Below are positions 1-64,000 of a stretch of 64,000 bases of DNA, piece by piece. Positions within the stretch are counted from its first letter, which is position 1. Each line of letters opens with the position of its first letter. The DNA is from SAR202 cluster bacterium bin22 (lineage in GTDB: Bacteria; Chloroflexota; Dehalococcoidia; Lucifugimonadales; UBA3495): NCBI GenBank assembly GCA_002238505.1, contig MPMM01000007.1, positions 62,001 through 126,000 on the forward strand, written 5' to 3'. Under the pieces are notes generated by a model. The model worked only from the letters and a program-made list of their open reading frames with translations, was not told where the DNA came from and did not search any database. The translations under genes were made by a program, and so were the position numbers.

Positions 1-1884
1 GAAGGTGTTGATGACGATGTTCTCCTGGGTACACCGCTTTACTTCCTTCAGCGTTTCCAGTTCGGTGCGGTAGCTGGGCGGGTAGTTGAAGTAGGAGCGG
101 CCGTTTTCCAGGTGAGCCGTGGGTTCCCCATCGGTAATCACTAGTATCTGGCGGCTGCCGCCCTTTTCCTTGGCCAGTAGGTTGCGGGAAAGCATGAGGG
201 CGTGGTGCAGGTTGGTGCCCGACACCCAGGCGTTCCAGCTAAGCGAGGCCAGGTCTTCCTCCTTGATTTCCCGGGCGTAGTCGGAGAAACCCACTACGTG
301 GAGGGTGTCCCGAGGGTACTGGGTACGAATCAGGGCGAAGAGGGCCAGGGTGACCTTCTTGGCCGCCTGCCAGTTGTTAAAGAGGCCCATGGACCGGCTT
401 TGGTCCAGCAGCACAATGGTGGCGGCGCGGGTCATGTGCTCGTTGCGATAAATCTCGAAGTCCTGGGGGCTGATCTTGACCGGGACCTGGGGCCCGGCCC
501 GCACGATGGCGTTCTTCACCGTAGATTGCAGGTCAATCTGGAAGGGGTCGCCGAACTCGTAGGGCTTGGTCTCGCCCAGCAGGTCGCCGCCGGCGCCGCG
601 GGTGTCCAGCTCGTGGTTGCCGGAACGGTCCTTCTTCAGGTGGATGAAGACCTCCCGCAGGGCTTTCTGGCCGATGCGGCGAATGCCCCGGGCGGTCAAT
701 TGCAGGTCGTCGTCCCCGGTAACGTAGCCGGCCTCCTTGAGCAACTGGCGCAGCCGGTCCAGTTCCTCCCAGGCCCGGCGGGCTTCGTCGCCCAACAACT
801 GGGCCAGCTTGTCCGGGTCTATGTCGTCCATGTTGCCGGTGCGCATGGCCTGCTGCAGCATCTGTTCCAGCTGGTCCAAGTCCTGGAACTGGCGCATCAT
901 TTCCATGGCTTGCTCGAGGGTCATGCTGTCGTCGCCCAGGAAGGGGTACTGGCGGCGCAGGTCGTCCATGGGCATCAACTGTTCCATCAGCGAAGCGAAC
1001 TCGGACATCTGCTGCTGAATTCCCTGGTCCAGGGCCGACTGCATGGCGTCTTCCAGTTCCCGTCGGGCCTCGGGAGACATGCTGTCCAGCATAGACTGCA
1101 TCTGGGCCAGTTGCTGCTGGAGCATTTCCATCAGCTCTTCAAAGCTCTGGGGCGGGTTGTCGCCGAACATCCCGCCGAACTGCTGCATAAATCCGTCGAA
1201 GTCGGGTTCGCGACCGGCCAGCTTGTCCCGCATCATCTCGTTAAGCTGGCGCATCATTTCCTGCATGGCCGCCATCTGTTCGGGCGACATATCCTGCATT
1301 TGCTGCTGCATCTGCTGGCCCATGTTCTGGGCCATCTGCTGTTTCAGCATGTCCAGCAGTTCCTGGAACATCTGCTGGGCGTCGGGGTCCATGAAGTCGT
1401 ACTCCATTAGATCCTGGATCTGGCCGCCCAGGCTGTCGGGGAGGTTGTCCAGCTTTTCCCGGTTTCGGTCTGCCCGCTGTTTCAGCAGGTCCAGCAGGTT
1501 TTCCTGCATGGAACGGTTTTCTTCGGAGGACTGGTTCACCTGCTCCCCGGCCTCGTCCATCCGCCGGTCGATGCCCTCACGCTCGGTGCGGAGAATCTCA
1601 TCGAGCCGCTCCTTCAGGTCATCCACCACCGAGTCCATGTTGTGTTGCTGGAGATCCTGGCGGCGGCGGTCGCGGAGCATGTCCATCAGTTCGCGAAGGC
1701 CGGGCATCTGCTGACCGTTGCGGTCCTGCATGCCGTTGCGAAGCAGTTCGCGCAGGGCCTGCATCACATCGCCCTGCTTGAGGAGTTCGTCGGCCAGACG
1801 GTCCATCAACTCATCAGCGTCGATGTCGAAGATGTCCTGGGTGCCGTCCCACTGGGAGTAGCGGTAGGTGCGGTAGAAGAGCAT
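1..1884 (-). CDS. VWA-domain protein (COG4867-like), C-terminus cut by window edge
   Basis: The frame is open from the ATG at 1884 (GGGAGG Shine-Dalgarno just upstream) to the window edge, giving 628 residues and no stop. The first ~470 residues are helical and very rich in Met, Gln, Glu and Asp, including a run of QQM repeats near residue 200. A von Willebrand A domain follows with a full MIDAS metal site: DQSRS (D494, S496, S498), T557 in SGTNL and D585 in ITDGEP. Length and layout resemble actinobacterial Rv0959-type proteins, which usually sit beside a MoxR or magnesium-chelatase-like AAA ATPase. Such pairs are thought to act as cytoplasmic chaperone or metal-insertion machines. The expected partner lies outside the window, so that role is inferred. 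Long ORFs on the opposite strand here are shadows. Confidence 0.88.
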   Translation of the reverse strand, partial: MLFYRTYRYSQWDGTQDIFDIDADELMDRLADELLKQGDVMQALRELLRNGMQDRNGQQMPGLRELMDMLRDRRRQDLQQHNMDSVVDDLKERLDEILRTEREGIDRRMDEAGEQVNQSSEENRSMQENLLDLLKQRADRNREKLDNLPDSLGGQIQDLMEYDFMDPDAQQMFQELLDMLKQQMAQNMGQQMQQQMQDMSPEQMAAMQEMMRQLNEMMRDKLAGREPDFDGFMQQFGGMFGDNPPQSFEELMEMLQQQLAQMQSMLDSMSPEARRELEDAMQSALDQGIQQQMSEFASLMEQLMPMDDLRRQYPFLGDDSMTLEQAMEMMRQFQDLDQLEQMLQQAMRTGNMDDIDPDKLAQLLGDEARRAWEELDRLRQLLKEAGYVTGDDDLQLTARGIRRIGQKALREVFIHLKKDRSGNHELDTRGAGGDLLGETKPYEFGDPFQIDLQSTVKNAIVRAGPQVPVKISPQDFEIYRNEHMTRAATIVLLDQSRSMGLFNNWQAAKKVTLALFALIRTQYPRDTLHVVGFSDYAREIKEEDLASLSWNAWVSGTNLHHALMLSRNLLAKEKGGSRQILVITDGEPTAHLENGRSYFNYPPSYRTELETLKEVKRCTQENIVINTF

Positions 1885-2063
1885 TTCGGCCTCCCTTTGC
1901 CGGGTGGTGGACCGTTCGGGAGAATCGGGGAATGCGGAAAGGGTTTCCGGGAATGATACAGGGCAATATGGCGGGCTGCAAGAATAGTGGAGGTCAGGCA
2001 GGGCAATCGAGCTTTGGAGAAATTGCCGTTCCGCCATTGGCCAGATTGCCCGGTGGCGGGGAG

Positions 2064-2384
2064 CCCTCACCCCCGGCCCTTCTCCCATAGGGCGAGTGGG
2101 GAAAATTGTTTTTTCCTGTTATTTCCTTTCATTTCCGGTTGTATTGTAGCTGGGGGTGGGGGTGGAAGACAGGGTTATGACAGGGTTGCCTGACGTTGCC
2201 CTCACCCCCGGCCCCTCTCCCATAGGGCGAGGGGGGAACTTCGGTTTTGATGTTGGTTGCGGTTGGCTGGGCATGGTATGTGGCATGGATTTTAGGTCCT
2301 TCGGCTTCGCTCAGGATGACAGGGTTTGGTGGGTGGTGGGGGTTGCCCTCGCCCCCGGTTCCTTTCTCATAGGGCGAGGGGGGA
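2064..2384. repeat. Three direct copies of a ~40-bp CCCTCACCCCCGG...GGGCGAGGGG repeat
   Basis: Copies lie at about 2064-2104, 2198-2239 and 2345-2384, with start spacings of 134 and 147 bp. Each pairs a C-rich 5' half (CTCACCCCCGGCCCCT) with a G-rich 3' half (CATAGGGCGAGGGGGGAA), so each can fold into an imperfect hairpin. They differ by 10-15 percent, as expected of old dispersed elements rather than recent slippage. The copies are non-coding. Confidence 0.75.
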
Positions 2385-2449
2385 TGGTTGGTATTGTCTT
2401 TTGATGGTAGAGGTGGGTTATCCAGGGAGGGAAGGGGGTGGTGTCAGTG

Positions 2450-2525
2450 GGGGGGGGTTAGTGCCGCGGGGGGGGGAAGGGGGGGGGTGTCCCGTGAAAG
2501 GCGGAAGGCGGGGGGGGGGGGGGGG
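2450..2525 (+). other. Poly-G tracts, G-quadruplex-like
   Basis: The stretch has four G runs of about nine, nine, nine and sixteen bases, the last at 2510-2525. Runs of this kind can form G-quadruplexes. They are also a classic place for sequencing or assembly error, so the exact run lengths should be doubted. Confidence 0.6.
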
Positions 2526-2870
2526 AAGTTGTTCACGAAGGGGGACGCATTTTGGCGAATTAGGTTGGTTGAATGGGCAGCCGCCTGGGCAGACACGCAG
2601 GTCTGCCCCTACCGTGGTTTGTGCCGCATCCGGCAGAACAGGTATCGGGGCTGTTACCGGAGAGTCGGGTGGGTTTTGAGGCCCTTCGGCAAGCTCAGGG
2701 CGACATGGTTTATGGCTTAGGGGGGTCTGCCACCTTTAGTCTGAATCCAAGAGGCGACTGCCCTGTGGCGGTCAGTGCTTTCTTTCGCTTCTGTGGGGAC
2801 GGAAGCTGGGCGCGTTGGACTGTCGCTGAATCGGCGTCACTGTGGGCGATGGGCTAGCGTTTGCCCACGG

Positions 2871-3818
2871 TTATCGTCCTATGGTTATAGTCCTGAGGAA
2901 GTCGTCCTGGGAGGTAATTTCCAACTCGTCCCCACCCTCCGTTGCGGCGACCATCCTGCGTGAGTAAGCGCCGGGAGGCAAGGTATCCATATTTCGTTCG
3001 GAGGCTGCGTTCTCCGGCAGGGGGAATTCGATATCCAGAGACGGTGGGCTGATGGTGAAAGTCTCCATATAGGAGGTACCGTCCTCGCTTATCAGAACCA
3101 GAGTCACACTGGAAATGGGTTTGTTGAATTTGCACCCCATGCTGTTGGCGTTATCCATTGCGGTTCGCAGTGGGTCGTCAACTGAGGTTAGTGTTATGGC
3201 CACGTCTCCGCCCACCAGGGTGTTGGCACATTCGGAGCGCAGTGTGACCTCACCGGGTACATTCAGGCCAAACTCATAGGCCACCTCGTTGTATGGCTTG
3301 TCGAATTCGGCGCTGCCCTCTTTCTGCCACTGTCCGATTACCCGTACGTGGTAGTCCCCCGGGTCGAGGTCCAGGTCCAGTATGGGGTACTCAGTGTTAG
3401 TTTCCTTGAAGTCGAACAGGATGTTTCCGCTTCGAGTGAAGACCTGGGCGAATACGTTCTTGGGCCGGGTTTCGGCGTCTATCCTGATGGGTATTTGCCT
3501 GCCTGGGACGGCTTCAGGATATGAAGTGATGCCTGACCAGAAAGTTCGCTCAGCGCAGGTGCGTTCACCCCGCGGTTCGAACTGCCAGCAGTAGGTGCTG
3601 GGCGAGCCCCAGACTGTTCCTGAGGGGTGGTTTAGCGCCATAACGGGCAGTGGGGGAACGGGCCAATCCTCGGGCCAGGTGGGAGCCGCCGTATCGCCGT
3701 CGCTCGCGCAGGCTGCCATCCAAAAAGATGACAATAAGATCGGCAACACCAACCGCACCCAGTGGTTTATCGCTTTCGCCAAGCGGGCCTGCTTTCCTGT
3801 CCCTCTCACCACTCCCAC
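2871..3818 (-). CDS. Secreted lipoprotein of unknown function
   Basis: The 315-residue product starts with a basic n-region, a hydrophobic stretch (VLPILLSSFWM) and a lipobox MAAC, putting the lipidated cysteine at C37. The mature part is acidic and beta-rich. A central DPGDYHVRVIGQW segment resembles an Ig-like or PPC-type sandwich domain. Cysteines near residues 78, 88, 197 and 229 could form disulfides. The predicted start is GTG at 3818, but GTG codons at the third and fourth positions are equally possible. It stands alone, and I do not recognise a family. Export to the outer face of the membrane is a safe inference; the function is not known. Confidence 0.8.
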   Translation of the reverse strand: MGVVRGTGKQARLAKAINHWVRLVLPILLSSFWMAACASDGDTAAPTWPEDWPVPPLPVMALNHPSGTVWGSPSTYCWQFEPRGERTCAERTFWSGITSYPEAVPGRQIPIRIDAETRPKNVFAQVFTRSGNILFDFKETNTEYPILDLDLDPGDYHVRVIGQWQKEGSAEFDKPYNEVAYEFGLNVPGEVTLRSECANTLVGGDVAITLTSVDDPLRTAMDNANSMGCKFNKPISSVTLVLISEDGTSYMETFTISPPSLDIEFPLPENAASERNMDTLPPGAYSRRMVAATEGGDELEITSQDDFLRTITIGR

Positions 3819-4017
3819 TCCACTGCCCCTGCTGAGCCGAAAGTCAGTCCCTCACCACGAGAGAAGCAAAACCCAAAGCACCGGTGCGGCGTCCAGCGAG
3901 CGTTTCTAAGGGGTGTCGTCAAATTAGCCATTACTGCCGGTCAGGTATCGGGTATAGACAGGCGATTTACCAGAGTCCGGGTAAATCGCGGAGCATATCA
4001 CCCATCAACATGACGGA

Positions 4018-4052
4018 TCTGGATTCCGGCTTTCGCCGGAAAGACGAAACTC
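4018..4052. repeat. Dispersed GGATTCCGGCTTTCGCCGGA repeat, copy 1
   Basis: The unit contains the hairpin TCCGGCTTTCGCCGGA. The same unit recurs in diverged form at 49838-49865. Such palindromic units are common intergenic dispersed repeats. No gene is present between 3819 and 4070. Confidence 0.6.
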
Positions 4053-4070
4053 GGCTTTTGACGACGTCCC

Positions 4071-4496
4071 CTAACCTGCGCCCAACGCCGCCAGACCGGC
4101 CTCGGCGCACTCCTGGTCCTGGGTGTAGTGGCCCCCGCTGACACCGATGCCGCCAATCATCTTGCCGTCCACGTTGATGGGCGAGCCGCCGGCGAAGAGA
4201 ATCATGTCTTCCTGGTGGGGCAGGCTGTGGAGCAGGGGAGGGTCGTCCTTGATGAACTCCCACAGTCCCTGGGTGGGCACGCCAAAGGAGATGGCGGTCC
4301 AGGCCTTTTGCTGGGCAACGCGCACGGCCAGCAGTGCAGCGCCGTCCATGCGGCTGAAGGCCTTCAGGGTTCCGTCAGGGTCCACGACGGCGATGGCCAT
4401 GGGAACGCCGATTTCCGCGGCCCTGGCGGCGGCGGCGGCAACGGCCTGGTGGGCGGCTTCAAGGGTGATGCTGGACTTTTCGAAGGATGCGGGCAT
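4071..4496 (-). CDS. GlcG/HbpS family protein (DUF336)
   Basis: The 141-residue protein fits the GlcG/HbpS fold (DUF336) in length and signature: an N-terminal helix (LEAAHQAVAAAAARAAEIG), VPMAIAVVDPDGTLKAFSRMDGA, then GGSPINVDGKMIGGIGVSGG and a closing EAGLAAL helix. Family members bind heme or small ligands, or are found with glycolate and other organic-acid operons; the precise biochemistry is often unknown. It is transcribed away from the amidohydrolase at 4708 across a ~210-bp shared promoter region, so the two may belong to one catabolic unit. That link is inference. Confidence 0.9.
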   Translation of the reverse strand: MPASFEKSSITLEAAHQAVAAAAARAAEIGVPMAIAVVDPDGTLKAFSRMDGAALLAVRVAQQKAWTAISFGVPTQGLWEFIKDDPPLLHSLPHQEDMILFAGGSPINVDGKMIGGIGVSGGHYTQDQECAEAGLAALGAG

Positions 4497-4707
4497 GGCA
4501 GTACCACCTCACATAGGAATGTAACGGCCTAAATATACACCAACCTGGTTTGGACAACTACCGGGAGGCCCCGCTTGCTTTCTCCCGCAGAAGCGCTGAC
4601 CGCCCCGGTATTTTCGACAATCTATGGTACTATTGGGCTGAAAAGCAAATACGCGTTTGTACGGTGGCCAACCCCCGTCCGGCAGGGAAAATTCAGGAGG
4701 ATCTGTT

Positions 4708-5727
4708 ATGCCATTTGGAGGCAACGACTGGCTGGCCCTTACCCAGGAACCGACGCTGGAGCCCGGACTGCCCATCTGCGACCCCCATCACCATTTCTGG
4801 GACGGCCGCACCGAGCGCATGCCCTACCAGCGCTACCTGATCCACGAACTGGCTGATGACATAAACAGTGGCCACAACGTTCGTTCCACTGTTTTCATTG
4901 AGGCCCGCTCCATGTACCGGCCCCACGGGCCCGATCAGATCCGCTCCGTGGGCGAGGTGGAGTTTGTCCAGGGCATAGCGGCGGCCAGCGCCAGCGGAAT
5001 CTACGGCGAGGGCCGCGCGGCGTCTGGCATAATCGGCGCGGCCAACCTGGACCTGGGCGCCGAAGTGGAGTCGGTGCTGGAAGAACTGCAGGAAGCCAGC
5101 CCCAATCGGTTCCGGGGCATTCGCTCCCATACCGGATATGACCCTCATCCCGAGATTGAGAGCCGCGCTCCCGAGGGCCGCATGGCCAGCGCCAACTTCC
5201 GTACCGGGGCCCAGGTACTGGCGCGCATGGGCCTGGTGATGGATATCACCGCCTACTTCCACCAGGCTGGGGAAATGGCGGAGTTTGCCAGGGCCGTACC
5301 CGACCTGCCCATAATCTTCAATCACATCGGCGGCCTGTTGCGGGTAGGACCTTACGGCGGAAGAGACGACGAGGTGCTGGCCCAGTGGCGCGAGAGCATC
5401 GATACGGTGGCTGCCTGCCCCAACATCTACATGAAGCTGGGGGGCTTGGGCCAGCCCCGCTACGGGTTTGACTGGCACGAGTGGAATCGGCCCATTGGTT
5501 CGGAAGCGCTGGCGGAGGCCCTGGGGCCCCTGATGAACTATTGTATAGAAAAATTCGGGCCGGAACGGTGCATGTTTGAGAGCAACTTCCCGGTGGACAA
5601 GGTGTCCTTCTCTTACAACGTGCTGTTCAACGCCTTCAAGCGTCTGTCGTCCAGCTATTCTGCCAGCGAACGCGCCGCACTGTTTCACGACACGGCGGCC
5701 GGCGTTTACGGGATTGACTACCGGTAG
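4708..5727 (+). CDS. Amidohydrolase family protein (COG3618 type)
   Basis: The 339-residue product is a TIM-barrel metal-dependent hydrolase of the Amidohydrolase_2 family (PF04909). The metal-binding motif CDPHHHFWD lies at residues 24-32. Other family landmarks are FRGIRSHTGYD, FNHIGG and ERCMFESNFPVDK near the C-terminus. Relatives hydrolyse lactones or decarboxylate aromatic acids, for example 2-pyrone-4,6-dicarboxylate lactonase. The substrate here cannot be read from sequence. The ATG at 4708 was chosen over an upstream in-frame start at 4657 because AGGAGG sits 7 bases before it and the alignment begins there. No signal peptide, so cytoplasmic. Confidence 0.92.
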   Translation: MPFGGNDWLALTQEPTLEPGLPICDPHHHFWDGRTERMPYQRYLIHELADDINSGHNVRSTVFIEARSMYRPHGPDQIRSVGEVEFVQGIAAASASGIYGEGRAASGIIGAANLDLGAEVESVLEELQEASPNRFRGIRSHTGYDPHPEIESRAPEGRMASANFRTGAQVLARMGLVMDITAYFHQAGEMAEFARAVPDLPIIFNHIGGLLRVGPYGGRDDEVLAQWRESIDTVAACPNIYMKLGGLGQPRYGFDWHEWNRPIGSEALAEALGPLMNYCIEKFGPERCMFESNFPVDKVSFSYNVLFNAFKRLSSSYSASERAALFHDTAAGVYGIDYR

Positions 5728-6136
5728 GGTAACTTTGTTACGTGGCTGGTGCGAGGCCGGTGGTTGCTTTCGGCCCCGGAAATGACCGGTCTGGATTATT
5801 TCAAGGGTACAGATACCTCGTAATACTACTGACAGGCGGCGGTGGCTTTAGCCGGCAAGAGGGTGCTTAAATGCCGGCGCAATGGTTGAGCAGAAAGGGC
5901 AACGGGAATCGGTCTGGACGGTGGCAAGGGCGTGGTTGCCTGTGTGTCTCCTCCAGATTTTTGCATTGACCATTGGCTGGACTGTGTTCGTGGCCTGGGT
6001 TGAATTGACTGAATTCCGACACGGAAGTGTGTCCCGTGGCCTTTAGCTCCGGCAACTCCGGCGCCACTCCTGTCTTCTATTAGCCTGCCTGAATCTGGAA
6101 TACACCGCATACTCTGTTTACGAGAGGAACCGCTCC
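5728..6136. other. 409-bp intergenic region, no feature recognised
   Basis: I see no plausible coding frame, tRNA or strong hairpin between the amidohydrolase stop and the MmgE/PrpD start. The only clear signal is the GAGAGGAACCG ribosome-binding region at 6120-6131 for the downstream gene. Confidence 0.6.
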
Positions 6137-7562
6137 ATGAATCCTACCCAAACCCTGGCCCAGTTTATTGCCGATACCACCTATGAATCGCTGCCCGCTC
6201 CGACGGTAGAGGCGGCCAGGATCGCTATCCTGGACGGCGTCGCCAACGTGGTGGGCGGATCAGTGCAGGAACTGGCCGACATCATCGGCCGCTACACCCG
6301 GGAAAGCGGCGGGGGGGCGCCAGCCCCCGCGGGGGGGGTCAGTGGAGGACGTGGCGCAAATCACGGGCCGCTACCCCCGGGAAAGCGGCGGGGCGCCGCA
6401 AGCCTCCGTGGTGGGCTGGGGTTTCAAGACCAACCCGCCGGCCGCGGCTTTTGCCAACGGGGTCTTCGGCCATTGTCTGGACTACGAAATCCAGGGGTTT
6501 CCGCCCACCCACGGCACGTCTTCCTGCCTGCCCGCTGCCCTGGCCCTGGCTGAGCACCACCACGTTTCGGGCAAGGACGTTATAACTGCATACACCCTGG
6601 GATGGGAAGTTCAGGGACGGTTGCGGGCCGCTTCCGCTCCGGCTACTGCGCCTGGCTACCATCCGCCGGGCCTGGTGGGCCCCCTGGGGGGCGCGGCGGC
6701 GGCTTCCAAGGCCGTCGGACTGGACGGCGCCCAGACCCTGATGGCCCTGGGCATCGCAGCTTCCCGCACCGGCGGCCTCACCGCCAATACCGGCACCATG
6801 GTCAAATCCACGCACCCGGGCAACGCCGCCCGCATGGGCGCAGAGGCGGCTATCCTGGCCGGTATGGGATACACCGCCAGCGAAGAGGTACTGGAATCTC
6901 CGGTGGGTTATGCCGCAGCGCTGTTTGGGGGCAGCTTCGACTGGGAGGTGGCGACGGGCAGCCTGGGAGCCTCGTGGAGGCTGACCGACCCTGGCTTCGA
7001 TATCAAGCGGTTTCCGGCGCAGGTCTATATGCAAAACGTGATTGAGGCGGCCCTTAACCTGCGCGAGGAAAATGGCCTGGAAGCGGAGGCCATAGAGCAG
7101 GTGACTATCCGACGTCGCGGTCGGGGCCATTCCGGACCGGTGCCTCGCAGCGGTCTGGATGGCAAGTTCAGCGTAGAATACTGCGCTGCCGCTGCTTTGC
7201 TGGACGGCCAGGTTGGCATAGATACCTTCACCGATGAGCGCCGCTTTGCCCCGGATATGGAGGGCATGCTGGGCCGCATCAGCGTGGAACCCGAGGGGCC
7301 CGAGTCGGGGGCTACCCTGGCCACCGCCCTGCTCAAGAACGGCAACACCGTCAGCGCCGAGTGCAGCGCCTTCCGTGGTTCGGCGCGCAATCCCATGTCC
7401 CGCGAAGAACGACTGGTGAAGGTTCGGGACTGTTTCACCAGGGCTCTGTCGGCCAGCGACACGGAGCGGGCGCTTGAGATGCTGGAGAACCTGGAACAGG
7501 TTGATGACCTGGCAGAACTGATGGGAATCCTGGGCAACCCAGCGGCGAGAACCGCTAGCTGA
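6137..7562 (+). pseudogene. MmgE/PrpD family protein, frame broken by a 79-bp duplication
   Basis: MmgE/PrpD proteins include 2-methylcitrate dehydratase and related lyases. The start at 6137 (MNPTQTLAQFIAD) and the segment ILDGVANVVGG match the family N-terminus. After about residue 60 the frame is lost, and the family sequence resumes in the +1 frame from about 6342 (VGWGFKTNPPAAAFANGVFGHCLDYE) to the stop at 7562. Landmarks such as HPGNAARMGAEAAILAGMGY are intact downstream. The shift coincides with an imperfect duplication (6260-6338 and 6339-6415). Removing one 79-bp unit restores a single 448-residue frame, the normal family size. It is either a true pseudogene or an intact gene mis-assembled from two strain haplotypes. 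Confidence 0.85.
6260..6415 (+). repeat. 79-bp imperfect tandem duplication inside the MmgE/PrpD gene
   Basis: Both copies begin TCAGTG and share GGCCGCTAC...CCCGGGAAAGCGGCGGGG. They encode alternative versions of one segment: SVQELADIIGRYTRESGG in copy 1 and SVEDVAQITGRYPRESGG in copy 2. The 3' end of copy 1 decays into C and G homopolymers, while copy 2 continues into sensible coding sequence. The 79-bp unit is not a multiple of three and so shifts the frame. Confidence 0.85.
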
Positions 7563-7605
7563 TCAACGGTACCAGCTTCTCGGACAGCCTGGGGGACGAG
7601 GAATT

Positions 7606-9405
7606 ATGGACGAGGCTTTAGCAAGAGAGCTAACAGTTTTCGCTGTCCTCGGTGCATCCCTTTTGCTGTTCGTGTTTGGCAAGTGGCGCTACGACGTAGT
7701 CGCCATTGCAGCGCTGCTGGTACTGGCCGTCGTGGGCATAGTGCCGGCGGCGGAGGCTTACAAGGGGTTTGGCCATCCAGCGGTAATCACCGTGGCCGCA
7801 GTGCTGGTCCTGAGTCGGGCCCTGTATAACTCCGGCGTAGTTGACGTGCTGGCCTCCTGGTATTCACGAATACCCGACCTGCTTACCGTCCGGGTAGCGG
7901 CCCTTTCCGGCATGACGGCTTTTCTCTCGGCCTTTATGAACAACGTGGGGGCCGTAAGCCTGTTGCTTCCCGTGGTAGTTCGGGTTTCCAACAGAAGCGA
8001 GCATCCACCATCAAGATTCCTCATGCCCCTGGCCTTCGCCTCGCTGCTGGGCGGGTTGACCACCCTGATAGGAACGCCACCCAATGTCATTATTTCCAAG
8101 TTCCGTGAGGACGAGCTTGGAGTTCCCTTCCAGATGTTTGATTTCACGCTGGTGGGGCTGGCCATTACTGTGGCTGGGGTAGCCTTCATAGCCTTGGTGG
8201 GTTGGCGCCTTATTCCCTCCCGGCGTGCGCCCCTGACCCTGGGTGAAACCCTGGACGTTGAAAGCTACATGACCGAAGTTCGGGTTCCCGAGAATTCCAG
8301 GTTTGTCGGCAAGCTGCTCAGAGACATTGAAGAGTCCGCCAATGAGGAAGTTACCATAGCGGGCCTGCTGCATCGCGGACTGGTATATCCTGCCCCTTCG
8401 AGCTTTCAGATCATAGACGCCAATGACGTCCTCATCATTGAGGCGGACCCCGATGATCTCAAGACCTTCGTTGACAACACCGGTTTTGAACTGGAGGGTT
8501 CAAGGGACTTCCAGGAGGAAATCAGGCAGACCCTGGGCTCCGAGGACGTCTCCATCGTGGAAGCCATCGCCGTGCCCGATAGTCCGGTTCTGGGAAAGAC
8601 GGCCCGCGACCTGCACCTGCACGCCGAGTATGGCGTAAACCTGTTGGGCGTGTCCCGGCAGGGACAGCGGATCATACGGCGACTGAGCCGCATCGACTTC
8701 CGGGTTGGCGATGTGCTGCTCATCCAGGGCCAGGATGAGGTGGTGCAGACGGCGCTGCCCCGGTTGGGCCTGCTGCCCCTGGCGCAGCGGGAGTTGCGTA
8801 TCGGGCAACAGCGGAGGCTCTTCTTTCCGATAGCCGTGTTCACCGGCGCGCTGCTGCTGACATCCGTTGGTTTGCTGTCGGTGCAGGTTTCCTTTGTTGC
8901 CGCCATTGCCATTCTCGTGGCAACCAGATTCGTAACACTTCAAGATGCCTACCAGTCCATTGACTGGCCGATAATTGTGCTGCTGGGCGCAATGATACCG
9001 GTAGGCGAGGCATTGGAGACTACGGGAGGCGCCGCGCGGATTGCGTCAACGCTGGCGGGTATGGGCGCTTTCCTGCCGCCCTGGGCCATGCTGGGCACCC
9101 TGCTGGTAACGACCCTGCTGCTGTCGGCTATAATTAACAATGCGGCCGCTGTAATACTTATGGCGCCCATCAGCATCAGCGTAGCCCAGGCCTTGGGGGC
9201 GGCCCTGGACCCCTTCCTGATGGCGGTGGCTATTGGGGGTTCGTCGGCCTTTTTGACGCCCATCGGGCACCAGTCCAATACCATTGTGATGGGACCCGGG
9301 GGCTATCATTTCGTGGACTACTTTATAGTGGGTTTCCCCCTGGTGGTGGTGATAGTCGCCGTTGCCATTCCCGCCATAATGTGGGTCTGGCCGATGGGAA
9401 TTTAG
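7606..9405 (+). CDS. SLC13-family permease with two TrkA-C domains
   Basis: The 599-residue inner-membrane transporter is of the SLC13/CitT (ArsB/NhaD superfamily) type. Hydrophobic helices occupy residues ~1-200, including MNNVGAVSLLLPVV and TTLIGTPPNVIIS, a classic SLC13 signature. Two cytosolic RCK_C (TrkA-C) domains follow at ~215-295 and ~310-390 (VPENSRFVGKLLRDIE; VPDSPVLGKTARDLHLH). A second membrane half ends with SAIINNAAAVILMAPI and TPIGHQSNTIVMGPGGY. This split architecture is typical of bacterial anion permeases. Sulfate, carboxylates or other anions are possible substrates and cannot be separated by sequence. It begins 43 bp after the MmgE/PrpD gene and may be co-transcribed, suggesting an organic-acid substrate. 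Confidence 0.93.
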   Translation: MDEALARELTVFAVLGASLLLFVFGKWRYDVVAIAALLVLAVVGIVPAAEAYKGFGHPAVITVAAVLVLSRALYNSGVVDVLASWYSRIPDLLTVRVAALSGMTAFLSAFMNNVGAVSLLLPVVVRVSNRSEHPPSRFLMPLAFASLLGGLTTLIGTPPNVIISKFREDELGVPFQMFDFTLVGLAITVAGVAFIALVGWRLIPSRRAPLTLGETLDVESYMTEVRVPENSRFVGKLLRDIEESANEEVTIAGLLHRGLVYPAPSSFQIIDANDVLIIEADPDDLKTFVDNTGFELEGSRDFQEEIRQTLGSEDVSIVEAIAVPDSPVLGKTARDLHLHAEYGVNLLGVSRQGQRIIRRLSRIDFRVGDVLLIQGQDEVVQTALPRLGLLPLAQRELRIGQQRRLFFPIAVFTGALLLTSVGLLSVQVSFVAAIAILVATRFVTLQDAYQSIDWPIIVLLGAMIPVGEALETTGGAARIASTLAGMGAFLPPWAMLGTLLVTTLLLSAIINNAAAVILMAPISISVAQALGAALDPFLMAVAIGGSSAFLTPIGHQSNTIVMGPGGYHFVDYFIVGFPLVVVIVAVAIPAIMWVWPMGI

Positions 9406-9605
9406 GCAAGGGCCCGGGTGGAGGTTGTTTCAAAGTACGGCCCTCCCTAACGTCAGAATTTCAGGAAGTGGATCCTCTGAGCCGGATGTTGCTGGCACGG
9501 GCAGATAATGAAGCACTGATGACAATAGCCAATTGCAATGATATCCCGCATCTTCTAACATTCCAAAATCACAAAAAGGCGTGCTTTGTTGGGAGATGAT
9601 AGAAC

Positions 9606-10454
9606 GTGGTAGGAAGTACCTCTAATCGTTTTGGGGGAGACTGGACCGAAGAAAAGCTCAGAATACTGGAAAGCTATTTAGATGCATATACCACGGCTCT
9701 AAAGAATCAGCCTTTCAAGCTGTTGTATATGGATGCATTTGCAGGTAGTGGATCCATTGATTTGGGCCCACGTGAGGAAGAAACCAAAAATCTAATTGAA
9801 GGTTCTGCTCAGAGGGCAGTTACGATAACAGATAAACCGTTCGATAGGTTAGTTTTTGTCGAAAAAGACTCGGACCGATTTCGTCGCCTAGAGCGACTGC
9901 GGACAGTCAATCCTTATAGGGATATACGGGTCGAAAGATCCGATGCCAATGATTACCTGGAACAACTTAATGAATCTTGGCAACAATGGCGTGGAGTGCT
10001 TTTCTTGGATCCCTTTGCAACAGAGGTGAATTGGGAAACCATAGAAAGAATTTCGGGATTCAATGCTTTGGATACCTGGCTGCTTTTTCCGGCATCGTCA
10101 ATAGCCAGAATACTGCCTATATCCAAAAGACCAGAGGATGTTTCTGAAGGTTGGTCTATACGGTTGAATAAGATATTTGGTGATGAGTCGTGGCGCGGCC
10201 TTTATTCCCAGAGTCGCCAACTGAGCTTTCTTGAAGGCAATCGGATGGAACGTGATACTGGTGTGGAGGGGATAGTAACCATTTACAAACGAAAACTGAA
10301 GGGCCTGTTCGGGGAAAGATTCCTGGACGAATCCATAACCTTGAAGAACTCTAGGAACTCGCCATTGTTCGAGTTCATGTTCTGTGTTGGCAGCCCTTCA
10401 GGCATTGGTCCAGCCAAACGAATTGCAAGGCATTTAATGCGAGTGAGTACTTAG
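9606..10454 (+). CDS. tcmP: Three-Cys-motif partner protein TcmP
   Basis: The 282-residue protein matches the three-Cys-motif partner family: [24 protein letters not shown] at the start, then DAFAGSG at residues 43-49. FAGSG resembles the SAM-binding loop of Rossmann methyltransferases. [13 protein letters not shown] and LDPFA (D135-F137) occupy the places of the acidic loop and the DPPY-like catalytic motif. A nucleic-acid methyltransferase-like role is therefore inferred but not shown. Start is GTG at 9606. The gene ends 4 bp before the DUF5131 gene at 10459, its usual partner, so they form one operon. Base composition is clearly AT-richer than the neighbours, a sign of transfer. Confidence 0.85.
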
Positions 10455-10458
10455 CATC

Positions 10459-11175
10459 TTGGCGATATCTTCGAAAATAGAATGGACAGAGGTAACTTGG
10501 AACCCTGTGACCGGTTGTACGAAAATCAGTCATGGCTGCAAGAATTGCTATGCAGAGCGGTTGGCCAAGCGACTACAGGCCATGGGAGTTCAAAAATACC
10601 GGATGGGCTTTGAAGTTGCCCTCCACCCTGAAGTATTAGGCCAGCCGGCTCACTGGCATAAACCAAGGCATGTGTTCGTCAATTCCATGAGCGATCTGTT
10701 TCATCAAGCTGTCCCGACCGAGTACGTACAAGCCGTTTTCAATGTCATGAGCAAGTATCCCCAGCACAAGTTTCAGGTTCTCACGAAAAGACCAGCGAGA
10801 GTGCGCCATCTACATCGCGAGCTCGAATGGGCACCTAACATTTGGTTGGGAGTAAGTATAGAGTCTGAGAGATGGACTGACCGCCTTATCCACATTAAGG
10901 AAACAGATGCGGCAGTGAAATTTCTTTCCCTTGAACCTCTACTTGGCCCTTTACCTAATCTTGATTTGTCAGGCATTGACTGGGTTATTGTAGGTGGAGA
11001 GTCGGGGCCCGGGGCTAGGCCCTTACATCCAGAATGGGTGAGGGAAATACGCGACAACTGTGTCAGGAATGACGTCCCCTTTTTTTTCAAACAATGGGGT
11101 GGAGTATTCAAGAAACGTACGGGCCGAACTTTGGATGGAAGAACCTGGGATGAAATGCCAAAGCCTGCAGAGTAA
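10459..11175 (+). CDS. DUF5131 / phage Gp37-Gp68 family protein
   Basis: The 238-residue product begins at TTG 10459, the only start that preserves the family opening [16 protein letters not shown]. The signature cysteines are C20, C27 and C30 ([14 protein letters not shown], a Cx6Cx2C set). This arrangement resembles the Fe-S site of radical-SAM-like enzymes, but that is inference. Later landmarks are [36 protein letters not shown] and [14 protein letters not shown], and it closes with [10 protein letters not shown]. The gene is translationally coupled to tcmP upstream and shares its low GC. Members occur on phages and islands; a modification or defence role is plausible but unproven. Confidence 0.9.
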
Positions 11176-11265
11176 GCATAGGATCCCGTGTCTTTGTTAA
11201 TTCCCTGTCTGGCCTTAGCGCACAGGAGAAAGCCATCCTCTTGTCTCGTTTAGGAGAGAAATACG

Positions 11266-11808
11266 ATGACCGAGAACAACAGTGAAGTTGCGGTTCTGGG
11301 CGGCGGGTGCTTCTGGTGCATTGAGGCCGTCTATAACATGATTGAGGGAGTCACCTCGGTCATGTCAGGTTATGCCGGGGGCCATACCGCTAATCCCGGT
11401 TACTACGAGGTGTGCGGAGGACAGACCGGCCACGCCGAGGTGGTCAGCGTTGAATTCGACCCCAGCCAGGTGACCTTTCCGGAGATACTCGAGGTGTTTT
11501 TCGCCAGCCACGACCCTACGACGCTGAACCGGCAGGGGGCAGACGTGGGGACGCAATACCGCTCGGTTATCCTCTACTCATCCGACACGCAACTCCAGCA
11601 GGCAAAGGACTTCATCAAGGCCCTGGATGAGTCGGGCACTGAGCCGGGGCCGGTGGTTACGGAACTGGCGCCCTTGGAACAGTTTTATCCGGCGGAGCGG
11701 GAGCACTACCGCTTCTACGAGAACAACCCCGGCAGCATGTACTGCCGGATTGTCATAGACCCCAAGGTTGCCAAGGTCCGGCAGAAGTTTTCCGACAAGC
11801 TGCGCTAA
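11266..11808 (+). CDS. msrA: Peptide methionine sulfoxide reductase MsrA
   Basis: MsrA reduces the S-epimer of methionine sulfoxide in proteins using thioredoxin. The 180-residue sequence has the diagnostic GGGCFWCIEAVY motif with catalytic C15 at its N-terminus. It also has the YAGGHTANPGYYEVCGGQTGHAEVV block, DPTTLNRQGADVGTQYRS, and AEREHYRFYENN near the end. A second cysteine at C18 and a C-terminal Cys in MYCRIVIDP may serve as resolving residues. A Shine-Dalgarno TAGGAGAG precedes the ATG. The matching msrB is at 14642 on the same strand, separated by an oppositely oriented oxidoreductase and an MFS gene. Confidence 0.97.
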   Translation: MTENNSEVAVLGGGCFWCIEAVYNMIEGVTSVMSGYAGGHTANPGYYEVCGGQTGHAEVVSVEFDPSQVTFPEILEVFFASHDPTTLNRQGADVGTQYRSVILYSSDTQLQQAKDFIKALDESGTEPGPVVTELAPLEQFYPAEREHYRFYENNPGSMYCRIVIDPKVAKVRQKFSDKLR

Positions 11809-11826
11809 TCCCCGAAGAGCCCTGCC

Positions 11827-13020
11827 TCATGGGTGCGCCCTGCTTTGGTAAGGATGCAGGGGAGCCAGGGATGTGCCAGTGGCGAATCGGTCACTGCGGA
11901 ATCCGTCCAGGGGATGGTCCTTGCTGTCTCCCCGCATCACCAGTTCCGCCATCATCCGGCCCACCACCGGAGACAGCTTGAAGCCGTGGCCGCTGAAGCC
12001 GGCCGCCCAGTACAAGCCCTGCGCCAGCGCCGACCTGTCCAGTACAGGATTGCCGTCGGGAGTCATGTCATACAGGGACCCGTAGCCGCCCAGGGGCGTT
12101 GTGGCCCCGAAGTCCGGGAACCTGAACCTGGCGCGACCCCAGTACCTGGTGATGGTGTCATGGTCGGCATTCAGCCCGTAGGTTTCCGGGTTTACCACCT
12201 CGGCCATATCCTCCGGCGCTTCTCCTCCCATGAGGGTATGGAATCCCGCATTGCCCCGGAAATAGGCCCCGGTGGTCTGGTCGATGACCGTGGCGGTAAG
12301 GGGCTCCAAGGCCGGCGGGCGTCGCAGGTGGACCATCTGCACCCGCAAGGGAGTGATGGGCAATGCCTCGCCCAGGGGCGCGGCCAGGGCATTGGTCCAG
12401 GGCCCGGTAACTGCCACGGCGGCATCGGCCTCGATCAGGCCATTGTCCGTTTCCACCCCGGTCAAGCGCCCGCCCGCGACCTGCAATCCGGTGACGGTGC
12501 AGCCGGTGATGATTTTGGCCCCCAGGTCCCCGGCCCGCTGGGCGAAGGAGTAGGTGGTTGCCACGGGGTCGGCATAGCCGGAGGTTGGTTCATACGCTCC
12601 CACGGCCACCCCTTCCACATTGATGCCCGGGACCAGTTCTTCTATTTCCTTCGGGGTGAGAAGCCGAATGTCCACGCCCAGGTCCCGGTTCATGGCAACG
12701 TTGGCCCGCGCCGCCGGGGCGTCGTTCTCGTCGAAGAGCAGGACTCTGCCAGTTTCCTGAAAACGGGCGTCTCCCCCGCAGAACTCCCCGAAATTGTGGA
12801 AGATTTTGCTGGCCTCCATGGCCATCCTGACCAGGACCGGATGCTGATAGTGTTCCCGTACCATCGACCCGGACCGTCCCGAGGCGCCGCTGGCCAGGTG
12901 CCTCCTTTCAACCAGCGCCACTTGTCCTGCCCCCATTTGGGCCAGGTGCATTGCCAGGCTGGCTCCGATAACGCCTCCGCCAATGACTACTACGTCAGCT
13001 GATTTGGGTGTCACAATCAC
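11827..13020 (-). CDS. FAD-dependent oxidoreductase, DAO family
   Basis: The 397-residue protein has an N-terminal dinucleotide-binding fold (VVVIGGGVIGASLAMHLA, residues ~10-27) and an ERRHLASGASGRSGSMVR block. This matches the D-amino-acid oxidase/sarcosine oxidase beta/glycine oxidase superfamily (PF01266). The C-terminal GLYWAAGFSGHGFKLSPVVGRMMAELV motif closes over FAD. These enzymes oxidise secondary or D-amines to imines. The exact amine is unknown. Start is GTG 13020, with a second GTG two codons in also possible. It converges on msrA with only 18 bp between the stops. Confidence 0.92.
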   Translation of the reverse strand: MIVTPKSADVVVIGGGVIGASLAMHLAQMGAGQVALVERRHLASGASGRSGSMVREHYQHPVLVRMAMEASKIFHNFGEFCGGDARFQETGRVLLFDENDAPAARANVAMNRDLGVDIRLLTPKEIEELVPGINVEGVAVGAYEPTSGYADPVATTYSFAQRAGDLGAKIITGCTVTGLQVAGGRLTGVETDNGLIEADAAVAVTGPWTNALAAPLGEALPITPLRVQMVHLRRPPALEPLTATVIDQTTGAYFRGNAGFHTLMGGEAPEDMAEVVNPETYGLNADHDTITRYWGRARFRFPDFGATTPLGGYGSLYDMTPDGNPVLDRSALAQGLYWAAGFSGHGFKLSPVVGRMMAELVMRGDSKDHPLDGFRSDRFATGTSLAPLHPYQSRAHP

Positions 13021-13245
13021 GTCCGGTTGTCATCTGGTTTTGTCTCTTTGTGGACTTGCAGTGTACCCTCCGGACATTTTCCGGGGACACCCGCTTCAGC
13101 GTTCCACGTCAGCAATTCTAGAATGCCGGACCCCGAAGGGCAAATGGCCTTGGCCTGGAAGGACCTGTTCCCAAGTGAGATTGTCCGCCTCTGGACAGCC
13201 TCTGGACAGCTTCCGGGTTTGCCAACCCGGTTACCCGGTGGCACA

Positions 13246-14538
13246 ATGTCCGGCATGAGCGTTCAATCCTCGCTGGCCGAGGGCTTCGGCCGCTTCATCC
13301 CCTCTTCCATGCGCTACGGCCAGTTCCGTTACTACTGGCTTGCGCTGTTGACCGGAGTAACGGGCCACCAGATGCTGTTCCAGTTCACCCTGGGCTGGTT
13401 GATGTTCCAGTTGACGGGCGACGAGGGGTATCTGGGCTACCTGGGCCTGGCCATCGCCCTGCCAGCCCTGGCCCTGAACCTGGTGGGCGGCGTACTGGCC
13501 GACCGCCTGGAGCCCAAGGTACTGGTAGCCTCCGCCCAGAGCCTGTCCGCTACCGTGGTTGTTGGACTTGCCATCCTGGTGCTGCTGGACCGGGTAGAGC
13601 CCTGGCACATCCTCCTTGCCGCATTTATGGCCGGCGTGGGCCAGGCCTTCGACCAGCCCAGCCGGGCCAGCATATTTCCGCGCCTGGTGGACCGGGAGCA
13701 CATCGTCAACGCGGTGGCCATGGAATCGGTGGTATGGAATGGAGTCCGCGTCCTGGCGCCGGCCCTGGCGGGAATGATTATCGCCCGCCTGAGCATCGAG
13801 ACTTCCATGCTGATAAGCGCGGCTTCATTCTATGTTCTGGCTGCCGTGATGTCGCTGCTGCGGTTGCGGGAGCGCCCGCCGGCCCGGGGCGGCGTGGCGC
13901 AGCAGATCGGAGAGGCCTTTGGATATATCCGGAGCCACCCTATTTTTTCCTACGTCATGCTGATGACCTTCTGCAACAGCATGTTTGGGCTTTCGTATAT
14001 CTTCCTGATGCCTTCACTGGCCGAGGAGTCACTGGGGGTCGGGGCGGAGCGGGTAGGCTGGCTGCTGGGAGCGGCGGGCGTCGGGGCAATCCTGGGCAAC
14101 TGGATTATTGGGACCATTCCATCGTACAGCCCCCGCGGCCTCATCATACTGTACGGGGCCATTGTGTACGGCATTTGCCTGATGTTGTTTGCCCTGGCGG
14201 CCTGGCAGAGCCTCTACTGGGTTTCCATGGGAATCCTGTTTGTGGGGGGAGTCCACTTTTCGCTGTACCTGGTGGGTGGACTGAGCACCCTGCAGGAACT
14301 GGTGCCGGACCGGATTCGCGGGCGGGTGATGGGGCTTTTCGGGGCCACCTGGAGCCTGGGACCCCTGGGAATGGCCCAGGCCGGGTTCGTAGCCCGCTAC
14401 ATGGGCGCGCCCTTTGCGGTAGCCATCGGCGCGGCGGCGGTGATTCTGGTCGCCGTGGTCATAGCATTTGTGGGCTCCGATTTGCGCACTTTCAAGGGTC
14501 GCCAGGCAGAACTGGAACCGGCGACTTCGACAGCGTAA
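13246..14538 (+). CDS. MFS transporter (EntS/MFS_3-like)
   Basis: A ~430-residue membrane protein with about twelve hydrophobic segments and the MFS loop GGVLADRLEPK. RNSMFGLSYIF-like and VPDRIRGRVMGLFGATWSLGPLGMAQAGF motifs fit the MFS_3 group (enterobactin exporter EntS relatives). It probably exports a small molecule with the proton gradient. The frame is open upstream to 13027, but that extension is hydrophilic, low in MFS similarity and overlaps the region facing the FAD oxidoreductase start. ATG 13246, or ATG 13255 three codons later, is therefore preferred. Neither has a strong ribosome site. Confidence 0.9.
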   Translation: MSGMSVQSSLAEGFGRFIPSSMRYGQFRYYWLALLTGVTGHQMLFQFTLGWLMFQLTGDEGYLGYLGLAIALPALALNLVGGVLADRLEPKVLVASAQSLSATVVVGLAILVLLDRVEPWHILLAAFMAGVGQAFDQPSRASIFPRLVDREHIVNAVAMESVVWNGVRVLAPALAGMIIARLSIETSMLISAASFYVLAAVMSLLRLRERPPARGGVAQQIGEAFGYIRSHPIFSYVMLMTFCNSMFGLSYIFLMPSLAEESLGVGAERVGWLLGAAGVGAILGNWIIGTIPSYSPRGLIILYGAIVYGICLMLFALAAWQSLYWVSMGILFVGGVHFSLYLVGGLSTLQELVPDRIRGRVMGLFGATWSLGPLGMAQAGFVARYMGAPFAVAIGAAAVILVAVVIAFVGSDLRTFKGRQAELEPATSTA

Positions 14539-14641
14539 CATAGTATATATAGAGATTTTCGAAACCATCATTGGCGGCAATCCCGGGGCTTGAGCCCGTG
14601 TTCCTGTAGCGATTCCCAATTCCTGCTTAAAGGAGACCAGC

Positions 14642-15022
14642 ATGGCCAGCAATTCCTTTAATCCCCTGACCCCGCAAGAGAAGTACATAATCGAACTCAA
14701 GGGTACGGAGCGTCCCTTTTCCGGGGAGTATGACGATTTCTACGAAGACGGCACTTACATTTGCCGCAAGTGCAATGCGGAGCTTTATCGTTCAGACGAC
14801 AAGTTCGACGCCCGTTGCGGCTGGCCCGCCTTCGACCAGGAAGTTCCGGATGCGGTCAACCACCTGGCAGACCCGGACGGTTTCCGTACGGAGATAAAGT
14901 GCGCCAACTGCGGCGGTCACCTGGGCCACGTCTTTTTTGGCGAGGGGTTTACTCCCACCGGCGCGCGCCACTGCGTCAACTCCCTCTCCATGAAGTTTGT
15001 TCCCGCCGAGGATGGGGAGTAG
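14642..15022 (+). CDS. msrB: Peptide methionine-(R)-S-oxide reductase MsrB
   Basis: MsrB reduces the R-epimer of methionine sulfoxide in proteins. The 126-residue sequence carries both zinc CxxC pairs (C41/C44 and C87/C90), the ARCGWPAF block (C59) and the catalytic C111 in RHCVNSLSMKF. GHVFFGEGF is also diagnostic. A clean AAGGAGA Shine-Dalgarno lies before ATG 14642. It complements msrA at 11266, so the strain can repair both epimers. Confidence 0.97.
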   Translation: MASNSFNPLTPQEKYIIELKGTERPFSGEYDDFYEDGTYICRKCNAELYRSDDKFDARCGWPAFDQEVPDAVNHLADPDGFRTEIKCANCGGHLGHVFFGEGFTPTGARHCVNSLSMKFVPAEDGE

Positions 15023-15231
15023 AGGCCGTAAACGGGAGTGCATGAATTCGAGGGCCTCTCGTTTAAATGGCCGGAGTCTCTTCCGCGGTTCGCCCCTAGC
15101 CTTACAAAGGGTTAACCACGAAGGGTCTCCGGGGACTGCCCAACAGTATTAGGGCGACCCGGCATTGACTCTGGCTGGCTTGTTACCTTCGCCGCCAGCG
15201 TGGTATCCTTTTTTGGCCAAATGAAGAGCGA

Positions 15232-15306
15232 GTCCCCGTAGCTCAACGGATAGAGTGCTGGCCTCCGGAGCCAGAGATGAGAGTTCGACCCTCTCCGGGG
15301 ATACCA
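15232..15306 (+). tRNA. tRNA-Arg (CCG)
   Basis: Cloverleaf: acceptor GTCCCCG pairs with CGGGGAT, followed by discriminator A and an encoded CCA. The D-arm contains AGCTCAACGGAT. The anticodon stem CTGGC/GCCAG encloses a loop with CCG. The T-arm GAGAG TTCGACC CTCTC is perfect. Confidence 0.96.
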
Positions 15307-15362
15307 TCTGGATGACGGCTTTCCTCGTACCAGTCCACAACTTTTTCTCCGCAACAACGAAA

Positions 15363-15437
15363 CGGGGCGTGGCCCAGCGGCAGGGCGCCTGGTTTGGGAC
15401 CAGGAGGTCGGCAGTTCGAATCTGCCCGCCCCGACCA
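15363..15437 (+). tRNA. tRNA-Pro (TGG)
   Basis: Acceptor CGGGGCG pairs with CGCCCCG, followed by A and an encoded CCA. The anticodon stem CCTGG/CCAGG carries loop TTTGGGA with anticodon TGG. The T-arm GGCAG TTCGAAT CTGCC is intact. It lies 56 bp downstream of tRNA-Arg and is probably co-transcribed with it. Confidence 0.96.
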
Positions 15438-15577
15438 TGTCCGGCACCAGTCGGCAGTATCGTCCCGGTTTCATCCTGCTGGGTAAATCCGCCGCCAATA
15501 GACTTTTCCCTTCACCCGCAATAAACTACTCCCAAAGTCTGAGGACTACCTGGATTAGCGCTCCGGAGGTTTTTGAC

Positions 15578-16630
15578 ATGCCTGTTTTCCCCCACGAATA
15601 CCTGCATAAGCTTGCCTATCACGTTTACGTTGCCAAGGGTACTCCTGAAGAAGAGGCAGAGATTGTCGCCACCCACCAGGTCAAGTCGAACCTGGTAGGC
15701 CACGACTCGCACGGAATAATCCAGTTGCTGGAATATTGCAGCCGGATTGACCGGGGGCACATAGTTCCCGGGGCGCCCTTCGAGGTGGAAAGGGAGACGC
15801 CCAACACGGCCGTCATTAACGGCAACTGGGGCTTTGGCTTCGTGCAGACCGAGAAGGCCATGCGCATGGCCATCGACAAGGCGAGGGATCACGGCGTGTC
15901 CGCCATGACAATACACCATCAAAGCCACGTGGGTCGGGTGGGCGACTACCCCACCATGGCCCTGAACGAAGGGATGATTGGCCTGGTCACGGCCGACTCC
16001 GGCGCCGGCCCCAAGAACGCCGCTCCCTTCGGCGGGCGCGCCCGTCGCCTGGGCACCAACCCCATCTGCATCGGCGTTCCCAGCGACCTGCCGGGGCCGG
16101 TGCTGCTGGATATGGCGACCAGCGCCGTGGCCATGGGGAAGATCAATCTCCAGCGCAGCCGGGGCGAGTCGGTGCCCCTCGGCTGGATTGTGGACAAGGA
16201 CGGCAGGCCGACCACCGACCCCAATGACTATTTTGCCGGTGGCGCGATTCTGCCCGTGGGCGCCGACCAGGGCCACAAGGGCTACGGGCTGTCTTTCATG
16301 GTGGAAATGTTTTCCGGCCTGTTGACGGGACTGGGCTTTGGCATAGACCCGCAGGCCCGCCACAACGACGGCGTCTTCATATCCGTTTACAACGTAGAGC
16401 ACTTCCGCCCGCTGAATGACTTCAAGAAGGAAATGCGGGAGTTCGTTGAGTTCATCAAGACTTCACCCCCCGCCGAGGGTTTCACCGAGGTGCTGTACCC
16501 CGGCGAAATTGAGTACAACACGGAAATGAAACGCCGTGAAGAGGGCATCTACGTGGAAGACCAGACCTGGGAGGGCATAACCGCCCTGATGGATGAAGTG
16601 GGCGTGACGGAAGCGGTGGGAAAGCCGTAG
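15578..16630 (+). CDS. Ldh family (malate/L-lactate/ureidoglycolate) oxidoreductase
   Basis: A 350-residue NAD(P)-dependent dehydrogenase of the LDH2/MDH2 family (PF02615), unrelated to classical Rossmann lactate dehydrogenases. Landmarks are HQVKSNLVGHDSHGI, SHVGRVGDYP, FGGRARRLGTNPICIGVP, DMATSAVAMGKI, GWIVDKDGRPTTDP and GHKGYGLSFMVEM. Family substrates include malate, sulfolactate and ureidoglycolate; this one cannot be assigned. ATG 15578 has CGGAGG upstream. The longer in-frame extension to 15437 would begin inside tRNA-Pro and is rejected. A strong hairpin follows the stop. Confidence 0.92.
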   Translation: MPVFPHEYLHKLAYHVYVAKGTPEEEAEIVATHQVKSNLVGHDSHGIIQLLEYCSRIDRGHIVPGAPFEVERETPNTAVINGNWGFGFVQTEKAMRMAIDKARDHGVSAMTIHHQSHVGRVGDYPTMALNEGMIGLVTADSGAGPKNAAPFGGRARRLGTNPICIGVPSDLPGPVLLDMATSAVAMGKINLQRSRGESVPLGWIVDKDGRPTTDPNDYFAGGAILPVGADQGHKGYGLSFMVEMFSGLLTGLGFGIDPQARHNDGVFISVYNVEHFRPLNDFKKEMREFVEFIKTSPPAEGFTEVLYPGEIEYNTEMKRREEGIYVEDQTWEGITALMDEVGVTEAVGKP

Positions 16631-16691
16631 GTTCGAGGGCCCTTCACTTGTCCATTCCTCTCGCGAAATGAGAATGCCCAGGCGATGAACT

Positions 16692-16717
16692 CAGGGGCGC
16701 ACGACCGTGCGCCCCTG
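16692..16717. terminator. Bidirectional hairpin between convergent genes
   Basis: A 12-bp perfect stem CAGGGGCGCACG/CGTGCGCCCCTG with a 2-base loop sits between the Ldh-family gene (+) and the folate cyclo-ligase (-). It belongs to a GGGGCG-type palindrome class that recurs in this window. It lacks a long T-run, so strong termination is inferred from position and stability. Confidence 0.65.
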
Positions 16718-16808
16718 CTGATTTGTCCGCTCCTGTTGTGGGCTGTCAGGCCTGTCCCGATTCAGTTCGATTTTCTACGCTCCAGACAGTACGGCCCTGA
16801 CTGTATTC

Positions 16809-17525
16809 CTAAGTATCCCCCTCCCTCAGCTTTTTCAGCAACGGTATCGCCGCAATCTTTCTGGCGTCCAAGTCTTCCCAGTAGATGCCCTTGGGGTGGG
16901 GCAGGTTTCCGGGGCAGCGGATGACTTCGTCGGGGGTTACGGCGTAGTCCAGGGGGACGTCGTGGTCGGTGCGGGGCAGGTCCTCGGCCAGCAGTTGCAT
17001 GGGGTGGATGGTGGTAATCACGGGAATGTCGGGCGTGACGATGCCGGCCGCCGTGGCCAGGCCGTACTCCAGGTCGGCGTAGCCCCCGCCCTTGCCTACC
17101 CTGACTCCGTCCCGATTCACCGCCACTGACCCGGATATGACCAGGTCCACCTGCTTCATCTCTTCCACGAATACGGGGCGGCCGTGGCGGAATGCCCCGC
17201 TGATGGTGGAACCCTGGGCCGGGGTGCAGGCCATTACCGAGGGGTCCAGTTCCACGAAGCATTTTTCATCCCGCAGGCGGGGTACGGCCATATAGAGCAG
17301 CTTGCCCTCTTCCAGCGCCTGTTGCCGCAGGGGCCGCTGGGCCTTGTCCGGGTTGCTCTTGATTACCCTGGCCCGCTGCCAGACCTCCAGGTCGAAGACC
17401 CGCTCGGCGGCCTCCTTTGACCCGTAGAAGTCCGGAATCTTGTCGTGGACCGTCCGGCCGCGAACCACTTTGGCCTGCTCCAGGGCTGTCCAGACTTCCT
17501 CACGAATGGCGAACTTGTCCCGCAT
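16809..17525 (-). CDS. 5-formyltetrahydrofolate cyclo-ligase family protein
   Basis: The 238-residue protein belongs to the MTHFS family (PF01812), which converts 5-formyl-THF to 5,10-methenyl-THF with ATP. The binding loop GVRVGKGGGYADLEYG corresponds to the family GxRxGxGxGYxD motif, in the form seen in MTHFSD-like proteins (AD in place of YD). KLLYMAVPRLRDEKCF and VDLVISGSVAV are further family blocks. At 238 residues it is longer than bacterial YgfA (~180). The true substrate may differ from the textbook one. Confidence 0.85.
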   Translation of the reverse strand: MRDKFAIREEVWTALEQAKVVRGRTVHDKIPDFYGSKEAAERVFDLEVWQRARVIKSNPDKAQRPLRQQALEEGKLLYMAVPRLRDEKCFVELDPSVMACTPAQGSTISGAFRHGRPVFVEEMKQVDLVISGSVAVNRDGVRVGKGGGYADLEYGLATAAGIVTPDIPVITTIHPMQLLAEDLPRTDHDVPLDYAVTPDEVIRCPGNLPHPKGIYWEDLDARKIAAIPLLKKLREGDT

Positions 17526-17540
17526 ACTTCTCCTTCAATT

Positions 17541-17655
17541 TACATTGATGAACAGGATGAACAGGATCTGGTTGTAACTGGTACGGATTTCTGGGATCCC
17601 GAAACTCTCTACTGGAGACCAATCCAATCCTGTTCATCCTGTCTATCCATGTTTG
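17541..17655. repeat. MITE-like element, family A, copy 1
   Basis: The left end reads (C)ATTGATGAACAGGATGAACAGGAT and the right end ATCCTGTTCATCCTG followed by TCTATCCATGTTTGA, so the two ends are inverted repeats of about 24 bp around ~65 bp of unrelated sequence. Other family members are at 35627-35734, 39982-40078, 44853-44880 (single end) and 55535-55561 (single end). Confidence 0.75.
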
Positions 17656-17662
17656 AGTTTAG

Positions 17663-18946
17663 CTAAATGGCCCTGACATACTCGGCGAAGCTGGAAACCT
17701 GGGGCTGACCGGCCATGTCGATCAGGATGTGCTGGCTTTCCATGGGTTTGTCGTTGAGCCGGTCCAGCAGCCAGTCGGCAATCAGGGTCTGGGGATTGGG
17801 CCCCAGGTCCGACGACGAGGAGCCGCCAAGGCCGTGGTCGGCCCCTTCGAAGAGGACCAGCTGTTTGGGACCGGCAATGGAATCCATCAGGTCGTAGGTG
17901 CACTCGATGGGGCTGAGGTGGTCGTCTTCCCCGGCCACGGCCAGGTAAGGACAGGTGACCGTCTCGCCCACGCCCTCCAGGCTCATCGTCTGGGCGAACC
18001 GGTCAAATTCGTCCTCGTCTTCGTAGCCTGCCATGTACATGAACCGCAGCTTGAAGGTGGGAGAAGCCAGGTTGAAGATGGTGTTCATGCCCGGCTCGTG
18101 GCAAACGGCCTGCACGGCGCAGCCCTTGAGGCGGTCGTCTATGGATGCCACCTGGGTTCCCCAGAAGGAGCCCATGCTGGTGCCCTTGATGGCGATGCGG
18201 TCTGGGTCCAGTTCAGGCTGGGCGCGCATCCAGTCCAGGACGGCGCGGCCGGCCTCCTTCCAGTTGGTGGCGGTGACGTGGATGCCCCGCTGCAGGGCTT
18301 CCTTCTGGCCGGGGCCGTCGATGGACAGCACGGCAACGCCCCGTTCCAGCAGGCGGTCGCCATACAGGGCCACGCCCGTCTCCTTGAAGCTGTCCATGCC
18401 GGGGATGCTCATAACACAGGGCAGCCTGCCCCGGTTGCCGTTGGTCGAGGCCTGGTTGAAGGGGACGTTGGGCAGGTGCAGCCAGGCCGGTATGGCGCTG
18501 TCCTGGAAGGGAATGTCCACCCGCCGGATCTCGTGGTTGGCGTACTGGGTGTATTTGGTATAGCACTCCACCTTCTTGTCGCCCAGCCGTTCGTTCTCCG
18601 GGGTGTGGGCGAAGATGGGCCACTGGGCGCTGCCGTACAGGAGGGAGGCGATGAAGTAGCTTTCGCCGGCGGCAACCGGGTGCCCCTCGGCCTCGTGCTG
18701 GCGAGCCTTGTTCTCACGCCGGACCGCGGCCCGCCGGAATTCGCGGCTGGCATCGTTGAACCTCTTGGTGCGGGCCCGTACTCCGTTGAAGTCAGCAGCG
18801 GCCTCGGGGCCGCAGGGGCCCATGGTATAGCCGATGCGCCGCTGGTCCCACTCGATTCCCACGGTCTGGACCACCACGTCCAGGAGCCAGCGCTGGTCCT
18901 GCCAGCGCTTCATTCGTCGTTCGATTGCGGCTTCCATAGCAGGCAT
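17663..18946 (-). CDS. Alpha/beta hydrolase with helical N-terminal domain
   Basis: The 427-residue protein has a ~130-residue N-terminal helical domain followed by a dienelactone/prolyl-oligopeptidase-type hydrolase. The visible triad is nucleophile S257 in GTSMGS, the acid at D341 or D342 in AGEDDHLSP and H371 in GADHG. This layout resembles 2,6-dihydroxypseudooxynicotine hydrolase and FrsA-like C-C or ester hydrolases. The substrate is unknown. No signal peptide is visible. It lies 165 bp upstream in gene order of nothing obviously related; the P450/ferredoxin unit reads in the same direction towards it but is separated by a hairpin. Confidence 0.88.
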   Translation of the reverse strand: MPAMEAAIERRMKRWQDQRWLLDVVVQTVGIEWDQRRIGYTMGPCGPEAAADFNGVRARTKRFNDASREFRRAAVRRENKARQHEAEGHPVAAGESYFIASLLYGSAQWPIFAHTPENERLGDKKVECYTKYTQYANHEIRRVDIPFQDSAIPAWLHLPNVPFNQASTNGNRGRLPCVMSIPGMDSFKETGVALYGDRLLERGVAVLSIDGPGQKEALQRGIHVTATNWKEAGRAVLDWMRAQPELDPDRIAIKGTSMGSFWGTQVASIDDRLKGCAVQAVCHEPGMNTIFNLASPTFKLRFMYMAGYEDEDEFDRFAQTMSLEGVGETVTCPYLAVAGEDDHLSPIECTYDLMDSIAGPKQLVLFEGADHGLGGSSSSDLGPNPQTLIADWLLDRLNDKPMESQHILIDMAGQPQVSSFAEYVRAI

Positions 18947-19045
18947 AGTTCAGTTCTCCCTGGCACAGAGTCGCCACCAATTATAGCCTTACCGGTCAAT
19001 GGGATGGGCAGTCATACAGGTTGAATTGATGTGGGACATAAAGAA

Positions 19046-19073
19046 CCAGGGCGGGCCAAAAAACCCGCCCTGG
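19046..19073 (-). terminator. Hairpin after the P450-ferredoxin operon
   Basis: Stem CCAGGGCGGG/CCCGCCCTGG (10 bp) with an 8-base loop containing AAAAAA lies 38 bp beyond the ferredoxin stop and before the hydrolase start region. Confidence 0.65.
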
Positions 19074-19110
19074 ATGATCGGTTTCCGAATTGCCGGACTC
19101 CGTGTTCCGG

Positions 19111-19341
19111 CTAGGGAAAGAGCCTCTCTCCCGTTTCTGCGTCCTCGATGGTGATGGCGCTTACGGGGCAGTTGTCGGCTGCCTCCAGCACCTGGGCCAG
19201 CGGGTCTCCCTGGGGGTTGACCGCCTCGGACTGGCGCTCCCCGTTGAGGGCGAAGGTGTTGGTGGCGAAAGACTCGCACATGGCGTTGCCCACGCATACA
19301 TCGTGGTCAACGGTAATCTTCAGCTTGCGTTCCTGGGCCAT
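19111..19341 (-). CDS. P450-type [3Fe-4S] ferredoxin
   Basis: The 76-residue protein has the monocluster pattern C16-x5-C22 (CVGNAMC) and C58-P (DNCPVSAI), typical of 3Fe-4S ferredoxins that feed actinobacterial and related cytochromes P450. The middle cysteine seen in 4Fe-4S forms is replaced by Asn or Ala. It lies 137 bp downstream of a P450 in the same direction, so it is almost certainly that enzyme's electron donor. A matching ferredoxin reductase is not in the window. GGGGAGG precedes the ATG. Confidence 0.93.
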   Translation of the reverse strand: MAQERKLKITVDHDVCVGNAMCESFATNTFALNGERQSEAVNPQGDPLAQVLEAADNCPVSAITIEDAETGERLFP

Positions 19342-19389
19342 GGTTGTGGTTCCTCCCCTGGTGATGGCGCCTCATTCGGTTGACTATTG

Positions 19390-19465
19390 TTTGTCCCGTT
19401 CACCCTAAGCCTGTCGAAGGGTCGCCCGTTGTGGTTCGACCAGCTCACCACGAACGGGACTCCCT
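19390..19465. repeat. Dispersed GTCGAAGGG...CTCACCACGAACGG palindrome, family C
   Basis: The segment holds CCGTTCACCCTAAGCCTGTCG and GGTTCGACCAGCTCACCACGAACGG. The CTCACCACGAACGG half recurs at 29751-29764 and 29851-29864. It separates the P450 stop from the ferredoxin start. Confidence 0.6.
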
Positions 19466-19478
19466 CCATATTTTGCTC

Positions 19479-20705
19479 CTAGTTCCAGGTGATTGGCAGC
19501 GACTTCAAAGACCGGAAGGTAATGCTGGGCTGGTACTCAAGCTGGTCCTCGGTGGTGTCGAGGTGCAGGGACTCGAAGCGCTCAGCGAAGGCCTTGAAGG
19601 CTTCCTGACCTTCCACCCGCACCAGGGTGGCGCCCAGGCAGTGGTGAATGCCCGCCCCGAAGGCCACGTGGGGATTTGGCCAGCGGGTGATGTCGAACTG
19701 GTCAGGATTCTCGAACTTGCGGGGGTCACGGTTGGCCGAGGAAATGAACCAGCGGATGCGGTCTTCCTTCTTAATCACCTTGTCCCGCAGTTCTACGTCC
19801 TCGGAGGCAATGCGGGTGATGGACTTGACCGATGAATCGTGGCGCAGGCACTCCTCGTTGGCCTTGACGTACATGCCCTCGATGTCGCTCCGCAGCAGAT
19901 CATACTGGTCCGGATTGCGGATGAAGGACAGGATGCCGTTGCACAGCAGGTTGATGGTGGTCTCGTGGCCGGCCAGCAGCAGCAGGGAGGAGTTGGAGAT
20001 CACCTGGTCGCGACTGAACACACCCTCCCGCTCACCCTGGGCCAGGACGGAAATGAAGTCGTCCTCGGGGTCAACGATGCGTTTCTCCACCAGAGGAGTA
20101 ACGTATTCAATCATCTCGCGAATGCCCTCGGAGAAGTTCTGCATGCGCCAGGGTTCGCCGCGACCCACGTACAGGAGTTTTTCAGCCACCTCGCGGATGT
20201 GAGGGCGGTCCTGCTTGGGCACGCCCATCATTTCAGCGATGATGAGCAAGGGCAGAGGGGTCGCAAAATCGCGCATTACGTCCATGCTGCCCCGTTCCTC
20301 GGCCTCGTCCAGCAGGTCCTTGATAACGTCCTTGATCATTGGCCGCCACTCTTCCATGGAGCGGGGAGTGAAGTAGCCGTGGACCACCTTGCGCATGTCC
20401 AGGTGATCCGGACGGTCGTGCTGGATGAACTGGCGGGACTGGTATTCGCGCACGAACTCGTACAGCCCCAGGTCGGAGTCGTAGATGGTTGGGTAAGGAG
20501 GCCGGGGGTCGTTCTTGAACACCGCCGACGAGAATAGTTCGTTGTGGCGGGTCAGCCAGACCAGGTCGTCGTGACGGGTGATGACCCACAACTGGTAGAG
20601 TTCGTTCCAGTGGACCGGGTCTTCCTCCCGCAGCTGGCCGTAATAGGAGTAGGGGTCGTTGAGCGCCTGGTCGGTGAACATGTCGTCGCTTACAGCAGTA
20701 ACCAT
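19479..20705 (-). CDS. Cytochrome P450 monooxygenase
   Basis: A soluble 408-residue bacterial P450. Visible are the I-helix oxygen-activation motif LLAGHETT, the K-helix ECLRHD (ExxR) and the heme loop AFGAGIHHCLGATL with axial thiolate C356. The N-terminus DDMFTDQALNDPYSYYGQLREEDPVHW is typical of CYP107/CYP102-like class I enzymes. It probably hydroxylates a hydrophobic small molecule with electrons from the ferredoxin downstream. ATG 20705 is preferred over the upstream in-frame start at 20744 because AAGGA and GGTGG lie before it and the extension is not P450-like. Confidence 0.95.
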   Translation of the reverse strand: MVTAVSDDMFTDQALNDPYSYYGQLREEDPVHWNELYQLWVITRHDDLVWLTRHNELFSSAVFKNDPRPPYPTIYDSDLGLYEFVREYQSRQFIQHDRPDHLDMRKVVHGYFTPRSMEEWRPMIKDVIKDLLDEAEERGSMDVMRDFATPLPLLIIAEMMGVPKQDRPHIREVAEKLLYVGRGEPWRMQNFSEGIREMIEYVTPLVEKRIVDPEDDFISVLAQGEREGVFSRDQVISNSSLLLLAGHETTINLLCNGILSFIRNPDQYDLLRSDIEGMYVKANEECLRHDSSVKSITRIASEDVELRDKVIKKEDRIRWFISSANRDPRKFENPDQFDITRWPNPHVAFGAGIHHCLGATLVRVEGQEAFKAFAERFESLHLDTTEDQLEYQPSITFRSLKSLPITWN

Positions 20706-21193
20706 ATCGCCACCATTCCTTAATAGCGTTACGAAATTTGTCAACCAGTGTACCCGAAGGATATCGAAATCACTGGAGATCTGCCTTTAGTGGATTCTAT
20801 CAATGTATTCAGTTGCAGGTCAAGGAGGGGCACACCTTGCAGCGTAGCCTTCCAGGTGGCCGAGGTGCCCGCGGGCCTTTCCCGAAAGGCCGCAGCCAGG
20901 GGCCTTTCCTGCTGTCCCGAAACCGGACCGCCTGGATACGAACGCTGCCCGGGCCAGCAGCACGATATTCGCGATTGACCCTTTTGTGGAAGATACATAA
21001 CCCAAAGGTCCAGGGCCAGGCGCCGGACAATCGCAGCTTGCGGCAGGGGATTAAAGTCTTGACCGACCATCCGCGTGCCGGGAGAAAAAATTATTCTTCC
21101 CCTTATTTGCGACCATTTCCGCTCACTCTGTAGCTGCGATGTGATGGGCCGTGGGCGTTGCTGGCAGCATTTTCACCTAACCCCGGGACACCT
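20706..21193. other. 488-bp intergenic region, no gene recognised
   Basis: Several open frames of 60-130 codons overlap here on both strands, but none has a convincing start or composition, and they contradict each other. A GGGCCTTTCCCGAAAGGCC-type hairpin lies near 20874-20893. No RNA motif was recognised. Confidence 0.55.
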
Positions 21194-22525
21194 TCAGGCC
21201 GGGTGCCCGGGTGTGCCTCTGAGGGAACAGCCGTTGCAGGACGATGCCAGGCCACAGGGAGCGCCGCCAGCGGTACTGGCTGGCAGGGGCCCCGATGGCG
21301 ACGTTTCCCTGGCGCCTTCGGGGAATAGCTCCAGCCTCAGCTGCTTGCCCGAGGGCGGACGCTGGCCAGGGAAGACTACGAAGGGCCAGGCCCGCTTGCG
21401 CACCACGCCCATGGCCGTCAGGTCGCGCCAGTTGTCGATGCCGTGGTGGCGGCGGTTGTCCAGGATTCGCTGGGCCGAGGTGGGTCCCAGGCCGGGGACC
21501 CGCAGCAACTGCTGGTGGTTGGCGGTGTTCAGGTCCACCGGAAAGGCGTCCAGGTTCTCCAGCGCGATTGCCGTCTTGGGATCCTGGTCCAGGGGCAAAA
21601 AGCCGCCGCCGTCGAAGGCCAGGTCCAGTTCGTCGCTGGTGTACTGGTAGATACGCTTGAGCCAGTCCATCTGGTAGAGGCGGTGCTCCCGCAGGGGAGG
21701 CACGGGGGGCTTTTCCTCCAGGGGAGTGTCGGAGGCCGGCCGGAAGGCGGCGTAATAGACCCGCTTCAGGTTCCAGTCGCCATAGAGTTGATCAACCCGC
21801 TGGAAAATGTCGGCGTCGGACTCATCTGCGGCGCCGACCACGAGCTGGGTGGCCTGGCCCACCGCGCCGCCGGTGGCGGACCGGTTCAGCCCGTTAATCC
21901 AGGACATGGGGGTCAGGATGCCGTTCTCAAAGTCCTTGTGGGGACTGATGCGCTTCATGGCCTCGGCGGTGGGCGTTTCGATGTTCACCGACAGGCGGGT
22001 ACCCAGGCGGTGGGCGGCTTCCACGTACTGGTACTCGGCGCCGGGCATAACCTTGAGGTGGACATACCCCCGGAAGTTGTGCTTGCGGCGGAGGACCTCA
22101 ACCACTTTGACCATGCGCTCGGTGGTCTTGCTGCCGCTGCCGGCGATGCCGGAACTGAGAAACAGGCCCGCGACGGTGTGGCGGCGGTGCAGTTCCATGA
22201 AGGCATCGGCAAGCTCGTCCACCTTGAAGGCGTAGCGCTTGCGGGGGACGTAGATGCTGTTGGGGCAGTAGGCGCAGTCCATCATGCAGAAGTCGGTGAA
22301 CATAACCCGCATCAGGTTGATGAACTTGCCGTTGGGCATGGCGGCCCGGTACACACCGGCCAGGGGACGCTTTTCGGGAGCGGAGTAGGGGCCGGTTACG
22401 CCCTTGCCGGCCCACTTGCTCTGGCTGCCGGAGCGGGCCTGGGACGGGGCCAGGACATCGTCGCCGGCCATACCGCCAAGGATCCGGATTTTCTCGTAAA
22501 CATCGGGGGTGCGCTTGATGAGCAT
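21194..22525 (-). CDS. Putative DNA modification/repair radical SAM protein (COG4277)
   Basis: The 443-residue protein carries the radical-SAM cluster motif C80-x3-C84-x2-C87 (FCMMDCAYCPNS) and a helix-hairpin-helix domain near the end (VDLNTANHQQLLRVPGLGPTSAQRIL). This matches the family linked in many genomes to a uracil-DNA-glycosylase-like partner. No partner is adjacent here. A Cys-rich tail (CGLASSCNGCSLRG) follows the HhH domain. Start ATG 22525 has GGAGG upstream. A LexA-type palindrome lies 22-43 bp before the start, which fits a DNA-damage role. Confidence 0.9.
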   Translation of the reverse strand: MLIKRTPDVYEKIRILGGMAGDDVLAPSQARSGSQSKWAGKGVTGPYSAPEKRPLAGVYRAAMPNGKFINLMRVMFTDFCMMDCAYCPNSIYVPRKRYAFKVDELADAFMELHRRHTVAGLFLSSGIAGSGSKTTERMVKVVEVLRRKHNFRGYVHLKVMPGAEYQYVEAAHRLGTRLSVNIETPTAEAMKRISPHKDFENGILTPMSWINGLNRSATGGAVGQATQLVVGAADESDADIFQRVDQLYGDWNLKRVYYAAFRPASDTPLEEKPPVPPLREHRLYQMDWLKRIYQYTSDELDLAFDGGGFLPLDQDPKTAIALENLDAFPVDLNTANHQQLLRVPGLGPTSAQRILDNRRHHGIDNWRDLTAMGVVRKRAWPFVVFPGQRPPSGKQLRLELFPEGARETSPSGPLPASTAGGAPCGLASSCNGCSLRGTPGHPA

Positions 22526-22546
22526 GTGCCAACCTCCACAAATAAG

Positions 22547-22568
22547 TATAAGAACAACAGTTCTTATA
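22547..22568 (-). promoter_or_regulatory. LexA (SOS)-box-like operator
   Basis: A perfect palindrome with 9-bp arms TATAAGAAC and GTTCTTATA around AACA. Its core GAAC-N4-GTTC is the Gram-positive-type LexA box. It lies 22 bp upstream of the radical-SAM start and overlaps a TATACT -10-like element on the minus strand, where repression would be expected. Confidence 0.65.
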
Positions 22569-22690
22569 AGGTTGACAGTGGGTCATCCAGAGTGTCAAGG
22601 GGTTGGGGGAAGTGGTTTGATTTTCTTGCTGACTGCGAAAGGGTTGTGGTTCTGTAGGGAGCAATCTAGCCCCAAATGGCTACCAGAGAA

Positions 22691-23404
22691 TTAACCGATA
22701 ACGGGACCAATTGGGTTATCGTGAATCAGGTCTAAGGCGTGTCGAATATCCCAAGCACACGCCAGCCCAGGGTTGGATGCTACGAACATGCCGGTGTCCG
22801 TACCGTCCGCCAGAAATACCGGCTCCTTAAGAGGTTGGTAAGCGGTCACGACACCGCCCACACGAACCTCTTTAGGGTCATCAAGAACGAAACAAAGGGG
22901 CGAGCCAGAGAAACCTGGATGGACGTGACCGTCAATCCACATAGGATAACTGTCACCTACTGAAAGCGATGACAGACGCGCATACTTTACCAAAGGGACA
23001 GGCAAACCATGATGGAGGTGAAAGCCAACTGTGGGGTCGAGTCCATCAGGAAAGCCTAGGAACATAACCTCTTGGCCGAGAATAGCCCCTGCAGTTCCGG
23101 TTGGAAATGGGAAGCGGTTCTCGTTAGGAACAATGCTCTTATGCAACGCCAAGACCGATATGTCGATATTGCCGTTCCCATGTCCCACTATCTCTGCTAA
23201 GTAAGTTTCCCAATTACCACTCCGCATCACCTGAACGCCGGCGTCATCTAGGTGCTCAGCAACATGGCGCGCCGTGACCACATACTCTCGATTGTCCAAG
23301 TCGATCGCGAACGCTGTTCCTGGTACCGCTTGGCCGGTTGAAGACTTAATCACTCGAATGTAAAAGACGCGGTAGAGGACATTGGTTGTCGGGTATAAGG
23401 GCAT
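22691..23404 (-). CDS. Trypsin-like serine protease
   Basis: The 237-residue product shows a chymotrypsin-fold triad: His in VVTARHVAEHL, Asp in NIDISVLALH and Ser in HPGFSGSPLC. There is no signal peptide or PDZ domain, so this is a small, possibly cytoplasmic member like those attached to intracellular sensing or defence modules. ATG 23404 (GGAAGAG upstream) is preferred over the in-frame start at 23464. Composition is AT-richer than the MaoC and radical-SAM neighbours, which suggests acquisition. The physiological substrate is unknown. Confidence 0.85.
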   Translation of the reverse strand: MPLYPTTNVLYRVFYIRVIKSSTGQAVPGTAFAIDLDNREYVVTARHVAEHLDDAGVQVMRSGNWETYLAEIVGHGNGNIDISVLALHKSIVPNENRFPFPTGTAGAILGQEVMFLGFPDGLDPTVGFHLHHGLPVPLVKYARLSSLSVGDSYPMWIDGHVHPGFSGSPLCFVLDDPKEVRVGGVVTAYQPLKEPVFLADGTDTGMFVASNPGLACAWDIRHALDLIHDNPIGPVIG

Positions 23405-23508
23405 TAGGACTCTTCCGAAACGAAGGCTGGATGCGAAACTACGGAATGAGTTTCTGCCCCGCAACAGGGCATTCAGAGCCTCGAGTTTTCTCGAGGGGTT
23501 TCTTAGCT

Positions 23509-24507
23509 CTACTCCCCGAACACCATTACCGCGTCGGCGAGGCAGACCAGTTCACCCCGCTGGTTGATGCCCCTTACCCGGCACTCCACCAGGCCTTGTC
23601 CGCCCTCTTCCCGCTTGCCGGTGATTTCGCCGCCGAAGGTGACGGTGTCGCCGGAGCGGAAGGGCGTAATGGCCCGCATCAGCAGGCTGCCGCCGTTGTA
23701 GAAAGCCTTCAGGGGAAAGGACAGTTGCAGCATCTGGTCCACGTAGGACATGGTGGCCGGGCCGGCATTGACGGTGCCGCCAAAAATGTTCTGGCGGGCG
23801 AACTCCTCGTCGTTGTGGATGTTGCTCTCGCTGGGTTTGCCCGCCAGCCGGAACTCGCTCTTGCGGTTGATGATTTCCTGGCTCTCGGTGATGGCCAGTT
23901 CGGCCAGGGGGTCTTCAACCCTGACCGAGTCAAAGGTGAGCAGGGAGGAGGGCGCCGGCTTCAGGTCGGGAGTTTCCGACCGGGGTAGCTCGGCGGTGAC
24001 CTCGTCGCGGGGCACCGACCGCTGGCCGTGGGCATACTGGAAAATGCAGGTATAGTCGTATCGGCCCACGGGCTCGCCGCGCTGGTTCTTGGCCTCGATG
24101 CGGAAAGTTACGAATTTGCTGCCCCGGCGTTCGTACTTCTCCAGAACCCGTCCCACGCCGGTGATGGTGTCGCCGACAAGGGCGGGACGGAACCAGCGGG
24201 CCTCGCACTTGGCGAAGGGAGTCTGGCGGCGGGCGGTTTTTGAATGCTCGAGGGCGATGAAGCCGTTGTTCTCGGCGATTTCGGGCCGCAGCAGGGGGGC
24301 GTAGGATACGGCCATGGTGGGCATGGGTACCGGGCTGCCGACGTATTCGTCGCTGCCGTTGCCCAGCCGGTAGCGGGGGTCGGGGTTCTGGGCGATTTCG
24401 GCGTATTCGGCTATCTGCTCGGCGGTGATGGTCACGACCGTGGGTTGGGCGGCCTGCCCCGGCTCCACGGCGTCATAGTCCCACAGGCGTTCGGTAATCT
24501 CTACCAT
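23509..24507 (-). CDS. MaoC-like double-hotdog hydratase/dehydratase
   Basis: The 332-residue protein has two hotdog halves. The N-terminal half (residues ~20-160) resembles the FAS1-like dehydratase domain; the C-terminal half (~190-325) carries IHNDEEFARQNIFGGTVNAGPATMSYVDQM, the place of the MaoC D-x4-H active site. Such enzymes hydrate or dehydrate acyl-CoA thioesters. The ATG at 24507 follows AGAGGAAG and is preferred to the in-frame codon at 24528. Two VOC proteins lie upstream in the same direction, so the group may be a small catabolic cluster. Confidence 0.85.
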   Translation of the reverse strand: MVEITERLWDYDAVEPGQAAQPTVVTITAEQIAEYAEIAQNPDPRYRLGNGSDEYVGSPVPMPTMAVSYAPLLRPEIAENNGFIALEHSKTARRQTPFAKCEARWFRPALVGDTITGVGRVLEKYERRGSKFVTFRIEAKNQRGEPVGRYDYTCIFQYAHGQRSVPRDEVTAELPRSETPDLKPAPSSLLTFDSVRVEDPLAELAITESQEIINRKSEFRLAGKPSESNIHNDEEFARQNIFGGTVNAGPATMSYVDQMLQLSFPLKAFYNGGSLLMRAITPFRSGDTVTFGGEITGKREEGGQGLVECRVRGINQRGELVCLADAVMVFGE

Positions 24508-24524
24508 GTTCTTCCTCTGTTTAT

Positions 24525-24650
24525 CCACGAAGTGCCACGAAGGTTCACTAAAACGTCTTATCCACTGATTTTCGCGAATGGCTACTGATGGTCCCGTTCC
24601 CGGAATATCGACAACAGTGGAGATTCGCGATTATTCGTGGACAGAGTCAG
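24525..24650. repeat. Dispersed CCACGAA...TTCGTGG element, family B, copy 1
   Basis: Left end TATCCACGAAGTGCCACGAA and right end ATTATTCGTGGACAGAG form a loose inverted repeat around ~90 bp. Related elements sit at 36721-36812 and 53862-53938. Confidence 0.55.
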
Positions 24651-24684
24651 ATTCGCGGGCCTTCGCGGATTGAGTTTCGGGCCG

Positions 24685-25080
24685 TTATGCGGCCGGTTGC
24701 ACCAGTTCGATGAGTACGTCGTCGGGGCCCTCGATGTAGGCCAGCCTGGTGCCGCCCGTAACCTCGGTCAGGGGCAATACGACACGGATGCCGTCGGCTT
24801 CGAACTTGGCCAGTTCAGCAGCGAGGTCGTCAACGTGGAAGCCGAAGTGTTCCAGGCCCAGGCGATTGAGTTCGGCCACCGCCGGCTCATCGGAGGAGCC
24901 CGCGGGCTTGGATGAGACGTTCAGCCGGGTGGGGCCGCCCACTTCCATGCCGATGGTGATGGTGCCGGGCATGACCTCACGCTCCGATACCTTCTTGGCC
25001 TCGAAGTACTTTTCGTACCAGGCGGCGGTGGCGTGGGGGTCGGCGGCGCGGATGTGGACGTGGTTGATGGCGTAAGGCAT
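24685..25080 (-). CDS. VOC family protein (glyoxalase fold), 1
   Basis: The 131-residue protein has the paired beta-alpha-beta3 modules of the vicinal-oxygen-chelate superfamily. Candidate metal ligands are His8 in INHVHIRA, His in LEHFGFHVDD and a glutamate in DDVLIELVQ. Members include glyoxalase I, dioxygenases and resistance proteins; the reaction here is not identifiable. AAGGAGC precedes the ATG. A second VOC gene lies 108 bp upstream. Confidence 0.88.
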   Translation of the reverse strand: MPYAINHVHIRAADPHATAAWYEKYFEAKKVSEREVMPGTITIGMEVGGPTRLNVSSKPAGSSDEPAVAELNRLGLEHFGFHVDDLAAELAKFEADGIRVVLPLTEVTGGTRLAYIEGPDDVLIELVQPAA

Positions 25081-25188
25081 GGTTATTGCTCCTTGGCGTA
25101 TTTGTGTGGAGGGAGTTCCCCTCGTTACTTACCGGCCACTTCTCTCGCGGAAATAAGTGAAGGCCGCGTACATTCGGCAGGGAAACCG

Positions 25189-25620
25189 TCAGCCGATGTC
25201 TTCGAATGAGGGAGTGGCCATACCGGCTTCCCAGGTGGGGTCGCGCAGTTCCAGGCGGTTGCCGCTGGGGTCGAAGAAGTACAGTTCCCGCCCGGTAAAG
25301 AATCCCCGTTCCCGGTAAACCAGGTCGTCTATGGGGACGTTCCTGTCGCGGAAAACCCGGCAGGCCTCTTCAAAGGTCTCCGGTGTGACTGTAAAGGAGT
25401 GGTGGACCTTGCGGTCCCGCTGGGACGCCTGCTGGGTGGGTTCGTCGAGTTCACAGAGGAGGATGTTGTGGTCGCCGACGTTGAAGCAGGACATTCCGGA
25501 GTTGCCCAGCCGCCCCCTGGCGTCCAGGCCCAGCAGTTCACCGTAGAATGCCTCGGCTTCTTCCAGGTTGTTAACCGGGATAGACCAGTGGGTAACGCCT
25601 TCGATCTTCAGCAATCCCAT
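25189..25620 (-). CDS. VOC family protein (glyoxalase fold), 2
   Basis: The 143-residue VOC protein has ligand positions His in VTHWSIPVNNL, HHSFTV and glutamate in FFDPSGNRLELRDP. It is only distantly similar to its neighbour, so this is not a recent duplication. The start has TTGGAGG nearby. Substrate unknown; placement with MaoC and VOC-1 suggests one catabolic unit. Confidence 0.88.
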   Translation of the reverse strand: MGLLKIEGVTHWSIPVNNLEEAEAFYGELLGLDARGRLGNSGMSCFNVGDHNILLCELDEPTQQASQRDRKVHHSFTVTPETFEEACRVFRDRNVPIDDLVYRERGFFTGRELYFFDPSGNRLELRDPTWEAGMATPSFEDIG

Positions 25621-25800
25621 GGTTCACCTCCAACGAGAGTGCCCCTCGTCTCGCACAGTATTTTGTCGGGGTCGGGGTGACTACAATTCTTCCTGGCTGG
25701 CAAGATTATGGCACATTCCGGGCCTGGGTGGTATAGGACAGCCTTGAACAGACAAGGAGCGGGACCCAGAGCCGTTTCTGCTGTGAACTCCACTGATGTA

Positions 25801-25841
25801 TTTACAATATACTTGGCAAACCGACATATTATATATACAAT
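25801..25841 (+). promoter_or_regulatory. AT-rich brnTA promoter/operator region
   Basis: The region holds a TTGGCA box at 25813-25818 and, 17 bp on, TACAAT at 25836-25841, immediately before the brnT ATG. The heptamer ACAATAT occurs twice, 33 bp apart, and may be a BrnA operator. The promoter would start inside brnT, so either the assigned boxes or the start codon may be off. Confidence 0.35.
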
Positions 25842-26111
25842 ATGCAAATCGAGTACGAATGGGATGAAGGGAAACGCCTCTCCAACCAGGCAAAGCATGG
25901 AGTGGATTTCTCGGAAATCGTGCGCTTTGAGTGGGATACCGCAGTGATTGATGCCAGCCCCCGGCACGGTGAAACTCGGTATGTTGCCATCGGCTACCTG
26001 GGAGGCCGGGTGTACCACCTGGTCTATACCATCAGGGGCGACAGCCGCCGAATTGTCAGCTTTCGTAGAGCCAACCTCCGAGAGAGGAGACACTATGAAC
26101 GAGAACGGTAA
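25842..26111 (+). CDS. brnT: BrnT family toxin
   Basis: BrnT is a RelE-fold ribonuclease toxin of a type II module. The 89-residue sequence has the family opening IEYEWDEGKRLSNQAKHGVDFSE and closing IVSFRRANLRERRHYE. The gene overlaps brnA by 17 bp. No Shine-Dalgarno is visible before ATG 25842: the upstream bases are an AT-rich run with TATATATACAAT, so translation may be leaderless or the promoter partly inside the gene. Confidence 0.93.
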   Translation: MQIEYEWDEGKRLSNQAKHGVDFSEIVRFEWDTAVIDASPRHGETRYVAIGYLGGRVYHLVYTIRGDSRRIVSFRRANLRERRHYERER

Positions 26112-26535
26112 CGGTAACCTGGACAAACTCCCTTTCGCCGAATACGCCGCTATCATGGCGGAACGGGGGGCGAAGCAATTTGGCAAGCCCGGAGTCCCCA
26201 AGCTGTCCTTCGAGGAGTTGGTTGCGAGCAAACTGACCTTTGAGGAGATTGCAGCCGAGTACGGCGAAGAGACTGCCATCAACGTCGGCATAGCCCAGGA
26301 CCCTAATGCTCCGGAGTGGACGGAGGAAGGTTGGGCCCGGGCCAGGCCGGCTATAGAAGTGGATCCTGAGTTGGTGGAGTGGTCCCGCCGCACTCGGGGC
26401 AAGCAGAGGGCCCCCACCAAGGAGCTGATTTCCATAAGGCTGGACCCCGACATTACCGCCCATTTCCGGGCCAGCGGGCCGGGCTGGCAGACCCGGCTGA
26501 ATGACACCCTGCGACGAGCGGTGTTCGGTCCTTGA
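26095..26535 (+). CDS. brnA: BrnA family antitoxin, extended N-terminus
   Basis: The last ~45 residues (KELISIRLDPDITAHFRASGPGWQTRLNDTLR) are the ribbon-helix-helix region of BrnA, which neutralises BrnT and represses the operon. The protein is 146 residues, longer than the usual ~80-100. The extra N-terminal ~70 residues contain LPFAEYAAIMAERGAKQF and two LSFEELVA/LTFEEIAA repeats. ATG 26095 follows GAGAGGAGA and was chosen over an upstream in-frame start that lies inside brnT. Confidence 0.9.
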   Translation: MNENGNGNLDKLPFAEYAAIMAERGAKQFGKPGVPKLSFEELVASKLTFEEIAAEYGEETAINVGIAQDPNAPEWTEEGWARARPAIEVDPELVEWSRRTRGKQRAPTKELISIRLDPDITAHFRASGPGWQTRLNDTLRRAVFGP

Positions 26536-26623
26536 GGGTACCTTTCTAGGAAACCGAGACTACTCCAGGCTGACCCTGCCCCATCGAGTGGGGAGGAACT
26601 TCCGCAAAGACTTCCGCCTCCCC

Positions 26624-27019
26624 CTACATCCCCGGGGAAGCGTGGTGGGCAACCATCTTCCAGCCCTGGGGAGTCCGCACGAAGATGTTGGTGGCCAGTA
26701 CGCCGAAGTTGTCGGCGCGCCCCTGGAGCACGCTGGTTATCCCTTCCACGCAGGTAACCCAGCCGCAATCGCCCTCCACGACCACATTGATGTAGCGAAT
26801 GTTGAAGTGCATCAGCGTGGTGTTGTCGAAGATGCGCCGCCAGCTTTCCCGGATGGTCTCCCAGCCCACCAGGGGCTGCCAGCCAGGGTGAATGCACAGG
26901 GCCTGTTCCGAGTCCAGGCAGATGTCGTCCAGGGCGACAACGTCCAGAGCGCCGAAGGCGTCGTAGAACCGCTGGTTGGCAAGTTTGACTGCTTCAACTT
27001 CCGGCGTGTCAGGCTGCAT
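26624..27019 (-). CDS. SnoaL-like/NTF2-fold protein
   Basis: The 131-residue protein matches the SnoaL-like (NTF2-fold) family. Landmarks are ANQRFYDAFGALDVVALDDICLD, the HPGWQPLVGWETIRESW loop (typical of the SnoaL_3 type) and GWKMVAHHASP at the end. These cone-shaped pockets bind small hydrophobic ligands; some members isomerise ketosteroids or cyclise polyketides, others have no known activity. It lies alone between brnTA and NIPSNAP. Confidence 0.87.
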   Translation of the reverse strand: MQPDTPEVEAVKLANQRFYDAFGALDVVALDDICLDSEQALCIHPGWQPLVGWETIRESWRRIFDNTTLMHFNIRYINVVVEGDCGWVTCVEGITSVLQGRADNFGVLATNIFVRTPQGWKMVAHHASPGM

Positions 27020-27083
27020 GGCTGAATCTCACTTCGTCGAGGATGAGGCGGAGCCGGGCATGGGATCGGGATGGTCCGGATAT

Positions 27084-27120
27084 ATTGGTAGGGGCGCCCC
27101 CGAGGGACGCCCCTACCAAT
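27084..27120. terminator. GGGGCG-class hairpin
   Basis: A 13-bp perfect stem ATTGGTAGGGGCG/CGCCCCTACCAAT with an 11-base loop. It lies between the NIPSNAP stop (minus strand) and the SnoaL start, so it can end transcription of SnoaL or act as an intergenic palindrome. Confidence 0.55.
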
Positions 27121-27163
27121 GCCTGTCCAAAAGAAGGGCAACCGGTCTGGCTGTCCGTTCCCC

Positions 27164-27775
27164 TTAATGCATGGGGGAGAAGGAGGCGGGAATGACGATC
27201 TTGTTTTCCTGCTTGAGAAGGAACTCGCGGGTGGGAGGCGGCCAGTTGGGGTTCTCGCCGGCCTCGGCGCGGGTGCGGTTGCGGGCGGCCAGGTCTTCAT
27301 AGGGCCAGACGTGCATCCACTGGAAGGTGCCGTCCTCCAGGTCGCTGTACATGCCGGCGGCCAGGGGGGAGTACTGTTCGCGGTGGGTGATGGAGTTGGC
27401 CCAGCGGCTCAGGACCTCGTCCTTGGAGCCCTCCTGGTAGGTGTAGATCCGCATCTCGTAGATGCTGCCCAGTTCGCGGTCGCCCATGGGAGTCATAAAG
27501 TCGGCGGGACTCCAGATCTGGGAGTCCATGTTCAGGATGTTGCCGCCGTTGGGGGGAGGCCAGCCTTCAACGCTGGTGGCGCGGCATTCTTCCCGCTGGT
27601 CTTCATCGTCGTAGGGCCAGATGTGAATGACCTGGTTCAGGGGGCCGATTTCCGTGTGGAAGAAGGCGGCCAGGGGCGAAACCTCCAGGCGACCCGGCAG
27701 AGCCTTGCCGAAATTTTCCTCGAATTCGGCTACGCTACCCGGCTTCATATCATAAGTACGGACTTCGTAAATCAT
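27164..27775 (-). CDS. NIPSNAP family protein, tandem domains
   Basis: The 203-residue protein contains two NIPSNAP domains, each opening with a strand such as IYEVRTYDMKPG (residues ~1-12) and IYEMRIYTYQEG (~105-116), and each containing a HIWPYDD or HVWPYED box. The fold is a ferredoxin-like dimer of unknown reaction, often encoded in degradation clusters. ATG 27775 follows GAGGAG at proper spacing; a GTG two codons upstream is less likely. Confidence 0.9.
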   Translation of the reverse strand: MIYEVRTYDMKPGSVAEFEENFGKALPGRLEVSPLAAFFHTEIGPLNQVIHIWPYDDEDQREECRATSVEGWPPPNGGNILNMDSQIWSPADFMTPMGDRELGSIYEMRIYTYQEGSKDEVLSRWANSITHREQYSPLAAGMYSDLEDGTFQWMHVWPYEDLAARNRTRAEAGENPNWPPPTREFLLKQENKIVIPASFSPMH

Positions 27776-27893
27776 AGCCACTCCTCGCTATCGAATGTTG
27801 GGCCCGTCCCCTATAAGGAGACTGGGCAGATGCCGGTAGTGTAGCAAAAAGGCAAAGGTTGGGCAATTGGAGAATTGAGGCGGGTCCCTCCGG

Positions 27894-29405
27894 CTAGCAG
27901 GAGTCGTTGGGCGCGCCGGGGGTGCCGTAGTCTCCGTTGGGCATGGTAGATGTGGCGCGGCACCAGTTGGCGGGGTCGTCGTTGGCGCTGGCGTCCAGTT
28001 GGTCCGGGGCCAGGATAGTTGAAGCGCCAGGGAACACCAGGGCTGAATCGTATTCAACGCGGTCAACCACCTGCCCGCTTCCGTCGGCCAGTTCAATGGA
28101 GTCTTCGTCGTTGGTCAGGTCAATGTCGGAATACTGGTAGGCCGCCGGTATGTCCCCGTTGGTGGCCTGGTCGCTGTTTCTGGACAGGACGATGTAGCCT
28201 CCGGCCGGAACTACCAGGTCCGTGGTTATCCGATGCTGGTCACCCCCGCCTTCGCGGATGGTCCAGCCCCGCAGGTTAATGTCGAGACTTTCGTCGGGGT
28301 TGTGGATTTCAAACCATTCGCCGGCCCGGTCACGGACGGCGGAAGGGTCGGCCATGATTTCTGAAATGACCACCACGCCCGAAGTGGGCGTATCGCCGGT
28401 GGCGTCCGGCGTGGAATCAACGAGTTCCGGGACGGGGGTGGCCAAGACGACCAATGCCCCGCCGTCTTCTCCGACGGTTACCGCGTAGGGACAGGTGGCC
28501 AGCATGGCTTCCAGCGTCTCCCACTCGGCCGGGGTGGCAGAGAGACCCCAGGCGGCCTTTACGGAGGTCCAGTCGCGGGCGTACTGGCAGTGGTAGGTTG
28601 CGTCGGGAGGCTGCCACTCCTCGGGACCCCTGGCGCCCTTGGCCCGGTTGGCGTATTTCTCTACGGCCACCAGGTGGTTGTCGGCCGCCATGCTGTTGGC
28701 GTAGTCCTCCTTGCGGTCAGCATCCCACTGCCAGCCGCCGGACAGGTGAGCATTCTTCAGCGGCACCAGGTGATCAATGTCCAGGTCGCTGGCGTCGGTG
28801 AAGGTTGCGCCGGTGTAGGGTCCGTCCCACTGCCCTCCGGTGACTCGACACTGTTTGTCGGTGGCAAAGGAGGGGGCCGCAGATGATTCCAGTATCAGCA
28901 CTTCAGCCCTGGTGTTCTGGCAGTCACGGTCGGCGTCGGTCCAGTGCTTCCAGTCGTCCCGGGAGTAGGCGGGCAGGTCCGCCGGAATTTCGGCAATGGC
29001 CAGGCGGGGGACGAGGACAGCTTCTGCCTGGTCGGCGCCGGGTGTTGGGCCGTTCACTGGACCGGGCGCTTCGGCAGCCGGGGTGGCCGTCGGTGTTTCC
29101 GCCGGGGTGGCCGTCGGTGTTTCCGCCGGGGTGGCCGTCGGGGTCTCTGTCGGTGTTTCCGCCGGGGTAGCCGTCGGGGTCTCTGTCGGTGTTTCCGTCG
29201 GTGTTTCCGCTAACGGCGGCAGGGGGGTGTTCGTCGCCCTGGCGGGCAGGGGTATTTCGGGAACGTCCGGCACGTCAGGGACTGAATCGCAGGCGGTGGA
29301 GATGGCCAGCGCCAGGAAGCCGGCGGCCAGGAGGAAGGGTATTGACCGGACGCGCTGGCGAAAGATTTCCGACAGGCTGCCGCCGATAGCTGTCACCCAA
29401 TTCAA
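27894..29405 (-). CDS. Lipoprotein with HNH (DUF1524) nuclease and lamin-tail domains
   Basis: The 503-residue protein has a signal peptide with lipobox (LAISTAC), a Thr/Pro-rich linker of TPTETPTATPAE repeats (~60-115), and a GmrSD_C/DUF1524-type HNH nuclease domain with DIDHLVPLKNAHLSGG as the His-containing motif (~210). A C-terminal lamin-tail domain (~340-500) shows VVISEIMADPS, GEWFEIHNPDES, GWTIREGG and IELADGSG. The protein should be anchored outside the membrane and may cut extracellular DNA or RNA. Start TTG 29405 gives the clean signal peptide; GTG three codons later is an alternative. Confidence 0.88.
   Translation of the reverse strand: MNWVTAIGGSLSEIFRQRVRSIPFLLAAGFLALAISTACDSVPDVPDVPEIPLPARATNTPLPPLAETPTETPTETPTATPAETPTETPTATPAETPTATPAETPTATPAAEAPGPVNGPTPGADQAEAVLVPRLAIAEIPADLPAYSRDDWKHWTDADRDCQNTRAEVLILESSAAPSFATDKQCRVTGGQWDGPYTGATFTDASDLDIDHLVPLKNAHLSGGWQWDADRKEDYANSMAADNHLVAVEKYANRAKGARGPEEWQPPDATYHCQYARDWTSVKAAWGLSATPAEWETLEAMLATCPYAVTVGEDGGALVVLATPVPELVDSTPDATGDTPTSGVVVISEIMADPSAVRDRAGEWFEIHNPDESLDINLRGWTIREGGGDQHRITTDLVVPAGGYIVLSRNSDQATNGDIPAAYQYSDIDLTNDEDSIELADGSGQVVDRVEYDSALVFPGASTILAPDQLDASANDDPANWCRATSTMPNGDYGTPGAPNDSC
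29083..29215 (-). repeat. Tandem repeat coding for the TPTETPTATPAE linker
   Basis: Units of GTCGGTGTTTCCGCCGGGGT and variants of 12, 18 and 24 bp recur in phase inside the lipoprotein gene. Unit lengths are multiples of three, so expansion or loss changes linker length without breaking the frame. Confidence 0.75.
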
Positions 29406-29936
29406 TGCCTCACCTCACCCTGCCGCCCATGTGGAACAGACAGCCCTCTGTAGTTCCCTTACTGTAGTTCCATTGTAGCGTCGGCCTGGGGGCGTGAAAA
29501 TGCCAGGCAGGGCGAGGTATGGGAGGCCTAAAGGGAAGATGTGAACAATGGGGCGTAAGCCTGCGGAAATGATGGCTGTAATACAATCGGGCTGGGAAAC
29601 AGCTTTAAATTGAGGTCTTTCGCCCCATTCCCGCCCTTCTACCATCAAGGGAGCAGGGACTTGTTCAGACCCTGGCGGATTATCCGCAAGTCACCGACTT
29701 TTCCGTTAGTACCGGGCCTGGCGATGGAATGTCCGATGGAGCTTCGACAAACTCACCACGAACGGGGACGAGGTGTTGACCTGACGGGCGCGGGTCCTGG
29801 GAGCTAAGAGGTCCACGCCTGGTAGGGAATGTCCGATGGTGGTTCGACAAGCTCACCACGAACGGGAACGAGGTGTTGACGCCGACGGGCACGGGCCCTG
29901 GGCCTTGCCTGGGTTACGGGGAGAGGGGTCAGGGGC
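29406..29936. other. 531-bp intergenic region dominated by repeats
   Basis: No credible coding frame. The right half is occupied by two copies of a 76-bp repeat spaced exactly 100 bp apart. Confidence 0.65.
29726..29902. repeat. Two direct copies of a 76-bp repeat (family C)
   Basis: Copies at 29726-29801 and 29826-29902 share GGAATGTCCGATGG, TTCGACAA, CTCACCACGAACGGG, ACGAGGTGTTGAC and GACGGGC. They carry the same palindrome core as 19390-19465. Divergence is about 10 percent. Confidence 0.75.
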
Positions 29937-31733
29937 TTATTCGGCCCGGGGTACGGTGAAGGTGAAGGCGCAGCCCTCGCCTTCGCGGCTTTCTACGTTT
30001 ATCCGGCCGCCGTGGGCCTCCACCAGTTGCTTGACTATGGCCAGGCCCAGGCCGGTGCCGCTGTCGCGCCGGGAGCGGTCCACTTTGTAGAAGCGCTCGA
30101 AGAGATGGGGCAGGTGCTGGGGCGCCACGCCAATGCCCGTGTCCCTGAGTTCCACCTGTACATGCCCGTCTTCGGCCCGGGCCCCGATGCTGATGTTGCC
30201 GTTGGCCGGGGTGAATTTAAGGGAGTTCTCCACCAGGTTTACAAAAACCTGGGCCAGTTTCTCCCCGTCGGCCATTACCAGGGGGAGGCTCTCGTCCAGG
30301 TCGGCCACAATGCTTACCTGGCGGGAGTCTGCCACCTCGCTGAACTGCTTGCTGACGGCGTGGACCAGCGGCGCCAGGGAAAGGGGTTCTGCTTCGATGG
30401 TGAACTGGCCGCTCTCCATGCGGGAAAGCTCCAGCAGGTCGTTCACCAAGGCGTTGATGCGGTCCACGTCGCCCCGCATTCGGGCAAGGAAGTCCATGGC
30501 AACCCGCTGGTCGCCGACCGCACCCGACTCCAGGGTCTCCACCATGGCCTTGATGGAGGCCATGGGATTGCGCAGTTCGTGGGAGACGTTGCTGACGAAC
30601 TCCTTCTGGCTGGTCTCCACCTGCCGCATACGGGTCAGGTCGTGCAGGGTAAGCAATACGGCGCCGTTGGTGTCCAGGGGAGTGGCGATGGCGCTGAGGT
30701 AGCGTAGCGGCGATATGAGGGAGACTTCAGCATTCTGACGGGATTTTTCCTCCTGGCAGGCCGCGATTACCAGGTGCAGTTCGTTGTCCCGTACCAGTTC
30801 CACCAGGCGCTGGTTTTCCACTCCCTGGGCCCGGATTCCCAGCAGCTCGCGGGCGGCCGGGTTCAGGAGGGTGACCCGTCCGGCAGGGTCGGTTACGACC
30901 ACGCCGTCGGCCATGGTGTCCAGCACCGCAGAGAGGGTGTCGCGTTCTGAGGAAAGGCCATCAATCACAGACTTCACAGTGTCGGCCATCCGGTTGAAGG
31001 CCTCGGTTAACTGGCGGGATTCTCCGGGCGAGTCTGCCGGGATGCGGGAATCCAGGTCTCCCTGGGCGAGCCTTTCCGAAGCTTCGGCGACGGCGTTAAG
31101 GGAACCGTAGGAGTGGCGCGAGCGGCGGACCACCAGCCATATGGCTGCCAGCGCCAGAATCCCGGCCGTAAGCCCCCAGATCGTGAACCATACGGAGGCA
31201 GCCCCAATTCCCGAGCCGGGCTCAAGGATTGGTGTCCTCAGCCTCAGCACTCCGACTATATCGCCGCCGCTCGTAACCGGCGCCGCCGTGTAGAGAAACT
31301 CGGAGTAGTCGGCGTGGAAGGTCAATCTGCGCGCGGTTGCCACATTGCCCAGGCGGGCCCGGCGAAGGTCGTTGTCGGAACTGAAGTCGTAAAGCGAGTC
31401 GTTTGCGCCGTCCAGGAAGTGTTGCCTGTTGCTGTTGGCCACCCCCTCACCGTTGAGGGCAATGATGGTGACTTCGCTGCCCAGCCACCGGCTGAGAGTC
31501 TGGCCAAGGTCATGCAGGGCTTCCAGGTCCGGGGGGCGGGTCGGGTCGGCGAGGTGGGGCGCTGCCAGGGAAGCGGCGAGAAGGGCTTCCTGTTCCTTCC
31601 GGACCTCCAGGTCTTCAGCGCTCTGGACGGGGGGAGAATCTCTCAAGAGGAGGATCAAGGCGGCCAGGGAGGCAATGGCAATGACCGCGTAACAGAACGA
31701 AATCCGCCAGGCATAGGAGCGGAGGGAAGTCAT
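29937..31733 (-). CDS. phoR: PhoR-like sensor histidine kinase
   Basis: The 598-residue inner-membrane kinase has TM helices at ~9-30 and ~180-203 around an extracytoplasmic sensor region. A HAMP domain (~204-255) and a PAS domain (VLDTMADGVVVTDPAGRVTLLNPAARELLG) follow. Then come the HisKA box FVSNVSHELRNPMASIK with phospho-accepting His and the ATPase motifs VNLVENSLKFT, DTGIGV, FERFYKVD and GTGLGLAIVK. This is the layout of PhoR, the phosphate-starvation sensor. Its ATG overlaps the regulator stop by 4 bp. The Pho-box-like array upstream supports the assignment. Confidence 0.9.
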   Translation of the reverse strand: MTSLRSYAWRISFCYAVIAIASLAALILLLRDSPPVQSAEDLEVRKEQEALLAASLAAPHLADPTRPPDLEALHDLGQTLSRWLGSEVTIIALNGEGVANSNRQHFLDGANDSLYDFSSDNDLRRARLGNVATARRLTFHADYSEFLYTAAPVTSGGDIVGVLRLRTPILEPGSGIGAASVWFTIWGLTAGILALAAIWLVVRRSRHSYGSLNAVAEASERLAQGDLDSRIPADSPGESRQLTEAFNRMADTVKSVIDGLSSERDTLSAVLDTMADGVVVTDPAGRVTLLNPAARELLGIRAQGVENQRLVELVRDNELHLVIAACQEEKSRQNAEVSLISPLRYLSAIATPLDTNGAVLLTLHDLTRMRQVETSQKEFVSNVSHELRNPMASIKAMVETLESGAVGDQRVAMDFLARMRGDVDRINALVNDLLELSRMESGQFTIEAEPLSLAPLVHAVSKQFSEVADSRQVSIVADLDESLPLVMADGEKLAQVFVNLVENSLKFTPANGNISIGARAEDGHVQVELRDTGIGVAPQHLPHLFERFYKVDRSRRDSGTGLGLAIVKQLVEAHGGRINVESREGEGCAFTFTVPRAE

Positions 31734-32476
31734 CCGTCCATCCGGTAACCCAAACCCCGGATGGTTACGATGCTCTGGGCTGTGGTGGGGTCCGCCTGGA
31801 GCTTTTCCCGCAGCCAGCTGATGTAAACGTCCACGGTCCTGGTCTGGCCGATGTAGTCGTAACCCCAGACCTTCTCCAGGATCTGGTCGCGGGTGAGGGC
31901 CCGGCCCTTGTTGGCGATCAGCATGGCCAGCAGGTCGAATTCCTTGGGCTTCAGGTAGAGGGGCTCGCCGTCCAGCCGGGCTTCGTGGCTGTTCAGGTCC
32001 ATTTCCAGGTTGCCGACGCGGTAGCTCAGTTCCTCGCCATACCCGTGGTTGTCCTGCAGGTAGCGGGCGCGGCGCAGGGTGTTGCGGACGCGGGCCACCA
32101 GTTCGCGAATACTGAAGGGCTTGGTAATGTAGTCGTCGGCGCCCAATTCCAGGCCCACCACCCGGTCCACCTCTTCGCCCTTGGCGGTAAGGATGAGAAT
32201 AGGGACTTCAGACTCGCGCCGGAGGATGCGGCAGATTTCGAAGCCGTCCAGGGTGGGGAGCATGATATCCAGGAGTACCAGGGAGGGGGCGACCTTGCGG
32301 GCCAGTTCGAGGCCTTCGCCGCCGTCGGTGGCGGTATGGACCTTGTAGCCCTCCCGCTCCAGGTTGTAGCGCAGGGCTTCGAGGAGGTTTTCCTCGTCTT
32401 CGATGACGAGCACCGAACGTTCCGCCACTTTACCTTCTGCCGTGGGTTCCGAGGCCACGGGCTTTCTGATGTTCAA
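31730..32476 (-). CDS. phoB: OmpR/PhoB family response regulator
   Basis: The receiver domain (~20-135) has VLVIEDEENL (acidic pair), the phospho-acceptor Asp in VLLDIMLPTLDG, the Thr in ILTAKGEEV and the Lys in DDYITKPF. A winged-helix DNA-binding domain follows (~150-245), with LKPKEFDLLAMLIANKGRALTRDQILEKVWGYDY and RTVDVYISWLREKL. Family members bind 11-bp direct repeats as dimers. The annotated start is TTG 32476, but GTG 32428 with GAAGG upstream would drop an acidic leader and is equally likely. It sits 84 bp after the DUF971 gene. Confidence 0.9.
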   Translation of the reverse strand: MNIRKPVASEPTAEGKVAERSVLVIEDEENLLEALRYNLEREGYKVHTATDGGEGLELARKVAPSLVLLDIMLPTLDGFEICRILRRESEVPILILTAKGEEVDRVVGLELGADDYITKPFSIRELVARVRNTLRRARYLQDNHGYGEELSYRVGNLEMDLNSHEARLDGEPLYLKPKEFDLLAMLIANKGRALTRDQILEKVWGYDYIGQTRTVDVYISWLREKLQADPTTAQSIVTIRGLGYRMDG

Positions 32477-32560
32477 CGGAAACCGGCGGTTGGAGCGCCG
32501 CCGGGGTAGTCTTCGCGGTACATTATACGAAATGCGGGTCGGGTTTTGTAGCGTATCGCG

Positions 32561-32893
32561 CTAGTCCGCCGCCATCGCCAGTTCGGGGACCTCAAAGGCG
32601 GCGGCCGCGTCCCGCAGTTCGTCCAGGTCGAACCGGCTGACGTCGCGAAGGCCGGCCCATGAAATTACCAGGGTTTCGTCGTACTCGATGTAAACCGACC
32701 AGGGGCTGGCGTGCTCCTGGGCGCTTGAACAGGTCTCCGGCCTACCTGTGGCAGAGAAAAGCCGGCTCTCCGGCGAATTCTCCCGCAGCCAGTCGTGGGT
32801 AAAGACATCCTGCTCGCCATCTTCCCACAGAATAACCAGGGCATCTTCCTCGCGGATAACCTTTGCTGGGGAAGGGATTTCAAACCGGTACAT
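32561..32893 (-). CDS. DUF971 (GBBH-like N-terminal domain) protein
   Basis: The 110-residue protein matches the DUF971 pattern: ALVILWEDGEQDVFTHDWLRENSPES then a SVYIEYDETLVISWAGLRDVSRFDLDELRD second half. The domain occurs at the N-terminus of gamma-butyrobetaine hydroxylases and as stand-alone proteins near Fe-S genes. It has been proposed to bind a metal or the hydroxylase partner. Only two nearby cysteines are absent here, so no metal site is evident. GGGAGG precedes the ATG. It heads a probable operon with the two-component genes. Confidence 0.82.
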   Translation of the reverse strand: MYRFEIPSPAKVIREEDALVILWEDGEQDVFTHDWLRENSPESRLFSATGRPETCSSAQEHASPWSVYIEYDETLVISWAGLRDVSRFDLDELRDAAAAFEVPELAMAAD

Positions 32894-32950
32894 AGCGCCT
32901 CCCGGGGCGTTCCTGAACTCTTTTGCTGTCTTTGAGAATAAGGGACAGGT

Positions 32951-33011
32951 ATTAACCTGGAATTACGGAGACGTTAAAAGTTAATTTCCCCAATGTTAAC
33001 AAAATGTTAAC
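32951..33011. promoter_or_regulatory. Pho-box-like array of 11-bp direct repeats
   Basis: GTTAAC-type hexamers lie at 32951 (ATTAAC), 32962 (ATTACG, weak), 32973 (GTTAAA), 32984 (ATTTCC, weak), 32995 (GTTAAC) and 33006 (GTTAAC), each exactly 11 bp from the next. This is the footprint of PhoB/PhoP-family dimers. It lies 58-118 bp upstream of the DUF971-phoB-phoR operon, so autoregulation by phosphate starvation is likely. Confidence 0.6.
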
Positions 33012-33105
33012 GCGCTTGAGCTGAAGGACGGGAGGGCGCGTTCCCACTCTGCACCGGGGAGGGCAAAAGGCCTGACTGGGAAGCTTAAACGAGGGAACGG
33101 TCAGG

Positions 33106-33134
33106 TTGACGGTGGGTTAGGGCGTTGATAAACT
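33106..33134 (+). promoter_or_regulatory. Promoter of tRNA-Val
   Basis: TTGACG and TAAACT with a 17-bp spacer, ending 12 bases before the tRNA 5' end. This is the best sigma-70-like match seen in the window. Confidence 0.65.
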
Positions 33135-33146
33135 GGTTTTCCCCTG

Positions 33147-33223
33147 GGGCGGTTAGCTCAGTTGGTTAGAGCACTTGCTCGACACGCAAGAGGTCAGTGG
33201 TTCGAGTCCACTACCGCCCACCA
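33147..33223 (+). tRNA. tRNA-Val (GAC)
   Basis: Acceptor GGGCGGT pairs with ACCGCCC, followed by A and an encoded CCA. The anticodon stem CTTGC/GCAAG encloses TCGACAC with anticodon GAC. The D-arm AGCTCAGTTGGTTAGAGC and T-arm GTTCGAG are intact. The low-GC gene that follows begins 18 bp beyond it. Confidence 0.96.
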
Positions 33224-33240
33224 TTTTTTCCTAGGGCCAG

Positions 33241-34746
33241 TTAATTTCCGTCTCTTGCATCAGCAGGAACTTTTTCGTCAAGTGCATTGGCTAAGAGAAT
33301 TGCCCATTCGAAATTGTTGAGCAAATCAATGACACGCTCAATATCGTCTCTATTCAACCGACTCCTAGGTGTGCTACGTCGAATTGACTCGGTAAGCTGC
33401 TCAACTAACTCGCGCCGCCCATCATCTTCAATGCGGTCGAGGATAGCTAGCACGCTTTTTAGGTTGTGCTCTTTGAAACGTAGTACATCACCCTCGTTGG
33501 TAAATGACTCAAGAACTACTCCTTGAACCACGCTGCGAGACCACTGAACTGGACCCTTGGCAAGTCCCTCCAAGAAGTCAATTGCTAAGTTTGCTGTACC
33601 TTCTGCAGCTTGAAGGATGTTGCGCCCTAAGTCAATTTGTTGCTCTTCAGTTAACTCAGAAGCGTTCTCAGGACCGTTCGACTCTATCATCCTCATCGCT
33701 GGATTTTGTACATACCAGTTATGCGCTTTAAGTGCATCGATCAAATTCTCGAAACAAGTCCCTGTCGAGAGTTCAGATTTCAGAATCGTATTGATAGGTG
33801 CGTTGGAAATATGATCGAGAAATCGCGTATGTTGGCGAGCCGACAAAACACCGTCTGAATTCAGCTTCTCTACAAGAGTAAGCAGGCTTGGTTGGATTGC
33901 GGATTCTTCCAACAGCATACTAACCATCGAATCTTGAGCTAACTCTCCAATGCCAGGAAATATCGCACTACTGCTACAAACGCGGGGCAATGTCTTGGGG
34001 TAATTGTTGACCTTATTGTGCCACTCTTCGGAGCTGAGCAGAGCTACGCTGACCTCTTCCAACATGGCATGACAAAACCACAAACCCCGGCGGAAGAAGA
34101 CTGACATACTAGGGTCATCGGCAAACTTCTCCAATTCGTTCCAGTATTGATCCATGAACCACGGGTAGAGTTGTTCATCCAGTCTCGGTAGAATTCTCTT
34201 GGCAAAAGAGGAAACGGCGATTTCAAGGTCATCGAGATAGCTTCTATTCTCCAACAAGTTCTTAAGTAAATCTCGCGCGAATCCATGTCGCAACTTTACT
34301 GGCTTTGACAGTACTAATTCGACGACTTCTGATGCTGCTTCTATCACCTTTTCTTCTGAGGGAGCTTCCTCGTAGGGATGTCCATAAACGCATCTCATAT
34401 CATAAATATGTGATAGGACAGTCAGTTGCGACCCGGACAGAAAACCATATTCTTTGGCCTCTTCTAAGAGAAACTTGTCCACCGCCTTGTGACTTTGCTC
34501 CATGTCCTCAAACTGGCCAACGATTTTTCCTGCCACATTGTCCCGGACCGCAGCTTCTTTAAATCTTCGCTTCAGTGACTCTGCACAGGCCAGCCCAATT
34601 ACAATATAAGCCGAACGCAAAGCACCTACCTTGGACGCTTTTACTGCTTCCTCAAATAAGGGCTTATCTTCTGGCACCAAAATTCTGTCAAAATACTCTG
34701 CAAGATCAGCTGAACCTTGGATTAGCTGCTGGTTCGTTACTTCCAT
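33241..34746 (-). CDS. Low-GC HEPN-like protein of unknown family
   Basis: A 501-residue all-alpha acidic protein; I do not recognise its family. Residues ~95-135 (SHIYDMRCVYGHPYEE) hold R118-x4-H123, the signature spacing of HEPN ribonucleases, on a helix with a following acidic helix. Flanking segments rich in Leu and Glu look like coiled or repeat helices (LEEVSVALLSSEEWHNKV; NILQAAEGTANLAIDFLEGLA). Composition is much AT-richer than the surrounding genes. It abuts tRNA-Val, a usual integration site. ATG 34746 was preferred to TTG 34767. The HEPN assignment is inference from a short motif and helical context. Confidence 0.75.
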   Translation of the reverse strand: MEVTNQQLIQGSADLAEYFDRILVPEDKPLFEEAVKASKVGALRSAYIVIGLACAESLKRRFKEAAVRDNVAGKIVGQFEDMEQSHKAVDKFLLEEAKEYGFLSGSQLTVLSHIYDMRCVYGHPYEEAPSEEKVIEAASEVVELVLSKPVKLRHGFARDLLKNLLENRSYLDDLEIAVSSFAKRILPRLDEQLYPWFMDQYWNELEKFADDPSMSVFFRRGLWFCHAMLEEVSVALLSSEEWHNKVNNYPKTLPRVCSSSAIFPGIGELAQDSMVSMLLEESAIQPSLLTLVEKLNSDGVLSARQHTRFLDHISNAPINTILKSELSTGTCFENLIDALKAHNWYVQNPAMRMIESNGPENASELTEEQQIDLGRNILQAAEGTANLAIDFLEGLAKGPVQWSRSVVQGVVLESFTNEGDVLRFKEHNLKSVLAILDRIEDDGRRELVEQLTESIRRSTPRSRLNRDDIERVIDLLNNFEWAILLANALDEKVPADARDGN

Positions 34747-34839
34747 ATGGAGAACAATCCTTCTCAAGTCACATTTGGGAATGAGATGCCGACACCTGAT
34801 CTATCAGGTCTTTCGGAGTGCCCACCATTCATCTCCCCC

Positions 34840-35607
34840 CTAAGCCCCCACAAAGTCCCTTACCGCCGTGAAGTATTCGTTGATGCCCCGGTAGAGCAGG
34901 TCGTTGTGGCCGGCCCCGGGGATGGTGAGGATGTTCTTCTGCTGGGAAGCGAAGCTGTCGTACATTTCCCGGGCCTGCTCCACCGGCGCCAGGGTATCCA
35001 CTTCTCCGTGGATTACCAGGGCCGGCATACTGATGGAGGCCACCTTTGCCCGATAGCCGGCTTCCAGCGCTTTCGCCGTGGCCGGGTCCACCCCGTGGCA
35101 GAAATTGCCGAGGATGGGGCGTCCGCTTTCGATGATTACGCCCTTCAGCGCGCCTTCGGGGCTGCTGGTCGCCAGTTCAAAGGCGGCGTGACGGCCCATA
35201 GAGCGGCCCATCACGTAGAGGTCGCCCGTGAACTGCCCGGCCTCCAGGATTCGGCCAACCTCCTCCCGCACCTGGTGGGCGTCGGCCAGCATGGAGCTGA
35301 AGGTGGGGAGGCCGCCGCTGTTGCCGTAGCCCCGATAGTCGGCCACGAAGAAGTTGATTCCTACCTGGTTATAAACCGGGGCGATGTTATCGTAGTCTGC
35401 GGCCGTTTCACCGTTGCCGTAGAAGAAGAGGATGGTGGGCTGGCCCCGGCCGACGGGAAAGAAGCGGCAGGAGAGGCTGATATCATCGGCGACGGGCACC
35501 GCAAAGTCCTGGGCGCCGGAGGGCGTGGGCGTCCAGTTGCGCCGGGGATAGAAGGAGTTCATGGAGATCTCGGGCCGGTCCAGCGCCGAGTAGTCTGTTG
35601 TCGTCAT
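34840..35607 (-). CDS. Alpha/beta hydrolase
   Basis: The 255-residue protein has the alpha/beta-hydrolase fold with the nucleophile elbow GRSMGR (Ser near residue 150), a FFYGNGE oxyanion strand and an acid in IHGEVDTLAP. His in GAGHNDLL completes the triad. Closest general look-alikes are BEM46/FrsA-like hydrolases anchored near membranes; no signal peptide here. The substrate is unknown. It precedes NudC with a MITE-like element between. Confidence 0.85.
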   Translation of the reverse strand: MTTTDYSALDRPEISMNSFYPRRNWTPTPSGAQDFAVPVADDISLSCRFFPVGRGQPTILFFYGNGETAADYDNIAPVYNQVGINFFVADYRGYGNSGGLPTFSSMLADAHQVREEVGRILEAGQFTGDLYVMGRSMGRHAAFELATSSPEGALKGVIIESGRPILGNFCHGVDPATAKALEAGYRAKVASISMPALVIHGEVDTLAPVEQAREMYDSFASQQKNILTIPGAGHNDLLYRGINEYFTAVRDFVGA

Positions 35608-35626
35608 ACTTCGCTCTTCAGTCCTA

Positions 35627-35734
35627 ATTTACATGGATGGACAGGATGAACAGGATGGGGTTGGTTGAAGGCGGGAAGAATTTGCGCAGGCGACCCGGCC
35701 AAATCCTGTCTATCCTGTCCATCCATGTTTGAAT
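35627..35734. repeat. MITE-like element, family A, copy 2
   Basis: Ends TACATGGATGGACAGGATGA and ATCCTGTCCATCCATGTTTG are inverted repeats with internal ACAGGAT/ATCCTGT direct units. Length about 108 bp, between the hydrolase start and the nudC stop. Confidence 0.8.
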
Positions 35735-35752
35735 CCCTCGTTTGAATCCCCT

Positions 35753-36691
35753 CTAAACCTCGCGGTAGGCCCAGGCCCTGATCAGGTGGTGGGCGATGGC
35801 AATGGGGCCGGGGAGTCGCAGCTTTTCGCTCTTTTCCTCCAGGGCCAGCAGCACTTCCGAGCGATCGAACCACTGCACGTCGGTCATTTCCTCGTTGTCC
35901 ATGTTGATGCTGGTGCTGTCGGCCTCGGCGTGGCAGCCAATCATCAGGGAGGAGGGGAAGGGCCAGGGCTGGGAGGAGTGATACCGGACCTGCTTCACCC
36001 GGATGCCGGCCTCCTCCATAACCTCCCGGGCCACGGCCTCCTCGATGGCCTCTCCCTGGTCCATGAAACCGGCCAGGGCCGAGTAGCGGTTCATGGCCTG
36101 CAGCCGCCCCCGGGACTGGCCCAGCAGGCAGCGGTCGCCATCGGAAACCAGCATGATGATCACCGGATCGGTCCTGGGGAAGTGCTCGGCCCTGCAGGCG
36201 GGACACTCCCGCTTCTGCCCGCCCCGCTTCACCAGGGTGGCCTGGCCGCAGACGGAGCAGAAGCCGTGGCGGCTGTGCCAGTTCACCTGGGCCCGTCCCT
36301 GGGCCATGATGCCGGCCTCGGCCGGGCTGAGCACGGTTTCGGCAGCGGCCCGGGCTTCCTCGAAACGGTAGCCGCCCATGGCTTCCACGGCCACTGCGGC
36401 AGGTTCGTCCTTGCCCAGGTCGATGGCAAAGTAGGTCGTGCCCTCCTGCATCCCCAGCAGCAGGGGCACCGGGTCGGTGACGTGGGGAGCCAGGTCCTGC
36501 CAGCCCAGCCAGCCCAGGGCCGGCTCGCCGTTTCCCGTGACCGCCGCGCTCACCAGGACGTGAGGCCCCCGCATGGGCAGGAAGCGGCTGTCCGGGTCGG
36601 TGGCCCTGGAGGCAATCCAGTCCTCGTCGCGGCGTTCAACCTCGCCCCGGTCCAGTGGATTGCCGGCGAAAACGTGCTGATAGAAGTCCAT
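35753..36691 (-). CDS. nudC: NADH pyrophosphatase NudC (NAD-capping hydrolase type)
   Basis: NudC cleaves NAD(H) to NMN(H) and AMP and removes NAD caps from RNA. The 312-residue protein has a four-Cys zinc ribbon (CSVCG...CPACR), the Nudix box GFMDQGEAIEEAVAREVMEEAGI and the NudC signature SQPWPFPSSLMIG a few residues later. The family N-terminal domain covers residues ~1-140. GGGGGAGG sits before the ATG. Confidence 0.95.
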   Translation of the reverse strand: MDFYQHVFAGNPLDRGEVERRDEDWIASRATDPDSRFLPMRGPHVLVSAAVTGNGEPALGWLGWQDLAPHVTDPVPLLLGMQEGTTYFAIDLGKDEPAAVAVEAMGGYRFEEARAAAETVLSPAEAGIMAQGRAQVNWHSRHGFCSVCGQATLVKRGGQKRECPACRAEHFPRTDPVIIMLVSDGDRCLLGQSRGRLQAMNRYSALAGFMDQGEAIEEAVAREVMEEAGIRVKQVRYHSSQPWPFPSSLMIGCHAEADSTSINMDNEEMTDVQWFDRSEVLLALEEKSEKLRLPGPIAIAHHLIRAWAYREV

Positions 36692-36720
36692 GAACAGGGC
36701 CTCCCCCTATAGCGTAGATT

Positions 36721-36812
36721 TGTCCAGGAATATACACGAACCGAATATACACGAATGGGTACGAATATTCTAACCGGCGAATATCAGTGAACCTTCGCGG
36801 CCTTACGCGGAC
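36721..36812. repeat. Dispersed ACACGAA/CGAATAT element, family B, copy 2
   Basis: Repeated TATACACGAA and CGAATATTC units, then CCTTCGCGGCCTTACGCGGAC. Related to 24525-24650 and 53862-53938. It lies between the nudC start and the S9 peptidase stop. Confidence 0.5.
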
Positions 36813-38771
36813 TTACAGCTGGAGATTCTCGATGTCCACCGGTTCTACGTCGTCGGCCAGCTCAAAGCCGAAGACTCGGGAATAGAAATAAAGCTCCCCG
36901 TCCAGGGCGCGGCGGATGTTTCCGGCGCGCCGGAAGCCGTGCTGCTCACCTTCGAAGGGTATGTAGGCGCAGGGCAGACCCTTGGCCCGCACCGCCTCGA
37001 ACATCAGCTCTGCCTGGCTGGGCGGAACTATTCGGTCTTCCAGTCCCTGGAACAGGATCAGGGGACAGGACAGGCCGCCGGTGTGGTAAATGGGCGACCG
37101 CGCTTCGTACAGGTCCTGCCGTTCCGGGTACGGGCCGATGAGGCTGTCCAGGTAGCGGGACTCGAACTTGTGGGTATCCTGGGCCAGGGCCGCCAGGTCG
37201 CTGACCCCGTAGTGGCTGGCGCCGGCCTGGAAAACGTCGCGGAAGGCCAGGGCCGCCAGGGTGGTGTAGCCGCCGGCGCTGCCCCCGTCGATGGCCAGCC
37301 GGCTGCCGTCCACATCGCCCCGCTCCACCAGGTGACGGGCGCCGTTGATGCAGTCGTCCACGTCCACGATGCCCCACTGTCCCTTTAGCCGGTCGCGGTA
37401 CTCCCTTCCGTAGCCGGTGCTGCCCCCGTAATTGACGTCCAGCACGCCAATGCCCCGGCTGGTCCAGTACTGGATGGAGAGACTCAGGGATACCGAGGTG
37501 GCCGCCGTTGGCCCTCCGTGGCTCTTGACCAGCAGGGGCGGCTTCTCCCCCTCGGGGGCCGCGTAGTCCTGGTTGCGGGGCGGGTAGTAAAAGGCGTGGG
37601 CGGTGAGGCCGTTTTCCGTGGGGAACTCGATGGCCCGGGGGGTGGACAGGTATCCGGCGTCCACCCTGGTCGCCGAGGCCCGGCGCAGGCTGGCCACCGA
37701 GTTGTCGGCCAGGTCCAGGCGCTGGATGGACACGGGCTGGGACGGTGAACCGGCGGCAAAGACTGCCTGCCCGGAATCCACCTTCAGGTCGGTGCGGCCC
37801 AGCTCCGCCTGGGGCAGGTCCAGGTCTTCCAGCTGCCCCGTCCCGGTATCGAGCGAGCAGATGCTCCAGCTGCCCCGGTTGTTTATGCCGCAGATAATCC
37901 GGTGGGCGGAGACAAATCCGTAGGTGCCCATGCCGAAAACCCAGTGGGGCTTGCCAAACTCCCGGTCCAGGGGCGCGGTTACCGGTTCGACCTGGCCGTC
38001 TCCGTTGCGCCGGTACAGGTTCCACCAGTTGGTCCGGTCGGAAGCGAAATAGAGCCGGCCGTCGGGAGCCCATTCGGGCTGCAGGATGGACTCCGCCGGC
38101 CCGCCGGCCACCAGCGCGGGAACTCCCAGGTGGCCGTCCCCGGATACCGGCGCGACCCACAGTTCCGTACCGTCCCAGGGCATGTTGGGGTGGTCCCACG
38201 AAAGCCAGGCCAGTTGAGAACCGTCGGGACTGAGGCGGGGAGCGGCATAGAAATCGCTGCCGGAAACCAGGGTAGTGATGGCGCCGTCGGCCAGGGACAC
38301 CGCCGCCAGGGTATTGACCGGTTCGTGTCCGCCGGCCGTGTGGTCTTCGTGGACGCATACCAGGCGGTTGCGGGCGGTGTCCACCACGAAGTCGGCGTAG
38401 CGCAGGCCACCGGCGAGACTGGGTTCGGCGGTAACCGGTTGCGGCTCTCCACCCACCGGCTGGCGGTAAAGCCGCTGGTCTTCAAAGTTGGTGAAATAGA
38501 TGACCCCGTCGGACACGGCAAAGTCTCCCTCGCCGTACTCATGGACCCGGGTGCGCACGTTGAACGGCCGGGGCGTCATGTCCTCCGTGTCGCCGTTGGG
38601 GGCGCGCCGGACAATGACCCGGCGGCCGCCCTCCGAGGGGCGGGACTCCAGCCAGTAGATGTCGCCGCCGTCCAGGGCGACGCCGCCGAAACCCACCGCC
38701 TCGGCGACGATGGACTCGGAGGTTATGGGGGACTTCCAGGAACCGTAGGGGGCCGTGGTGGGCATGGTCAT
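36813..38771 (-). CDS. S9 family serine peptidase (prolyl oligopeptidase type)
   Basis: The 652-residue protein combines a ~390-residue N-terminal beta-propeller (TolB/DPP-like WD-type repeats such as [17 protein letters not shown]) with a C-terminal alpha/beta-hydrolase domain. The triad is Ser in GGSAGGYTT, Asp in GLEDRIVPP and His in EGEQHGFR. Members are acylaminoacyl peptidases or prolyl oligopeptidases; they cleave short peptides. No signal peptide, so probably cytoplasmic. The lactonase gene starts 189 bp away on the other strand. Confidence 0.92.
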
Positions 38772-38959
38772 TCACCTGTATCTGATATCTGGTATGAATT
38801 GAGGCAATGGTACCACAGCGATTTCGGCGCTCCGGCAGCACTCTCTCGCATCACCCGGGAGGTAAATTGCGCACTATTCAGAGCGCCGAAATCTTTGTGA
38901 TAGAATCACGGCCACTCGGCGACCAGCGAGAACATAACCCTGAAATACGAGGTTCAGTG

Positions 38960-39976
38960 ATGTCCTTCTACACCTATGTTTCCATTTCCGGCGAAGGCAA
39001 GATCCTGCGGTTTTCCCTGGACCCCTCCGACGGCAGCCTGGAACTGCTGGGAGAGACGGCGGCCCCGGGAAGGCCGGCGCCCATGGCGGCCAGCCCGGAC
39101 CGGGGCTACGTTTACGTGGGCCGGCGGGACGACCTGGAGGTTTCCAGCTTCCGGCTGGATGCGGCCACCGGCGACCTGGGGCTGGTGGGTACGGCGGGGC
39201 TGGAGTCGGACCCCTGCTTCATGTCCACCGACCGGGCTGGCCGCTACCTGTTGTCGGCCTACTACAATGCCGGCCATGCCGCCGTCCACGCCATTGGCGG
39301 CGACGGGGCGGTATCCGGACCGCCGGTGGAGTGGGTGGCCACGGGCACCGGCGCTCACTGCTTCCAGACCGACCCCACCAACCGCTACGGCTACGTGCCT
39401 CACATCGCCGCCGGCCCCGGCCCCAACGCCATTTTCCAGTTCCGGTTCGACGGGGAGACGGGCCGCATCACGCCCAACGATCCGCCCCGGGTCAGTCCGG
39501 AAAACCCGGATGGGCCCCGCCACTTTTGCTTTCACCCCAGCCGGGACATCATTTACGTGTCCAACGAGCAGGGCTGCAGCGTGACGGGCTACAACCTGGA
39601 CCCGGCCACGGGCGGCCTCAGCCCCTTCCAGACCCTCTCCACCCTGCCCGAGGGTTTCAGCGAGCGCAACAGCTGCTCCCAGATCCAGATAACCCCCAAC
39701 GGCAAGTACGTCTATGCCCCCAACCGGGGCCACAACAGCATTGCCGGTTTCGCGGTGGGCGACGATGGTCGTTTGACGGCGCTGGGCCAGACTCCATCGG
39801 AGGCGGTGCCCCGGGCCTTTGGCATCGACCCCACGGGCAGCTACCTCTATTCGGCGGGGCTGGAGTCGGGAAAACTGGCGGCCTTCCGCATTGACGACGC
39901 CACCGGCGCGCTGGAACGCATCGACACCTACGACGTCGGCGAGGGCCCCATGTGGGTGCTGATTGTAGAGGTGTAG
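38960..39976 (+). CDS. Lactonase family beta-propeller (6-phosphogluconolactonase-like)
   Basis: The 338-residue protein is a seven-bladed propeller of the lactonase family (PF10282). Blades repeat YVYVGRRDDLEVSSFRLDAATGDLGLV-like units with HFCFHPSRDIIYVSNEQGCSV and ITPNGKYVYAPNRGHNSI. It may hydrolyse 6-phosphogluconolactone, but many homologues are uncharacterised. ATG 38960 with GAGG upstream is preferred over the in-frame 38807 extension, which lacks propeller character. A MITE-like element follows immediately. Confidence 0.88.
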   Translation: MSFYTYVSISGEGKILRFSLDPSDGSLELLGETAAPGRPAPMAASPDRGYVYVGRRDDLEVSSFRLDAATGDLGLVGTAGLESDPCFMSTDRAGRYLLSAYYNAGHAAVHAIGGDGAVSGPPVEWVATGTGAHCFQTDPTNRYGYVPHIAAGPGPNAIFQFRFDGETGRITPNDPPRVSPENPDGPRHFCFHPSRDIIYVSNEQGCSVTGYNLDPATGGLSPFQTLSTLPEGFSERNSCSQIQITPNGKYVYAPNRGHNSIAGFAVGDDGRLTALGQTPSEAVPRAFGIDPTGSYLYSAGLESGKLAAFRIDDATGALERIDTYDVGEGPMWVLIVEV

Positions 39977-39981
39977 GAATT

Positions 39982-40078
39982 AAACATGGATGGACAGGAT
40001 AAACAGGATTTTTCTTGCCCCAACTCATCCTGTCCATCCTGTCCATCCTGTTAATCCATGTTTGAATCAACGTTTGAA
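39982..40078. repeat. MITE-like element, family A, copy 3
   Basis: Ends AAACATGGATGGACAGGATA and the reverse ATCCTGTTAATCCATGTTTG with an extra ATCCTGTCC unit between. Length about 97 bp. It separates the lactonase stop from the DUF2851 stop; the DUF2851 TGA lies at its edge. Confidence 0.8.
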
Positions 40079-41359
40079 TCAACCGGCCAGCTGCCGATGG
40101 AGGTGGATCAGGCCCTGCTGGCGGCGGGCGGTTGTGACCACGGCGCCCCATTCCGGAGCCAGCAGTTGCTCCGCCATTTCCCGGGTTATTTCGTTGGGCT
40201 GCAGCCTGGGGAATTTCTCGTAGAGGGCCTGGGCCGGGGACTCTTCAGTATTACCGCACCGGGCATGGCAGAAGGGCAAGACCACGTTGACGGCCATGTC
40301 CCGGGCCCGGGCATCACCGACAAAGGCCTGCCCAGCGCTGTCTCCCTTGACTGCCAGGGCGGCGGTCAGCGCCGCGGGTTTGCCGCCGTCCACCTTTACG
40401 GCCAGGGCGGTTGCCAGCGGGTCTTCTGCCCCTGTAGCTGGACCTGCTAGGCAGCGGGCCAGGAGACGGGACGCGCCGCCAATGCGGTGGCGAGGATGGT
40501 TGGCCGGCCGCACCCGGAAGGTGTGCCACTCGTCAGCATTGAGGGCAGGCCCGTAACCGGGCGGGCGGCGTCTCCGCCTTTCTTCCGCCGGCGCCAGGCC
40601 GGACACTTCCAGCAGCCGTTCCTCAATCGCCGACGCTCGCTCTTCGGGCGGTAGCGCCAGCGCTTCGGCGGCCAGGCTCTGCCACGGCGCCCTCTGGGCC
40701 AGCTTGAGGAAGGGCTGGCGGTTGGCCCGGTAGCCCAGCGCCTCCATCAGGGCCTCGTACAGGGTCTGGGCCGGGGACTGTTCCCGCATCAGGGCGGCAA
40801 AGATGGCGGCCTTTGCCCGAAAACGGGCGTCGCCGGCGGCGTCCAGCAGAACGCCCATCCCCTGCGCGTCTTCAGGCCGTCCCCAGCCCTTCCTTTCCAG
40901 CAGGGGCCACAGGCCCGCGCTCGCGGCGGTTCCTGGGCCGGCCGCGCTGTCTGTTTCCGCAGCAGGCTCTTCCTCTTCCAGCAAAGAGGCGAGAGAAATC
41001 ACCGGGGCCCGGTGGCCGTTTTGCAGGTTGGTGACCTGGGGTACGGTTTCCAGGGCGGCGTGGAGCACCACCCCGTTGTAATTGGGGTCGTCGGCGTGAC
41101 CGTGGGCGTACCAGTCCTGCTGGCGCAGGTGCAGTTCCACGTCGCCCTGCACCAGGCCCAGGCCTTCCACCTCCAGCAGGGCGTCACGGAAGTCGGGTCC
41201 GGCGGCGGTGCCGGGACGGCCCGGGTACAGCACCCGAACCCGGCGGCCGGCGGAGGTGCGGAACTCCCGCTGGCGGGCCGCCCGTTTCTGCCACAGGCGG
41301 GCCAGGGCCTTTTCCGGTAGGGGCTGGTATTCCTCTTTTCTTTCCAGCAGCGTAGGCAT
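40079..41359 (-). CDS. DUF2851 family protein
   Basis: The 426-residue protein matches PF11013 (DUF2851): AGPDFRDALLEVEGLGLVQGDVELHLRQQDWYAHGHADDPNYNGVVLHAAL in the first third and LARRPANHPRHRIGGASRLLARCL in the second half. The function is unknown; the core has an alpha/beta appearance with conserved acidic and histidine residues that could be catalytic. The protein has no signal peptide or membrane helix. The cytochrome P450-like gene lies 217 bp away on the same strand. Confidence 0.88.
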   Translation of the reverse strand: MPTLLERKEEYQPLPEKALARLWQKRAARQREFRTSAGRRVRVLYPGRPGTAAGPDFRDALLEVEGLGLVQGDVELHLRQQDWYAHGHADDPNYNGVVLHAALETVPQVTNLQNGHRAPVISLASLLEEEEPAAETDSAAGPGTAASAGLWPLLERKGWGRPEDAQGMGVLLDAAGDARFRAKAAIFAALMREQSPAQTLYEALMEALGYRANRQPFLKLAQRAPWQSLAAEALALPPEERASAIEERLLEVSGLAPAEERRRRRPPGYGPALNADEWHTFRVRPANHPRHRIGGASRLLARCLAGPATGAEDPLATALAVKVDGGKPAALTAALAVKGDSAGQAFVGDARARDMAVNVVLPFCHARCGNTEESPAQALYEKFPRLQPNEITREMAEQLLAPEWGAVVTTARRQQGLIHLHRQLAG

Positions 41360-41575
41360 AACTGGTACTGGTTTAGCACCAATGGACGCGCCTGTCCATT
41401 ACCACGGAAGCCGTGGTAGGAAGATTGCGGTGTTCTTCGTGGCGCCCCGTATTTCGGGCTTATTGAATTTCCTCCCAACTCGGGGCCACTCTATTGCAGG
41501 GTCAGGGTGGGCGCGACTCAATACTCCGCTTAACCAGGACAACAGCTATTCCAGGCGTCCCGGGGTGGGCTCGTT
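41360..41575. other. 216-bp gap with small hairpin
   Basis: Contains TTACCACGG/CCGTGGTAG at 41398-41418 as a short inverted repeat. No coding frame recognised. Confidence 0.4.
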
Positions 41576-43027
41576 CTATCGCTGGGGGATCATCCTTAGC
41601 AGGTAAGTCCTTGACGAATTCTCCATGCCCAGTACCTCGTTCATGGTCAGGGGGGGTTCTTCCCTGGGTTTGAACTGAAACCGGTTCAACAGGCGGGTCG
41701 CGAAAAGCCAGATGGCGGACTCCGCAAGTTCGCGTACTATAGCGGCCTCCTGGTTGACCCCAAGAGTAATTCCAAAGGGCATGACCGGCGCCGTTTGGGA
41801 GTTGTCGGGTCCGGACCCGAGTCGTTCTGAACGGGACCGTTCGGGCAGAAACCGTTTGGGGCGGAACACCTGGGGTAATGCCCAGAACCGCTCGTCGTGA
41901 TGGATAGCATAAATATTGACCAGCGCCTGGGATCCGGCCGGCACGTGGTAACCGCCTATCTCCGTGGACCGGATCGCCCGGAGCGGCGAGGAGAGGGGCG
42001 TAACGGTCAGGTAGCGCATGCACTCGGTGATGCAGGCTAAGGTGTAGGGCAAGTCTCCGCGATCATCGGACGTCGGCGCCTCACCCCAGCCCAGCACCCG
42101 CTCCATCTCTTCGTGGATCCCCGCTTGAATTACAGGCCGGTTGGCCAGCAGCACCAACAGCCAGCCCAGCAGCCGGCCCAGCCCTGAGGGCGCACCGGTC
42201 AGGACGTGGCAACAGAGGCTGCGCACTTCGGACCAGTCCAGGGTTCCCTCTGCCTGGGCGGCCAGCATGATTTCCGCCAGGCAGGTGGGTTGGGCTGGGT
42301 CGAACTCGGGCCTCAGGCGTACCCCGTCAATCAGGCCGGCCACTATCCTGTCCCGGTCCAGTTGCGGCAGTTTCGACTCCTGTCTCGGCCTCTTCGTGTG
42401 ACACTTGAGCGAGGAAAGGAGGTTGGAAGGGTGCAGGGAGTTGTTGGTGGCGTTGGTCCAGGCGGTGTGCTCCCGCAATTGGCTCTTCAGGCTCAGAAAA
42501 TCCAGCGAATCATGGCGACTGTTGCCGAAAACGGCGCGGAAGCTCAGGTTGTAATCAATATTATCCAGCTCCCGTGTGGGGTTGATGAACTTTCCCCATT
42601 CCGACAGATGTTGCCATCGTTCCAGCAGTTCTTCCACCATGGGTTCCGCGTGGTTGTGCACCAGCATCTGCCGAACGCCCGGCCCAGACAGTTTCTGCTC
42701 GGTGAAGCGGCGTAACAGCAACCTTTTGTTGCGACCAGCAGTGCCCGGGAGGTCTTGACCCTGGTTCGAGTCCGGTCCAGTGTGCGGAGAATCCAGTTGC
42801 CATGTATTGGCCTGCTGGAATGCTTCAACCATCAATTCCGGGTGGCTTATGACCACCGTGGGCACATTGCCGATGTGGAAGAGGAATACGTCGCCGTATC
42901 GCCTGGCCAGCCGACCCAGGCTCTGGTGGTCCGGCGCCTTGACCAGGAAAGGCAGTGCGCCCAGCAGCGGCAGACTTCGGGGCCCAGGAGGCAACTGGGG
43001 CGGCGCCAAAATGGTAGAAGCTTGCAT
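41576..43027 (-). CDS. Cytochrome P450-fold protein lacking the heme cysteine
   Basis: The 483-residue protein has an unmistakable P450 scaffold: proline-rich PPGPRSLPLLGALPFLV hinge (residues ~13-29) as in microsomal CYP2-like enzymes, K-helix ECMR (E335, R338), the meander FRPKRFLPER and the L-helix LFATRLLNRFQFKP. The heme loop is wrong: MPFGITLGVNQEAAIVRELA contains no Cys where FGxGxRxCxG is expected. The I-helix oxygen site AGxxTT is also replaced (LTGAPSGLG, ~277-284), and the usual C-helix Trp-x3-Arg is missing. It cannot be a normal thiolate P450 and looks like a pseudoenzyme or a diverged catalyst. ATG 43027 is preferred over GTG 43030. No TM helix. Confidence 0.9.
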   Translation of the reverse strand: MQASTILAPPQLPPGPRSLPLLGALPFLVKAPDHQSLGRLARRYGDVFLFHIGNVPTVVISHPELMVEAFQQANTWQLDSPHTGPDSNQGQDLPGTAGRNKRLLLRRFTEQKLSGPGVRQMLVHNHAEPMVEELLERWQHLSEWGKFINPTRELDNIDYNLSFRAVFGNSRHDSLDFLSLKSQLREHTAWTNATNNSLHPSNLLSSLKCHTKRPRQESKLPQLDRDRIVAGLIDGVRLRPEFDPAQPTCLAEIMLAAQAEGTLDWSEVRSLCCHVLTGAPSGLGRLLGWLLVLLANRPVIQAGIHEEMERVLGWGEAPTSDDRGDLPYTLACITECMRYLTVTPLSSPLRAIRSTEIGGYHVPAGSQALVNIYAIHHDERFWALPQVFRPKRFLPERSRSERLGSGPDNSQTAPVMPFGITLGVNQEAAIVRELAESAIWLFATRLLNRFQFKPREEPPLTMNEVLGMENSSRTYLLRMIPQR

Positions 43028-43030
43028 CAC

Positions 43031-43481
43031 ACAACAACTCCTTGCGAAGGTTCAACGCATGAAAGCGACAGGCTATGGCAGGTATCTGATAAAGAACAAT
43101 TATAGAGTCGCCCGCATTTAAGGCCAATAACTTATGAATAAAAATTCACACCGGGCCCATTTCCGAGGGCAAAAGGGCCTGATCCCCAGGCCTTCATGTT
43201 CGCCAAGGTCTTCCGAACTCCACGGGCGGTTTCCGGCCCGTGCTCGGGGTCCTCACTCCCACCGACCCTGAAAAGACCTGCGCCTTGATGTGCCGACCGG
43301 CGAGACGCTGGTGCGAAGAAGGGGGAGGCACAGGCAGAATCAGGGGGTTGCTGGACATTGACGTCGACCAGGTCGCCTCAAGGGGCAGGACGTACTGACG
43401 GGCGGCCCTTCATCTTGCCCTTTCCCGCCTGCGGTGGTAAATTAGCCCGAAACCAGCAGACTAGAATAGGGGTGTTTTCAG
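43031..43481. other. 451-bp intergenic region, no gene recognised
   Basis: No frame on either strand has a convincing start, length or composition. A few direct GGCCT and CCGGGCC repeats are present. The stretch ends with the AGGGG region before the CoA-transferase start. Confidence 0.5.
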
Positions 43482-44696
43482 ATGGCAGAAGGCAATGGTC
43501 CCTTGAGTGGTGTTCGAGTAATTGACCTGGGCCGCCACCAGGCCGGCCCCCGTTGCGCCCAGGTGCTGGCCCGCATGGGCGCCGAGGTAATCAAGGTAGA
43601 GCGTCTGGGCGGCGAGGAGACTCGCTACCACGGCCCGTGGGTGCGCAAGCAGAGCGCCTACTGGGTTCAGTACAACAGCGGCAAGAAGAGCCTCAGCATG
43701 GACCTGCGGAAGGAAGAGGGCAAGGAGGCCCTGCGCCGGCTGGTGAAGGTTTCCGACGTCATCCTGCAGAATTTCCGCCCCGGCACCATCGAAACCATGG
43801 GTTTCGGCTACGACGTGCTCAAGGAATTGAATCCCCGCATTATCATGGTCAACGTCTCCGCCTACGGCCAGTTCGGGCCGTACCGGGAGAAGATTGGCTA
43901 CGACCCCATCGGTCAGACAATGTCCGGCATAGCCATGGTCACCGGTGAGGATGGAATGCCTCCCATCCGGGCCGGGGTACCCATCATTGACCGCACCACC
44001 GCCCTGCACGCCGCCATCGGCACCCTGGCCGCCCTTCACGAGCGGGAGCGCTCGGGCGAGGGCCAGTGCATCGACGTGTGCCTGGCCGACACGGGCTACA
44101 GCTATACCGAGATTCCCATAACCGCCTACCACGGCGCAGGCGTTGAGCCCAGGCGCGGCGAGTCGGCGGCGCCCCCCAGCGGCACCTATCCCTGCAAGGA
44201 CGGCTGGGTCCTGATTTCCGCCGGCGACCAGCACCACTGGCACCGGGTCTGCAACGCCCTGGGCAAGCCGGAATGGCTGGAAGACCCCCGCTTCACCACC
44301 CGCCACGAGCGGGGCCGCAACGGGTCGCTGATCAACGAAGCCATGCAGGCCCTGATGTCCGACATGACCATGGCCGAAGTCATCGAGCACTTCACCCGTC
44401 ACGATGTGGTGGCGGCGCCGGTCAACACCATCGCCCAGGCGGCCCAGGACCCGCACCCGTGGGAACGGGGAGCCCTGCAGGAAGTACCCGACTTCCTGGC
44501 CGGGACGATTGCGGTGTCCGGCGACTTCTGGCACTTCAGCCGCACCCCGGCGGTGGTCGGCACCACTCCCCAGGTGGGCGAGCACAACGAAGAGGTCCTG
44601 GCCGACCTGCTGGGCTACTCCGAGGAGGAAATCTCCCAGATGCGCGAGGGCAACGTAATCGCCGAGTTCGACCACTACGACGAGATACCCGGCTAG
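43482..44696 (+). CDS. CaiB/BaiF family III CoA-transferase
   Basis: The 404-residue enzyme transfers CoA between acyl-CoA and a carboxylic acid through an aspartyl-CoA thioester. Landmarks are GVRVIDLGRHQAGPRCAQVLARMGAEVIKVE, QNFRPGTIETMGFGYD, VNVSAYGQFGPY and the catalytic aspartate in VPIIDRTTALHAAIG. It resembles formyl-CoA, L-carnitine and bile-acid CoA-transferases. Substrates are not evident. A terminator hairpin follows. It converges with the asparaginase-like gene. Confidence 0.93.
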   Translation: MAEGNGPLSGVRVIDLGRHQAGPRCAQVLARMGAEVIKVERLGGEETRYHGPWVRKQSAYWVQYNSGKKSLSMDLRKEEGKEALRRLVKVSDVILQNFRPGTIETMGFGYDVLKELNPRIIMVNVSAYGQFGPYREKIGYDPIGQTMSGIAMVTGEDGMPPIRAGVPIIDRTTALHAAIGTLAALHERERSGEGQCIDVCLADTGYSYTEIPITAYHGAGVEPRRGESAAPPSGTYPCKDGWVLISAGDQHHWHRVCNALGKPEWLEDPRFTTRHERGRNGSLINEAMQALMSDMTMAEVIEHFTRHDVVAAPVNTIAQAAQDPHPWERGALQEVPDFLAGTIAVSGDFWHFSRTPAVVGTTPQVGEHNEEVLADLLGYSEEEISQMREGNVIAEFDHYDEIPG

Positions 44697-44742
44697 CGCC
44701 GGTTAAATCATCGACCAAGGACACCAAGAACCACGAAAGAGA

Positions 44743-44764
44743 GGGCCCCGAATTTTCGGGGCCC
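44743..44764 (+). terminator. Rho-independent-like terminator
   Basis: A 10-bp stem GGGCCCCGAA/TTCGGGGCCC with a TT loop, followed by CACTATTTTCTTTT, fits a terminator for the CoA-transferase gene. Confidence 0.75.
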
Positions 44765-44852
44765 ACACTATTTTCTTTTAAGATCAGTGCTGGTTAATGA
44801 GTGCTGATTCGTTCCCATTCGTGGCAAAACCCCTCTTTCAAGAAGTCATCAC

Positions 44853-44880
44853 TCATCCTGTATATCCTGTCCATCCATGT
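44853..44880. repeat. Family A repeat, single end
   Basis: ATCCTGTATATCCTGTCCATCCATGTC, the right end only, lying between the CoA-transferase terminator and the asparaginase-like stop. No matching left end nearby. Confidence 0.6.
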
Positions 44881-44885
44881 CAATA

Positions 44886-45896
44886 TCAATACTCCAGCAT
44901 CATCCGTTGTATTTCCCCCGGGTCCTCCGTCTTCGTCAGTGCCAGCATCAACAATATCCGGGCCTTCTTGGGGGCCAGGTTGTCGGCGGCGATGTAGCCG
45001 TCCTCCACGAAGCGGCGGGTGCGCATCACCCGCCCGTTGCCCGTCTGGGTGGCGATGACTACCGGTATGCCCCTGTCCCGCGCCCCTTTCAGCGCCGACA
45101 TGAACTCCGGCGACGAACTACCGCCCCCCAGGCCGGCCGCCACGATTCCGGCCACCCCCGCCTCGGCCAGGGCGTTGACCACCAGCCCGTCGGCCCCGGC
45201 GTAGGCGTAGGCAATGTCCACCCGGGGCAGTTCCGCCACGTCGGTAATGTCGAACTCGCTGTCCGCGGTGTGGGCGCGGGCCGGGCTGCGGTAGAAGACC
45301 ACCTCCTCGTCCGAGTCGGCGTAGCCCAGGCAGCCCAGTTCGCCGGACCGAAAAGTCTCCAGGCGGTAGCTGTTGCTCTTGGTCACGTCCCTGGCCGCCT
45401 GGATTTCGTTGTTCAGGACGGTCAGCACTCCCCTGCCCGCCGACTGGGGCGTCGCGGCCACCCGTATGCAGTCCAGCAGGTTGATGTCGGCATCGGTGCC
45501 CATGCCCGTGGGCGGCCGCATGGCCCCGGTGACCACCACCGGCCGGCGGTCCTTCACCGTTAAATTCAGAAAGTAGGCCGTCTCCTCCAGCGTGGCCGTG
45601 CCGTGGGTGATGGCCACGCCGGCGGCCCCCTGGTCCAGGGCAAATATGTCGTTTATGCGGCGGGCTAGTTGCAGCCAGTGGCTGGGCAGGATGTTGGCGC
45701 TGCCCACGTTGACCAGTTGCTCCGGCAGCACCTCGGCAAACTCCCCGGCCTCGGGAATACTGTCCAGCATCTGCTCGATGGTCAGGTGCCGGTTGCGGTA
45801 GCTGTAGTTGGTGTAGTCGGTGCGGAAGTCCCCGATAAATGAGATGGACCCGCCGGTGCCGATGAGATAGACCCGGGGCTTCTGGTCAGTGGTCAT
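44886..45896 (-). CDS. Asparaginase-like protein with altered substrate pocket
   Basis: The 336-residue protein aligns with type I/II L-asparaginases. It keeps the nucleophile-region GTGGSI (T14), the THGT motif (T100), and the catalytic lysine of RDVTKSNSYRLETF (K173). But the following residue, Asp90 in E. coli AnsB, is Ala101 (THGTATLEETA), and the Gln59 position is Ala67 (VGSANIL). Both side chains normally bind the substrate alpha-amino group. The enzyme may therefore act on an amide without that group, or on another substrate. AAAGGAGCG precedes the ATG. No signal peptide, so cytoplasmic. Confidence 0.88.
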   Translation of the reverse strand: MTTDQKPRVYLIGTGGSISFIGDFRTDYTNYSYRNRHLTIEQMLDSIPEAGEFAEVLPEQLVNVGSANILPSHWLQLARRINDIFALDQGAAGVAITHGTATLEETAYFLNLTVKDRRPVVVTGAMRPPTGMGTDADINLLDCIRVAATPQSAGRGVLTVLNNEIQAARDVTKSNSYRLETFRSGELGCLGYADSDEEVVFYRSPARAHTADSEFDITDVAELPRVDIAYAYAGADGLVVNALAEAGVAGIVAAGLGGGSSSPEFMSALKGARDRGIPVVIATQTGNGRVMRTRRFVEDGYIAADNLAPKKARILLMLALTKTEDPGEIQRMMLEY

Positions 45897-46033
45897 GGGG
45901 ATCGCTCCTTTTGCTTATTGGAGGAGGGTTTCGTATGCTGTAAGTATAGGGCATTGCCCCATAGGCGGGGCCGAAGCAGGGTTAACGAATTCTCCACCCC
46001 GGAAACCGTGGACAGGAGCAGTACCTGGACCCT

Positions 46034-47197
46034 ATGCGCCGATTTCCCACATATCTCCTGCTGGCGATTCTGGCCGGCCTGGCCCTGGCGCCGGTGGCAT
46101 GCCAGCCCTTCGCTTCCGGCTCATCAGGCGACGGGACCGGTGGCGGGACCGGCGGGACAGTGGCCGCCGAAGTCGTGGCCCCGCCCGGGGGACTGGAAGT
46201 GGAAACCGTAGTGGAGGGGCTGGAGATTCCCTGGGACCTGGCGTTCACGCCCGATGGCCGAATCCTCATAACCGAGCGCCCCGGGCGCATCAGGGTTGTG
46301 AAGGACGGTGTCCTGCAGGATGCCCCTTACGAGACCATTGAGGTCTTTCACCGCTCCGAGGCGGGGCTGATGGGAATTGCCCTGCATCCCGGGTTTGCCG
46401 ACAACGGCTACCTCTACGTCTGCTACACCTACCGCTCGGGGCGGGACACCTACAACCGCATTGCCCGGCTGACCGACCAGGGAGAACGCGCTGCCGACCA
46501 CCAGGTAATCCTGGACGGCATCCCCGGGGACACCCGCCACGATGGCTGTCGCATCCGCTTTGGCCCCGACGGCTACCTGTACGCCACCACCGGCGACGCC
46601 ACCGACCCTGCCCTGTCCCAGGACCTGGATTCCCTGGCGGGAAAGGTACTCCGGATGACGGCCGACGGTGGCGTGCCGCCGGACAACCCCTTTCCCGGGT
46701 CGCTGGTCTATACGTGGGGCCACCGCAATCCCCAGGGCCTGGACTGGCATCCCCTGACGGGGGGACTTTTTATCACCGAGCATGGACCCAGCCGCGATGA
46801 CGAGGTGAACCTGCTGCACCCCGGCAGCAACTACGGCTGGCCCGACGTTACCGGCGCCGCCGGCGACCCGGCCTACGTGGACTCCGTGCTGGCGCTCACG
46901 CCCACCGTGGCAATTGCCGGCGCCGCCTTTGTTTCCGGTGGCGGCATGCCATCCTCCTGGCAGGGGGACCTGGTTTTCGCCGCGTTGAAGAGTTCTCACC
47001 TGCAGCGGGTGGCCCTGGAACCGCCTGATTACCGGACCGTGGACTCGCGGCAGATTCTCTTCCAGGGCCGGTACGGGCGTCTTCGCGCCGTGGTTATGGG
47101 TCCGGACGGCTACCTCTACTTCACCACCAGCAACCGCGATGGCCGGGGCAACCCCCGGGAGGGAGATGACCGGTTGCTGCGGCTGGGACTCCCCTGA
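46034..47197 (+). CDS. PQQ-dependent soluble aldose dehydrogenase lipoprotein
   Basis: The 387-residue protein has a lipobox (LAPVAC, C23) and a Gly/Thr-rich linker, then a six-bladed GSDH propeller (PF07995). Family marks are IPWDLAFTPDGRILITERPGRIRVV, DTRHDGCRIRFGPDGYLYATTGDA, WGHRNPQGLDWHP and TEHGPSRDDEVN, carrying residues that contact PQQ and calcium. Such enzymes oxidise glucose or other aldoses in the periplasm or at the cell surface and pass electrons to a quinone or cytochrome. Start ATG 46034 suits the signal. PQQ biosynthesis genes are not in the window. Confidence 0.9.
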   Translation: MRRFPTYLLLAILAGLALAPVACQPFASGSSGDGTGGGTGGTVAAEVVAPPGGLEVETVVEGLEIPWDLAFTPDGRILITERPGRIRVVKDGVLQDAPYETIEVFHRSEAGLMGIALHPGFADNGYLYVCYTYRSGRDTYNRIARLTDQGERAADHQVILDGIPGDTRHDGCRIRFGPDGYLYATTGDATDPALSQDLDSLAGKVLRMTADGGVPPDNPFPGSLVYTWGHRNPQGLDWHPLTGGLFITEHGPSRDDEVNLLHPGSNYGWPDVTGAAGDPAYVDSVLALTPTVAIAGAAFVSGGGMPSSWQGDLVFAALKSSHLQRVALEPPDYRTVDSRQILFQGRYGRLRAVVMGPDGYLYFTTSNRDGRGNPREGDDRLLRLGLP

Positions 47198-47419
47198 ACC
47201 GGAGCCGCGGAATCCGGTGTGCACTGCCACCATCGCTCGTGAACGCGCCCTGCCGGAGCGGCCCGGACCGGTTCTTTTCCAGAAACGAAGAGCCGCGACA
47301 AATGTCGCTGCCCCGCTAGCTGAATCTTTTGCAATTTCCCAACTCCTCATTTAATATATGTAGAGGAAGGATAGGGTGGACGGTTCTGGCCCAAATGCTG
47401 GCCGCAGAAGGGGATTAAA

Positions 47420-49420
47420 TTGAGAATGGGAAATAACCGGTGGCTCCGGAATAGCCTGGTTTACCTGTTAATAATCATCGGTGTAATCGTCATCTTCTAC
47501 ACCCTGATTCCGGCCTTCGGCACCCGAAACGATCTGCCTCTCACCGAAGTAATTGCCAAGGCCCAGAATCACGAGATCAGTGAAATCATCGTGGAAGGTG
47601 ACAAGCTGACCGTCATTCCCATTGTCACCGGCGGCGTCGGCGGAACCCAGTACACCAGCCGCATTAGCGAGCAAACCGATATCATGCAGGTGCTGTCGGC
47701 CAACGACGTAGATACCGGCCCCGGCAGCCTGCAGGTTACCTTCAAGGGTTCCGGCGGCCTCGGCAGTTTCCTGGGGCTGCTGCTGAACTTCCTGCCCCTG
47801 ATCTTCTTTGGCGGCCTCATCCTGTTCATGATGCGCCAGGCCCAGGGCAGCAATAACCAGACTATGAGTTTCGGACGCAGCCGCGCCCGGATGATGCCCT
47901 TCAACCGCCCAACAGTGACCTTCTCCGACGTGGCCGGCGTGGACGAGGCCAAGACGGAACTGGTTGAGGTGGTGGAGTTCCTGAAATACCCGGAGCGCTT
48001 CCTGTCCCTGGGCGCCCGCATCCCCAAGGGCGTATTGCTGGTGGGCCAGCCCGGCACCGGCAAGACGCTGCTGGCCCGGGCCGTGGCCGGTGAGGCGGGA
48101 GTGCCTTTCTTCCATATCAGCGGCAGCGAATTTGTGGAAATGTTCGTAGGCGTCGGCGCGGCCAGGGTGCGCGACCTGTTCGAACAGGCCAAGCGCAACG
48201 CCCCCTGTATTGTTTTCGTGGACGAGATTGACGCCGTGGGCCGCCATCGGGGCGCCGGTCTGGGCGGTGGCCACGACGAACGGGAGCAGACCCTGAACCA
48301 GATCCTGGTGGAAATGGACGGCTTCGAGAGCAACACCAATATCATCGTGCTGGCCGCCACCAACCGCCCGGACATCCTGGACCCCGCGCTGCTCCGCCCC
48401 GGCCGGTTTGACCGCCGGGTGGTACTGGACCTGCCCGATGTGGTGGGACGCCAGGCCATCCTGAAAGTCCACTCCGCCGGCAAGCCCCTGGCCGCCGAAA
48501 TTAATCTGGAGACCCTGGCCAAGGAGACGCCCGGCTTCAGCGGGGCTGACCTGTCCAACCTGATCAACGAGGCGGCCCTGCTGGCTGCCCGCAAGAACCA
48601 GAAAAGCATCCACATGCCCGACTTTGAGGAAGCGGTTGAGCGCGTAATCGCCGGCCCGGAGCGCAAGAGCCGGGTTATCAATACCCGCGAGAAGGAAATG
48701 ACGGCCTACCACGAGGCGGGCCACGCCCTGGTGGCCTGGGTGTTGCCCCACGCCGACCGGGTCCACAAGATTTCCATCATCTCCCGGGGCAACATGGGTG
48801 GCCACACCACCCTCCTGCCGGAGGAGGACCGGTACCTGTGGACCAAGAACCAGTTCCTAGACATGATGGCCGTTACCATGGGAGGCCGCGTCGCCGAGGA
48901 ACAGATCTTTGACGAAGTGACCACCGGCGCCAGCAACGACCTGGAACGGGCTACCAAGATAGCTCTCGGCATGATCAAGCGCTACGGCATGAGCAGCGCC
49001 CTGGGCCCCCGCACCTTCGGCAAGCGAGAGGAACTGGTCTTCCTGGGGCGGGAAATCAGCGAAGAGCGCGACTATGGTGACAAGGTGGCCGAGGAAATTG
49101 ACCAGGAAGTTAAGGAAATGGTCAACAGCGCCTACGTTCAGGCCTGCAACATCCTGATCGAGCACAAGCCTGACCTGGTCCGCATCGCCGAATACCTTAT
49201 CGAGCATGAGGCAATATCCGGCGATGCTCTGAACCGCCTCTTCAACAATGAAGATATGAGCGGAGAGGGCGATACGGGTACGCCGGCTGTGCCGCCTGAA
49301 ACGCCCCCTTACGCGCCCAAGCCAGCCACGCCCAATACATCCCCCCAGCCGGCGCCGTCCCTGTCCAGCCAGAACGCCCCGGACGTGGGTACCATGTCCA
49401 CCGGCAGCGGCGACAACTGA
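47420..49420 (+). CDS. ftsH: ATP-dependent zinc metalloprotease FtsH
   Basis: The 666-residue membrane protein has TM1 ([19 protein letters not shown]) and TM2 ([19 protein letters not shown]) around a periplasmic loop. The AAA ATPase has Walker A GQPGTGKT near 208-215, Walker [11 protein letters not shown] and [23 protein letters not shown]. The protease zinc site is HEAGH starting at H431. FtsH degrades misfolded membrane and soluble proteins, usually in a complex with HflK/HflC, which follow 1 kb downstream. The start is TTG 47420 by spacing from AAGGGG, or ATG 47426. The Pro-rich tail after ~610 is species-specific. Confidence 0.97.
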
Positions 49421-49445
49421 AGGCTCACAAACGGGACCTCAGTTC

Positions 49446-49512
49446 CCGCAAACAGGTAAATACAACAGGGCCGGGGTTCAACCCCGGCCCTGTTGTATTT
49501 ACCTGTTTGCGG
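49446..49512. repeat. 33-bp perfect palindrome 26 bp after ftsH
   Basis: Both 33-base arms (CCGCAAACAGGTAAATACAA... and its exact reverse complement) match without a mismatch around a single C. The stem is far longer than common terminators. A T-rich tail is absent. It may act as a transcription terminator for ftsH or mark a recombination or assembly fold-back. Confidence 0.9.
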
Positions 49513-49943
49513 ATGCCTGTGGAACGCCCGGCCATTTAGGCCCAATGGCCATTCCGATCCAGGGGAGGAACCCCGGGCATTGCCAGCTGGATCGTTTTCA
49601 GTTGGCAGCGGCCGCTGCCCCCCATGCCGTGAAGCTTCGTCGCCACGCTCCCCGGAATGACTGGTTAGCAAGTGATCGAACGGCAGAAATCTGGCCCCCG
49701 CCGACTCCGGGGCTGGCCCCAACTATTAGACCAACAGGTTTGAAATGATGACTGCTAAATCCGCATCGTCATTCCGGCCATGAGCCGGCATTCAGACAGG
49801 TTGCGAAGGGTCAACTGCATGGTGCCAGAGGTGCTCTGGATTCCGGCTTTCGCCAGAATGAAGGCGCGACAGACCCCAACCCTTCATAACAAAGCTGTAA
49901 GACTACTACGGCTGTGCGACTGGTCACCGGCTGCCGTTGGTTC
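49513..49943. other. 431-bp intergenic region with repeat family E
   Basis: Holds CGTCATTCCGGCCATGAGCCGGCATTC near 49769 and TGGATTCCGGCTTTCGCCAGAATGA at 49838-49862, relatives of the 4018-4052 unit. No coding frame recognised. Confidence 0.6.
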
Positions 49944-50213
49944 CTAAGCCTCCCCTGCTTCCTCATCAGGCTCCAGGGGCAACTGGCGGTAGTAGAGGCC
50001 CCAGTCCTGCATGAGGGACGCCACCCGGTCGTCCTGCAGGTTCACCAGTTCCCGAAAGAAGCCGGCCAGCGCGTGGGCCGGCGCCTGAGCGGCGTCGCAC
50101 ACCCAGCTCCTTTCCGCCGGCACCACGTAGAGCAGGCCGCTCTGGTGGGGGCAGGTAACCTGGATGCGGGTCATGTCCGAGCTGGGAGTGATGGTCATTC
50201 CGTTATCCGCCAT
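49944..50213 (-). CDS. Small protein of unknown function
   Basis: The 89-residue product has a well-spaced AGGAGG before the ATG and low repeat content, so it is likely real. It is acidic (C-terminal PLEPDEEAGEA) with Cys residues in VTCPHQSG and SWVCDAAQ and an amphipathic region HALAGFFRELVNLQDDRV. I recognise no family. It lies opposite in direction to the ftsH-hflK block, between the two. Confidence 0.65.
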   Translation of the reverse strand: MADNGMTITPSSDMTRIQVTCPHQSGLLYVVPAERSWVCDAAQAPAHALAGFFRELVNLQDDRVASLMQDWGLYYRQLPLEPDEEAGEA

Positions 50214-50493
50214 TGGTTTCGTGCCTCCTGGTGACGCAGTTTACGGTCGGGGCAGGTTCTGGGTCCCTGCGGGAAGGAATTATATGCCCGGCAGCGGTGG
50301 GCAGGCCACTGTTACCCCCTGCACGGTCTGGTCGGCTCCATAGGTTAGGGTCGAAAATCGGCAAAAACGTCACGGCCTTGCAAATTAGTGGTAGAATCTA
50401 TAGTTGTGATTTCGAAGCCCTTTTGCAGGGGTTGAGCATCCTCCTGGTAGGCGGTCCATCGGCCGCCGAAAAATTTTCAGAAGGAAACAGCTT

Positions 50494-51576
50494 ATGTACC
50501 CACCTGGTGGCGGACAACGCCAGCCTGAAATGGATTTTGAGCAGGTCTCTGCTCGCTTCCGAGAAGGAATGGGCCGGTTCTCCGGCCGCTTCGGCGGTGG
50601 AGGAATAGCCCTCTTCATAGTAGGTATCATCGTATTGGCGATGATTGTTTGGTTGGGGACCGGCGTCTATACCATCGGTCCCGGTGAAAATGCAGCCCTG
50701 CGGCTCTTCGGAGCGGCGCAGGGAGCCCCCGTAACCCAGGAAGGTCTGCACTGGTGGTGGCCCAACCCCGTCGGCAAGCGGGATGTAATCCTGGTCACTG
50801 AAACCCGGCGTATGGAGCTGGGTTTCCGCAGCAATGCCGAAGGCGCGGGCAGTCCCTTCGCCACCGAGGCGCTGATGATCAGCGGCGACCTGAACATCGT
50901 GGACGTTCAGATGGTGGTCCAGTACAACATCAAGAGCCTGAACAACTTCCTTTTCCGGGTTGATGACCCGGGGGAGGAGAGTCGCGCCATTCCCCTGGGC
51001 CGGCCCGACGGACGCACCCTGAAGGACGCCGCCGAAGCCGCCCTCCGGCTGGTGGTGGGCCAGCGTTCCATTGACGATATTCTGGTCCGTAACCGTGAAG
51101 AAGTGGAGGAGCAGACCAAGATAAGGCTGCAGGAAATCCTCGACATCTACAACACCGGCCTCAATATCGAGACGGTGCAGTTGCAGGACGTTAAGGCTCC
51201 CGAAGAAGTTCGCGACGCCTTCGACGACGTGCTTCGGGCCCGCCAGGAACGCGATACCCGCATCAACCAGGCCAGGGCCTTTGAAGCAGATATCATCCCC
51301 AGGGCCGAGGGTGACGCCGAACGAATCACGGAGGGCGCAGAGGCCTTCCGGCAGGCCCGTATCGCCAGGGCCCGTGGTGAAGCTGAGCAGTTCACGGCGG
51401 TCCTGACCGAGTACCGCAAGTCCCGGGAAGTTACCCGCCAGCGTCTCTATTTGGAGGCCATGGAAGAGGTGCTGCCCGGTGTAAGCAAGATCATTGTTTC
51501 GCCCGAGGCTGAAACTGTACTTCTCCTTGGCGAAAACGAGGGTGTCAGACCGGTTCCCATAGGGCCGCAGCCCTAG
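50494..51576 (+). CDS. hflK: HflK, SPFH-domain FtsH regulator subunit
   Basis: The 360-residue protein has one N-terminal TM (GIALFIVGIIVLAMIVWLGTGVY, ~37-60) and an SPFH/band-7 domain (IGPGENAALRLFGAAQGAPVTQEGLHWWWPNPV to VVQYNIKSLNNFLFRVDDP). A coiled C-terminal part contains QLQDVKAPEEVRDAFDDVLRARQERD, the HflK hallmark. HflK and HflC form a large cage that holds FtsH and limits its access to membrane substrates. hflC starts 72 bp on. Upstream (50214-50493) I see no further gene. Confidence 0.95.
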   Translation: MYPPGGGQRQPEMDFEQVSARFREGMGRFSGRFGGGGIALFIVGIIVLAMIVWLGTGVYTIGPGENAALRLFGAAQGAPVTQEGLHWWWPNPVGKRDVILVTETRRMELGFRSNAEGAGSPFATEALMISGDLNIVDVQMVVQYNIKSLNNFLFRVDDPGEESRAIPLGRPDGRTLKDAAEAALRLVVGQRSIDDILVRNREEVEEQTKIRLQEILDIYNTGLNIETVQLQDVKAPEEVRDAFDDVLRARQERDTRINQARAFEADIIPRAEGDAERITEGAEAFRQARIARARGEAEQFTAVLTEYRKSREVTRQRLYLEAMEEVLPGVSKIIVSPEAETVLLLGENEGVRPVPIGPQP

Positions 51577-51648
51577 ATGACCGCTCCGGCTTTGTTGTCC
51601 CTCAGCGTCGGTGGCTTTACGGCCTAACCAGAAGTTAAGAGTGTAAAT

Positions 51649-52587
51649 ATGCGACCATTAATCATCCTGGCGGTACTGGTAGTAATCGGGCTGATTGTCC
51701 TGCGCCAGGCCCTCTACATTGTGGATGAGACCGAGCAGGTCATAATCCTCCGCTTCAATGAGGTAATTAACACCCACCATTCTCCGGGCCTGTACATCAA
51801 GGCCCCCTTTGTGGACACGGTTGTTACCTTTGACAAGCGGGTGCTCCGCATTGACGCCCCTGCTGCGTCCATGCCGGACAAGGAAAAGCAGAACCTGATC
51901 ATCGACTCTTACGCCCGTTACCGGATTGTTGATCCCGTTCAGTTCCGCAAGACCCTGCAAACGGAATTAAATGCCAGCAGCCGCCTGGGTGACATCGTCA
52001 CTTCCACCCTGCGTGACCGGGTAGCCTTGCGCGACCGGTTTGAGATTATCGGTTCTGAGCCGATCATCGATGAGCAGGGGAACCCGGTGGAGGACACGGA
52101 GGGCCTGCCCCTCTTTGAGGGCCGCGATACCAGGAACCAGATTCTGGTAGAGGTGCTTTCAGGGGTGCGCAGTCTTACCCAGGACCAGAACTTCGGAATC
52201 GAGATAATCGATGTCAGGATCAAGCGGGCCGACTTCCCCGCATCGGTTACGCCCAGCATCTACACCCGTATGCGGGCCGAACGTAACCGTATCGCCACCA
52301 GGTTCCGCGCTGAAGGTGAGGAGGAGGACCTGAAGATTCGCGCCGTGGCCAACCGCAACCGCGAGGTTATCCTCGCTACGGCGGAGCAGGAAAGCAATGA
52401 AATTCGTGGTGACGGTGAAGCTCAGGCCATTGGCATTCTGGCCGAAGCCCTGAACGAGGATCCGGACTTCTTCGCCTTCCAGCGCAGCCTGCAGGCCTAC
52501 AGGGTGTTCCTCAGCGACCAGGACAAGATTATCCTGTCGGCGGATGAGGACCTGTTCAAGTTCCTGGGTACGCCGTCATCCCAATAG
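51649..52587 (+). CDS. hflC: HflC, SPFH-domain FtsH regulator subunit
   Basis: The 312-residue partner of HflK has an N-terminal TM (LIILAVLVVIGLIVLRQALYIV) and an SPFH domain (VDETEQVIILRFNEVINTHHSPGLYIKAPFVDTVVTFDKRVLRID). The region FGIEIIDVRIKRADFPASVTPSIYTRMRAERNRIATRFRAEGEEE is a diagnostic HflC block. The operon order ftsH, (small gene reversed), hflK, hflC, sucC, sucD is unusual in linking proteostasis with the TCA cycle. A hairpin follows at 52647. Confidence 0.95.
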   Translation: MRPLIILAVLVVIGLIVLRQALYIVDETEQVIILRFNEVINTHHSPGLYIKAPFVDTVVTFDKRVLRIDAPAASMPDKEKQNLIIDSYARYRIVDPVQFRKTLQTELNASSRLGDIVTSTLRDRVALRDRFEIIGSEPIIDEQGNPVEDTEGLPLFEGRDTRNQILVEVLSGVRSLTQDQNFGIEIIDVRIKRADFPASVTPSIYTRMRAERNRIATRFRAEGEEEDLKIRAVANRNREVILATAEQESNEIRGDGEAQAIGILAEALNEDPDFFAFQRSLQAYRVFLSDQDKIILSADEDLFKFLGTPSSQ

Positions 52588-52646
52588 CGCCAGCCATCGG
52601 ACACCGGTCCGCAGGGACCTGACGCCGTTTATTGGCATAGAGCACG

Positions 52647-52679
52647 ATTGGGCAACGACATAATGCCGTTGCCCAATCC
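52647..52679 (+). terminator. Hairpin between hflC and sucC
   Basis: A 12-bp stem GATTGGGCAACG/CGTTGCCCAATC with a 9-base loop, ending 16 bases before sucC. It lacks a T-run, so it may be a terminator for hflC or shield the sucC ribosome site. Confidence 0.5.
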
Positions 52680-52695
52680 CTGTCACGGAGCATAG

Positions 52696-53850
52696 ATGAA
52701 ACTGCACGAGTATCAAGCCAAGGAGATTTTCGCCCGGTACGGCATTGAGGTTCCCCGGGCGATCCTGGCCAGCACACCCGAGGAGGCCCGAGACGCAACC
52801 CGCGAACTGGGCGGTCAGGCTGTAGTCAAAGCCCAGGTGCACGCCGGCGGACGGGGCCAGGCCGGAGGCATCAAGGTGGCGCGCTCCCCCGAGGAGGCTG
52901 AGGAAACGGCCCGGGACTACATCGGCCGGAACCTGGTCACTCGCCAGACGGATGCCCAGGGTGTCCCCATAAACTCGGTGCTGATTGAAGAACTGGCCGA
53001 CATCAAAAAGGAATTGTACGTGGCATTTACCATCGACCGGGGCTTCCGCGGCCCGGTGATGATCGTCAGCGCCTCGGGCGGAATGGACATTGAAGAGGTT
53101 GCCGCCACCAGTCCCGAAGATATTCATACGGAACCCATTGAACCGGTCCTGGGGCTGATGCCCTACCAGACCCGTCGGGTGGTTTCCCGCCTGGGGCTGG
53201 AGGGGGGACAGGCCCGTCCCGCTGCCCAGGTACTGGCTGCTCTCTACCGCATCTTCACCGAAAACGACTGCTCCCTGGTGGAAATCAACCCCCTGATAAT
53301 CACTGGCGATGACCGGGTCGTGGCTTTGGACGCCAAGCTGGACGTGGAGGACGATTCCCTCTTCCGGCACAGCGACCTGCGCGACCTGCGCGATCGCTCC
53401 CAGGAAGATGCCCTGGAGGCCCGCGCCTCGGACATGGAGATTGCCTACGTCAACCTCGATGGCAGCGTGGGCTGCCTGGTCAATGGCGCCGGCCTGGCCA
53501 TGGCTACCCTGGATGTTACCAACGCCGCCGGGGCCGCTCCGGCCAATTTCCTGGACGTGGGCGGCGGAGCCGATGACGAGAAGGTGGCCAGCGCCGTCAG
53601 CATTATATTGTCCGACCCCAAGGTGGACCGGGTGCTGGTAAACGTCTTCGGCGGAATCCTCCGCTGCGATATTGCCGCCCGGGGCATCGTACTGGCCTTT
53701 GAGCGGTTGAACTCGGAATTGCCGCTCATCGTTCGCATGCTGGGCACCAACGTGGACGAGGGCAAGGAAATCCTCGGTGCCTCATCCCTCAACGTAACCT
53801 TCGCCGACACCCTAACCGAAGCCGCCGCCGCCATCCGGCAGGCGGTTTAA
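52696..53850 (+). CDS. sucC: Succinyl-CoA synthetase beta subunit
   Basis: SucC with SucD makes succinate, CoA and ATP (or GTP) from succinyl-CoA in the TCA cycle. The 384-residue protein opens MKLHEYQAKEIFARYGI, then VVKAQVHAGGRGQAGGIK in the ATP-grasp domain. It ends with the CoA-ligase-like domain NGAGLAMATLDVTNAAGAAPANFLDVGG and FGGILRCDIAARGI. All features are normal for the family. Confidence 0.97.
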   Translation: MKLHEYQAKEIFARYGIEVPRAILASTPEEARDATRELGGQAVVKAQVHAGGRGQAGGIKVARSPEEAEETARDYIGRNLVTRQTDAQGVPINSVLIEELADIKKELYVAFTIDRGFRGPVMIVSASGGMDIEEVAATSPEDIHTEPIEPVLGLMPYQTRRVVSRLGLEGGQARPAAQVLAALYRIFTENDCSLVEINPLIITGDDRVVALDAKLDVEDDSLFRHSDLRDLRDRSQEDALEARASDMEIAYVNLDGSVGCLVNGAGLAMATLDVTNAAGAAPANFLDVGGGADDEKVASAVSIILSDPKVDRVLVNVFGGILRCDIAARGIVLAFERLNSELPLIVRMLGTNVDEGKEILGASSLNVTFADTLTEAAAAIRQAV

Positions 53851-53861
53851 GAAAAGCAACT

Positions 53862-53938
53862 GATCCACGAACAGGCACGAATCTCACTAAACACCGATTG
53901 AGCCAATCGGGTCATTCGTGAATGTTCGTGGACTAACA
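53862..53938. repeat. Family B element between sucC and sucD
   Basis: Left end TCCACGAACAGGCACGAAT and right end ATTCGTGAATGTTCGTGGA are 19-bp inverted repeats with three mismatches, around ~35 bp. It fills most of the 108-bp sucC-sucD gap, which is normally a few bases. Confidence 0.75.
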
Positions 53939-53958
53939 AGGAACTGGAGCAACCACAA

Positions 53959-54846
53959 ATGGGCATCCTCTTAGATGAAAATTCGCGCATCCTCGTCCAG
54001 GGCATAACCGGGCGGGAGGGCAGCTTCCACGCCCGTGCGGGCATGGCCTACGGCACCAACGTGGTGGCCGGTGTAACCCCCGGGCGGGGCGGCCAGATGT
54101 TTGAAGAAACCGTTCCCGTCTTCGACTCGGTGGAAGAGGCCGTGGCCGAAACCGGGGCCAACGTGTCACTGATTTTTGTGCCGCCTCCCTTCGCGCCCGA
54201 TGCCGTTGTTGAGGCCGCCGATGCCGGCATGCCCCTGATCGCCTGCATCACCGAGGGTGTGCCGGTACAGGACATGGCCAAAGTGGCCCGCTACCTGGAG
54301 CGCAGGCCGGAAGTTCGTCTCATCGGCCCCAACTGCCCCGGAATGATCAACCCCGGCGCCCACTGCAAGGTGGGCATCATGCCGGGCAACATTCACATGC
54401 CCGGGCGCGTGGGCGTGGTATCCCGCAGCGGCACCCTCACCTACGAGGCCGTGCAGCAGTTGACCAATCTGGGTATTGGCCAGTCCAGCTGCGTGGGAAT
54501 TGGCGGAGACCCCATTATCGGCACCAGTTTTGCCGAAATTCTGCGCCTCTACAACGAAGATCCCGACACCGATCTCATCGTCTTTATCGGCGAGATTGGC
54601 GGCTCCATGGAACAGGAAGCTGCCGCCTACATCAAGGAATCGGTGACCAAGCCGGTCTGCACCCTGATCGTGGGCGCCACCGCTCCCCCGGGCAAGCGTA
54701 TGGGCCATGCCGGAGCCATCATCACCGGCGACAGCGCCCGCGCGGAGGCCAAGATTGCCGCCATGCGCGAGGCCGGGGCCCACATCGTTCCAACTCCCGC
54801 CGACATAGGTTCTACGGCCGAGGCCGTCCTTGCGGGCATGAGCTAG
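53959..54846 (+). CDS. sucD: Succinyl-CoA synthetase alpha subunit
   Basis: The 295-residue subunit carries CoA-binding [32 protein letters not shown] and the phosphohistidine-loop [12 protein letters not shown] near the C-terminus, plus [23 protein letters not shown]. It pairs with sucC 108 bp upstream despite the repeat between them. ATG 53959 follows GGAACTGGAGC. A hairpin follows the stop. Confidence 0.97.
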
Positions 54847-54872
54847 CCCCACACATCGTACCGATTTTGTAT

Positions 54873-54893
54873 GGGCGGCCCTGGTGGCCGCCC
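54873..54893 (+). terminator. Hairpin after sucD
   Basis: An 8-bp stem GGGCGGCC/GGCCGCCC with a 5-base loop (CTGGT), 27 bp beyond the sucD stop. It is GC-rich and without a long T-run; role as terminator is inferred. Confidence 0.6.
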
Positions 54894-55032
54894 TGTTCGG
54901 CAACAGGTCCCCCTCCTTCACAGGAGATCGTCTTCTCCACCCATTTGTCCCAACCCTCCCCCATCTTTGCCCATTCGCGGGTGAACTCCCCAGCTTTGCC
55001 CCTCTATGGTATTATTCCCCCTTGGAGGCACT

Positions 55033-55524
55033 ATGTTTGGACTTGCGGTTCTTACAGTCAGCACATCGGGGTATCACGGTCAGCGGGATGACGCCAGCGG
55101 CGACCGTATCAAGGAACTGCTGGTTGCTCCCGACTACGAGCTTGTCCGCTACGAGATTGTTTCCGATGACAAGGAAATGATTGCCCAGCGCATGGCCGAA
55201 TGGGCCGACGCTCCCGACGTCAACCTGATTGTTAGCACGGGCGGCACGGGCCTGGGTCCACGGGACGTTACCCCCGAAGCCTGCCTGTCCATCATCGAGC
55301 GGGAGGTGCCCGGCCTGGCGGAGACCATGCGGGCCGAAACTCTGAAGTTCACCCCCATGGCCATGCTCAGCCGGTCGGTGGCCGGAATCCGGGGCAAGAC
55401 ACTTATCCTGACCCTTCCGGGCAGTCCCAAGGGCGTGGCCGAGACCCTGGAAGTGGTAATGCCCGTGCTGCCTCACGCCCTGGAACTGCTGCGCCGGGAG
55501 TCGGTGCAGGAGCATCCCGTCTAG
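55033..55524 (+). CDS. MogA/MoaB family molybdenum cofactor protein
   Basis: The 163-residue protein has the MoCF-binding fold with STGGTGLGPRDVTPEAC, the molybdopterin-adenylation signature, and FTPMAMLSRSVAGIRGKTLILTLPGSPKGVAETL. MogA/MoaB adenylates molybdopterin before molybdenum insertion. ATG 55033 follows TTGGAGG; the track-like longer frame to 55006 has no support. No other moa/moe gene is nearby. A family A half-repeat follows. Confidence 0.93.
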   Translation: MFGLAVLTVSTSGYHGQRDDASGDRIKELLVAPDYELVRYEIVSDDKEMIAQRMAEWADAPDVNLIVSTGGTGLGPRDVTPEACLSIIEREVPGLAETMRAETLKFTPMAMLSRSVAGIRGKTLILTLPGSPKGVAETLEVVMPVLPHALELLRRESVQEHPV

Positions 55525-55534
55525 TTGAATTCAA

Positions 55535-55561
55535 TCATGGATGGACAGGATATACAGGATG
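55535..55561. repeat. Family A repeat, single end
   Basis: CATGGATGGACAGGATATACAGGAT, the left end, just beyond the MogA stop. A weak ATCCTGCTCAGCCAGTATATCC remnant at 55577-55598 may be the decayed right end. Confidence 0.6.
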
Positions 55562-55624
55562 GTCCTGATGAAAATATCCTGCTCAGCCAGTATATCCAGG
55601 TAAGCAAAGCCAGGAGCACAACCA

Positions 55625-55975
55625 ATGACGCAACCCGAAGAAACCCCGGAACCGGTCTATTGGCCGCGCGTAAAGTACCTGCTTGAGAACGTCATGGAAC
55701 GCTGGAAGGAGCGGTGGGGTCGGGAACCCTACCCCGGCATCCATGAATACTACTGGGAAACACCGCAGGAACTGTCCGTGGCGGTCCTGAACGGCTTCAG
55801 GGCCATAGAGCCAGGGGTTCCGGGCTGGGAGACCCACCTGGTACGCTCGTTGTATCGGAACGTGGGCACCTTTGGCAAAATGCCCCTGCGCGGCCCCTTC
55901 CTGTCCCGCCCCGAGTGCGAGGAAATAGCCCGCTGGATTGATGATGGCATGCCCGAGGGGCCGCCTGAGGATTAG
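55625..55975 (+). CDS. Small conserved-looking protein of unknown function
   Basis: The 116-residue protein has CCAGGAGC before the ATG and strong Trp/Tyr content (KERWGREPYPGIHEYYWETPQEL). The end RPECEEIARWIDDGMPE looks like the last helix of a cytochrome c domain, but no CxxCH heme site is present, so it is not a c-type cytochrome. It sits alone after mogA and before a terminator. I assign no function. Confidence 0.6.
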   Translation: MTQPEETPEPVYWPRVKYLLENVMERWKERWGREPYPGIHEYYWETPQELSVAVLNGFRAIEPGVPGWETHLVRSLYRNVGTFGKMPLRGPFLSRPECEEIARWIDDGMPEGPPED

Positions 55976-56017
55976 GGTATTTCAGCCGATCGCTGAATGG
56001 TCTGGATAGTAAGAGCA

Positions 56018-56040
56018 GGGGCGGGTTGGAAACCCGCCCT
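56018..56040. terminator. GGGCGGGTT hairpin
   Basis: Stem GGGCGGGTT/AACCCGCCC with a GGA loop, followed by TCGTTCG. It lies 43 bp after the small gene at 55625. Confidence 0.65.
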
Positions 56041-56118
56041 TCGTTCGTGAGCATCTATTCGCGGGCATGTGGTCACTCCGCAGGCCGGAATGCCATGTGC
56101 GATTCGCCAGACAAGCTA

Positions 56119-56144
56119 AGGGGCTCACCAACCGGTGAGCCCCT
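56119..56144. terminator. Bidirectional hairpin before the NHL gene
   Basis: An 11-bp stem AGGGGCTCACC/GGTGAGCCCCT with an AACC loop lies between the convergent ends of the 55625 gene and the NHL-repeat gene. Confidence 0.7.
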
Positions 56145-56184
56145 CTGATTTACCTTGTTTCCAGGCTTCGGATTCGGGTTGGTG

Positions 56185-57189
56185 CTAGACCAGCGCCGGC
56201 TCCTTGACCTTGCTGTAAACCTGGATGCGGCCGCGGGTGTGGTCCAGGACGCACAGGCGACCCTGGCTGTCCACGCGGACGGCGCAGGGGTGGGCAAAGT
56301 TGCGCTCGTAGGTGGGGTCGTTGGCGAAGGCCAGGGCCCGCTGCCGGATCATGTCCGGGTTGGAGAGCAGCTTGTCCTTGCCCCACTGGGACATGACGTG
56401 ATCGCCCACCATCTGGGAGACGAAACGTCCGTCGGGCGCCAGAACCTGTACCCGGTCGTTCAGCCAGTCGGCGACATAGATGTCCCCGTCTTCGTCCACG
56501 GCCACGCTGTTGGGGCGGTTGAACTCGCCCACACCGCTGCCGGACCGGCCATAGCTGGCCTGCCACACGCCGTCGGAGTTGAAGACCTGGATGCGGTCGT
56601 TGCGCCAGTCGGCGACATAAACGTTGCCTTCCTTGTCCAGGTCAATGCCCCAGGGCATGTTCAGTTCGCCCGGACCGCTGCCAAAGGAACCGAACTGGCC
56701 CAGGTACTGGCCGTCCAGGGTGAATTTCTGAACGCGGGAGTTGCGGCTGTCCACGATGAAGACGTTGCCGTCATCGCTGATGGCAATGCCGGCCGGCCGG
56801 TCCATTTCGCCGTCGCCGGAACCGCCGGTGCCCCACTTGCCCAGGAACTCGCCGTCCTTGGACATGATGGTCACCCGGTTCAGCCACTCGTCGGTGATGA
56901 ACAGGCGTTCCTGGCTGTCGATGGCGATGCCAGCGGGCCAGATAAAGTTGCCGTCTTCTTCGCCATAGGTGCCGAATTCGCTGATGTACTCTTCATCCAG
57001 GGTGCAGGCGGTTACGCGAACACCATCGGGACGGTTCTCATAGGAGCGGTTGACCACGTACACTGTGCCTTCGGCATCCACTGCCATGTCTGTAGGGTTT
57101 CGGAACCCCGTGCCAGCGAACTCGTTACGGCCCACCGAGTGGCTGTACTCATAAGTCCGGCTGGTAAGACCAAAGAAATGGGTGCTCAT
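56185..57189 (-). CDS. NHL-repeat beta-propeller protein
   Basis: The 334-residue protein is a six-bladed NHL propeller: repeats read FRNPTDMAVDAEGTVYVVN, WPAGIAIDSQERLFITDE, RPAGIAISDDGNVFIVDS, MPWGIDLDKEGNVYVAD, RPNSVAVDEDGDIYVAD and HPCAVRVDSQGRLCVLD. NHL propellers bind proteins or act as peptidylglycine alpha-amidating lyase-like enzymes; no signal peptide is evident, so location is uncertain. It follows DUF1501/DUF1800 in the same direction across a 157-bp gap with a hairpin. Long ORFs on the other strand here are shadows. Confidence 0.9.
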   Translation of the reverse strand: MSTHFFGLTSRTYEYSHSVGRNEFAGTGFRNPTDMAVDAEGTVYVVNRSYENRPDGVRVTACTLDEEYISEFGTYGEEDGNFIWPAGIAIDSQERLFITDEWLNRVTIMSKDGEFLGKWGTGGSGDGEMDRPAGIAISDDGNVFIVDSRNSRVQKFTLDGQYLGQFGSFGSGPGELNMPWGIDLDKEGNVYVADWRNDRIQVFNSDGVWQASYGRSGSGVGEFNRPNSVAVDEDGDIYVADWLNDRVQVLAPDGRFVSQMVGDHVMSQWGKDKLLSNPDMIRQRALAFANDPTYERNFAHPCAVRVDSQGRLCVLDHTRGRIQVYSKVKEPALV

Positions 57190-57304
57190 GCTCTTACCTC
57201 GTCTTTCTGCTTTGTGGTGTCCGGAAAGCGCCGGCCCTCGCTCACAAGGAGGTTAGCCGGAGCCGCCGGGCGATTTTCACTGCTGGTCCGGTCATGCCCT
57301 TTGG

Positions 57305-57333
57305 GCAGGGGCGGAATTGAAACCCGCCCCTGC
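57305..57333 (-). terminator. Hairpin between DUF1501 and NHL genes
   Basis: Stem GCAGGGGCGG/CCGCCCCTGC with a 9-base loop (AATTGAAAC) 13 bp beyond the DUF1501 stop. Confidence 0.65.
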
Positions 57334-57345
57334 AGGTCTTTTGGC

Positions 57346-58482
57346 CTAAAGGAAGTTGACCTTTTCGAAGGAACCGCCAACGATGGGCTGGGGGTCCATC
57401 TTGTAGAAGTCTTCCACGATGGTCGTGTAGATGGAGCGGAAGTCCGTGCTGTACTTGAGGTTTCCGCCCTCTTCCTGCTTGCTGGGTTCCAGGGACGGGT
57501 ACTCGCCGTAGATGCCGCCCTTGACGTGTTCGCCCACAACAAAGGCGATGCCGCCGGCGCCGTGGTCGGTGCCGGAGCCATTGTCGCCGATGCGGCGGCC
57601 AAACTCGGTGAACATAAGCAGCATGACTTCGTCGCTGGCGTTGTGTTCCCGCAGGTCCTGGTAGAAAGTGTCCACGTTGTTGGACACGTCAGTCCACAGG
57701 CCGGAATGCAGGGAGGCCTGGTTGGCGTGGGTGTCGAAGCTGTTGTACGGGGACGTGGTGTAAAGCACCCGGCTGCCGAACCCGGCCAGATGGGTCTGGG
57801 CGATGTTCTTCATGTACTGGCCGACTACCGTGTTGGAGTACTCGACGCTGCTGGTGTACTTGTCGGGGGCGGTGGCCAGGATGTCGGCGCCCTTGAGAGC
57901 GTTGGTGCCGGTGCTGTGGATGTAATCCATAACGGCGCCGGTGCCCATGGCCGGGGAGTACATGCGGCCGAACACGTCCAGAGCATCGTTGCGCTGATCT
58001 TCGCCGTCGATGCCGGTCAGCAGACCATAGGTCTCCAGGTTGCCGACGGAGGCGACGGGCACGCCATCCATAACCAGGGCGCGGGGAAGACCGCGGCCAA
58101 AGTTAACGCCGCACAGTACGTTCTCGGCGTTGGGGTCAATTTCCTTGAGGACACGACCCAGCCAGCCCTCGGTACCGATCTTGTCGGGCTCGCAGGTGTG
58201 CCAGATGTCCATGGAACGGAAGTGGGAATAGCTGGGGTTGTCGTAGCCGACGCCCAGGAAAATGGCCAGCTTGCCCTCGTCCCAGAACTTCTTCAACGGA
58301 CCCATGGTGGGGTGGAACCCCAGGTCGTCGTTGATGGGAATAATCTGCCCTTCGGGAATGCCCAGGGTGGGGCGATAGTCCCGATACAGGGGGTTGGAAT
58401 AAGGAATCACGGTATTCAGGCCATCGTTGCCGCCGGAAAGGGACAGTACGGCCAGTACCGGGTCTTTCTTCGTAGAAACCAT
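57346..58482 (-). CDS. DUF1501 domain protein
   Basis: The 378-residue protein matches DUF1501, a sulfatase/alkaline-phosphatase-superfamily member: VLAVLSLSGGNDGLNTVIPYSNPLYRDYRPTLGIP, FLGVGYDNPSYSHFRSMDIWHT, and the C-terminal MLLMFTEFGRRIGDNGSGTDHGAGG. Most members carry a Tat signal; this one does not. The function is unknown; members almost always pair with DUF1800, as here (upstream, 22 bp apart). ATG 58482 has AGAAGGAGA upstream, preferred to 58536. Confidence 0.92.
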   Translation of the reverse strand: MVSTKKDPVLAVLSLSGGNDGLNTVIPYSNPLYRDYRPTLGIPEGQIIPINDDLGFHPTMGPLKKFWDEGKLAIFLGVGYDNPSYSHFRSMDIWHTCEPDKIGTEGWLGRVLKEIDPNAENVLCGVNFGRGLPRALVMDGVPVASVGNLETYGLLTGIDGEDQRNDALDVFGRMYSPAMGTGAVMDYIHSTGTNALKGADILATAPDKYTSSVEYSNTVVGQYMKNIAQTHLAGFGSRVLYTTSPYNSFDTHANQASLHSGLWTDVSNNVDTFYQDLREHNASDEVMLLMFTEFGRRIGDNGSGTDHGAGGIAFVVGEHVKGGIYGEYPSLEPSKQEEGGNLKYSTDFRSIYTTIVEDFYKMDPQPIVGGSFEKVNFL

Positions 58483-58504
58483 ATCCTTTTCTCCTTCTAC
58501 TAAA

Positions 58505-59923
58505 TTACTCGAACTGGAACTCTGCCGTAGCGGCAATCATCTGGAACATTTCGCCGGTGCGGCGGGAGAACTCGGCCTGGTCCGAAGTGCTGAGGTCGCC
58601 TTCCTTGGAAGCGTGCGACCTGAGCTGCTGCAGGGTGTCGCCGGTGACCAGCAGCGGACCGGTCAGGTCCAGGCAGCCGGCCACGAACTGGTCGGGGGTC
58701 AGGGTGTCGCCCTGGGCCCGCAGGCGGTCCACCAGGGACTGCACGCCCGGAAGCTCGGTGTTCCCCATCAGGTCAGCGGCAAAGTTGATGCGCTCAACCA
58801 GCGTGCCGCTGTCAATCCACTCGCGGCCGGTGTGCCAGCCCTCTACGGTGGGGGGATTCATCAGGTCCATACCCATGTACTTGGGCTCCTGGGAGAACTC
58901 GAACAGGCCGGGCTGAATGTCCCGGTGTTCGCCTACCAGGCGCATGGTGCCTACTACCATCTCGGCAGGGTTCTTCACCTTGGCGTAGCGGACGTCCTCA
59001 GCCTTGAAGAAGTCGGACTTGAACAGGACTTCCAGCATGGCATTGATTTCGTAGCCGGAGTCGAAGTAGGCTTGCTCCATGGCATCGATGGCGGCCGGGT
59101 CCCGGGGCGGGGTCAGTCGCCAGGCGGGAACCTGCACGTCGTCGGCCACGAAGAAGTTGTAAAGGTGGCGGGCCAGGAAACGGGCGGTGGCGGGCTGCTT
59201 GCATATGATATCCAGCACGTCGTCGCCGGTCAGGTTCCCGGATTCGCCCAGGAAGGTCTTGTCGCTGTCATCGTGGTCGGCCGGGTCGTACCGGAACTCC
59301 CACGGGCTGCGGCCATACGGGAATGGCGGGTAGGAAGGAGCGATGTTCCAGCCGGTGAAGGCGCGCGCGCAGGCCTTTACGTCGTCCTCGGAGTAGTTAA
59401 ACTGCTCGTCCATGCCAACGCCCAGAGAGAACAGTTCCAGCAGTTCCCGACCGTAGTTCTCGTTGAGGTTAGTCTTGTGGCTTTCGCTGTTGTCCAGGTA
59501 GTAAACCATGGCTGGGCTGGTGGAAAGCAACCACAGCAGGTGGCGGAAGTTGCCCATTCCGTGGTCGCGGAACATCTGGATCATCCGACCCATTTCCTGG
59601 CCGCTGTCGATCTTGGAGTGACCGGCGCAGAAAATCATGTGCCAGAAGAGGACCATTTTTTCCTGCAACTGGCGGGGGGTGTTGATCATGCGCCAGACCC
59701 ACGCCTGGATGTTGGTCTCGATAGCGGCGGCTTCGTGGTACGCCGGCATATAGCGCAGAAGCAGGTCGTCTTCAACGCCCTGCACCGAGTTGGGGTTGAG
59801 CAACTCGTCCACTACGCTGTCATAACCCTGGGCAGCTCTGGCCTCAATCTCGTCGCGGCTGGCTCCAAAACCGGCGCGCCGCAACAGGTGAGCCATCAAG
59901 GCAACATCTTGCTGGTCAGCCAT
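58505..59923 (-). CDS. DUF1800 domain protein
   Basis: The 472-residue helical protein has the DUF1800 marks HLLRRAGFGASRDEIEARAAQGYDSVVDELL, LQEKMVLFWHMIFCAGHSKI and NENYGRELLELFSLGVGMDEQFNYSEDDVKACARAFTGWN. The partner DUF1501 gene follows. The pair is thought to be an extracytoplasmic protein system in planctomycetes and others, but neither protein here has a recognisable signal peptide. AAAGGAGG sits before ATG 59923, preferred to the in-frame 59989 codon. Confidence 0.93.
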   Translation of the reverse strand: MADQQDVALMAHLLRRAGFGASRDEIEARAAQGYDSVVDELLNPNSVQGVEDDLLLRYMPAYHEAAAIETNIQAWVWRMINTPRQLQEKMVLFWHMIFCAGHSKIDSGQEMGRMIQMFRDHGMGNFRHLLWLLSTSPAMVYYLDNSESHKTNLNENYGRELLELFSLGVGMDEQFNYSEDDVKACARAFTGWNIAPSYPPFPYGRSPWEFRYDPADHDDSDKTFLGESGNLTGDDVLDIICKQPATARFLARHLYNFFVADDVQVPAWRLTPPRDPAAIDAMEQAYFDSGYEINAMLEVLFKSDFFKAEDVRYAKVKNPAEMVVGTMRLVGEHRDIQPGLFEFSQEPKYMGMDLMNPPTVEGWHTGREWIDSGTLVERINFAADLMGNTELPGVQSLVDRLRAQGDTLTPDQFVAGCLDLTGPLLVTGDTLQQLRSHASKEGDLSTSDQAEFSRRTGEMFQMIAATAEFQFE

Positions 59924-60200
59924 ACAATCCTCCTTTGTATTCGTCTTGTATAACGCGATTTCCGTGGCCCGCTTGCTAACCGAGCCCACACGATGCCGGG
60001 CAACTGCCTAGCTGAAACTCCCCGCAAAAGGCCGTTGTTTGGCATCGATTATAAGGTAGAAAAAAGATACTCCAAAGGGCCAACCCTGTCAATATTTCCG
60101 GGCCCCTTTTTGCCCTTTCCTCAAATGGCAGTCAACCACCTGTCTCTGACCGGGAATCAGGTCCATTTGTGCCCTTTCGTGTCCCGTTCGGGGAACCGGC

Positions 60201-60755
60201 CTAGATGGGCAGCACCGGCTCCGTCTGTTCCTCCGGCAGGTCAATCATGAAGGTGTTGGCGTTAAAGGCCAGCAGCGCATAGTAGCCGAACAGGGTGCAA
60301 AGCTCGGTCAACCCCTGGGCCCCGAACTGGTCTATGGCCGCCTGGAATGTGGCGTCGCTGACCTTGCGGGTGCTGAAAAACTCCTGCCCCAGGTTTACCA
60401 CCGCCTGCTCATCGGCAGCCAGTTCGGGAAGGGGCTGGCCGTCCCGCAAAGCGTCCACAAAGGCGTCGGGAATGCCCTGCCTACGGGCCCCGGCGGCGTG
60501 GGCGTTCCAGATGTACTGGCAGTGGTTGGCCTTGGCAGTAACGATCATCGCCAGTTCCTGGATGCGCTTGTCCAGCGTGGACTCGTCGCGCAGGTAGTTG
60601 ACCAGGCTGTTGGCCCGCTTCCGCATCTCGGGGCTGTTAATCATGGCAGTGCCAGGGCCGCTGGTAATGGTCCCGCCGGTATTGGCAGTCTCGTGGTCAA
60701 AAGCGTCGCGCAGGTTCTCGGGTACCATGTCACGGGTGGTTGTGGGTGTTCTCAT
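60201..60755 (-). CDS. Carboxymuconolactone decarboxylase/AhpD family protein
   Basis: The 184-residue all-alpha protein matches the CMD/AhpD-like fold: KRIQELAMIVTAKANHCQYIWNAHAAGARRQGIPDAFVDAL. The usual CxxC peroxidase pair is not present: only one Cys (ANHCQYIW) remains, so peroxidase activity like AhpD is doubtful. The C-terminal TFQAAIDQFGAQGLTELCTLFGYYALLAFNANTF resembles gamma-carboxymuconolactone decarboxylase. Exact role unknown. Confidence 0.86.
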   Translation of the reverse strand: MRTPTTTRDMVPENLRDAFDHETANTGGTITSGPGTAMINSPEMRKRANSLVNYLRDESTLDKRIQELAMIVTAKANHCQYIWNAHAAGARRQGIPDAFVDALRDGQPLPELAADEQAVVNLGQEFFSTRKVSDATFQAAIDQFGAQGLTELCTLFGYYALLAFNANTFMIDLPEEQTEPVLPI

Positions 60756-60782
60756 GGTGGGTGCCTCCTCGCTTATTTCGAT

Positions 60783-60983
60783 TCAGGAATCGGGCATCCC
60801 GTATTCAATCAGGGACGCAACGTATTCTCCAATGGCTTCCTTGATATTGTTTGGCGCCTCGTCTTTGGGTTATCCCCTGGCTGATGCATCCGGGCAGGCT
60901 GGGATATTCAACACCTGGAACCCTGCTTCGCCGGGGTAAATCAGGATTTGACGCACTCCTTCAAGTAAATGGTTACATTTCAT
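60783..60983 (-). pseudogene. hicB antitoxin remnant with an in-frame stop
   Basis: Reading the minus strand from ATG 60983 gives 67 codons with an internal TAA at 60872-60870 (codon 38). Both halves match a HicB antitoxin: QILIYPGEAGFQVLNIPACP, then after the stop KDEAPNNIKEAIGEYVASLIEYGMP. Only the nonsense codon interrupts them, in the same frame. No hicA toxin is recognisable beside it. This is a recent loss, as the sequence on both sides is well preserved. Confidence 0.8.
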
Positions 60984-61046
60984 TTTGGGTTGCTTGCATT
61001 TGCTGATTACAGACTAAAAACCAATGACGAGTCACTGATATTGTGG

Positions 61047-62069
61047 TTATCGTTCCTGTTTGTTTTGTGCTTCCCGAACCTGCTTTTGTCTTTCTCTAGT
61101 CTCCTTCAGAAACTGACTGTCTTTCTTACAGTGTTCGATAATCCACTCGGCAATAGCTGGGCTGTATTGCGTCGGCGAGTTTGGTATTCGGCCTTGGTAA
61201 TAATACTCTGGCCTATTCTTGATCCCATAAACTTCATTTAAACACTTTACGTCGAATGCATTAAATTTAATATCGGGGACTTGGCTCTTTACATACTCTA
61301 TCAAGTCCTTTTGGCGATACGGATGAGAGAGACTGGGATCCTTGGGAACTTCAACAACTTGGGTTGGACCGTGATCAGAAGGCCCAGAAGACAATTTCAT
61401 GTCCGCATTTTCAGATTTCTTATCTACAAGAAGACGATATTCTATGGTAATGGAGAACTCGCTGGGTCGACTTAGTTCATCGAATTCTTTCCTAATGTCG
61501 GCACAAAACCTGCTTAGGAATTCAAAGGCTTGCGGGCCCAGGTCCCCACCAAGTCGGTTGTTGGTCAGCGCAGTATTTTCTGGACTGAGGTCATAGACTA
61601 TGCTCATCATTCCAACGGGCATTTGATCTGAAAGCGATCTGTTGAACCACTCGCGAAGGTTCTTATGATAATTCACTACTCCTGCCTGAAAGAGTGCCAT
61701 TATTTCGGCTGGAATGTGAGCAATGACCAGATGAACCGCTTCATCGCGTAATTCTTCGATTCGTTCGATGTTGCGGCGTACAGGCTCCTTTTCGTTAGGG
61801 AAGACTCTACTCAAGCTTTGTCTGAGCGATAAGGATCTTCGTACGGGGCCCTCTTGTTGGGAATAGAAAATAGCCTTGTCTTCTTTACTATCGTCCAGGA
61901 TCTTGGCCTTTAGAAGCAACTCCCAAGCATTGCAGATAAGGTAACAGAACGCTTCCAACCTGTATCTAATGGTGATTCGGTTGATGGTCTCTAATGCGAG
62001 AACATAAGCGTCGAAACTCTTGTCTAATAAGCGCCCCTTTAAATCGAAATCATTATTATCGCCTTGCAT
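61047..62069 (-). CDS. DUF3644 protein, HEPN-type
   Basis: The 340-residue protein matches DUF3644 (PF12358): DKSFDAYVLALETINRITIRYRLEAFCYLICNAWELLLKAKIL in the first 60 residues. Residues R108-x4-H113 (LRDEAVHL) are the HEPN ribonuclease spacing on a long helix, as in abortive-infection proteins. The C-terminal half is variable (SLSHPYRQKDLIEYVKSQVPDIKFNAFDVKCLNEVYGIK). It is AT-rich compared with aroB and sits between a hicB remnant and aroB. ATG 62069 is preferred over the 62165 start, which overlaps aroB sequence. A defence role is inference. Confidence 0.85.
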   Translation of the reverse strand: MQGDNNDFDLKGRLLDKSFDAYVLALETINRITIRYRLEAFCYLICNAWELLLKAKILDDSKEDKAIFYSQQEGPVRRSLSLRQSLSRVFPNEKEPVRRNIERIEELRDEAVHLVIAHIPAEIMALFQAGVVNYHKNLREWFNRSLSDQMPVGMMSIVYDLSPENTALTNNRLGGDLGPQAFEFLSRFCADIRKEFDELSRPSEFSITIEYRLLVDKKSENADMKLSSGPSDHGPTQVVEVPKDPSLSHPYRQKDLIEYVKSQVPDIKFNAFDVKCLNEVYGIKNRPEYYYQGRIPNSPTQYSPAIAEWIIEHCKKDSQFLKETRERQKQVREAQNKQER

Positions 62070-62130
62070 GAAGAACAACCACTCCAAAGCTACTATAGTC
62101 CCGGCGAAGGGCAAAGTGACAGCTCCTCCC

Positions 62131-63246
62131 CTACCCCACAATCTCTCGCACCGTCCGGTCCACAAGTTCCACCGGGACGTTGCGCCGCACCGATGCCTGG
62201 CCTACCCCGTCCAGCATTACCCACCGGTTCGTGCCGCCGGCTACCTTCTTGTCCAGGGACATGGCCCGGCGGATGTCTTCCGCATCGACCCCGCGGGCGG
62301 TGGTGGGCAGGTTGAACCGCTGCAGCAGTTCGTACTGGCGGTCAACCAGGTCCTGGCCGTGGAAGCCAAGCTCGCAAGCCATTTTGGCGGCGCCCATCAT
62401 GCCGATGGACACACCCTCGCCGTGCATGAACCGGCCGTACTCGGTGGACGCCTCCAGCGCGTGGCCGATGGTGTGGCCGTAGTTCAGCAGGATGCGGATG
62501 TCCAGCGTCTCGCGCTCGTCCTGGCTCACCACCTCGGCCTTGATGGCCATGCTGCGCCGGATCACTTCGGTGGAAATCTCCGGTTCCACCTCCATCAGGG
62601 CCTCGGCGTGCTCCTCGAACACGTCCACCAGGTTGGCGTCCATGATAAAGCCGTGCTTGATGGCCTCGGCCCAGCCCTCGGAAAGTTCCCGCTTGCCCAG
62701 GGTGGACAAAGCCTCCACGTCGGCCAGGACGGCTTTAGGCTGGTAGAAGGCCCCCACCAGGTTCTTGCCCTGGGGCAGGTTCACCGCCACCTTGCCGCCG
62801 ATGGAGGCGTCCACCATGGCCGCCATGCTGGTGGGCACCTGCACGAAGGGGACGCCCCGCAGGAAGGTGGCCGCCACGTACCCGGCCAGGTCGCCGACCA
62901 CGCCGCCGCCCACGGCCAGGATGGCGTGCCCCCGCTCGGCCCGCAGACCCACCAGCCATTCGTAAATGGCCTGGGCCAGGCTGTTGGTCTTGCTGGGTTC
63001 CCCGGGCGGGATGATGAAGCAGTGGGCGGCTATGCCCTTCTTCTGCAGCGCCCGCTGGGCCCGGCGGCCGTAGCGGTTCATCAGATTTTCGTCGGTGATG
63101 ATGTAAACGGGGCTGCCGATGTTCAGTTCTTCCAGCCAGTCTCCCAGCCGGTCAATAATGCCCCAGCCAGCTACGACGGGGTAGCTGCCCCCCGAGTGGT
63201 AAACGGTGGCGGCCAGGTCGGGGTGATTGCTTAAGGTGTTGGTCAT
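62131..63246 (-). CDS. aroB: 3-dehydroquinate synthase AroB
   Basis: AroB converts DAHP to 3-dehydroquinate in the shikimate pathway using NAD and a divalent metal. The 371-residue protein has GGGVVGDLAGYVAATFLRGVPFVQVPTSMAAMVDASIGGKVAVNLPQGKNLVGAFYQP, KHGFI and the metal motif NYGHTIGHALE. All core residues look intact. AAAGGAAG sits upstream of the ATG. It is flanked by two low-GC genes, so the shikimate gene is isolated from other aro genes in this window. Confidence 0.97.
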   Translation of the reverse strand: MTNTLSNHPDLAATVYHSGGSYPVVAGWGIIDRLGDWLEELNIGSPVYIITDENLMNRYGRRAQRALQKKGIAAHCFIIPPGEPSKTNSLAQAIYEWLVGLRAERGHAILAVGGGVVGDLAGYVAATFLRGVPFVQVPTSMAAMVDASIGGKVAVNLPQGKNLVGAFYQPKAVLADVEALSTLGKRELSEGWAEAIKHGFIMDANLVDVFEEHAEALMEVEPEISTEVIRRSMAIKAEVVSQDERETLDIRILLNYGHTIGHALEASTEYGRFMHGEGVSIGMMGAAKMACELGFHGQDLVDRQYELLQRFNLPTTARGVDAEDIRRAMSLDKKVAGGTNRWVMLDGVGQASVRRNVPVELVDRTVREIVG

Positions 63247-63283
63247 GATGTTGCTTCCTTTCTGCTTTAGTTAGGCCGTCATA

Positions 63284-64000
63284 TTAGCTAAAGAATTCTC
63301 GCCAGTAGCTTAACGCTACTCCAAGGCGCTCCTCGACCCATCTTATAAGCCCAGGGACAACTAACTCTGTATTAGACTCCCAAGTGAAGGTGAATGGATT
63401 CACAGTGCAATCTTTGAAATAAGCACCTTCAGGTAGTCTTAATTCCCCGGAGTCGCTATCAGGGTAATGCTCGATTCGAGCAAAGGAAGTCGCTGCCATT
63501 ATCCCGGAGAGTTCGCGCCCAACGTGATGCAGGGAAACTACGAACACTAGCCTAGGATGTCGCACCGCGTCGCTATCTCTCAAATCATTGTCCAGCGCCA
63601 ATCGTACAAAATAGCGGGATTCGTTCGGGTTAGCCCAATGCCTGGCATTCTTAGCGATGTCAGTCACTTCGCCCCAATACCAGTGTTCTCGATTTCCGGG
63701 CCCTCCGGTTATCAAGAAAGGCTGCACTGACATACCCGCCTGCATCAGGCGTGAACCAATATCTTCTGCCCTAGTCGACAAATGTGTGCTTACCTTTTCC
63801 TGGAGTTGCTGAGCGATATTGTTGACCGACCGAAGCTGACTGGCACGGTTCTGGTTCCGTCGTTCGAGCTGTTCAATTATGTGGTCAAGCACTTGGTCAA
63901 CAACGCCAGACTGAGTGACCTTTCCCGGTTCTCCCAACGCCTGCAAGATTGTCCGCTTTTCCAACTGAACAATCAGGTCAATAAAGGGGTTAAGCGCACC
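63284..64000 (-). CDS. Low-GC protein of unknown function, N-terminus cut by window edge
   Basis: The frame is open from 63284 (TAA) to the window edge, giving 238 residues with no clear start inside; a TTG at 63964 is one candidate but the coding signal continues beyond it (NPFIDLIVQLEKRTILQAL). The first ~75 residues look helical and coiled (VVDQVLDHIIEQLERRNQNRASQLRSVNNIAQQLQEKVSTHL). A later part has FVRLALDND, LVFVVSLHHVGRELSGIM and FTWESNTELV. I recognise no family. It is AT-rich and upstream of aroB. It may be another mobile or defence-type gene, but this is inference. Confidence 0.6.
   Translation of the reverse strand, partial: GALNPFIDLIVQLEKRTILQALGEPGKVTQSGVVDQVLDHIIEQLERRNQNRASQLRSVNNIAQQLQEKVSTHLSTRAEDIGSRLMQAGMSVQPFLITGGPGNREHWYWGEVTDIAKNARHWANPNESRYFVRLALDNDLRDSDAVRHPRLVFVVSLHHVGRELSGIMAATSFARIEHYPDSDSGELRLPEGAYFKDCTVNPFTFTWESNTELVVPGLIRWVEERLGVALSYWREFFS

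Follow-up and report, generated by a model that had tools for sequence, protein, structure and literature searches.

A P450-fold protein of a SAR202 cluster bacterium without five conserved heme contacts, a probable heme-free pseudoenzyme

The animal CYP1, CYP2 and CYP17 proteins are membrane-anchored heme-thiolate oxygenases, and at ~20-24% identity they are the closest solved structures, by both sequence and fold, to the protein described here. To our knowledge, selected P450s without a heme ligand are rare, and the macrolide glycosyltransferase activators are the sole kind that we identified from a paper. EryCII, the heme-free activator of EryCIII, has no cysteine ligand and a mobile heme site, while its helices I-L are conserved (PMC3391682). 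The protein described here shares with EryCII and DesVIII (TIGR04515) a P450 fold without the axial cysteine, a mobile or disordered heme region, and the I, J, K and L helices. However, its TIGR04515 score is 18.2 bits, as against a curated cut-off of 343, and whereas EryCII carries an additional helix at its N-terminus and is missing the C helix, the model of our protein contains the C helix and lacks that N-terminal one. It should be placed neither with the heme-thiolate P450s nor with the glycosyltransferase activators, although it may work as the latter do.

The gene lies at positions 41576-43030 (-) of the 64,000-nucleotide stretch of DNA that was analysed (hereafter, the window). It is a single intact frame of 484 codons without an internal stop, beginning at a GTG or at an ATG at 43027, and a Shine-Dalgarno sequence, AAGGAG, can be read at 43038..43043 (-), 7 nt before the GTG and 10 nt before the ATG. 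A promoter-like TTGGCC-17-TATAAT at 43099..43127 (-) has 10/12 matches, and is weak, as 0.5 such matches per region are expected by chance. The GC content at the three codon positions (0.63/0.45/0.74) follows the pattern of coding genes, and the value at the third position (GC3), lower than in most neighbours (0.79-0.89), fits a weaker constraint. Elsewhere in the window, the open frames at 33241-34767 and 61047-62165 (-) have a GC3 of 0.46 and 0.49, far below their neighbours, and are perhaps acquired DNA, or not genes.

In the profile search that the initial annotation of this DNA had proposed, the protein matched Pfam p450 over its full length (186 bits, 1.4e-54, profile positions 1-452 of 462; cut-off 22.8), and the P450 models of NCBIfam all scored below threshold. 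The elements that serve the fold were read correctly in that annotation and are all retained: the hinge LPPGPRSLPLLG, the ExxR motif (ECMR, 42014..42025 (-)), the P-K-R-F meander (PxRF) and the L helix. Numbering from the GTG shifts these readings by one codon, such that E335/R338 becomes E336/R339.

The residues that hold the heme have fared otherwise. The heme loop, VMPFGITLGVNQEAAIVREL (41726..41836 (-)), has indeed no cysteine, as had been reported, and Ala430 aligns to the cysteine of relatives. The FxxGxRxCxG motif is lost beyond this one position, since the arginine at C-2 has become Glu428 and the glycine at C+2 Val432, and four residues have been added after PFG. Three further replacements are seen in the alignment, at positions whose CYP2C9 equivalents, R97, W120 and H368, we take from established CYP2C9 structures to be heme contacts: Leu79 (42794..42796 (-)) stands in place of the heme-contacting arginine of relatives (R97), Arg103 (42722..42724 (-)) in place of the C-helix tryptophan (W120), and Leu350 (41981..41983 (-)) in place of a histidine (H368). 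Thus the equivalents of CYP2C9 R97, W120, H368, R433 and C435, invariant in 15/15 relatives, are replaced in 5/5 cases. Among the 15 relatives, 55 columns are invariant, of which the Cys-less protein keeps 41 and loses 14, and the chance that all five heme contacts would fall among the lost 14/55 is P 5.8e-4. In CYP2C9, R433 is linked to W120, H368, R97 and the heme, and the Arg433Trp substitution, a change at the C-2 position alone, leaves the holoprotein undetectable (PMC7912942).

These relatives, approximately 15 in number and 29-38% identical over the alignment, were found by searching the gene's own genome and its kin, and come from four genera of the family, other parts of the order, and one alphaproteobacterial bin. 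The Chloroflexota members (L006-L018, L028, L035 and L037) and the alphaproteobacterial L036 have the same hinge, ExxR motif and meander as the Cys-less protein, but differ from it in keeping the cysteine and the four other heme contacts; the cysteine is present in 15/15 usable relatives. The initial annotation had hoped for a set of homologues that conserve the loss, and none was found. Searches for orthologs sharing it covered 99 relatives, 50 genomes of the family, 250 of the order, 393 of the class and 400 of the phylum, together with the contigs of 84,980 species (for close relatives only), plasmids and viral contigs, and returned none closer than ~39%; the class- and phylum-wide genome samples gave no additional strong match to the protein. 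Among its Cys-bearing relatives, it therefore stands alone in lacking the cysteine. Its own genome, rated 97% complete, contains two other P450-type genes, both Cys-bearing, and no Cys-bearing member of the same P450 family.

The I helix carries a replacement of its own. As previously noted, the oxygen-activation motif AGxDT has given way to LTGAPSGLG (APSG, 42161..42205 (-)), yet the Cys-less protein does not differ from all its relatives in this respect, for the Cys-bearing L017 and L036 have GAVPSG in the same stretch. In a tree from which the I-helix, Cys-loop and B-C columns had been omitted, the Cys-less protein, L017, L036 and L028 fall together on one side of a branch with support 96/98. 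All four have glycine at the position of the oxygen-activating threonine (PSG, PSG, PSG and TDG, respectively), and the rest have threonine. Because three of the four threonine-less members still possess the cysteine, it is most likely that the threonine was lost before the cysteine, and the loss of heme probably followed that of the catalytic threonine.

Divergence of the Cys-less protein is unevenly distributed along its length. In the hinge, beta-1, J-K and beta-2 regions it equals or exceeds L017 and L036 in its match to the family consensus, whereas in the Cys loop, the B-C, F-G and C-terminal parts it falls far under both; in the Cys loop, 25% of the consensus is retained, as compared with 58-79% in the divergent sisters. 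An end branch of 1.71 over all columns had suggested general acceleration, an explanation that was rejected when a split of the columns confined the excess to the pocket face. On scaffold columns, the branch lengths from the shared node are 1.23 for the Cys-less protein, 1.07 for L017 and 1.20 for L036, while on the heme- and substrate-facing columns its branch is saturated; the regional comparison of consensus had already been made when the columns were divided in this way, so that the division is not an independent test of it. Decay of the whole gene should not give such a pattern.

The predicted structure is that of a P450, in agreement with the reading made from the sequence. An AlphaFold model built from 20 aligned sequences has a pLDDT of 73 and a pTM of 0.75, and superposes on 4r21 (CYP17A2) with Z 30.5 over 387 residues at an rmsd of 3.0. 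Foldseek and VIA-align group it with CYP17A2, CYP21A2, CYP2D6 and CYP1A1. Residues 400-428 and 81-99 have pLDDT <50, and the heme loop, at 34-42, is predicted to be disordered, as compared with 83-90 at the matching positions before the cysteine in L017, which was modelled on the same alignment rows.

As far as can be read from the DNA, then, the data show an intact gene whose predicted P450-fold product has none of five conserved heme contacts, its divergence being specific to the pocket. We consider it likely that the gene encodes a heme-free pseudoenzyme derived from a P450, whose vacated pocket may receive a ligand or partner. The initial annotation had proposed a pseudoenzyme on the strength of the missing cysteine and the replaced oxygen-activation motif, and that proposal is strengthened by the disappearance of the entire heme-contact set. 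The alternative offered alongside it, namely another heme ligand, is very improbable, as is a heme that sits in a shifted place. Retention of the P450 fold is consistent with such a hemoprotein, and other heme families do use histidine or methionine as the ligand, but the loop contains no His, Met, Cys or Tyr, it is predicted to be disordered, and the five family-invariant contacts, including those that bind the propionates, have been lost together. An error of assembly or consensus is harder still to credit. The assembly is incomplete, and within the B-C part one stretch of ~50 bases, 42764-42808, resembles the family a little more closely when read in a different frame (P ~0.02, uncorrected, for one of several regions examined), which would hint at a compensated shift; however, that frame still lacks the heme-contacting arginine and restores no heme residue, the lost sites span 350 codons with every one in frame, and the neighbouring genes are intact. 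A frameshift hiding a normal P450 loop was likewise rejected, as frame-switching alignment is at chance level in the Cys loop, where the other frames gain no more than random codons would (P 0.5-1.0); the initial annotation, too, had seen no frameshift. Frame-switching controls gave no signal, save for one weak case in L036. The worry, raised in the initial annotation, that this might be an isolated artefact is borne out as to isolation, but not as to the pattern of change, which is unlike that of an artefact.

A recently dead gene, that is, an orphaned P450 drifting without its pathway partners and by chance still free of stops, is a more substantial rival, albeit an unlikely one. It would account for the orphaned position of the gene and the absence of an ortholog of the FAD oxidase found beside its sisters, for the solitary Cys-less state, for the lower GC3, and for the faint B-C signal that could reflect a compensated frameshift. 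Yet the scaffold evolves no faster than in the functional sisters, and the ribosome-binding site is intact. Furthermore, in simulated neutral drift stops appear beyond ~0.1 changes per site, and such drift cannot account for five lost heme sites together with a rebuilt loop.

The genes surrounding the Cys-less gene are unrelated (DUF2851, CoA-transferase III, asparaginase and lactonase); none of the six neighbours searched is a glycosyltransferase, and nothing recognisable as a partner or ligand gene adjoins it. Synteny with Cys-bearing copies of the same genus is not shared. A CoA-transferase III gene, at 33-36% identity, is also found near some family members, a proximity that may be coincidental if CoA-transferases of this kind abound in these genomes. 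By contrast with this setting, L017 and L036, which come from different phyla, each adjoin an FAD amine-oxidase-type gene and an MMPL transporter gene; the two FAD oxidases are homologous (29%, 8e-53), and a squalene/phytoene synthase also adjoins L036. A neighbourhood of P450, FAD amine-oxidase-type and MMPL genes is common to L047, from a Chloroflexota genome, and L036, from the alphaproteobacterial bin, with an MpaB/rubber-oxygenase-like gene near the former and the squalene/phytoene synthase near the latter. The presence of these genes beside the sisters' P450s suggests an ancestral isoprenoid-lipid chemistry. In the genome of the Cys-less gene, squalene/phytoene synthases occur elsewhere, and no ortholog of the sisters' FAD oxidase could be detected, and the P450 may thus have been left behind as an orphan; the MMPL search was uninformative, as it missed a known copy in G038.

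The sequences show that the protein descends from a P450 family of the Chloroflexota in which all the other members retain the heme-binding set. Its subclade most likely lost the oxygen-activating threonine of the I helix first, after which the lineage of the Cys-less protein lost the axial cysteine and the residues that hold the propionates, its outer scaffold remaining constrained as in the heme-binding sisters. On the reading of a heme-free pseudoenzyme, the protein would fold without heme, and its emptied, reshaped pocket, along with the B-C/F-G face, could take up a ligand or dock a partner protein, comparable to the way in which the EryCII scaffold activates its glycosyltransferase. We infer that it is heme-free and non-oxidising, with a role in ligand binding or scaffolding. 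The sisters' neighbourhoods suggest that the ancestral substrate may have been an isoprenoid lipid, and it is tentatively possible that the protein is now a non-catalytic binder or sensor of an isoprenoid ligand, or a scaffold that activates a partner, which arose from a bacterial family resembling CYP1/CYP17, on a path separate from that of the macrolide glycosyltransferase activators, and whose halfway stage (threonine gone, cysteine kept) is still alive in its sisters. Should this be true, it would represent a second, independent origin of heme-free P450s, in another phylum and P450 class, and the sisters would display a stepwise path in which oxygen activation was lost first and heme next. 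The Cys-less protein would also offer a concrete comparison for what the P450 scaffold can do without heme.

The hinge is of the CYP2-like kind that the initial annotation had found odd in a bacterium, but this is not peculiar to the gene, as the entire bacterial family is nearest to animal CYP1 and CYP17 among solved structures. For L006, L010 and their relatives, the best solved relatives are the animal CYP17A2 and CYP1B1 (~210 bits), far from the usual bacterial P450s, and an old transfer between animals and bacteria is a possible explanation of this resemblance in sequence. With respect to other P450s of the same genome, the gene at 19479-20744 (-) of the window keeps its cysteine (GAGIHHCLG), and the P450 at G000:C53:365057-365770 (L002:1462-3486, -), which also keeps it, is fused at its N-terminus to a GPP34 (Golgi phosphoprotein 3) domain.
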